DNA from: an uncultured Clostridia bacterium
GTDB taxonomy: Bacteria; Bacillota; Clostridia; Christensenellales; UBA1242
Length of the DNA: 37,409 nucleotides
NCBI GenBank assembly: GCA_947628205.1
Contig: CANQYX010000008.1
Coordinates: 1-37,409 of the forward strand
Reading direction: 5' to 3'
Positions within the stretch are counted from its first letter, which is position 1. The number at the start of each line of letters is the position of its first letter. Under the pieces are notes generated by a model. The model was not told where the DNA came from and did no database searches. It saw only the letters and a list, made by a program, of their open reading frames with translations. The translations under genes and the position numbers were made by a program. Shown one piece after another: positions 1 through 37,409 of the stretch.

Positions 1-327
1 CCTTGCATTAGGTTAGACCATTTAACAAAAGAAGAACAACGCGCTTATGTTATTGCTCACAATTCAACAAATTTGGAGACAGGATTTGATGATGGAGTAC
101 TTTTTGACGAGTTAAAACAATTACAAAATTTTAATTTTGAAGATTTTGGGATTGATGCCGATAAATATTTAAAAACTTTTGTTAGAGTACAAGAAAGAGT
201 GCTAAAGCCAATTAGAAAAGTTCATTATTTAATTAGTTTAGATATAAACAAAAATGATGAAATTGCTTACTATATCAACAAAATTCAAAAAGTTGAAGGG
301 GTGGAAGTTGAAAGCACAACCAATTAA
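1..327 (+). CDS. ParB-like N-terminal domain protein, 5'-truncated by window edge
   Basis: Frame open from base 1: PCIRLDHLTKEEQRAYVIAHNSTNLETGFDDGVLFDELKQL..., resembling the ParB/Sulfiredoxin-like domain of phage/methylase-associated ParB proteins. Confidence 0.65.
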   Translation, partial: PCIRLDHLTKEEQRAYVIAHNSTNLETGFDDGVLFDELKQLQNFNFEDFGIDADKYLKTFVRVQERVLKPIRKVHYLISLDINKNDEIAYYINKIQKVEGVEVESTTN

Positions 328-856
328 AACCGATAATAAATCAATATCAAACAAAATTTTTATTAGAAAAGAGGCAATAAAAAATTTAACGGAAGTTAAA
401 GTTTTAGATTTGTTTGCTGGGCGAAATGTACTTTGGAACAATATACCCACTGATAAATATTTTGGGATTGATATTGTCGAGAATAAGGGAAAGAATTTGA
501 ATGTTGATACACGGAAAGCTTTTGATAATTTAGATTTATCACAATTTAATGTTATTGATTGCGATAGTTATGGAATTGCTTTCGATTTATACAAAAAATT
601 ATTTAAAAGAAAGGATTTAAATAGCGGAACAATAATAATTTATACTGCCATAACAAATGAATTTACAAAATTACAAAATGTGGCGAAAAAAGAATTTGGA
701 TTAGATAAATTTTATAATAAAGCACCTTCGTTGTTTAATGCGAAAGCAATAGAATTTTTCTATGATTTCTTATCTTTAAATGGAATAGAAAAAATAACAT
801 TTTACGCAATTAGAGATAAATTTGATAAACATTATGGATATTTTACTATAAAATAA
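254..856 (+). CDS. SAM-dependent methyltransferase-like protein (phage/accessory type)
   Basis: VLDLFAGRNVLW...YFGIDIVENKG...FNVIDCDSYGIAFD resembles class I MTase motifs; overlaps the ParB-like ORF. The true start may be TTG at 308, after GAAGGGG. Confidence 0.55.
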   Translation: MMKLLTISTKFKKLKGWKLKAQPIKTDNKSISNKIFIRKEAIKNLTEVKVLDLFAGRNVLWNNIPTDKYFGIDIVENKGKNLNVDTRKAFDNLDLSQFNVIDCDSYGIAFDLYKKLFKRKDLNSGTIIIYTAITNEFTKLQNVAKKEFGLDKFYNKAPSLFNAKAIEFFYDFLSLNGIEKITFYAIRDKFDKHYGYFTIK

Positions 857-890
857 ATTAAATTAAAAATTTTTATGCTATAATTATTAT

Positions 891-1733
891 ATGAGTGTTA
901 TTTATAAGCCAACTGGCATGGCGAGGGAATATAGCCCTTATGCGCTAAACATTTATATTGGGTGTACGCATAGGTGCAGATATTGTTATGCGCCCCACAC
1001 TTTGCAAAAGAAGGGTGAGGATTATTTTGGCAAGCCCGAACCCAGAAAAAATATTTTAAAATTGCTAGAGCAAGATTTAAAGAAAAACACATACACCGAG
1101 CAAGTTTTGCTTTCTTTTGTTGGCGATTGTTATTGCGATAGTGCGGACAATGGCGAAACTGTGCGAGAAGTTTTAAAAATGCTAAACGCATATAAAGTGC
1201 CTGTTGCGGTTTTAAGCAAGGGCGGAAAGAAAATGCTAAGGGATTTAGATTTGTTTAAAGATTTTGGAGATAGAATTACTGTTGGCACAACATTAACATT
1301 TTTGGATGAAAAGAAAAGTAAATTTTGGGAACCTTTTGCAAGTTTGCCAAGCGAAAGATTAGAAACTCTTAAAATCTTGCACGAAAATGGCATAAAAACC
1401 TTTGCAAGTTTTGAGCCGACCATCGAGCCGAAGGAAAGTTTAAAACTTATTCGCAAAACACTTGAAATGAATTGTGTTGACCACTACAAAATTGGCAAAT
1501 TGAACAATTGTGGAAATGAAGATAAGTGGCAGGATTGGGGGAAATACTTGCAAGATTGCCTAACCCTTCTTCGCCCAACAAACAAGCAAGTTTATTACAA
1601 AGCTTGTTTGCGTGCCTTTGCCCCAAACCTTGAATTGACCCCACAAGAAAAAGACCCCGATGCCTACATAGTCCGCACCACCAAGCCCGAGCAATTAAAT
1701 TTGTTTAAGGATAATAAAAACGAAAGATTTTGA
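891..1733 (+). CDS. Radical SAM protein, SPL (spore photoproduct lyase-like) family
   Basis: YSPYALNIYIGCTHRCRYCYAPHTL: CxxxCxxC radical SAM cluster motif in SPL-like context. Confidence 0.85.
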   Translation: MSVIYKPTGMAREYSPYALNIYIGCTHRCRYCYAPHTLQKKGEDYFGKPEPRKNILKLLEQDLKKNTYTEQVLLSFVGDCYCDSADNGETVREVLKMLNAYKVPVAVLSKGGKKMLRDLDLFKDFGDRITVGTTLTFLDEKKSKFWEPFASLPSERLETLKILHENGIKTFASFEPTIEPKESLKLIRKTLEMNCVDHYKIGKLNNCGNEDKWQDWGKYLQDCLTLLRPTNKQVYYKACLRAFAPNLELTPQEKDPDAYIVRTTKPEQLNLFKDNKNERF

Positions 1734-1808
1734 AATGTAAAAAAGATAAAATAACACACAAAAACACACGCCAAAATTTGTTAAAATTTAACAACACAAA
1801 AAACATTT

Positions 1809-1936
1809 CGTTAGAAATCCGTTAGAAATCCGTTAGAAAAGTGGAATTTTCGTAAAATTTTAGAGTGTTTATACGTCCTTAAAAAGATATAAATTTGGGC
1901 AAAAATTGGGCTTTCTAACGGAGGTCGTTAGAAAAA
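1809..1936. repeat. CGTTAGAAATC short direct repeats (3 tandem + 1 distal) with one inverted copy
   Basis: CGTTAGAAATC at 1809-1819 and 1820-1830, CGTTAGAAAA at 1831-1840, CGTTAGAAAAA at 1926-1936; inverted TTTCTAACG at 1912-1920. Confidence 0.8.
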
Positions 1937-2030
1937 ATATTTTTAACAAAAAAACAAACAACCCCTTAAAAACATCTGTCATCAGGGCTCCCACGAGACG
2001 AATGTTGAAGTGGGATAAAGTGGGCAATTG

Positions 2031-2087
2031 CCTATAAAATAAGGGAACGCACACTTGCGTTCCCAATAAAAAAGGGCACATTGCCCA
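2031..2087 (-). terminator. Tandem rho-independent terminators downstream of tRNA-Leu
   Basis: Minus strand: GGGCAATGTGCCCTTTTTT (2068-2087) then GGGAACGCAAGTGTGCGTTCCC + TTATTTTAT (hairpin 2043-2064). Confidence 0.7.
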
Positions 2088-2088
2088 C

Positions 2089-2174
2089 TGGTGGCGGTGG
2101 TCGGGGTCGAACCGACATGATATTGCTATCGGCAGATTTTGAGTCTGCTGCGTCTGCCATTTCGCCACACCGCC
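2089..2174 (-). tRNA. tRNA-Leu (CAA), CCA encoded
   Basis: Minus strand GGCGGTGTGGCGAAATGGCAGACGCAGCAGACTCAAAATCTGC...GTCGGTTCGACCCCGACCACCGCCACCA; anticodon loop CTCAAAA. Confidence 0.95.
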
Positions 2175-2189
2175 ATTTTTAAATTTTTT

Positions 2190-2246
2190 AGGGCAAACCT
2201 CGCAGGATTTTGAGTCTTGTGCGTCTGCCATTTCGCCACACTGGCA
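2190..2246 (-). pseudogene. Truncated tRNA-Leu copy (5' acceptor, D-arm, anticodon arm, start of variable arm)
   Basis: Minus strand GCCAGTGTGGCGAAATGGCAGACGCACAAGACTCAAAATCCTGCGAGGTTTGCCC, then AT-rich sequence; no T-arm or 3' acceptor. Confidence 0.8.
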
Positions 2247-2375
2247 TATTAAGTTTTTGAGGAAGACACACAAGAATTTAAGGGTTCCCATAAAACGCAA
2301 GTTTTTGGGGAAAAGGAGCAACACGCCCAAAAGCGTAATTTGCGTTTAGCAAATAACCAAAGGGCGGGGTTGTGA

Positions 2376-2403
2376 CGAGCGTCTGCCATTTCGCCACACC
2401 GGC
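2376..2403 (-). pseudogene. Second truncated tRNA-Leu copy (acceptor + D-arm only)
   Basis: Minus strand GCCGGTGTGGCGAAATGGCAGACGC, then diverges into non-tRNA sequence. Confidence 0.75.
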
Positions 2404-2489
2404 AAGTATTTAAATCTTTACAATAAAAACATTAAATTTTTATTGACTGCTTAATAATAACATATTTTTTTGCATTTTGCAAGAGTTTT

Positions 2490-2780
2490 TGCAAAATTTT
2501 TTCAATTTAGAAATAAATGGGACGGAGAACGCAAAAAAAATAAATTGGAAACTTTTGCATCTCTTTTTTGCAAAATTTTTTCAATTTAGAAATAAATGGG
2601 ACGGAGAACGCAAAAAAAAATAAATTGGAAACTTTTGCATCTCTTTTTTGCAAAATTTTTTCAATTTACGAACAAAACTAGCTGGAGAACGCAAAAAGAA
2701 TAAATTGGAAACTTTTGCATCTCTTTTTGCAAAATTTTTCAATTTAGAAATAAATGGGACGGAGAACGCGAAAAATTTTT
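2490..2780. repeat. ~77-81 bp tandem repeat (about 3.7 units), each with an imperfect inverted repeat
   Basis: GGAGAACGC at 2524, 2603, 2684 and 2761 (spacing 79, 81, 77); arms GCAAAATTTTTTCAATTTA / TAAATTGGAAACTTTTGC flank the conserved centre. Confidence 0.9.
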
Positions 2781-2789
2781 AATAAAATT

Positions 2790-3209
2790 TTAAAGCCCTT
2801 TTAATTTTTGATTATTTTCTAATTCTTTAATTAGAATTTCTGCATTTTTATAGATTTGAGAGTTCTCATTGTGCCGAGAGGCAATATCCTCAAGCCGTTT
2901 TTTGAAAGAAACAAATTCACCATAAAAATTTATGTGCATATCGCACCAATTTAATAAATCTAGGGCTGCAGATGAATAGTTGCAGTTTGGCACGCCGTGA
3001 AATTCAACCTCTTTTGCGTATTTATAATTTTGTGTTTTTAAAAATTCTCCGCCCGCAAATTCGTGGTTGGTTTTATCAATTTCATATCCAACATCATGTA
3101 GCAAACCAAGCAAAAACATTTCGTTTTCGTCTAAGTTCAGTTTGCTTGCCTTTTTCTTCATCAGTTCGGCAACTTTGTAAATATGATTTAATTTATTTTT
3201 ATCAATCAT
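2790..3209 (-). CDS. HD-domain protein (putative phosphohydrolase)
   Basis: MFLLGLLHDVGYEIDKTNHEFAGGEFL: HD motif. Confidence 0.75.
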   Translation of the reverse strand: MIDKNKLNHIYKVAELMKKKASKLNLDENEMFLLGLLHDVGYEIDKTNHEFAGGEFLKTQNYKYAKEVEFHGVPNCNYSSAALDLLNWCDMHINFYGEFVSFKKRLEDIASRHNENSQIYKNAEILIKELENNQKLKGL

Positions 3210-3300
3210 AAATTTATAATAACATAAAATTTAAATTTTTCAAAAAAATATGAAGCCGAAAACATTTTCTATTTTTTTATAATTGTGCTATAATAACATT

Positions 3301-5820
3301 ATGGAAAAATTTGTTGTTGTAGATGGAAATAATTTGGCGTTTAGGTGTTTTTATGCACTGCCAATGCTTAGAAGTTTATCTGGTAAACCTTGCAATGCGA
3401 TTTATGGTTTTTTGAACACCATTTTAAATGTTATAACGGGTGAAAAACCAAAATATTTTGCATGCGTTTTTGATGCGGGCAAGCACACTTTTCGCCATGA
3501 TTTATATCCTGCTTATAAAGGCACGCGCGATGCCACACCGGATGAGCTTAAAGAGCAGTTCCCCGTGCTTAAAGAGCTTTTAAACACAATGGGCATTAAA
3601 ACGCTTGAGATGCAAGACATAGAGGCGGACGACATAATCGGCACAATAACACGCAAATTCAATCAAAACTTTTTTGTTCTTTCTGGCGATAAAGATTTGT
3701 TGCAGCTTATTAACGATAACACCACAGTTTATATGCCCCAGCGCGGAAGTTATAGTTTAACTAAAGTTGATGAGCCGGCTCTAAAAAATTTGTTTAATTT
3801 AAAACCATGTCAAGTTATTGAAATTAAATCGCTAATGGGCGATAGTTCGGACAACATCCCCGGAGTGCCCGGAATTGGCAAAATCGGCGCGCAAAAATTG
3901 ATTGACGAATTTGATAATTTGGATAACGTATACAGCAATATAGATAAAATAACTGGTTCAACGCGCAAAAAATTGGAAGAGGGGAAGGATATGGCCTATC
4001 TTTCCAAAAAACTTGCCACAATAAAACTTGATGTGGATTTAAATTGCACGTTGAAAGATTTTGAATTTAAAATGCCGTTTAATGAACAGGCGTACGATAT
4101 GTTGTATGAGTTAGATTTTAAATCCATTTTAAACAAAAAAGAGCTTTTCGTTCGGTCGGTGGAAACGCGCAATTTTGAAAAATTATCTTGTCCAATAAAG
4201 GAAATTGTTACCCAACAGGATTTTGAACAAATGTTATCCTCACTTGGTCAATCTTTTGCGGTAAATAACGATTTGTTAACATTAAATTTTGCAACGGATG
4301 GCGTTGAATATTTAATTTATCCACATAGCGAAGTTTTTAACAACAATCTAAACACATTGCGAGATTTGTTTTTGGGCGACAAACAAAAAATTTGTTTTGA
4401 TGCCAAAGCGTTGATGCATTTTTTGGCCGATTTTAACATAGAAATGAAGAATTATTTTGACCTATCCATTGCAATTTATATTGCCAATGAAATGGATGCT
4501 GAAATTTCGCTTGACGATGCATTAAAACTTAACAATATTTTAACTGATGCCAAGGCAAATGCGCTTTTTAAATTAAAGCAAAAATATATAACAAAACTTA
4601 TAAACAATTCTCAACTTAAATTGTATAGCGAAATTGAGTTGCCATTAGTTAAAGTGCTTTTTGAAATGGAACAGGCAGGCATAAAGATTGATGTGGAACA
4701 AATAAAAATTTTAAGCAAGGCCTATCATGAAGAGGTTAAAGAGGTTACAGCAAAAATTTACGAGCTTGCAGGTGGCGAATTTAATTTGAACAGCCCAAAG
4801 CAATTGCAACAAATTTTGTTTGAAAAACTAGGCATTGAATATAAAGGTAAAAAGGGAACGGGCATTGAAATATTGAACGCAATTGCCTATAAGCATGAAA
4901 TTGTAAACTATATAATAAGGTTTAGAAAAATTTCAAAACTTATTAGCACATATTTAGACGGCATGTTAAATTTTGTGTCGGCCGATGGCAAAATTCACAC
5001 CACATTCATGCAACGAACAACATCAACTGGCAGACTCAGCAGTCGTGAACCAAATTTGCAAAATTTACCAATTAGAGATGATGAGGGCAGAGAACTTAGA
5101 AAAATGTTTTCCAGTTCGTTTGAAGGTGGCACAATGATAAGCGCGGATTACAATCAAATTGAATTGCGTTTAATGGCCAATTTTTCAAAAGATGAAAATA
5201 TGATTGCGGATTATTTGGCAGGGCACGACATACACTCGGCAACGGCAAGCAAAATATATAACAAACCAATAAGCGAAATAACAATGAAAGAACGCAGAAC
5301 GGCCAAAATTGTAAACTTTGGAATAATTTATGGAATAAGCGCATTTGGTTTAAGTCAAAATTTAGGATGTTCGTCAAAAGAAGCCAACGCGTTTATAAAA
5401 AAATATATGGCAGTTTATCCGCGCATATCTGAGTATGAACAAAAATGCATAGACACAGCGCGCGAAAAGGGCTACATTTCCACAATTATGGGCAGGGTTA
5501 GGCATATTCCAGACATTAATGCGTCTAATCATAACATGCGCTCGTTTGCCGAGCGCGTTGCCAAAAACACGCCTTTGCAGGGCAGTGCAAGCGACATTAT
5601 TAAAATTGCCATGATTAAAGTTTTTAACCGCATGCAAGAAGAAGGGCTAAAAAGCAAATTGGTGCTTCAAATTCACGATGAACTTATTGTGGATTGCTAT
5701 CCGGGAGAAAGCGAAAAAATTAAACAAATTTTAAAAACCGAAATGGAAGCGGTGGTCAATTTAACAGTTCCACTTTTGGTTGAAGTGGGCGAGGGCAGAA
5801 CACTTTATGATGCAAAATAA
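3301..5820 (+). CDS. polA: DNA polymerase I (family A)
   Basis: 5'-nuclease domain (DGNNLAFRCFYALP, GDSSDNIPGVPGIG) and pol motifs (TSTGRLSSREPNLQNLPIR, ISADYNQIELRLMA, RRTAKIVNFGIIYG, LQIHDELIVD). Start at ATG 3301, not 3283. Confidence 0.97.
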   Translation: MEKFVVVDGNNLAFRCFYALPMLRSLSGKPCNAIYGFLNTILNVITGEKPKYFACVFDAGKHTFRHDLYPAYKGTRDATPDELKEQFPVLKELLNTMGIKTLEMQDIEADDIIGTITRKFNQNFFVLSGDKDLLQLINDNTTVYMPQRGSYSLTKVDEPALKNLFNLKPCQVIEIKSLMGDSSDNIPGVPGIGKIGAQKLIDEFDNLDNVYSNIDKITGSTRKKLEEGKDMAYLSKKLATIKLDVDLNCTLKDFEFKMPFNEQAYDMLYELDFKSILNKKELFVRSVETRNFEKLSCPIKEIVTQQDFEQMLSSLGQSFAVNNDLLTLNFATDGVEYLIYPHSEVFNNNLNTLRDLFLGDKQKICFDAKALMHFLADFNIEMKNYFDLSIAIYIANEMDAEISLDDALKLNNILTDAKANALFKLKQKYITKLINNSQLKLYSEIELPLVKVLFEMEQAGIKIDVEQIKILSKAYHEEVKEVTAKIYELAGGEFNLNSPKQLQQILFEKLGIEYKGKKGTGIEILNAIAYKHEIVNYIIRFRKISKLISTYLDGMLNFVSADGKIHTTFMQRTTSTGRLSSREPNLQNLPIRDDEGRELRKMFSSSFEGGTMISADYNQIELRLMANFSKDENMIADYLAGHDIHSATASKIYNKPISEITMKERRTAKIVNFGIIYGISAFGLSQNLGCSSKEANAFIKKYMAVYPRISEYEQKCIDTAREKGYISTIMGRVRHIPDINASNHNMRSFAERVAKNTPLQGSASDIIKIAMIKVFNRMQEEGLKSKLVLQIHDELIVDCYPGESEKIKQILKTEMEAVVNLTVPLLVEVGEGRTLYDAK

Positions 5821-5917
5821 CAAAATTTTGCATCTTTTTTTTGAAAAACGTGTCTTTTTTTGCCAAAACAAAAAAAATTATTTGCATTTTTAAAAATTTT
5901 ATTTAAAATAAATATTG

Positions 5918-7255
5918 ATGACAAACGAAGAAAGAAAAATTTTATACATGAACCGCAACATTAAAATGTATCCCCCATTTTTAGCGTTAATTTGGGACGT
6001 GCTTTTTGTTTGGACAATCTCCACTTTATTTTTTACCAACCAAAAAGGGTTAAGTTACAGCCAATGCATGATGATTGAAACAATTTTAACCTTTTCTGCC
6101 TGCATAATGTGCATTCCAGTTACTAAGTTGTTTGAAAAAATTACGCCAATCAAATCGTTGCGCTGTGGTTTGGTGGGTTATGCGGCATTTTTAATTCTTT
6201 GCATTTTTGGCAACAAATATGTAGTTATGATTGCGCCAGTTTTTTTGGCGTTTGGCTATTGCGTTTTAAGCGTAAAGGGCAACCCACTTTTAACTGATAG
6301 TTTATCTGAGGTTAAAAGGGATAAAGAATACAACAAAATTTATGGCAAAGGGTTAAGCATTTATTATACGCTAGAAGCGGTTGGCGCGGTTGTTATTAGT
6401 TATGTTTATAGTATAAACCCATATTTAACTTTTTATATTTCACTTGGTTGCGTTGTGCTTGCCTTTTTATATTCATTTTTGTTTAAAGAGCCAATAAAAT
6501 TTCAAGAAAAAAATGTGGCAATAGATGGCAAAGTTGTGGATGAAAACAGCCAATCCGCGCAAATAAACGATAAACCAAAGAAAAAGCGCACGGATAGTTA
6601 TATTAAAATTTTATCTTCCGCTTTTGTAATTTCACTTTTGCTATATTCATTTATGTTTAGGGGCTTGGCATCAATAGACACTGGCGCATTCAAAATTTAT
6701 TTGCAACATCTAACCGATGCCAAAATTTTGCCAATTTGGGCGTTTGGCTGCATTTTTGGAATAATGAGAATTTGCACCGCACTTTCTAACAAATATCAGT
6801 TTAAATATAATCTTAAATTTGGCGTTAGAAGTTTAATTATATTTAACGTTTTGCTTGTGCTGACAATTTTGTTAAATGGCGTTATGTTTATTGTTGCGCC
6901 AACAAATATAGTGTCAATTTTTGTAATTATTATTTCTTCTTGCATTATGTGTTCGCTGCGCACGCCAAACTTCATTTTTGTAACCAACTATATGCAGGTT
7001 TGCACGCCACCAAGAAATTTGGAAAAATTGTATGCGGTCAGCACAGTTGTGCAATATCTGGGCTACGCAATAATGAGTGCAATTTTCTCCGGCTTGCTGG
7101 GTGCATTTAACGATAATTATGGCTATTCCATGCTAACATATCTCGCAATAAGTTTGCCACTTGTAATAGGAGCCACAATTTTCTTTATCCGCATGCTAAC
7201 AAAAAAACACGCACAAAAATTTACAATAATTAAACCTGAATATACCGAAGATTAA
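5918..7255 (+). CDS. MFS-like multi-pass membrane transporter
   Basis: About 12 hydrophobic segments; ATG at 5918. Confidence 0.65.
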   Translation: MTNEERKILYMNRNIKMYPPFLALIWDVLFVWTISTLFFTNQKGLSYSQCMMIETILTFSACIMCIPVTKLFEKITPIKSLRCGLVGYAAFLILCIFGNKYVVMIAPVFLAFGYCVLSVKGNPLLTDSLSEVKRDKEYNKIYGKGLSIYYTLEAVGAVVISYVYSINPYLTFYISLGCVVLAFLYSFLFKEPIKFQEKNVAIDGKVVDENSQSAQINDKPKKKRTDSYIKILSSAFVISLLLYSFMFRGLASIDTGAFKIYLQHLTDAKILPIWAFGCIFGIMRICTALSNKYQFKYNLKFGVRSLIIFNVLLVLTILLNGVMFIVAPTNIVSIFVIIISSCIMCSLRTPNFIFVTNYMQVCTPPRNLEKLYAVSTVVQYLGYAIMSAIFSGLLGAFNDNYGYSMLTYLAISLPLVIGATIFFIRMLTKKHAQKFTIIKPEYTED

Positions 7256-7284
7256 AAAAAGGGCGAATAGCCCTTATTTTTTAT
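7256..7284. terminator. Bidirectional terminator shared by the transporter (+) and SRP RNA (-)
   Basis: AAAAAAAGGGCGAATAGCCCTTATTTTTTAT: GGGC/GCCC hairpin with A-tract and T-tract flanks. Confidence 0.75.
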
Positions 7285-7551
7285 GGTAAGTTGCACCTCG
7301 TACATTGAAACAAGTTAATTGCTGGCATAAACCTGTTACACTCCATCAAAGCAACCCTATAGCACATATCGTATCCTTCTTAATGCTGCTGCCTTCCGGC
7401 CCTGACATGATTCGTAGGGCAATATTGTATAAGACCTTGATTTCATCATGCATCAAGCTTACTCAACACAACCAAGCTTGCCCCGCTGTATGCATTCAGC
7501 CCCACTGTAGCGGATTGTGGGCAACAGGGCACCGCTAGCTCCCCGCCTAGT
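7285..7551 (-). ncRNA. ffs: Signal recognition particle RNA, large bacterial (Alu-domain-containing) type
   Basis: Minus strand CTAGGCGGGGAGCTAGCGGTGCCCTGTTGCCCACAATCCGC...GGGGCTGAATGC...CATGTCAGGGCCGGAAGGCAGCAGCATTAAG: Firmicutes SRP RNA signatures. Confidence 0.92.
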
Positions 7552-7564
7552 ACAACTTAATTTT

Positions 7565-7592
7565 ATTATAGCACAAATAAAAAATTTTTCAA
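7565..7592 (-). promoter_or_regulatory. Sigma-A type promoter for SRP RNA
   Basis: Minus strand TTGAAA-N16-TATAAT, extended -10 (TGCTATAAT). Confidence 0.65.
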
Positions 7593-7701
7593 CCTATTTT
7601 AAAAAAAATTTTAAAAAGTGCAAAAATTCAGCAAAAATTTTTAATTTACCTATTGACGAACTCAAAGTTTTGTGCTAATATTAACAAAAGGAGAGGTGAA
7701 A

Positions 7702-8292
7702 ATGGAAAATCAGTTAACAAATTCTAATCTCGACACAAACGATATAACTTACGCTTCGCTTTATGCGTATCTTTTTAACAATGTTTTAAATGGCTACAAA
7801 ATTATATTTTATCCGGATGTAAGTGCCAGAATAAGAAATTTAAGGTTTGACTTTTCCGAATTTGAAAGTCATCCACTAACCCATTTTGTAACAAAAAACG
7901 AAACAGGCAAAATTTTAATTAATGGTTCCTATTATAAAGTGGATCAGCAATTATTTAGAGTGTTAAACATTGCCGCTTTTGAATATTTGTCAAGAATGGT
8001 TAAAAAATATGAATTAGTTAATGTTGGCTTAAACAGCGAGGAAACTGGCGAGGCATATAGAAATCAATTTATAAAATCTATTAAAAAAGAGTTAAAGCAA
8101 CATTATAATTTTAAGCGCGTGCAAATCGATGCAAATCATTACGAATTCAGTTTTATTAACAAACAAGATTATGTAAATTCTTGCATAAATTCCGCCATTT
8201 TAAACGCGTGCTTATTGATGCTTAAAGATTCAACTGTTTATTACGATTATGCACACATCAAACCTTCAACCGACCAAACAAACAATTGCTAA
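7702..8292 (+). CDS. Hypothetical protein
   Basis: ATG 7702 after AAGGAGAGGTG; terminator GGGGCAAACGCCCTTTTTT immediately downstream. Confidence 0.75.
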   Translation: MENQLTNSNLDTNDITYASLYAYLFNNVLNGYKIIFYPDVSARIRNLRFDFSEFESHPLTHFVTKNETGKILINGSYYKVDQQLFRVLNIAAFEYLSRMVKKYELVNVGLNSEETGEAYRNQFIKSIKKELKQHYNFKRVQIDANHYEFSFINKQDYVNSCINSAILNACLLMLKDSTVYYDYAHIKPSTDQTNNC

Positions 8293-8301
8293 AATTTATT
8301 T

Positions 8302-8320
8302 GGGGCAAACGCCCTTTTTT
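8302..8320 (+). terminator. Rho-independent terminator
   Basis: GGGGCAAACGCCCTTTTTT. Confidence 0.65.
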
Positions 8321-8366
8321 GTTTGTAAATTTCTTAGTTTTTGTTATAATAATTACAGGAGATTGT

Positions 8367-9086
8367 ATGAAAAAATCAAACGCAGAACGATTTATAGAAG
8401 CATATAACCAAATTGATTACAGTTTGCGCACAATTTATGATTTTAAACGTAGCATGAGTTTTAGCGACGTTGTTAGAAGAAGTGTGGTGTTAAATTCAGT
8501 TGTTAGAAAATATGAAGAAGATTTAATTGATTTTGGGCGTTTGCGCAACGCAATAATTCATCAAGGCAACAACCATTTCACAATTGCAGAGCCACATGAT
8601 GATATTGTGGATAAAATTGAAAAGCTTTCCGCTTTAATTGCCGAACCGCCAAAAGCTATTGATAGGGTTGGCAAAAAAGAGGTTATAACAATCAATTATG
8701 ACATGAGCATAAAGTCAGCCATGGAATTGATTGGCAGAAGTGGCTTTTCAAATTTGCCTATTTATAAAGCGGAAACTTTAATTGGAATTTTAAATGCAAG
8801 GAAGTTGCTTGGCGTGTTGGGCAATAAGTTGGCAGAAGGGGTAAATTTGCAAGAGTATATAACAAACACAACTGTCAATTCGGTAATTGCCGATATGGGC
8901 GAGGATTATTATTTTATGCTTGCCGACCCAGACATTTCAATCGATCAGGCCATGAACGCTTTTGAAAATAACCGCAAATTGTTAATTATCCTTATAACAA
9001 AAAATGGCAAGGATACAGGCAAACCATTGGGGGTTATTTCTTCAGCGGACATTATTGACATGAAAAAGATTTTGGACGTTTATTAA
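8367..9086 (+). CDS. CBS-domain protein with N-terminal HEPN-like helical domain
   Basis: AGGAG before ATG 8367; N-term ...DFGRLRNAIIHQGNN (R-x4-H, HEPN-like); C-term paired CBS-like repeats (MSIKSAMELIGRSGFSNLPIY..., DISIDQAMNAFENNRKLLIILI...GVISSADIIDM). Confidence 0.7.
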   Translation: MKKSNAERFIEAYNQIDYSLRTIYDFKRSMSFSDVVRRSVVLNSVVRKYEEDLIDFGRLRNAIIHQGNNHFTIAEPHDDIVDKIEKLSALIAEPPKAIDRVGKKEVITINYDMSIKSAMELIGRSGFSNLPIYKAETLIGILNARKLLGVLGNKLAEGVNLQEYITNTTVNSVIADMGEDYYFMLADPDISIDQAMNAFENNRKLLIILITKNGKDTGKPLGVISSADIIDMKKILDVY

Positions 9087-9104
9087 AATTTTTAAAGAAA
9101 ATAT

Positions 9105-9950
9105 ATGAAAATAGCAACAGGTTGGAACAATTATGAAGTTTTAAAAACAGCAAATGGCGAGAAGTTAGAGCGTATTGCTGGTTTTACTTTTTTGCGGCCA
9201 GACCCGCAAGTTATTTGGAACACGGATGTGAATTTAAATTCGGATGTTGACGCATATTATAAACGAACTGAAAATAAATCTGGCGAATGGAAATTTAGCA
9301 AAAATTTTGAAAAAAATTTAATAGTTACTCGCAAAAACTTAAAATTTCATGTAGAACCAATGAGTTTTAAGCACATCTGCTTGTTCCCCGAGCAGGCAGT
9401 AAACTGGGACATGATGATGGATTTAATAAAATCCTCCGCACGAGAAATAAAGGTGTTAAATCTGTTTGCCTACACCGGCGGCGCAAGCATTGCATGCGCA
9501 AGTGCGGGTGCAAAAGTTACGCATGTGGATTCTGCAAAATCTATGATAGATATTGCCAAAATTAATGCAGAATTAAACGGAATTAAAGATATTCGTTTTA
9601 TTCAAGACGATTGCACAAAATTCATTGAGCGCGAAATTCGGCGAGGCAACTTTTACGATGCAATTATTATGGACCCACCTTCATTTGGGCGCGGGCCAAA
9701 AGGCGAAACTTGGAAAATTGAAACAGATATATTTAATTTTGTTTCGCTTTGTAAAAAAGTTTTATCCAAAACCCCACTTTTCGTGCTAATTAACAGTTAT
9801 ACCACTGGTTTGCAACCAATGGTTATGGCAAATATTTTAAATGCAACAATTTCAGGCGGAAAAACCGATTGTTACGAAATTGGTTTGCCCACAAAAGAAA
9901 AGGGCATCGTTCTGCCTTGTGGATGCAGCGCAATTAAAATATTTAATTAA
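9105..9950 (+). CDS. Class I SAM-dependent methyltransferase (RlmI/RlmK-like rRNA methyltransferase family)
   Basis: KVLNLFAYTGGASIACASAGAKVTHVDSAKSMIDIAKINAELNG...YDAIIMDPPSFGRGPKGETWKI. Confidence 0.85.
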   Translation: MKIATGWNNYEVLKTANGEKLERIAGFTFLRPDPQVIWNTDVNLNSDVDAYYKRTENKSGEWKFSKNFEKNLIVTRKNLKFHVEPMSFKHICLFPEQAVNWDMMMDLIKSSAREIKVLNLFAYTGGASIACASAGAKVTHVDSAKSMIDIAKINAELNGIKDIRFIQDDCTKFIEREIRRGNFYDAIIMDPPSFGRGPKGETWKIETDIFNFVSLCKKVLSKTPLFVLINSYTTGLQPMVMANILNATISGGKTDCYEIGLPTKEKGIVLPCGCSAIKIFN

Positions 9951-10039
9951 TTTTTATAAAAAACATTATTTTTTGTTAAAAAATACCGTTTTTTTGTTAA
10001 AAATTCTATAAAAATTGCAAAATTTAAAAGAGAGAACAA

Positions 10040-10738
10040 ATGATAGAACTAAATATTGTTTATGAAGATAATCATGTTGTTGTGGTGGTTAAACCACATA
10101 ATGTTTCTGTTCAGGAAGACAAAAGCAAAGATGACGACATGTTAAACATTATAAAAAATTATATAAAAGTTAGGGATAACAAGCCGGGGCGAGTGTTTTT
10201 GGGCTTGGTGCATAGGCTGGATAGGGTAACTGGCGGATTAATGGTTTTTGCAAAAACCAGCAAAGCGGCCTCCCGTTTGTCTAGCGAACTTAAAGAAAAC
10301 CAGCTTAAAAAGCACTATTTGTGTGTAATAAATGGCAAACCTCAACAGGCACAAGATAAACTAACCACCTATTTAAAAAAGGATGAAAAAACCAACACTG
10401 TTTATATTGCACCGCAATCTGAAAACGGGGCTAAAGAAGCTTCGTTAGAATATCAAATTGTTGCAACAAAACAAAATTTATCGCTAGTTAAAGTTAATTT
10501 AATAACTGGTAGGAGCCATCAAATACGCGTGCAAATGGCAAAGCAACTTAATTGCCCAATTTATGCCGATTTTAAATATGGCGACAAAACGCATAAAGGT
10601 AATTTGTGCTTATGGTCGTATGAACTAACGTTCATTCATCCCACCACTAAGCAAAATTTAAGGTTTGTTGCTTCGCCAGAATTTAAAAATTCTGGGTTTA
10701 AATTTTTTGAAGAAGATATAGAAAAATTAATAAAATAA
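10040..10738 (+). CDS. RluA-family pseudouridine synthase
   Basis: LVHRLDRVTGGLMVFAKTSKAASRLS (catalytic HRLDxxTSG-like motif), LITGRSHQIRVQMA. Confidence 0.93.
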   Translation: MIELNIVYEDNHVVVVVKPHNVSVQEDKSKDDDMLNIIKNYIKVRDNKPGRVFLGLVHRLDRVTGGLMVFAKTSKAASRLSSELKENQLKKHYLCVINGKPQQAQDKLTTYLKKDEKTNTVYIAPQSENGAKEASLEYQIVATKQNLSLVKVNLITGRSHQIRVQMAKQLNCPIYADFKYGDKTHKGNLCLWSYELTFIHPTTKQNLRFVASPEFKNSGFKFFEEDIEKLIK

Positions 10739-10746
10739 AAAAATTT

Positions 10747-10790
10747 ACGCCAAAAAACATAAAAAAGTTTAAAATTTTGGCGTTTTTTAT
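10747..10790 (+). terminator. Rho-independent terminator
   Basis: ACGCCAAAA ... TTTTGGCGT followed by TTTTT. Confidence 0.6.
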
Positions 10791-10971
10791 TGTTTTTTAA
10801 AAATTTTTTGCAAATTTTTAAAATTTTAACACAAATTGGCAGAATTGACTCAAAAAACTGCCAAAAAAATTTTTTAAAAAACTTTTTAAAAAGGTATTGA
10901 CACAAGCCAAATTTCGTGTTAAAACTATGCAAATCTTACAATAAAGTTTGTTGGATTTTTAAAGGAGAAAT

Positions 10972-12477
10972 ATGAATAAATTAGCGGTGTTTCAATTAGA
11001 TATTAATGATATTAAATTGACAATATATAAATACACACCAAATGGCTTTTTTACAATTGACGAACAGATTGTGGAGCCAATAAAATTAACGCAAGATATG
11101 TCTAGGGATGGCTATATTAAACCGTCTCGCATTCAAGAGACAATTGCAATTTTAAAAAATTTTAGAAAAATTGTTGATGGGCAAAAAATCGAAACCCACA
11201 TATGTTATGCCGACCCTATTATCGCCACAGCGCGCAATCAAATTGCGTTTTTAGACGAAGTGTATAAAACAGTTTCGCTTTATTTTAAAGTGCTTAGTTA
11301 CGACGAGCAAATTCAAGCGCTTCATAGTGCGGTTTTATATTCATTTTCAATGACGCGCGGCGTTGTTATAAACATTGCGGATTACACAACGCAAATTATC
11401 AAGTTTAACAGGCGAATAATTAACAATAGTGTAACCCTTCCTTTTGGCATGGTAAATTTGCTTGAACAGGTTGAAAAGTTGCCAATGGATAAACGCATGG
11501 ACAAAATTGAAGAGCTTGTTACCAAAGAGGTTAAAAAGCTTGATTGGTTAAAATCGCTTGACGAGGAAAGCGAATTTATTGGTGTTGGAGAAGTTTTTGA
11601 GGCACTTGGCAAACTTTCTCGCAAATCAACTCATTATCCATTAGACGTTGCTCACAACTACGAAATCACAACCGACAGTTTTAAAAATGTATATAACTTA
11701 ATTCATGCGCTGGATTTAGATAAAGCCAAAAAACTTAAAGGCGTTTCCGACCTTCGCGCAGATTTGCTTGCAATTGGCATAGCAATTTCTAAGGTGATGT
11801 TTAATGAATTTGTGCGTCATGGTGTAAAGGTTTCAACAAACAGCGAAATGTATGGCATTGTTGCCAAAAGTTTGCTTGGGCAAACGGGCGAAAAGCCGCT
11901 GTTGGACATTCTAGGTTATTCACTCAGCTCAATTAATGAATTTTATCCAACCAATGTGAATGCGGATAGCAATTATGCGGTTGCAGTTATTTTATATAAG
12001 CAATTAAAAGTGCTTCACAGACTAACTCGCCCTTATGTTAAAGTTTTGCGCATCGCTGCAAGTTTGTGCATGGCAGGCAAGCGCATCGGTTATGAAAATT
12101 ATATAAAGAACAACTTCCCAGTTATTTTAAATTGTGGCATCTATGGTGCAACTCATCGTGAAATTGTTTTAGCTGCCTTTGTTGCTGCTAGCCAAAAGGT
12201 GGACGATTTCAGCTTGAGCGAGTGGGTGAGATATAAAGATTTGGTTAACGAAGAAGATATAGATGCCGTTAAAAAGCTTGCGGTAATTATTAAAATGGCA
12301 ACCATGCTTAATGTTACAAACGCAAATTCGGTTAAAGATATTTCGTGCGACATTTTAGGTGATACAGTCATTTTAAAAACCGAAGTTGAGCGAGATGCAA
12401 CGCTTGAAATTAGCCAAGCCATGTCTTGTGCCAGCGATTTTAGAAAGGTGTTTGGCAAAAACTTGCAAATTTTGTAA
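10972..12477 (+). CDS. Ppx/GppA-like phosphatase family protein (divergent)
   Basis: N-terminal actin/ASKHA-like fold residues (ADPIIATARNQIAFLDEV..., SMTRGVVINIADYTTQIIKF...LPFGMVNL) in Ppx/GppA-like arrangement; TTGACA upstream and AAAGGAG SD. Confidence 0.65.
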   Translation: MNKLAVFQLDINDIKLTIYKYTPNGFFTIDEQIVEPIKLTQDMSRDGYIKPSRIQETIAILKNFRKIVDGQKIETHICYADPIIATARNQIAFLDEVYKTVSLYFKVLSYDEQIQALHSAVLYSFSMTRGVVINIADYTTQIIKFNRRIINNSVTLPFGMVNLLEQVEKLPMDKRMDKIEELVTKEVKKLDWLKSLDEESEFIGVGEVFEALGKLSRKSTHYPLDVAHNYEITTDSFKNVYNLIHALDLDKAKKLKGVSDLRADLLAIGIAISKVMFNEFVRHGVKVSTNSEMYGIVAKSLLGQTGEKPLLDILGYSLSSINEFYPTNVNADSNYAVAVILYKQLKVLHRLTRPYVKVLRIAASLCMAGKRIGYENYIKNNFPVILNCGIYGATHREIVLAAFVAASQKVDDFSLSEWVRYKDLVNEEDIDAVKKLAVIIKMATMLNVTNANSVKDISCDILGDTVILKTEVERDATLEISQAMSCASDFRKVFGKNLQIL

Positions 12478-12507
12478 AATTATGTTAAACTAAATTTGAG
12501 GGGAAAT

Positions 12508-13503
12508 ATGTTTAATGTGGATTTGGCGATAAAGTTTGGCAGCAATGAAATTATAATTTTTAGAAAGGGCTTTGGCATTATTGCAAAAGAACCGGCCTAT
12601 TTGGCTGTGGTGGAAACGGGCAGCAAACTTAAAGTTAAGGCGGTGGGCAAGGATGCCGAATGTCTTTTTATGGGCAAAGCCAACAATGTTACAATTTATC
12701 AGCCAATTAAAAACAGCGAAATTGTCAACGAAAAAATGGCAACAATTCTGCTTGAAACAATAATAAAAAACACAATAAGAGACAGGTTCTTGTTAACTCA
12801 CCTAAATGCGCTTGTGGCAGTGCCTTGTGCGTTAAATCAAAAGCAACTGGCGCTGTTAAAACGCGTGTTGCAGCAGTGCGGTGTGGGCAAAGTTACATTT
12901 GTGCAAAACAGCGTGTGCGCACGCGCCAATTTGGAGTTAGATTCTCACGCGCATTTAATGGTTGTTGACATTGGCAAATATATAACCGACATTTCAGTTT
13001 TAACCGAACATAGTTTTGATTTCGGCAGAATGTATTTCATTGGTGGCGAGGATATGGATAAAAGCATAACCACTTTTATTGCGGATAACCACAATTTAAC
13101 CGTGTCAGATTTAACAAGCGAAAATGCCAAAAACGAAGTTGCATCGCTGTATGATAGGGATTTATACTCAACCGAATATATAGGCATTGATGAAAATGAT
13201 AAATTCATTCGCCACAACATTACTGCTAACGAAGTGCGTGTGGCAATACAAAATGTGTATGATAAAATTTTTGAATTAATAAAAAATATTTTGGCAGGTT
13301 TAGATAAAGACATTGCCGCAGACATTTATAACACTGGCATAATGTTCGTTGGTGGTGCAAGTTCAATTGCCGGGCTTTACGAATATGCTAAAAAGAAATT
13401 GGACATTCCAATCATCATGCCAGAAAACACTAAAGATTGTGTAATTTTGGGTGCAGGCAAATTGCTAAGCACGGATAAAGAATTTTTAAAAATTGAGTTA
13501 TAA
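12508..13503 (+). CDS. mreB: MreB-like actin homologue
   Basis: MFNVDLAIKFGSNEIIIFRKGFGIIAKEPAYLAV..., LMVVDIGKYITDISVL, GGEDMDKSI, NTGIMFVGGASSIAGLYEY; SD GAGGGG before ATG 12508; upstream of minD as in the Bacillus mre-min cluster. Confidence 0.8.
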   Translation: MFNVDLAIKFGSNEIIIFRKGFGIIAKEPAYLAVVETGSKLKVKAVGKDAECLFMGKANNVTIYQPIKNSEIVNEKMATILLETIIKNTIRDRFLLTHLNALVAVPCALNQKQLALLKRVLQQCGVGKVTFVQNSVCARANLELDSHAHLMVVDIGKYITDISVLTEHSFDFGRMYFIGGEDMDKSITTFIADNHNLTVSDLTSENAKNEVASLYDRDLYSTEYIGIDENDKFIRHNITANEVRVAIQNVYDKIFELIKNILAGLDKDIAADIYNTGIMFVGGASSIAGLYEYAKKKLDIPIIMPENTKDCVILGAGKLLSTDKEFLKIEL

Positions 13504-13564
13504 AAATAAAAATTTTAAATTAAAAAATTTTAAAATTTAACATAAAAAAACTAAAAAACATTAA

Positions 13565-13592
13565 AAAATTGCAAATTTTTGCAATTTTTTTT
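13565..13592 (+). terminator. Probable rho-independent terminator
   Basis: AAATTGCAAATTTTTGCAATTTTTTTTG. Confidence 0.5.
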
Positions 13593-13787
13593 GTGGTTTT
13601 ATTAAATTTTATTAAATTTTTTGATTTTAAATTTATTTTTTTGTTACTTTTTTCACGAAAAAAATAACGCAAAAAAGTAAGTCAAAAAATAAAAGCACTA
13701 ATTTTGGCGAATTTAAAATTTTATATTTGTTTTGCTTTAATGCAAAATTTTTTTATGTTAAATTGTTTCAAATTTAAAGGGGGTTAA

Positions 13788-14579
13788 ATGGCACGAGTAA
13801 TTGTAATAACTTCTGGCAAAGGTGGGGTGGGCAAAACCACAATAACCGCCAACCTTGGCATGCACTTAGCAAGCAAAAATAACCGAGTCTGTTTAATTGA
13901 TATGGACATTGGGCTTAACAATCTAGATGTAGTTATGAACATGGAAGATAGAGTGGTCTACAATATGCTAGATGTGATTGAACATCGCTGCCGCGTTAAA
14001 GAAGCACTTGTGCAGGACAACACTTTTCCACTTTTATTTTTGCTTTCAAGCGGTGGGTTAAACCAAAATTTGACGATAACCCTTTCGCAAATTAAGGCGG
14101 TTATAAGTGAATTGCACCCAACTTTCGATTACATATTAATTGATTGCCCAGCTGGCATTGACGCTGGCTTTAAACGTGCGGTCAGTTTGGCTGAAGAAGC
14201 GTTGGTGGTAACCACGCCGCACCTATCCAGTTTGCGCGATGCGGATAAGGTTATAACCATCCTTACAAGTTACAACATAACAAGCAAACGCTTTGTAATT
14301 AATCGCGCGCGTGGTGATTTAATTCAAGATAAACTCATGTTTGATGTGCACGACATTGGCAAAACACTTGGCATTGAATTTGGCGGCGTTATCCCGGATG
14401 ATGACCGCGTTTTAACCAACACAAGCGCAACAATTTCTAACAATAAATATGCATTAAACCGCGCGTTTGAAATTTTAACAAACAACATAATAACGGGCGG
14501 AAAAAAGTTGTTCGATTGCACATATAAATATCGCGGCTTTTTGGGCTCAATTAAAAAACTTTTAAAGAGAAAAGTTTAA
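13788..14579 (+). CDS. minD: Septum site-determining ATPase MinD
   Basis: VIVITSGKGGVGKTTITANLG deviant Walker A; C-terminal amphipathic tail GFLGSIKKLLKRKV. Confidence 0.93.
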   Translation: MARVIVITSGKGGVGKTTITANLGMHLASKNNRVCLIDMDIGLNNLDVVMNMEDRVVYNMLDVIEHRCRVKEALVQDNTFPLLFLLSSGGLNQNLTITLSQIKAVISELHPTFDYILIDCPAGIDAGFKRAVSLAEEALVVTTPHLSSLRDADKVITILTSYNITSKRFVINRARGDLIQDKLMFDVHDIGKTLGIEFGGVIPDDDRVLTNTSATISNNKYALNRAFEILTNNIITGGKKLFDCTYKYRGFLGSIKKLLKRKV

Positions 14580-14602
14580 CAAACTTTGTTTGTTTTATTT
14601 TA
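14579..14602 (+). terminator. Terminator-like hairpin after minD
   Basis: ACAAACTTTGTTTGTTTTATTTT. Confidence 0.45.
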
Positions 14603-14628
14603 ATTTTTTATTTTATATTACTTTTTAC

Positions 14629-14655
14629 GTTACTTTTTTTGTCAAAAAAAGTAAC
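14629..14655. repeat. Perfect 12-bp inverted repeat GTTACTTTTTTT-GTC-AAAAAAAGTAAC
   Basis: Read directly. Confidence 0.9.
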
Positions 14656-14710
14656 AAAAAAATAACTAAAAAATTTAAAAATCAATCAAAAATTACAAAA
14701 TATTGTTTGT

Positions 14711-14810
14711 GTCATTCTGAGCGAATGGGGTCCCCACAAGAACTTTGTTTGCTGTGGGGCTAAAGCGAAGAATCTAGATCCTTCGGCTCACTTCGTTCGC
14801 TCAGGATGAC
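14711..14810. repeat. GTCATYCTGAGCGAA inverted-repeat element between minD and minE
   Basis: GTCATTCTGAGCGAA (14711-14725) pairs with TTCGCTCAGGATGAC (14796-14810); internal CCCCACA/TGTGGGG and CGAAG/CTTCG hairpins. Confidence 0.85.
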
Positions 14811-14854
14811 AGGGTAACAATAAAATTAAAACAAAAACAAAAAAAAGGAGATTT

Positions 14855-15085
14855 ATGAACGATTTAAATAAGAGGTTAGATAACATAATTCAAAAGGACA
14901 AAGAGAATAATCCTAAATATTTAATTAATGTTATAAAGTCGGATTTTTACTATTTAATAAACAACTATTTTGAAGTGGATTTCAACGACATTGATGTTGA
15001 AATTTCGCTAGTCGATTCAGCCTATCAAATTGAAATTAAAACTAAAGGCGACAGGATTAAACTAATGAAAACAATCCCAAATTAA
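14855..15085 (+). CDS. minE: MinE-like cell division topological specificity factor
   Basis: KRLDNIIQKDKENNPKYLINVIKSDFYYLINNYFEVDFNDIDVEISL resembles MinE (KERLQIIVAERR...[29 protein letters not shown]); downstream of minD; AAAAGGAG SD. Confidence 0.8.
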   Translation: MNDLNKRLDNIIQKDKENNPKYLINVIKSDFYYLINNYFEVDFNDIDVEISLVDSAYQIEIKTKGDRIKLMKTIPN

Positions 15086-15107
15086 TACTAACCAAATTTT
15101 TTTAAGG

Positions 15108-15260
15108 TTGAGATTGCCACGACGTCACAAACTGCACTTTTGCTAGTTTGCTCGAAACTCGCAAACCTAAGCTTAAGTTTGTTTGTTCCTCTTCCCCCAC
15201 AAAACAACAAATTGTTTTGTGGGGGACTCCGAGATGGCGATTTTCGCTCGCAATGACAAG
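15108..15260. repeat. Multi-hairpin intergenic repeat element
   Basis: Includes perfect 14-bp hairpin CCCCCACAAAACAA-CAAA-TTGTTTTGTGGGGG (15194-15225) and near-palindrome AAACCTAAGCTTAAGTTT; ends CTCGCAATGAC. Confidence 0.75.
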
Positions 15261-15359
15261 GAAAATCGGTAAATATCTTTCAACATTTTAGGCAATTAAC
15301 AGCATGATTTAAAATTGTATTTTAGTTATAATGCTAACCTAAAAAAAATATCTTAATAT

Positions 15360-16154
15360 ATGAAAAAATTTAAGGTCGGGGCAAGCCTAATTTTGCTGGT
15401 TGCAATTTGCTTGGTGTTTAAAAATTTTTTGCTGCTTTTAAACTATTTTTTTGCCCTAATTTTGCACGAACTTGCCCACCTTTTTGTTGCTACCGCACGC
15501 GGATATAAGTTGAAACAATTGCGGTTGGACATGTTTGGTTTGTCGCTTTCGTTAGACGAAAAAATTGCGGATAAAGATGCGTTTGCAATTAACCTCGCCG
15601 GACCGCTTTTTAACCTGGTTTTGTGCGTTATTTGTGTGGCTTGCTATTGGCTTGTGCCCGAGAGTTATTACTATCTAAATTTGTTTTGCATATCCAACCT
15701 TTGCTTGGCAATTTTCAACCTGCTGCCAATCTATCCGCTGGACGGCGGCAAAATTTTCCGTTCAATTTTTAAAAATGAAAAAACATATCTTAAAACCGAC
15801 CTAATTTTGCGCATAACGCTTTGCGTTTTGTTTGCCGCACTGTTCGTTTTCAGTTGCTTTAACAACATAAATTTCTTTTACATTTTAATGTCAATATTTT
15901 TGCTTACAAGCAAGCCAAACCGCGAGCCGACAGTTTCTGTTTTCAAAACTGCCAAAGAAAAGGATTTTTCAAAAATTGTGCTAATAAAAGTTAACGAAAA
16001 CAACACAATTTTTGACCTATTAAAACGCATAAAACGCGCGCACTACACAATTTTTTATTGCAACACCACTAAAACGCATTATTTAGACGAAGATGGGTTA
16101 ATCAATCTATCTTTAACCAAGCCATTAAACTGCCAATTGAAGCAAATTCTATAA
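15360..16154 (+). CDS. spoIVFB: M50-family intramembrane metalloprotease, SpoIVFB-like
   Basis: LILHELAHLFVA (HExxH), NLLPIYPLDGGKIFRSI (NPxDG-like motif), multiple TM segments; directly upstream of rplU as in Bacillus. Confidence 0.82.
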   Translation: MKKFKVGASLILLVAICLVFKNFLLLLNYFFALILHELAHLFVATARGYKLKQLRLDMFGLSLSLDEKIADKDAFAINLAGPLFNLVLCVICVACYWLVPESYYYLNLFCISNLCLAIFNLLPIYPLDGGKIFRSIFKNEKTYLKTDLILRITLCVLFAALFVFSCFNNINFFYILMSIFLLTSKPNREPTVSVFKTAKEKDFSKIVLIKVNENNTIFDLLKRIKRAHYTIFYCNTTKTHYLDEDGLINLSLTKPLNCQLKQIL

Positions 16155-16192
16155 CTTAATTATTAATATTAATAAAAATTGCAAAAACCGGT

Positions 16193-16222
16193 TGACAAAT
16201 GTTTTGGTTTATGATATAATGC
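16193..16222 (+). promoter_or_regulatory. Sigma-A promoter of rplU operon
   Basis: TTGACA AATGTTTTGGTTTATGA TATAAT: consensus boxes, 17-bp spacer. Confidence 0.85.
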
Positions 16223-16224
16223 AA

Positions 16225-16345
16225 AGCGTAGTACCACATTGAAAAGGTTTAAAATGTTTTGGTAAACTCAATTTTTTGCTTAATTTATGTTAATTTAAAA
16301 ACCAAAAAATACCTTAAGAGTGAGTCTTTATAGGAGGTAACTAGT
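16225..16345 (+). ncRNA. rplU 5' leader, possible L21 autoregulatory leader
   Basis: ~120 nt between consensus promoter and ATG, ending TAGGAGGTAACTAGT; complementary segments AAGGT...TACCTT. Assignment mainly positional. Confidence 0.35.
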
Positions 16346-16651
16346 ATGTACGCAATCGCAAATATTTCGGGCAAGCAATACAAAGTGCAGGTTAACGACA
16401 CCGTTTTGGTGGATAGATTGTCGGCAGAAGTTGGCGAAGAATTAACTTTCCCAGTGCTTATGATTGTTGACGGCGAAAAAGTTAAAACAGGCAGCCCAGT
16501 TGTTAAAGATTGTGTGGTTAAGGCTAAAGTTTTGGCGCATGTTCAGGACAAGAAAATTACAGTTTTCAAATACAAAGCCAAAAAGAACGAGCGCAAAAAA
16601 CAAGGTCATCGTCAACCATACACAAAAATTGCAATAGTAAGTATAGGTTAA
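16346..16651 (+). CDS. rplU: 50S ribosomal protein L21
   Basis: MYAIANISGKQYKVQVNDTVLVDRL...YKAKKNERKKQGHRQPYTKIAI. Confidence 0.97.
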   Translation: MYAIANISGKQYKVQVNDTVLVDRLSAEVGEELTFPVLMIVDGEKVKTGSPVVKDCVVKAKVLAHVQDKKITVFKYKAKKNERKKQGHRQPYTKIAIVSIG

Positions 16652-16653
16652 TA

Positions 16654-16980
16654 ATGATTAACATTTCAATTTTTAAAAAAAATTCGCAAATCGTAACCAT
16701 TGAGGTGGTCGGGCATTCCGGCTATGCGGAAAGCGGGAAAGACATTGTTTGCAGCGCGGTTTCGTCAATAACTGAAACGGCAGCGCTTGGGCTTGAAAAT
16801 GTGCTAAATTTGGCGGCAGACATTGTTGTGGACGAAAAAACTCCGCTTTTAAAAATAGATTTATCCGCTTTAAGCGCAAGCGAAATTAAAAAAGCGCAAA
16901 CCATTATGCAAACCGCATATTTGGGGCTTAAAGAGGTGGCAAGTGGTTACAAAAAATATATCAAAATAAAGGAGAAATAA
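16654..16980 (+). CDS. prp: Ribosomal-processing cysteine protease Prp (YsxB)
   Basis: [33 protein letters not shown] (catalytic H and C); between rplU and rpmA. Confidence 0.93.
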
Positions 16981-16981
16981 G

Positions 16982-17275
16982 ATGTTGTTTAATATTCAGT
17001 TATTCGCTCACAAAAAGGGCGGCGGCAGCACCAAAAACGGCAGAGATAGTGAATCTAAGCGCCTTGGCGTTAAAACTGGCGATGGTCAGTTCGTTAAAGC
17101 TGGTTCAATTCTTGTTCGCCAACGCGGCACAAAAATCTATCCAAGCGAAAATGTTGGCTGCGGCACAGATTACACCTTGTTTGCATTAACCGATGGCGTT
17201 GTTCGTTTTAAAGTTGACGGCAGAGGCAGAAAGGTGGCAACAATAGAGCAAAAAGCAGAAAAAAAGGCAAATTAG
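16982..17275 (+). CDS. rpmA: 50S ribosomal protein L27 with cleavable N-terminal extension
   Basis: [61 protein letters not shown]. Confidence 0.97.
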
Positions 17276-17287
17276 TTGCCTTTTTTT
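17266..17287 (+). terminator. Rho-independent terminator overlapping rpmA stop
   Basis: GGCAA-ATTAG-TTGCC-TTTTTTT; the TAG stop lies in the loop. Confidence 0.8.
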
Positions 17288-17316
17288 GTTGCAAAATTTG
17301 GTGTTGAGAGTTGATT

Positions 17317-18051
17317 TTACTTTAAAAACCGGGTGTCAAAATAATTTTTGCATTGAAATACAATGGCCAAAAATATGTCGAGAATATAAAGCAAAACCAC
17401 AACTAAAATTACAAGATATTTCGCGCCCCAAAACGCAAGCCCCATTATTAGCAGGGCGGTTACAACAAATGCCACAATAATTGGAATAATGCTAAATTTG
17501 TTGAAGCCAGTTTTAATTTTTAGAGATTTGCTGGTTGGCTTATCCTGCACATAAATGGTGTGAGATAAATTTGGGTCCATCTCAAAAAGGCGGTTGCCAA
17601 GATGTGTGTCTAATAACTCTTTAACACACAACTCGGGCAAATATTGCAATTTTGGGCTTATCATGCTATCATGTGTTTTAAAAATTGACTTTACATAAAC
17701 ATTATATGCACCATTGCACATCTGCTCAAAACTATTATAGGCAGGCAAAACATTAACCAATTTGTTGCCATCACCAATTTTAGCAGAAAATTCGTCTAAA
17801 AGCGGATTGCTTAAATTTACACTAGAATAGCACACAATTAAATTGGAAACATTTAAACGCATTAGCGTTATATGCATAACTTTTGTTAAATTGTTTGTGT
17901 AAACCGCGCTGGTTGTGTAACCAAAAGTGCTAAACAATGGGGCAAGATTGGCTTTTACAATAAAAACAAAATCATTGCCAAAATGGGTTTGAAGCATGTG
18001 CACTTTTTTATTTAAATCTTCTATGTTATCCACCACAAAAACAACTTTCAT
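17317..18051 (-). CDS. Hypothetical protein with C-terminal transmembrane segments
   Basis: SD AGGAGG before ATG on minus strand; two hydrophobic segments (FSIIPIIVAFVVTALLIMGLAFW, YLVILVVVLLYILDIFLAIVF). Confidence 0.75.
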   Translation of the reverse strand: MKVVFVVDNIEDLNKKVHMLQTHFGNDFVFIVKANLAPLFSTFGYTTSAVYTNNLTKVMHITLMRLNVSNLIVCYSSVNLSNPLLDEFSAKIGDGNKLVNVLPAYNSFEQMCNGAYNVYVKSIFKTHDSMISPKLQYLPELCVKELLDTHLGNRLFEMDPNLSHTIYVQDKPTSKSLKIKTGFNKFSIIPIIVAFVVTALLIMGLAFWGAKYLVILVVVLLYILDIFLAIVFQCKNYFDTRFLK

Positions 18052-18110
18052 GTTTCCTCCTAGCTATTTAATATTATATAACCTTTTAAATCATTTTCAA
18101 AACAATTTTA

Positions 18111-18194
18111 GGCGGGGCTTTGCACAAAATGAATTTTGTGCAAAAGGGGGCGCAGCCGCGCCCCCTTTGCGCGCGAGGCGCGCAAAGCCCCGCC
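18111..18194. repeat. Cloverleaf-forming palindromic element, copy 1
   Basis: Outer GGCGGGGCTTT/AAAGCCCCGCC (18111-18121/18184-18194); hairpins GCACAAAA-TGAA-TTTTGTGC (18122-18141), AAAGGGGGCGC-AGCC-GCGCCCCCTTT (18143-18168), GCGCGC-GAG-GCGCGC (18169-18183). Confidence 0.92.
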
Positions 18195-18283
18195 CACGCA
18201 GAAAATATAGCATAAAACATAAATTCTTTTTTTGTTTGCGTTTTGTTTGCGTTTTAATTTGAAATGTGATAAAATAAACATAG

Positions 18284-18433
18284 AGATTCTTCGCGGTGCT
18301 CAGAATGACGTCGTCGCAACACGCCTTTAAGCGGTTGCTCCTCTTCCCCACTGCGCAACAGGTGCTTGCGGGGACCCCTGAGATTCTTCGCGGTGCTAGA
18401 ATGACAAAGATTCTTCGCGGTGCTCAGAATGAC
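18284..18433. repeat. AGATTCTTCGCGGTGCTCAGAATGAC repeats (3 copies)
   Basis: Copies at 18284-18309, 18381-18405 (one base shorter) and 18408-18433; related ATTGCCAC...CTCGCAATCAC segment follows. Confidence 0.9.
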
Positions 18434-18552
18434 ATAGGGATGAGATTGCCACATCGCGATGCTCCTCGCAATCACGTTAATAGTGTCGCGCAAGGGCAAA
18501 TTCGATAGTATAAAATTCAATTCAATTATAATAAAATAACAAAAAGGGAAAT

Positions 18553-19398
18553 ATGGAAGATATAAACAAAATAATAGGCAAAAATCTGCTTCAGTTGCGG
18601 AAAAATGCCAAACTAACTCAAATGGAGTTGGCCGATATCTTTAATTATTCAGATAAAAGCATTTCAAAATGGGAAACGGGCGAAAGTTTGCCCAGCATAG
18701 AAACGCTTTACGATATTTGCATTTTTTATGGCGTAACGTTAGATTCGCTGACAAAAGAGGAAGTTCCCACCCCAGCAGAAGTAACAAAGCCAAAACGCAA
18801 TTTGTTGCCTGTCCATTTGGTTATAACCCTGCTTGCGGTAAGCGCGGTTTGGTTGCTGGCAACCGTGCTGTTTGTCAGCTTTAAAATCAGCTTAAACAAA
18901 AACATTGGATACTTCTTTTTGTGGGCGGTGCCAATTTCGTTTGTCCTGTTGTTGATCTTTAACAGCATCTGGGGCAGGAAATATCTGCTTTTTGCAATAT
19001 TAACCGTGCTTATTTGGTCAACTTTGGCTTGCATACATGTCCAATTGCTGAAATATAACCTTTGGATGATCTATCTGCTTGGCATTCCCCTTCAAGTTGG
19101 CGTAATTTTGTGGGGTGCACTGCTTAAAAAACCGCACAAACAAAAACCAAAGCCAGATCAGGTTAAAGAAACAAAAAAATCGGAAATCAAACTAAAACGC
19201 GAACAAAAAAAGAATAAAAAAGATGTAAAATCTAACCCAGAAATTGTCCCCCTAACCAACATCGAGCCATTAAACGATTCTAACACCAACCAACCTCAAA
19301 CCACTGAACAAGAAACAACTAACACACCAACAAAATCTCAAAACCAAGATGACGATTTTGGGTACGACTTTATTGAAAATAAAGACAAGAAATCTTAG
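18553..19398 (+). CDS. XRE-family HTH regulator with C-terminal transmembrane region and charged tail
   Basis: IGKNLLQLRKNAKLTQMELADIFNYSDKSISKWETGESLPSIETLYDICIFYGVTLDSL; four hydrophobic segments; K-rich tail. Confidence 0.9.
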   Translation: MEDINKIIGKNLLQLRKNAKLTQMELADIFNYSDKSISKWETGESLPSIETLYDICIFYGVTLDSLTKEEVPTPAEVTKPKRNLLPVHLVITLLAVSAVWLLATVLFVSFKISLNKNIGYFFLWAVPISFVLLLIFNSIWGRKYLLFAILTVLIWSTLACIHVQLLKYNLWMIYLLGIPLQVGVILWGALLKKPHKQKPKPDQVKETKKSEIKLKREQKKNKKDVKSNPEIVPLTNIEPLNDSNTNQPQTTEQETTNTPTKSQNQDDDFGYDFIENKDKKS

Positions 19399-19420
19399 CA
19401 TTTGGCTAAGGTTTCTTTCT
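19394..19420 (+). terminator. Probable terminator of XRE gene
   Basis: CTTAGC-ATTTG-GCTAAG followed by GTTTCTTTCTT. Confidence 0.55.
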
Positions 19421-19426
19421 TGGGGA

Positions 19427-19501
19427 GGGGGCTTGCGCGCATTTCGCGCGCAGCGGGCGCGGCAGCGCCCGCTTGCACAAACGCCGTTTGTGCAAGCCCC
19501 C
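19427..19501. repeat. Cloverleaf-forming palindromic element, copy 2 (opposite orientation to copy 1)
   Basis: Outer GGGGGCTT/AAGCCCCC (19427-19434/19494-19501); hairpins GCGCGC-ATTTC-GCGCGC, AGCGGGCGC-GGCA-GCGCCCGCT, GCACAAAC-GCC-GTTTGTGC. Confidence 0.92.
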
Positions 19502-19616
19502 GTTATCCAAACAATTTCCAACTTTTTCGCCAAAATACCTCAAAATGTTTGTAAAAACGCAATGGAAAGGTTATAATATTTCTATGAAATATTAAAGTTT
19601 GTCTTTTGGGCGAATT

Positions 19617-19910
19617 GGGGCGTGCTGCGACGACGTCATCCTAGGCAAACGGGGCGTGCTGCAACGATGTCATCCTGAGCAAGCGATAGCGCGTCGAAGG
19701 ATCTAATAGATTCTTCACTGCGTTCAGAATGACATAAGGTTGATAGATTCTTCACTGCGTTCAGAATGACATGGGCACGTTCAGAATGGCATAGGTACGT
19801 TCTATGTCATCCTAGGCAAACGGGGCGTGCTGCAACGATGTCATCCTAGGCAAACGGGGCGTGCTGCGACGACGTCATCCTGAGCAAGCGATAGCGCGTC
19901 GAAGGATCTA
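19617..19910. repeat. GTCATCCTGAGC-type intergenic repeat array
   Basis: 71-bp composite direct repeat (19635-19705 and 19840-19910), extra copy of its first half (from 19806), and TAGATTCTTCACTGCGTTCAGAATGACAT twice (19707-19735, 19744-19772). Confidence 0.9.
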
Positions 19911-19965
19911 TTCACTCGAATGGTTCGTGAATTAAAAGTCATGCAACAACGAAAAAGGGGTATAA

Positions 19966-22900
19966 ATGAGTAAATTAGGGGTAAAAAAATTATTAGTAGT
20001 AATAATAGCAACAATATTAACACTGGGCAGCGGCATAACTTTGGCGGCGGCAATTTACAACACGCGCGCTGATAACGCCCCGCGAGCATTAGACGTTCAA
20101 ACACTGGGTGAGGGTGCAGATGACTGGAATTTTGACAATATCTTAAGAAACTACAAAAATTGCTCAACATTTGAGATTACTCACAAAGATGGTCTTATTG
20201 CCTTAAGAAAAATGGTAAATGAAGATCATAAGAATAATGAGAATAATGTTTATGATTTTAGCGGTAAACGGGTAAAATTATGTGCAGATATTGATTTAAG
20301 CGGTGAAAATTGGGAACCTATTGGATATGGAATAAGAACCGAAAAAACATGCACGTTCAGGGGGTCATTTAACGGGCAGTATCACACCATTTCCAATTTG
20401 TACATAGATAACTCAAAGTTAGAAAAAGTTGGTACGGAAAAATTAAGCGACGGGCAATTGAAAAAAAAATCTATGGAACAACTAGGTCTGTTTGGTTACG
20501 TATCAAATGGAGCTATTTATGATTTGAGATTAGATAAAGTCAACATTAAAGTTTCTTGTTATTTTGACGCTAATCAAGCTTCTTTTGAAGATCAAGTTAG
20601 TGTAGGCTGTTTAGCAGGGAAAGTTTTTAACACATCAATTGCTAATTGTGTAGTAATAAATGGTTCTATAACAAATGAGGCAAAGTGTGATAATGGTTAT
20701 GCTGTAACAGGCGGTTTGGTTGGTACACTTTCTGGAGATAGAGACAAAGATTCAACATTTAATGGGACCTCGGCAAAATATGATATAACAAATTGTTCGG
20801 TACAATGTAATATAGATGCATTAAATGCATATACCAACACTGCCAGCAGCTATGGTTCTTTATATAACTTCGATCATTTATGGTTTGAGGGTAGATGGAG
20901 GCATGCTGTTCCAGGCGGGGGATTCATCGATCCTAATCCTGGTTGGCCAGTTAGTTTATCCACTTATGCAAACATAACTGACGAACTAGAAACATCTAAT
21001 TACCCTATTATAGGCAAATATTTTCAGTTTGTATATTCTTCCGGAATAGTAGGATTTTGCGGAGCTTCTTCGTGCGCTGTTGATTATGATACGAATAACG
21101 AATTATTCGATATAAGGCTGAATATAGAAAGTTGCTATTATGAGGGTAATTTAAAAGGTCACACACAAGGGTTAACTGCGGACATTTGTATTTACAATTT
21201 GCATGCCCCTTACGCTAAAAAAGTTCCGGCGAGATACGAATTCGACAATTGCATTGTTAAAGAAGGTGGTAGTTTTAGTGGTAATACAGCATCCCCTTTA
21301 GATACTGATTACCCTGGCGAGAATGGAACCCTTCCACACGAATGGTCTGGGGTCGTTAAGCAAGCAACCCATTTGCCATCTAATTTGCCAACTGAATACT
21401 CAAAAGCAGATGAAAAACTTGCAGAATTTAGAAAGATATGGAATAAAAGTAAGACACGGAATGGAAATGTTTATTATGAAGTGGTTAATACTTTAAATAA
21501 CCGTATTGTGGATACAGATGCTTTTGTTGGAGATGGTACTCAATTTTATTTGCCTAGAACTAACCAGTTTAATAATGGTGTTCCACTATCTATATACTAC
21601 CTTTATGAACAGAATGAGATTGGCCAGTATGTGCCTAAGCAAAACAATGCTATACAATCTAAAGCTTTACAGGTGGACATTAAAGGCAAAGGAGAAGTGG
21701 AACTAAAAAATATTTTTGACTATCAAGGAAAACCATATACCCAGGTGCTTACCGAAACAAAAGAATCAGCTTTATATTTGCCTTATGATCCGACAGGGTG
21801 CAATTACGCAGAAGATTTTAACAAAGATTCTTGGAACCCTAGTGGGGATAGTTCGCTGTTGTATGGATTCACAATAACGGCAACGCCGAATACCGCTGAA
21901 GGATATGAACTTGAATATATGAAACTTGTCACAAATAATTCAGACGGGAAAGGAACAGCGGGTAGTCCATATAAACTTGAAGTTAAATTTGTCACTCTAG
22001 ATAACCGCGAAAGAGACATTAAAGTGTATTTTGGCGGTTATCTAATGGTTGATGGCACATACGAGTCAGCTCAATTTACAAATTCGGATGGGGTAACTGC
22101 AATTCGAGGATATGCAATTGGGGCGGAAGTGTCATCGTCGGTAGACGAAGATTCGGACACTCGCCATATATTTAACGAATATACATTTAATGGCAATCAA
22201 ATCAATGAAAAAAGCAATTATAATTTCGAGGTTTTTACAAAAGCCAGCAGTATAAACGTATATCCTTCAACTAGTTTGCGTGTTAATTTTTTTACCAAAT
22301 CGGGGTCTGAATCGTGGGATAGCATTCGATTGATAGCCGACTATAGTGGACATACTAATCTCAATCTTCCTTTAGCCTATACTACTGTTGAGTCTAAATA
22401 TGATGTTGCTAGAGATATCATAGACAATGGAAAGGATTACAATAATGCCGAACACACTCCTAACAATTCAAAATATGGTTATGAAGATAGGCGCGGTTTA
22501 ACTGATGGTCCTATGACTGCATTAATAGGCTCGACAAACCATGGATATGATGAATTGGTTTATGTTTGGGCTGTTATTGAAACTCAAAATGTAACCGTTA
22601 ACACGGTTTCTAAAGGGTCAAATCAACTAAATAGAAAAGTGGCGGTAATTGAAGATAATAATTTTAATACTTTAAACATCGAAACCTTAAATTTTAACAT
22701 TCTAAAAAATATTGCACCCGCAGAAGATGTAAAAACAGGAAAATTTAAAAATGAACAGGGGTTAGTCAATCGTACTTATTTCTATAAAGACAAAATCTCA
22801 ATTTTAGACAAATATGAAACTCAATTTACAGAACAATATTTAAAGTTTGGCAAAGGGGAACTTACTCTTTCGCCTAAACCTATTGCTCCAGCAGTGAGAA

Positions 22901-25900
22901 CGGAAGAATATTATCTTTATAATATAAATCCGTCTGTTAGGTCTTCTTCTATAAAATATAACTTTTTTTCAGCAAAGGGATATTCTAAAGAAAATTGTGA
23001 AATAAGCATGGTGAAAAAAGATGCGCAATTAGACATAACATTAAAATTTATTCCGATTGAATATAGCTTTTATGTTTATGCAATAGGGAATGACAATCAG
23101 ATACTTACATCGGATAAATTAATTTATACTGTTGAAAAACCATTTAATGTTTATACCGATGTTACCTTTAATGGTAGAAGAATTAAACCAGAATATTGTG
23201 GTATAATAGATGATGCTGATGTTTGGAGTGCTTATGGATATATGGTAAGATATCCTAAAGTGACACAAGATGAAAAAATTGCTACATACTCTGTTGGGAC
23301 ATCGCAAACTTATAACGAAAATTCCCCAGGAATTACCTTTGGCGTTGAAAAAGATTATTTAGGTGGAATAGATTATCAACTTGTTTTACGAGAGATAGAA
23401 ATTTCGGGCAAAAAATATAAATATGCCAAGATTGCAAATAACATATCCGAAACTGGTGGCGGAGGAATTTGGCAATCTGTTGCGGGAAATGTGTTTGGAG
23501 AAGTTTATAGTGATGTAAGCATCATGCAAATGGGTCCAGATAGCAATCAGGCACACACCAATATTCCGTGCATACTCATTCTTGACGATTATTCATCAAT
23601 AAATGTAAAAATTAAAAACGTTAAATATTCTTTCCAAGACAACGATTTAACCAAATATCAGGAAAAATATTTAACCACCGAAAATCAATATCATTATAAA
23701 CAAAACGATAATGATATGGGAGACCTTTATTACAATAATGCCGGCAATGGTTATGTGTATGAATTTTCGTTGGGCAACACATCTTATGCATATAGATATC
23801 TTAGATACGACAAGAGAGAAGGTTTTATTTTTTACATTGTAAATTTCGGTGATAGTTATGCAACGAAGAGTTTAGCTTTCTTTCCTTATGTTTATAGTAA
23901 GCCGGGCGAACTCTTGTATTATGATAGCAGCAGAGAATTTGCGCTTTATGATGAATACTATACAACATCTGTGTTCTACAGTGTTTATGATAATGGTCGA
24001 CTAGAAAAAACAGACATTTTGAATGGCTATCCATATTTGCGATTTGAATCAGGAAAGACATACGAATTTTGGTATGAAGTTACCTTTAAAAGAATTGAAT
24101 TAGATTTTGAAGGGTTTTTACTGGCTAAAAATTCAACTTCGCGGGCAAATAAAGCGGATGTTTTAAATATTAGTTATTCATTAAATTCTATTGACGAGCC
24201 AGAAAATTTAACCGTGTTCTGGGGCGCTAATTTAAAATGCGATGGACCAGAATATGTTGGCGAAGAAACGGATGAAAATAAATTTTATAGATTTAAAATA
24301 ACAATGCCAGACATCTATTTAAAGTTTGGCTATAAAGCAAATGAAATAAATTACGAAATAATTTATTCTAAGTATTTTACAACGGCGGAAAAGGTAAATG
24401 CCGATCCTAATTATAAGCAGATATACGTAATTTTTAAAGGTGGGCACGATTTGTTGCGCTACAGTGGAGATCTTTTAAGTGTGGCAACTGCAAGATCGGA
24501 TTATTTGTTGAGAAGCAGTAGCACTAGCAGGTTTAGCTCAACCGATATTAATTTTAATTATGTTAGCAAATATCCTTACAATGACCCTAGCAGTGTCAGT
24601 ATAATTATAAAAGCTATTGTTGGCGAAATCGACAACTCAATTCCGTTGTATTACGAACAGGGCAGCGAGGATTATTCCAATTATACTTTACCTTTTGTTG
24701 TTTCTAAAAATTACGATTTGCAAGATATTATAAGCAGTGAAAAAGATTTTAGTTGGACAAACACTTCTATGGCGTATTGGGGGTTAACTTCCAATAAATC
24801 GGTTTTGTTGAAATCGGGCTTTACGCACATTGCAACAAATGTTGGCGACAACAGCTTGAATTTGAGAGCAATTAACGCCATGTCTCAAACTGAGTTAGAT
24901 GGCATTTTTGAAAACGCGCTTGGCAAAAACGAAGGGCAGAGGGTCGTTGTGCTTTTAAGGAATTATTCGCCTGTGCTAAACTTTACTAATCCTCTTGATT
25001 ATGAACGATGGTTCTTTGAAATTGGCGAGTCGGTTGGAAATAGTTATAGCGTGGATAGCGATGTCGTTTACTACAAAGTGTTTAGTTTAAAAACCAATTC
25101 TTTTGGCAGTTTGCAGGAAGGTTTTGTTGCGACAAACCTTGATGGCCAAGAATTTTTGACTAAAAACCCTTTAAAAATTAAAGAGGACGACCCTTATTTA
25201 AAATTGTTGTTTGCAACCTACGAACTTCAAATTAATGTGGGCGAGTTCTTATATAATGGCAATGAATATGTAATTTCAAATTTGGCTAACCAAAACAGGC
25301 AGTTTGAAGTTAAATCTATTAATGGCAACATGGCATATCAATTGGCGGATGACACATGGCTAAAATTCGTTCAAGAAGATAATGTAATTAAACCATATTT
25401 AATTGTTAGCAAAATAACTTGGAAGCAGGTTCTAAAATTTGATATTTCAACCGGAATTTTAAGTTTGTCTGACGGCGCAAACAACTTTGAATTGCTTGTG
25501 TATGTGCCAATAAATAACGCCGATGGATATTTAAGTTATAATGCGGATAACCAAGATTTGATTGGTTTGTATTATGAATCTCCTCAATTTAAACTTACGG
25601 ACGGCTTAGGCAACCCTATTCAGGTTGAATCTAATTTGCTTACTGCGTTAAATATTGATTTTGGCGCGCAAGATGCAAGTGCTTCCAATGTTCGCCAGTT
25701 AACAATTCAATTAAAACCAAAACAATACAGCCAAAATTTCGACACTTTTGGCAATGGCATATTTGGAGAAAATCAATATACAGCAGATGGCGTTGCAAAT
25801 TCGCTTGGCCTTAAAGTTTTTGCCGGCACTAATTTAAAAGTTGGGGTGGATACCTCGGTTGCACAATTGCAAAATTCAGACCAAACAGATAGTTTAACCT

Positions 25901-28900
25901 ATTATTCAATTTCGTTCATTTTGCCAACCCATCTTGAAGCAATTTATACGGTTGAACGCGATTTGTCCAACACTATAATTTACATTATTCCGCGCCTGAT
26001 GGCTAAAACCGGCCATGCAAATTTCTATGTATATCCTGTTCATGGCTATATGCTGGAAAATAGTTCTTTGCAAGATGGCACACCTATAATTGTTTACGAG
26101 TTGGAAGATTATTCCGGCCCAGAAACAGCTTTAACCGCAACCTCAGCCGATGCCTCAGTGCAAATTTTGAAAAATGCTTATTATAAAATTTGCTACAAAA
26201 TGTTAGATTATTACATTCCACTATATTATCGCGGTGTGGGCGAGGAAGTTAGTGATTTCTATAAATACACCGAAAATATAGATGAAAATAGATATAATGT
26301 AACCGAAAGCACAACCTTCCCAGCAGTTACCGACATTTTGGGGGATGAATTTTCCGATTTGTCTGGCGGATTTGATTGGGCACTAACATCTAATAAAACA
26401 GTTTTGATGGAGCAAGGGTTCAATTTTGTGTTAAAACCTGGCGAGGATGAAGGTGTGGATGAAATTTTAAGCCTCGATACCATTCAACAAGACAACCTTG
26501 ATGCAATTTTCGACAAAGCGCGTTTGGGCAGCTCGCACGTTGAGTTATATAGAAGCATCTATCCTTTATTGGCAGGGGTAGAAGGGGATTATTCTTACGA
26601 TTACCAAAAAATAATATTTGTTTTAACAGGCGCAACTGCCTTTGATAGAACTTACGCAAAATATTATCTTGTCAGCGGCATAGATGTTGGCTCTTATTTA
26701 GGCGATTTAGAGCCAAAAGAATTAAATGCAACCATAGACGAATTGGAAAATTATCCTTATTTATATCCAGTTTATAAACAGTACGAATTACGTTTATTTA
26801 CCGATGTATTCAACAATGATTTGTTAAAGGAAAATCAAAAAGTTATCGTAACCACAAATAATCAATATTATAATGTTGATAACGAATTGTCCCCTTGGAT
26901 TGGCTACGACACAGAAAACAAAGCAGAAGTTATTTATGAACATAGAGATGTTGTGGTTGGGCAAACACTATCATTTGATGGCACAAATTTAATGTTAGAT
27001 AGAATTATTTCGTCTGGCTTTACCTTCCAAGTTGCTGTGCCATTAGATGCAGTTCTTGGCGGCACCGCAACCGATAGAAATGATGGCTCTGGGTATATTT
27101 ATTTAAGCAACCCAAGTTTAAAAACTTATTATTCAAAATTAACATGGATAATAAATGAAAACGACACAGAAGTTTTAACGCGCGAATTTGATTTAGACAC
27201 TGCAACCGACCTTAACTTTAGTTATCAAATTCAGGGCGAAACCACCGTTCGCTTATTGTTAACTCCGCGCGAAATAACCGAAATTTTACAAGCGGGCGAA
27301 AAAACAGAAGATTCTTACAAAACCGGCGTGGGTGGAAGAATTATCTCTTCTCAAACAGTATCTTCAGATTCTCCAAACCGTTTGCAAAATTTAATAGACA
27401 ACACTGTTAATTTAAATGAGTTTACCGTGTTCGCCGGCTCGAGTTTAAATTTAATTAAAGCTAAAACTAATTTTGACTATTATTCAATTAATGTTACCGC
27501 ACCGCTTTATTTAAAAGATTTGGTTGAGGCTCTAAAAGGTGTTGCTAATAGGGAAATTAAATTTGACATTTTGCAATATCTAAGCACAACTACATCTGCC
27601 GTGTCCGATTATACAATTTATCCAATGCATGGCTATAAATTGGATGTTGAAAATTTATCGCCATTAAAATATTCTGATGGTAGGGAATTAAATGTTGACT
27701 TGCTAACAAATGCTAGTGTTGGCTCAATGATTTTGTCCTCCACCTTAAATTATTTTGTATGTTATTCTCTTGTGGATTCTACAATTCCACTTTACTACTA
27801 TAGCGAGGCAATAGACAATAAAAATTACACCTCGTTAACCGTAGATTTCAACATTAATTCTCCAAATATTGATTTATCTGGTGTTAAACCAGATGGGGTG
27901 GATGTAAACGGATGGATAATTTCAACTAACGTTAACGATTTAACAAATCAATTCACACACATCTTAAATAAAGAAAATCAAATTGAAAGGATAGAAACAC
28001 AGCAACAAATTTTGGATATTTTTGCCGATTCGCAAACTGTAACCTTGTTTAGAGATAATGGCATGTCGGATAAATACGATTATGATTCTTGGACATTTGA
28101 AATTGGCGAAAGTTTACGCACCAAAACAGCAACATATTTTATTGTTAAAAACTTTGTAACTCTTTCAACAAGTTATGGTACAATTCCATTTATGTTAATT
28201 TCTGCCGATTCAGATAGCACGGTTGGCCCATATATACGACCTATGGTTTTAAAAGAGTATAGCGTTACAATAGATAACCTTTCTTACGATAGCGAAACAA
28301 TGCAGGATACTACAATTCACGCAAAAGATGCTAATAATCTGTCAACTTATTTGGGTGTTGGTGGGGAAGGCAAATTTGTTGTTAATCCAAATTTAATTCA
28401 AAATCAGTTTGGCAAAGGATACACACTTTCAACGTTAATTAAAAACACGTCTAATTATAACTATCAGTTCTTTAACAGTTTTATCAGCAAACCTTCGTCT
28501 TTCTTCTTAAAACAAGATTTCTTATCTAACCTAGACACTACAAGCCAGTGCGATGGCAATTATTGGTTTGTGTTTAACTATGGCTATCAAATTTCTGGCT
28601 GGAAGGTTATGTACCTTTTAGATAATAAAGTTTACGACCTTTACATTTTAGGCGATAGTTGGCAAGAAAAAGAGCACACTGTTGGTGGCATAGAAAATTC
28701 AATATCCGATTTAAATTACATTTACCTTGCAAGCCTTGCAGGATATTTGGATTCTAATTGTTTTGACAGCGCAAGGCCAGCAGAATTAATCTTAATTCCT
28801 TGTTGGCAAGCGGTTAAAATTGCTCCAATATATATGAGCGGAACAAATTTAAGTTCAATCAGCTTTAATTATGGCGACAATTACAATCTTTCAAAATACG

Positions 28901-31900
28901 AGTCAAGATACACGCCTTTGGGGCAAACACTCATGTTCTTTGCCGCACCAAGTTATGTTGAAAACGAAACGAAGGGCATAATTTTAAATCCTAACACTTC
29001 AAGCGGAACGGTTGAAACAATTGCATGGAATTATAGAAATTTAACTTACACAGATTATTCTTATTCAAATGGCGAGTTTAAAATAAATCTTGCACCTAAA
29101 TTTGCAAACAACATTCATAAAATAGATTTACAGATAAATGAAATAAAACCATTAAGTGAAAATGGCAAAAATAAATATGTTTTAAATAGCAAGAATTATT
29201 CTTTCGACCCAACAAATAAATTTGTTTTAACCGAATATACTTACAGCAATAAAGATTTGTATAAAGATGCTGATTTCAGCTTTACTTCACTTGCCGACTA
29301 TAAAAAAGCTGGCGAATATTTATGGGCGGAAAATTATGCAAAAGTTTTAAACGATTTCAATTTAAAATATAGCCAAGCAATTGCGGTATCAAGTTTATCA
29401 ATTTTTAACAAAATTTATTACACTGGTTCAAGCATAACTGTGGGCAACACAGAATATGAAGGGCAAAGTTATCCTTCAATTGAATGTGCGCCATCTGCGC
29501 TAAAATCGATGTATATCTATCTAGCAAACAACCAAAAAACAGGTTTAATGCCAGCATTCTTAACCAAATATTACGAATTAGTTTTATGGCACAATCAAGG
29601 CATAACCACAACTGGCAATCCGGTTGACTATGCGTATGCCACAGATTTATACAATCAAAACGAACATAAAGATGAAATAACAGAAAATAACTTTGTGCTG
29701 TACGACATTTGGCGCTATTCACAAACTTTGAATAATGGTGTTTATGATTACTCGCTAAAACCTCATTATTTTAGAAAATACTATTATTTAAATGTCAAAA
29801 CCATTTTAGATGAAACTAAACAAGTTGGCGAATATGGCTATCTAATTGTGTCGGCTAAAGACAATTTGGATAATGGCAATAAGTCCGAAAATTTCCTTGC
29901 AATTTATCTGGACGGAAGCATGAAGTTCTTCTCGTTTGCAGCTGGAAATGATTGGAGCGGATTGCTATCTCACACCAATGTTTCAGCAGAAAATGCAACC
30001 ACCGAATTGATTAAAGATTTAACACCAGTTGACAAGATAAAAATCTATGCTGGCTGTGACTTGTGTCTGTCTGTTTACGACCAAAGCAAAGACCCAACCG
30101 CTATGGCTTCTGGGCATTACGATGAAATGATTGGCTACAAATGGACATCGTTAATCTGGTATGATAGAGATGGGCATGAAAACTTTACCTCTAACCCAAA
30201 CAAAAGTTATGAAAACGATATTTCAAAAGAGTCAATAGATGAATTTGCACTTTCAACTGCAGAAGTTTGCGATATTGACGTTGAATTTGGCAAGATTGAA
30301 TATTCGTTTGACATAGTTTTGGTGGATAGAAATGCCGGTTCGTTTAGTTATGTCGACAATGAAAATAACTCCAAAATTGGCTATAAAATTCTTGAAGATT
30401 TGCAAATAAAGGTTGGAGAAATAAACATAATAAGTTATTCTGCAACGCTGGGCTATGAGTTTGCAGAAAATGCGTTTGTGTTAATAAAAAATGGGCAAGA
30501 AACTGTTTTGGCAACCTATTCAAGCTTAAAACAGGGCAATCAAATAAATCAGTCCTTGCAAATAAATCTAACCGGAGAATGGTTGAGGAAGAATTTGTAT
30601 GCTAATTATACGGACTATTCGTTGTCTATAACCTATTTGGGCGAAATAGACATTAACACAACCAAAATAATGTTCAATTTATATGCAAGAACGTTCGATT
30701 CAAGCCAGTTGGCAACAACCAAGTTGGAGGATATTCTATTAACAGAAAATTGGATAGTTGGCACAGATGTCTCGTTAGAGGATTCGCGCCTGTTTGCGCC
30801 AATTGAAAGTGGCGGATATGGCTATGTGTTTGATGGAAAACAATATGTGGTTATAAAAAGTTATAGCTATGTTGCAAAAAATCCGTTAAATGATAGCAAT
30901 GCACTTGATCAATACGATTTTATATTGAGCGAAATTCCAACAGCCAGATATAATATAACAGAATTTTTAAGCGATAATTTAGGCATTTCAACCGGCACAA
31001 TTGCCGCAAACAGAAATGTTTATATAGTGGTAGAAGTAAGGCCATTGTTGTATGTTGATGTGGAATTTATTATGGCAGATTACGACACAAACACCACAGT
31101 TAGGCAAATAACAATTCAAAATCAAAATACAGATAAATTAAATGCCTTATCGTTAACACTTACTCGAAACAATGGCTATGTTGAACAATATGGCGTTAAC
31201 TATTTCCAAGTTCAAGGCAACACAAGGTTATATACTTTCTTTAATCAAGAAAATGTTATTCCTAGTGAAAAATTGATTTATAACGCAAATAGATATTCGG
31301 GTGTGGATTATAAACTTAACACTTTAAACTTAAATGAAAACAAATTTACAATAACAGAAAATTCAATTTTGCAAATTACGTTTATTCCAAAACTTTTAAG
31401 TTTAAATGCCGAATATCAACTAGATGGCAGCGCAACAGATTTACAAACGCTAAAAGATAAATTGATTGTGGAAAATGCAGAAATTGGTCCACAAGAAAAT
31501 TTACACATCGGTTCGGTTGTTAATTTAACTATTAGCGTTCAATCGGATTATCTGGTTTCAATAACTAGGTTTGGTAATGTTATTGCTGTAATAGGCAATT
31601 CAATTTCGTTCTTTGTAAGTGATAGCGATTATGATTATGGCGCGGTAAATTGCACAATAAATGTTTACAAAAAACCTAACCGCAACATTATAGTAAGGTT
31701 GCAATTATTAGACAGCAACCAACAAACAGCGGCAGATAATTATGGCTCTTTAACAATTATTGTTGATGGCGTGCCAAACGAAAACGCAACTGAAGCAAAT
31801 GTGGTTAGAGGCAAACGCGTTGATGTAACAATGCAGTTAAACACTGGTTATTCTTATGCTGGGCAAATTAATGCACACGGAATAAGAAAAACCGTTCCAC

Positions 31901-33018
31901 TTTCTAATGGATTAATCAATTTAATTGAGTCATTTAGAGTTGAACAACAAGGCGATGTCGAGGTGTTCCCAGATGCTGGCGAATATTTAATTTATATCAA
32001 AAAGGAATTAATCACTTTGGAATTAAATTACAATTCAAACGAGGGCAGATACACCATGTTCAACAACTCATATAATTGCATAAAGAGCGAAACTAATGGT
32101 GGGCAAACGGTTAAAATAACAGGTGCTTATGTTGGCTCGGAAATTAGTTTTGGCACAGTGCGCGAAGTGGCTAACTACGATTTAGATTATTTCTACTATA
32201 TAGATAGTTCAAATGTAAAACATCAAATAGACAATAATCTAACAGTCACAAGTGAATTGTTAAATGCTTGCACCACAGCGAATAATTTCTATATTAATTT
32301 CGGCGTGCAAACAAAACAAAAATATCAGGTTAATTTAAAAGTTACAGCCAGTGTGGTTGGGCTTGAAAATAATCTGCAATATTTCACAAATCTGCAAGAA
32401 TTTGTATCAGGCAAATATTATCCAAGCAATACAAATGTTGAATTTACATTCTTTGGAAGCGTGCTTAACAAATATGATGTTACTGTAACGATAAACGATC
32501 AAGAATTTAAGCCAAATGAACAGGGTTACACAATATGTTCATTCGAGCTAAAAGAGGATACAACAATTGTTGCGAACATCGAACAATCTAAATTCAATTT
32601 AAATGCAAACGAATATCATTACAACCAGTTAAAGGACTTAAACGATCCAGATTTGAAACCGGTTGACGAGAGCGAAAATTTAAACAATTTGCCAAATATT
32701 TCAAGATATAATGATTTAGTTACATTAAATATAGCGTTAGAAGAATCGAATTATAAACTTAAATTAGTTGAAATTATATTCGATGATTACAATTCCTTGT
32801 CAATAGAAATTGTTGATGGTGCAATGGTTGTTAAACTCAACGGTCAGTTAATAATTCCAGATGAAAATGGCATTTATAACATTATGTTAGGGCAGGTGGG
32901 TTACTCTTATTCATTAACACTTTCTAACGATAACTTAACTATAATGTTCGCGGCTAATCAAGATCTTGCATTTAATTTGCACTACATTAATATTAAAGAA
33001 ATTTTGCCTAAACAATAA
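19966..33018 (+). CDS. Giant (4350 aa) secreted/surface protein with GLUG-like N-terminal region and internal repeats
   Basis: Single 13-kb ORF; N-term MSKLGVKKLLVVIIATILTLGSGITLAAAIYNTRA; ADIDLSGENWEPIGYG...FRGSFNGQYHTISNLYIDN...LGLFGYVSNGAIYDLRL; SD AAGGGG; terminator downstream. Confidence 0.88.
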   Translation: MSKLGVKKLLVVIIATILTLGSGITLAAAIYNTRADNAPRALDVQTLGEGADDWNFDNILRNYKNCSTFEITHKDGLIALRKMVNEDHKNNENNVYDFSGKRVKLCADIDLSGENWEPIGYGIRTEKTCTFRGSFNGQYHTISNLYIDNSKLEKVGTEKLSDGQLKKKSMEQLGLFGYVSNGAIYDLRLDKVNIKVSCYFDANQASFEDQVSVGCLAGKVFNTSIANCVVINGSITNEAKCDNGYAVTGGLVGTLSGDRDKDSTFNGTSAKYDITNCSVQCNIDALNAYTNTASSYGSLYNFDHLWFEGRWRHAVPGGGFIDPNPGWPVSLSTYANITDELETSNYPIIGKYFQFVYSSGIVGFCGASSCAVDYDTNNELFDIRLNIESCYYEGNLKGHTQGLTADICIYNLHAPYAKKVPARYEFDNCIVKEGGSFSGNTASPLDTDYPGENGTLPHEWSGVVKQATHLPSNLPTEYSKADEKLAEFRKIWNKSKTRNGNVYYEVVNTLNNRIVDTDAFVGDGTQFYLPRTNQFNNGVPLSIYYLYEQNEIGQYVPKQNNAIQSKALQVDIKGKGEVELKNIFDYQGKPYTQVLTETKESALYLPYDPTGCNYAEDFNKDSWNPSGDSSLLYGFTITATPNTAEGYELEYMKLVTNNSDGKGTAGSPYKLEVKFVTLDNRERDIKVYFGGYLMVDGTYESAQFTNSDGVTAIRGYAIGAEVSSSVDEDSDTRHIFNEYTFNGNQINEKSNYNFEVFTKASSINVYPSTSLRVNFFTKSGSESWDSIRLIADYSGHTNLNLPLAYTTVESKYDVARDIIDNGKDYNNAEHTPNNSKYGYEDRRGLTDGPMTALIGSTNHGYDELVYVWAVIETQNVTVNTVSKGSNQLNRKVAVIEDNNFNTLNIETLNFNILKNIAPAEDVKTGKFKNEQGLVNRTYFYKDKISILDKYETQFTEQYLKFGKGELTLSPKPIAPAVRTEEYYLYNINPSVRSSSIKYNFFSAKGYSKENCEISMVKKDAQLDITLKFIPIEYSFYVYAIGNDNQILTSDKLIYTVEKPFNVYTDVTFNGRRIKPEYCGIIDDADVWSAYGYMVRYPKVTQDEKIATYSVGTSQTYNENSPGITFGVEKDYLGGIDYQLVLREIEISGKKYKYAKIANNISETGGGGIWQSVAGNVFGEVYSDVSIMQMGPDSNQAHTNIPCILILDDYSSINVKIKNVKYSFQDNDLTKYQEKYLTTENQYHYKQNDNDMGDLYYNNAGNGYVYEFSLGNTSYAYRYLRYDKREGFIFYIVNFGDSYATKSLAFFPYVYSKPGELLYYDSSREFALYDEYYTTSVFYSVYDNGRLEKTDILNGYPYLRFESGKTYEFWYEVTFKRIELDFEGFLLAKNSTSRANKADVLNISYSLNSIDEPENLTVFWGANLKCDGPEYVGEETDENKFYRFKITMPDIYLKFGYKANEINYEIIYSKYFTTAEKVNADPNYKQIYVIFKGGHDLLRYSGDLLSVATARSDYLLRSSSTSRFSSTDINFNYVSKYPYNDPSSVSIIIKAIVGEIDNSIPLYYEQGSEDYSNYTLPFVVSKNYDLQDIISSEKDFSWTNTSMAYWGLTSNKSVLLKSGFTHIATNVGDNSLNLRAINAMSQTELDGIFENALGKNEGQRVVVLLRNYSPVLNFTNPLDYERWFFEIGESVGNSYSVDSDVVYYKVFSLKTNSFGSLQEGFVATNLDGQEFLTKNPLKIKEDDPYLKLLFATYELQINVGEFLYNGNEYVISNLANQNRQFEVKSINGNMAYQLADDTWLKFVQEDNVIKPYLIVSKITWKQVLKFDISTGILSLSDGANNFELLVYVPINNADGYLSYNADNQDLIGLYYESPQFKLTDGLGNPIQVESNLLTALNIDFGAQDASASNVRQLTIQLKPKQYSQNFDTFGNGIFGENQYTADGVANSLGLKVFAGTNLKVGVDTSVAQLQNSDQTDSLTYYSISFILPTHLEAIYTVERDLSNTIIYIIPRLMAKTGHANFYVYPVHGYMLENSSLQDGTPIIVYELEDYSGPETALTATSADASVQILKNAYYKICYKMLDYYIPLYYRGVGEEVSDFYKYTENIDENRYNVTESTTFPAVTDILGDEFSDLSGGFDWALTSNKTVLMEQGFNFVLKPGEDEGVDEILSLDTIQQDNLDAIFDKARLGSSHVELYRSIYPLLAGVEGDYSYDYQKIIFVLTGATAFDRTYAKYYLVSGIDVGSYLGDLEPKELNATIDELENYPYLYPVYKQYELRLFTDVFNNDLLKENQKVIVTTNNQYYNVDNELSPWIGYDTENKAEVIYEHRDVVVGQTLSFDGTNLMLDRIISSGFTFQVAVPLDAVLGGTATDRNDGSGYIYLSNPSLKTYYSKLTWIINENDTEVLTREFDLDTATDLNFSYQIQGETTVRLLLTPREITEILQAGEKTEDSYKTGVGGRIISSQTVSSDSPNRLQNLIDNTVNLNEFTVFAGSSLNLIKAKTNFDYYSINVTAPLYLKDLVEALKGVANREIKFDILQYLSTTTSAVSDYTIYPMHGYKLDVENLSPLKYSDGRELNVDLLTNASVGSMILSSTLNYFVCYSLVDSTIPLYYYSEAIDNKNYTSLTVDFNINSPNIDLSGVKPDGVDVNGWIISTNVNDLTNQFTHILNKENQIERIETQQQILDIFADSQTVTLFRDNGMSDKYDYDSWTFEIGESLRTKTATYFIVKNFVTLSTSYGTIPFMLISADSDSTVGPYIRPMVLKEYSVTIDNLSYDSETMQDTTIHAKDANNLSTYLGVGGEGKFVVNPNLIQNQFGKGYTLSTLIKNTSNYNYQFFNSFISKPSSFFLKQDFLSNLDTTSQCDGNYWFVFNYGYQISGWKVMYLLDNKVYDLYILGDSWQEKEHTVGGIENSISDLNYIYLASLAGYLDSNCFDSARPAELILIPCWQAVKIAPIYMSGTNLSSISFNYGDNYNLSKYESRYTPLGQTLMFFAAPSYVENETKGIILNPNTSSGTVETIAWNYRNLTYTDYSYSNGEFKINLAPKFANNIHKIDLQINEIKPLSENGKNKYVLNSKNYSFDPTNKFVLTEYTYSNKDLYKDADFSFTSLADYKKAGEYLWAENYAKVLNDFNLKYSQAIAVSSLSIFNKIYYTGSSITVGNTEYEGQSYPSIECAPSALKSMYIYLANNQKTGLMPAFLTKYYELVLWHNQGITTTGNPVDYAYATDLYNQNEHKDEITENNFVLYDIWRYSQTLNNGVYDYSLKPHYFRKYYYLNVKTILDETKQVGEYGYLIVSAKDNLDNGNKSENFLAIYLDGSMKFFSFAAGNDWSGLLSHTNVSAENATTELIKDLTPVDKIKIYAGCDLCLSVYDQSKDPTAMASGHYDEMIGYKWTSLIWYDRDGHENFTSNPNKSYENDISKESIDEFALSTAEVCDIDVEFGKIEYSFDIVLVDRNAGSFSYVDNENNSKIGYKILEDLQIKVGEINIISYSATLGYEFAENAFVLIKNGQETVLATYSSLKQGNQINQSLQINLTGEWLRKNLYANYTDYSLSITYLGEIDINTTKIMFNLYARTFDSSQLATTKLEDILLTENWIVGTDVSLEDSRLFAPIESGGYGYVFDGKQYVVIKSYSYVAKNPLNDSNALDQYDFILSEIPTARYNITEFLSDNLGISTGTIAANRNVYIVVEVRPLLYVDVEFIMADYDTNTTVRQITIQNQNTDKLNALSLTLTRNNGYVEQYGVNYFQVQGNTRLYTFFNQENVIPSEKLIYNANRYSGVDYKLNTLNLNENKFTITENSILQITFIPKLLSLNAEYQLDGSATDLQTLKDKLIVENAEIGPQENLHIGSVVNLTISVQSDYLVSITRFGNVIAVIGNSISFFVSDSDYDYGAVNCTINVYKKPNRNIIVRLQLLDSNQQTAADNYGSLTIIVDGVPNENATEANVVRGKRVDVTMQLNTGYSYAGQINAHGIRKTVPLSNGLINLIESFRVEQQGDVEVFPDAGEYLIYIKKELITLELNYNSNEGRYTMFNNSYNCIKSETNGGQTVKITGAYVGSEISFGTVREVANYDLDYFYYIDSSNVKHQIDNNLTVTSELLNACTTANNFYINFGVQTKQKYQVNLKVTASVVGLENNLQYFTNLQEFVSGKYYPSNTNVEFTFFGSVLNKYDVTVTINDQEFKPNEQGYTICSFELKEDTTIVANIEQSKFNLNANEYHYNQLKDLNDPDLKPVDESENLNNLPNISRYNDLVTLNIALEESNYKLKLVEIIFDDYNSLSIEIVDGAMVVKLNGQLIIPDENGIYNIMLGQVGYSYSLTLSNDNLTIMFAANQDLAFNLHYINIKEILPKQ

Positions 33019-33021
33019 TAA

Positions 33022-33060
33022 AAAAAACAGAAAGTTAAACGATAACTTTCTGTTTTTTTG
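33022..33060 (+). terminator. Strong rho-independent terminator after giant gene
   Basis: AAAAAACAGAAAGTTAAACGATAACTTTCTGTTTTTTTG. Confidence 0.9.
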
Positions 33061-33099
33061 TTTAAAAATTATAAGTTATAAAAACTTTTAAAAAAACAC

Positions 33100-33128
33100 T
33101 TGTAAAAATAAAAATTATGTGATATAAT
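33100..33128 (+). promoter_or_regulatory. Promoter upstream of tRNA-Ser locus
   Basis: TTGTAA-N17-TATAAT. Confidence 0.6.
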
Positions 33129-33157
33129 TATAAAGCCACAAACAAAAATAATTAAAT

Positions 33158-33215
33158 GCAGGGCTGGTAAAGTGGTCTAATACAGCGGTCTTGAAAACTG
33201 CCAGATTTCCAGCAG
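33158..33215 (+). pseudogene. Truncated tRNA-Ser copy (5' half incl. TGA anticodon arm)
   Basis: GCAGGGCTGGTAAAGTGGTCTAATACAGCGGTCTTGAAAACTGCCAG...: shares AGTGGTCTA and GCGGTCTTGAAAAC with the intact tRNA-Ser; no T-arm. Confidence 0.7.
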
Positions 33216-33295
33216 TATTATCTTGGCTTTTAATTTTAAAATGTTTTGTAAAAGCCCTATAAATTAAGACATTTGGAGATTTTAAAATTTTAAAA

Positions 33296-33378
33296 ATGTC
33301 TACCAAAAAATGTTGAAATTTGCTCAATGTCTACCAAAATGTCTACCAAAACATAATTTTCTTAATAAAATGTCTACC
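33296..33378. repeat. Four copies of ATGTCTACC
   Basis: 33296-33304, 33327-33335, 33339-33347, 33370-33378; last copy ends 2 nt before the tRNA-Ser 5' end. Confidence 0.9.
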
Positions 33379-33380
33379 GT

Positions 33381-33469
33381 GGAGAGTTGGCTGAGTGGTC
33401 TATAGCGGCGGTCTTGAAAACCGTTGAAGTTAACAGCTTCCGGGGGTTCGAATCCCTCACTCTCCGCCA
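33381..33469 (+). tRNA. tRNA-Ser (TGA), CCA encoded
   Basis: GGAGAGTTGGCTGAGTGGTCTATAGCGGCGGTCTTGAAAACCG...GGGGGTTCGAATCCCTCACTCTCCGCCA. Confidence 0.96.
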
Positions 33470-33505
33470 ATCAAAATCTAAATCGAACATCTCGGTTTAG
33501 GTTTT

Positions 33506-34021
33506 TTATTGCATAATAAATTCATCAGCTGTTAGCAAAAAAACATCTGTACAAAATTTATCAAGCGCCAATTTATGCTTTGTTTCGTTTCCTTCTTTAT
33601 CTGTACTTGTTATAATAAGATCACCAGTAAATTTACATTCCTCGTTTAATTCAAGTGTTGTTTGTTTCGTATTATTATCAACAAATTCTATTTTAATAGA
33701 GTGTATTATTAATGATAAACTTTCTTTAAAGCCCAAAGATTTTTTAGTTGAAAGATTTTCGCCCACATTAATAGCTCTTACCTTTGTATTGACAGGGAAA
33801 TCCCCATTTTCTACATATTGATTTCTAATTAAAACAGACACACTAATCAAATTGGTTTTAATATTGTTGCTGATTTTTGTTAAATAATCTTGTACTTGCA
33901 AGAACTCATAATTAACAGGTTGACTACATTCCTTGTTGAGTTTTGAAAGATAGTTATTTAACTTATTAAAAGATAATGCGGCTTGCAATATTTCTAATGC
34001 CATTTCAGTAATTTTGTCCAT
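33506..34021 (-). CDS. Hypothetical cargo protein
   Basis: AGGAGG TTT ATG GAC: start at 34021 rather than 34045. Confidence 0.7.
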   Translation of the reverse strand: MDKITEMALEILQAALSFNKLNNYLSKLNKECSQPVNYEFLQVQDYLTKISNNIKTNLISVSVLIRNQYVENGDFPVNTKVRAINVGENLSTKKSLGFKESLSLIIHSIKIEFVDNNTKQTTLELNEECKFTGDLIITSTDKEGNETKHKLALDKFCTDVFLLTADEFIMQ

Positions 34022-34106
34022 AAACCTCCTACATATTGTTTCCAATAAAAATAAAGCGTTTAATCACCTTAAGCATAACAATGCCTCTTGTATCAAAAAA
34101 TAAGCG

Positions 34107-35117
34107 TTAAAATGTTATAATAAAATTTTTCAAATTATTAGCAAAAGAATATATTTTATCGCGATTTGAACCCATAATGACAACTCTTAGACCCGTTGTA
34201 GAAGTTATTTCAATTTCGGCGTATGCACACACTGGTAGTTTTTTGTTATTATTAAATCTTAAATCGGGACTGCCATCCTTATTTCTAAATTTCCAACTAC
34301 CATCAATTATTTGAGTATCTTTAGGAATATTGCCAGTTTCTATGAATCTAGTGTTTATGTAGTTAATGTTTAAATCTTTATAATTTATCAAATACCATTT
34401 TTTGTTATTATAACACACAAGCATATTTGGCAAGAATAACAATTTTATATGTTTTAATTCTATCATTCTCATTTCGCTATCAAGTCTAACGAATCCCAAC
34501 TTTTTATGTATTTTAATATTGGAAGAAGTTTTTAAAAGACTGCTTGCACCCGCTTGTTTTTTATAGTCACTAGTGATAGTTATAGTTTCAACCTCAACAA
34601 GTTTTTGTATTTGAATTAATTTATCGATACTTGATATTAGTAAATTATATTCTGGCTTTATTGAATCATTTGTAAAATCCAACGCAATAAAAATTTTTTT
34701 AATAGTTAAACAAGTCAAAACCAAAAACCCCACACAAGGTAGGATTGACCACAATGAATTTTTAATATTTATAAAAGATATAAAAAGCAAAACGACAAAT
34801 ATAATCCTTTTGTAAATATTTGCCATATATTTCTTATAAATTTTATTTAACTTGTCTATAAATTCATTGTTTTCCGTTTCTGTCAGTTTGCTTTCGATTT
34901 TAATTGTATTAATGTTATCAATATTTGATTTATTGTCAAATTTCTTCAGGTTTATTCTTCTAGAAAGAGCAGAAATCCCATCTCTTATTAATGCTATAAT
35001 CATTATGACTATTAAAAATGCAATTGCCAATTTATCCTCCGTATTATATTTATTATATAAAAATTTTTTAACTTTGTCCAGCAATTGGGATATAATAGAC
35101 ATAAATGACAAATTCAA
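34107..35117 (-). CDS. Hypothetical membrane-anchored cargo protein
   Basis: N-terminal TM segments (LAIAFLIVIMIIALI; IIFVVLLFISFINI...ILPCVGFLVLTCL); C-terminal domain LKHIKLLFLPNMLVCYNN...RFIETGNIPKDTQIIDGSWKFRNKDGSPDLRFNNNKKLPVCAYAEIEITSTTGL. Confidence 0.7.
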   Translation of the reverse strand: MNLSFMSIISQLLDKVKKFLYNKYNTEDKLAIAFLIVIMIIALIRDGISALSRRINLKKFDNKSNIDNINTIKIESKLTETENNEFIDKLNKIYKKYMANIYKRIIFVVLLFISFINIKNSLWSILPCVGFLVLTCLTIKKIFIALDFTNDSIKPEYNLLISSIDKLIQIQKLVEVETITITSDYKKQAGASSLLKTSSNIKIHKKLGFVRLDSEMRMIELKHIKLLFLPNMLVCYNNKKWYLINYKDLNINYINTRFIETGNIPKDTQIIDGSWKFRNKDGSPDLRFNNNKKLPVCAYAEIEITSTTGLRVVIMGSNRDKIYSFANNLKNFIITF

Positions 35118-35243
35118 TTTCGATTAATAGGCATAGAAAATAATACTGTTCGTAAAATTTTCATGTTATTGTCGCGTCATAACATTTAAAAACTGCAATA
35201 ATATTGTAAACTGAATTGCTCGTTAAGTTAATTTATCATATTA

Positions 35244-35897
35244 TCACATTTCCATATCGTGTTTTTTCTTTAATAACTCTTGCTTTTGTTTGATAAGTTT
35301 ATCCAATTCTTCAATCTCTTTATCTATGTTGGAAGAGGTTTGTATCATATTTATCTCTTTAATTTGGCTTTCTCTATGCGTTGGCAAATGTCTAGGTTTA
35401 GGTAACGATATTTCTTGATTGGGTTTTTCGGTTGGCAATATAGGTGTTTCTTCAAAATCTATTTTATTTGGTTTGTCAGCTTTTGCTTGTTCTGCAAAGG
35501 CGGAATTAATTACATTTGCAACTCGTTTTTTAGATGAAAAATCCAAGTGTGAATAAATGTCAGCTGTTGTTGTGTATGTAGAATGCCCAAGCCACTCTTG
35601 AATTTCTTTCATTCCAACGCCTTCTTCGAGTAATAAACTTGCACAACTATGCCTTAATTCGTGAAATCTAATTTTAGGCAAGTTGTTTTTCTTTAAAATC
35701 ATTTGAAAGTGCGCGCTTATTGTTTCTGGGTTTCTTCTATATCCTAAATCATCCACACAAATGTAATCATCATATTTATGCTCGTATTGTTCACCATAAA
35801 TTTTTTTGTTTTCATCTTGTTTTTTCTTTAATTCTAATAATAATTCTTTAACTTTTGGTATAAGCGGAAGCGACCTTAAACTTGAAGCATTTTTCAT
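35244..35897 (-). CDS. Tyrosine recombinase/integrase, C-terminal catalytic fragment
   Basis: IRFHELRHSCASLLLEEGVGMKEIQEWLGHSTYTTTADIYSHL: HxxR, H and Tyr catalytic region. Confidence 0.85.
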   Translation of the reverse strand: MKNASSLRSLPLIPKVKELLLELKKKQDENKKIYGEQYEHKYDDYICVDDLGYRRNPETISAHFQMILKKNNLPKIRFHELRHSCASLLLEEGVGMKEIQEWLGHSTYTTTADIYSHLDFSSKKRVANVINSAFAEQAKADKPNKIDFEETPILPTEKPNQEISLPKPRHLPTHRESQIKEINMIQTSSNIDKEIEELDKLIKQKQELLKKKHDMEM

Positions 35898-36649
35898 AAC
35901 TCTTTTGCAATAATAATGGATTTGCCTTTAAATTTTGTTTGCACAACTGTGTGGTTAAGGGTAATCATATTATTTTTAAAATCAACATTCGACCATTTAA
36001 TACCGACCATTTCACTTCTACGCAAACCATAATAAGCGGTAATTTTATAAATGTAGGCATAATCATCGTTTTCAATACAAGAAAATAATTTTTCCAACTG
36101 CTCTCGATTATAGAATTTTGCAATATGTTTTGGGCTTTTAGGTCTATCTATTCGGTCGGCGGGGTTAAATGGTATTAATCCTGCTTTTAACGCCGTTTGC
36201 AACGCTTTCCTAATGTTTACATGATAATGTTCGCATAATTGGCTGCTTTTGCCTTGTTTTTGCAAATACGCATAAAAATTTGCTATATCAAATGGTTGCA
36301 AATCCAATAAGGTTATTTTTCGTTCTCTAAAATATTTTGCAATTTGAGATATTTGTCCCTCATAAGTCGCATAGGTTGAAACTTGCAAATTGGTTTTTGC
36401 TCGGTCAAGCCATTGTTCTAGAAAATCCGCAAAAAGAATATCCGCACTGCCTCGTTCCATAAATTTATAAGTATTTTCAAATTCTCGCAATTTTTCTTCT
36501 TGTAACGAATGTGCATATTTCCTATTTTGTTTGGTGTCATCCAATCCTGTGCTAAACCACTTTTTCTTTATGTTATCAAATTCATCTTTGTATGAAATGA
36601 CTATGTATAATTTGTTTCTTTTAGATATTATCCGTGCTTGCATTTTCAT
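35894..36649 (-). CDS. Tyrosine recombinase/integrase, N-terminal fragment (arm-binding, core-binding, first catalytic Arg)
   Basis: FADFLEQWLDRAKTNLQVSTYATYEGQI...ITAYYGLRRSEMVGIKWSNVDFKNNMITLNHTVVQTK; ends at TGA overlapping the ATG of the next ORF (ATGA). Confidence 0.85.
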   Translation of the reverse strand: MKMQARIISKRNKLYIVISYKDEFDNIKKKWFSTGLDDTKQNRKYAHSLQEEKLREFENTYKFMERGSADILFADFLEQWLDRAKTNLQVSTYATYEGQISQIAKYFRERKITLLDLQPFDIANFYAYLQKQGKSSQLCEHYHVNIRKALQTALKAGLIPFNPADRIDRPKSPKHIAKFYNREQLEKLFSCIENDDYAYIYKITAYYGLRRSEMVGIKWSNVDFKNNMITLNHTVVQTKFKGKSIIIAKEL

Positions 36650-36842
36650 CCTCGCTTAATATAAATTTAATTAAATTAGATTTTGCAATAATCCAACTAT
36701 GTCCAACTTTCTTGCCAATTATCTTTTTGTCGGTTAATAATTGGTAAGCCAAGTTTCTACCAATGCCCAATATTTTTTGTAAATCTTCAACTTTAAGAAC
36801 ATCGTTATAATTTGAAAATAAATTTAAATTGTTTGTATCCAT
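36621..36842 (-). CDS. Excisionase-family HTH DNA-binding protein
   Basis: LKVEDLQKILGIGRNLAYQLLTDKKIIGKKVGHSWIIAKSNLIKFI; SD GAGGAGG; directly upstream of integrase. Confidence 0.8.
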   Translation of the reverse strand: MDTNNLNLFSNYNDVLKVEDLQKILGIGRNLAYQLLTDKKIIGKKVGHSWIIAKSNLIKFILSEDENASTDNI

Positions 36843-37409
36843 TATTCCTCCTCAAAAATTCAACAATTTTATTTTCTTTCTATTACTTTTCTATTTCTAA
36901 ATTTTTGAAAAAGAATTGCTTAATTCCAATTTTCAAATAACAAAAAAAGAGATGTGAAAACACCAAAAACGGAAACGTGTATCCCGTTTGTTAAGATTAA
37001 GAGGAGTGACTCAAAATTGTGCCACCACCCATACCCGCCTGACGCACCTAAAACCCCCTATAAAATAGGGCATTTTCGTGGCGGTACAAGGCATTTTGTG
37101 TCTACATCTTATCCTGCTTACTAAAAATTTCTATACTTTCGGCTTTAATTTTCACTCTTTTCGCATATTCATCTCTTTGTTAATGCAAAAACATATTTAC
37201 TCGTAAACCTCCTTTTAATTTCTAATTTAACAAGGGAATTGTTGTTTTAATAAACCTAGGACTAACAAAAAATAAAAGACCCCTCTATATCTATGAGGAC
37301 ATAAAATTGCAAATCGTTAAGTCATTTTTAAGAAAAAAGTTTTAAATTTTCTAAAATTAGACAAAATTCGTACTTTCGGCTGCCCAAAACTAACAATCCC
37401 CTCTATATC

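Follow-up and report, generated by a model that had tools for sequence, protein, structure and literature searches.

Short palindromic repeats are usually defined by their sequence. REPs have been described as palindromes of 20–40 bp (PMC3733652, PMC3116915). Like the RAYT-mobilised REPs and REPINs, the units dealt with here are short, palindromic, extragenic, dispersed and non-autonomous, but they are four-stem cloverleafs of 65–90 bp and their arm sequence is not conserved. The constant GTAG/CGTC tag is absent from the flanks and hairpin feet of 41 elements. A Y1/REP (RAYT/TnpA) mobiliser was rejected on its absence from most carriers, Y1 being the sole transposase type searched: PF01797 had no match in 9 of 10 carriers (including G000, G001, G007, G014, G021 and G191; the carriers are incomplete MAGs, 76–99%), the one match being in G032. 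Bacterial MITEs are likewise non-autonomous, short and found in spacers, and the closing stem here corresponds to their terminal inverted repeats. Unlike MITEs, the present units have three perfect hairpins as their interior; at the resolved sites, whose flanks have diverged, no target-site duplication is evident, and no partner transposase was found (with Y1 alone searched). Mitochondrial GC clusters, double-hairpin elements and repetitive hairpin-forming elements are mobile, GC-rich hairpins found within AT-rich DNA; their pairing is constrained and the mechanism by which they move is unknown (PMC4478555; PMC2800124). The likeness lies in mobile GC-rich hairpins with constrained pairing in AT-rich DNA, and the difference in that the units here are bacterial-chromosomal, always have three arms on a closing stem and for the most part share no arm sequence. 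A literature search found no paper describing a cloverleaf repeat family in bacteria.

The window, a stretch of 37,409 nt from a gut bacterium of the Clostridia with a small genome (986 kb), contains two such units, one on either side of a regulator gene:

17317–18051, − strand: conserved 244-aa gene, no Pfam match.
18111–18194, + strand: cloverleaf copy 1 (RNA and DNA folds, detector, covariance model R1 at 74.6 bits with copy 1 in the R1 seed).
Parts of copy 1: closing stem 18111–18120/18185–18194; arm A 18121–18142; arm B 18143–18168; arm C 18169–18183.
18553–19398, + strand: gene for an XRE-type regulator (HTH_3, by Pfam) with a hydrophobic middle, probably membrane-spanning, between the copies.
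19427–19501, − strand: cloverleaf copy 2, in opposite orientation (RNA and DNA folds, detector, R1 at 52.8 bits on the − strand).
Parts of copy 2: closing stem 19427–19433/19495–19501; arms 19435–19451, 19452–19473 and 19474–19494.

Each copy consists of a closing stem and three hairpins which meet at a junction with 0–1 unpaired base. Copy 1 folds at −63.4 kcal/mol as RNA (z −7.6) and −42.5 as DNA (z −8.0), and copy 2 at −57.0 (z −6.6) and −37.3 (z −6.8); equal stability was reached in 0 of 200 dinucleotide shuffles for both copies, in RNA and DNA folding alike. The closing-agnostic detector, which ignores sequence and requires only that adjacent hairpins be enclosed by a closing stem of 6 bp or more, scored the two at 36 and 30, as against a best of 19 among 20 shuffled windows. 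The order of the arms (AAA/TTT arm, GC arm, GCGCGC arm) agrees between the copies on opposite strands, and they are therefore an inverted pair. An earlier note on this DNA had proposed the two cloverleafs, their inverted arrangement around the regulator gene and the conservation of structure over sequence; the folds, the detector and the arm order uphold it, and the family proves larger than it reported. A second, unrelated dispersed repeat (AGATTCTTCGCGGTGCTCAGAATGAC / GTCATCCTGAGC...) is present beside both cloverleafs, at 18284–18443 and 19617–19910. Directly downstream of copy 2 is an ORF of 4350 aa (19966–33018) with a signal-like start, the product of which is probably a giant surface protein. 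Near a tRNA, at 2486–2816, there are four tandem-like copies of a 79–81 nt AT-rich repeat (GGGACGGAGAACGC core).

BLAST with copy 1 found no other copy in its own genome and no match in phages. The frame GGGGCTT-N(50-80)-AAGCCCC occurs at 8 places in that genome as against 0 for the reversed control pattern, and three hairpins lie inside all 8 matches, so the host has at least 8 units. Units are about 65–90 bp, lie between genes and have a closing stem of 6–14 bp, often GGGGCTTT/AAAGCCCC; further closing stems occur (CGGGGCTAG, GGCGGGACTT, GGGGATGGGC) and the unit counts are lower bounds. Carrier relatives in the genus, Clostridia MAGs whose rabbit-gut origin is taken from the sample name 'Lapin', have 1 to 13 units each. 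A search of the genus with R1, a covariance model from five copies, gave matches in 9 of 34 genomes and none in 25; it missed a unit in G032 (L231) that the detector found. Run over 1.39 Mb of retrieved sequence, the detector read 55 distinct units with three arms, none with two, and a single one with four, which overlaps a three-arm unit. The earlier note had staked its reading on further copies existing and on their mutations preserving pairing: there are 8 in the host genome and dozens in relatives, and 96% of cells keep pairing.

Over 396 genomes of the order, the only R1 matches outside the genus were in G191, a distant genome, where stretches of ~145 kb hold roughly ten to twelve units with a closing stem near GGGCGCGGCC. 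This set is denser than that of the genus and has a recurrent AAACGGC/GCCGTTT arm. Two of its loci, L272 and L273, have all arms in common, and some G191 units, these among them, are recent copies. R2, a model from the genus and G191 groups used with stricter filters at which weak matches are lost, had no match among 40 further members of G191's family (one belonging to its genus) or among 397 genomes from elsewhere in the phylum, and sequence stretches of 20 genomes belonging to the order's other genera contained no unit. Altogether, about 800 other genomes of the phylum had no match. Transfer or separate origin, besides shared ancestry, is possible for the G191 set. The frame GGGGGCTTTT/AAAAGCCCCC, sought over 85,462 species, yielded 47 stretches, of which a clean cloverleaf came only from rabbit-gut Clostridia MAGs and two from elsewhere are weak folds. 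G001 has at least 12 cloverleafs, six of them on one 60-kb contig (C4; L141–L143), and elsewhere the members of several pairs are no more than 3 kb apart; this clustering hints at local spread.

Filled and empty sites are directly comparable. In G014 and G021 the 244-aa and XRE genes are divergent as in the window, and the spacer, without copy 1, is 163–173 nt as against 502 nt. After the XRE stop codon of G021 the flanks match and copy 2 is absent, another cloverleaf being present elsewhere in the spacer, about 110 nt past that stop. In the spacer between rlmN and rpe, G021 has a cloverleaf immediately after the stop codon and G010, with the same flanking genes, has neither cloverleaf nor repeat; G000 lacks the cloverleaf there and has a different dispersed repeat, similar to that beside the window cloverleafs. 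Units are discrete, present or absent as whole insertions in spacers. At the rlmN site and at both window copies the flanks have diverged, and no target-site duplication is evident. Unit sites favour positions just after stop codons: in counts which include orthologous loci more than once, 15 of 41 units (37%) start within 10 nt of a stop codon as against 10% of random spacer positions, and 30 of 41 within 80 nt as against 32%.

That one cloverleaf recurs in units of almost completely different sequence suggests that a short mobile element is being maintained through its shape and not its letters. With a probability of roughly 0.58, the units are copies of a short dispersed non-autonomous mobile DNA element whose recognised part is the four-way junction and whose movement we infer. 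The constant feature of such an element would be a closing stem with exactly three hairpins around a nearly gap-free four-way junction. The cloverleaf would form as single-stranded or extruded DNA, and a putative structure-specific enzyme, the host's or the element's, would recognise the junction more than the letters. Arms may be kept perfect through loss of unpaired copies, through template-switch repair between the sides of a hairpin, or both. That the family represents a shape-inherited class of mobile bacterial DNA, in which recognition of the four-way junction by such an enzyme leaves nearly all of the sequence free to change, is a tentative and rather doubtful extension. The earlier note had listed a mobile element, a REP/BIME-like unit, a cruciform and a structured RNA. 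To that list is now added a dispersed family, whose filled and empty sites favour a non-autonomous mobile or REP-like nature; structured RNA and, with no Y1 in the ten carriers searched except one, REP/RAYT membership are not supported.

The pairing follows the rules of DNA. A model-fitted alignment comprised both strands of 31 copies, so its 62 rows are not independent; 96.2% of its cells are paired as against 64.4% when shuffled and at most 49.2% when slid, and 559 cells are changed on both sides as against about 14 on one side. The 1351 stem pairs of 41 units comprise 1334 Watson-Crick pairs, 4 G-T and 13 other mismatches, as read by a detector that itself favours Watson-Crick pairs; the arms of most copies were not preselected, because only the closing frame had been used to find these copies. 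A terminator control for G-U showed the detector admitting A-C pairs as often as G-U. In the predicted folds of the window SRP RNA and its two tRNAs, G-U accounts for 23 of 88 pairs (26%) and 6 of 51 (12%) respectively. The near-absence of G-T in the units, with G-U common in these RNAs, indicates maintenance at the DNA level, and the pattern is what is expected from DNA-level pairing or arm-from-arm copying and not from RNA selection. Rfam 15 over the window matched the SRP RNA and tRNAs only, and not the cloverleafs. Structured RNA is not supported, given the near-absent G-U pairs, the lack of an Rfam match and the rarity of one-sided changes.

An RNA-level role in the 3′-UTR, where the cloverleaf RNA would end or stabilise the mRNA once transcription has passed the stop codon, is unlikely. 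It would suit the strong placement bias just after stop codons, the great stability of the RNA folds and the T-rich DNA downstream of some copies, but G-U pairs are nearly absent, Rfam gives no match, loop bases are not conserved, many copies are without a T tract and some are in divergent promoter spacers (window copy 1, G000:C2).

The truA and IUNH sites have a cloverleaf in several species, which also fits retained function. Such occupancy of orthologous sites, together with DNA-level structure kept over sequence, would be expected of a BIME-like chromosomal site for protein binding or topology, with a nucleoid protein or junction protein binding its four-way junction and its copies kept for function. 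This is distinctly unlikely, however, with 25 of the 34 genus genomes having no R1 match and the same sites being empty in close relatives.

Comparisons between copies trace the ageing of the units. Two near-identical units 2.1 kb apart in G001 differ almost only at unpaired bases, and an orthologous unit, nearly identical in G014 and G021, includes one double change, T-A to C-G. The truA unit has its loops replaced and its stems mostly retained between G000 and G021, and an orthologous unit of G007 and G013 has its arms largely replaced. Arm order relative to truA is reversed in G000 compared with G014 and G021. At the 3′ end of truA (L044 3001–3081, L033 3001–3078) the loop letters are on the same strand relative to the gene (TCTT/TCTC, GTT/TTT) despite this reversal, as though the arms had changed position with one another or the hairpins had each been inverted. 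Copy number is low (at least 8 in the host genome) and few copies within a genome have any arm sequence in common, so that only a few pairs give evidence of recent movement.

Template switching at quasipalindromes has been described in E. coli (PMC7202029), and could keep palindromes perfect without selection while replication errors create or remove units. The excess of both-sided over one-sided changes would follow, as would the IUNH arm loop that is GCA in one species and its reverse complement, TGC, in another. It is nevertheless quite improbable that the units are such a mutational by-product, since the constant three arms, the family-typical closing stem and the preference for stop codons would be left unexplained.

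Copy 1 is 60 nt upstream of the start of the 244-aa gene and immediately upstream of a promoter-like site; both copies avoid the promoter-like sites beside them. Of 30 loci examined across the genus, 23 have the XRE gene beside this 244-aa gene, and hardly any carries a cloverleaf at that place; on this evidence the XRE gene is ancestral at the site and lies outside the element. Being an old resident, it is not mobilised by the cloverleaf pair, as the earlier note had supposed. The idea that the pair acts as a composite unit, mobilising or insulating the XRE gene, has in its favour the one gene enclosed by an inverted pair, and the cloverleaf pairs that flank genes also in G021:C18 and G001:C4, but is contradicted for this locus by that cloverleaf-free adjacency and by the different spacer position of the 3′ copy in G021, and can scarcely be entertained.

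The preferred reading, a mobile element kept by its fold, concerns a family that is defined by a fold, three-armed and obeying the pairing rules of DNA, while its sequence is nearly unconstrained; ordinary repeat finders and BLAST therefore miss it. It provides a system in which to test whether a mobile element may have cruciform or hairpin DNA itself as its substrate, and how palindromes remain perfect during evolution.
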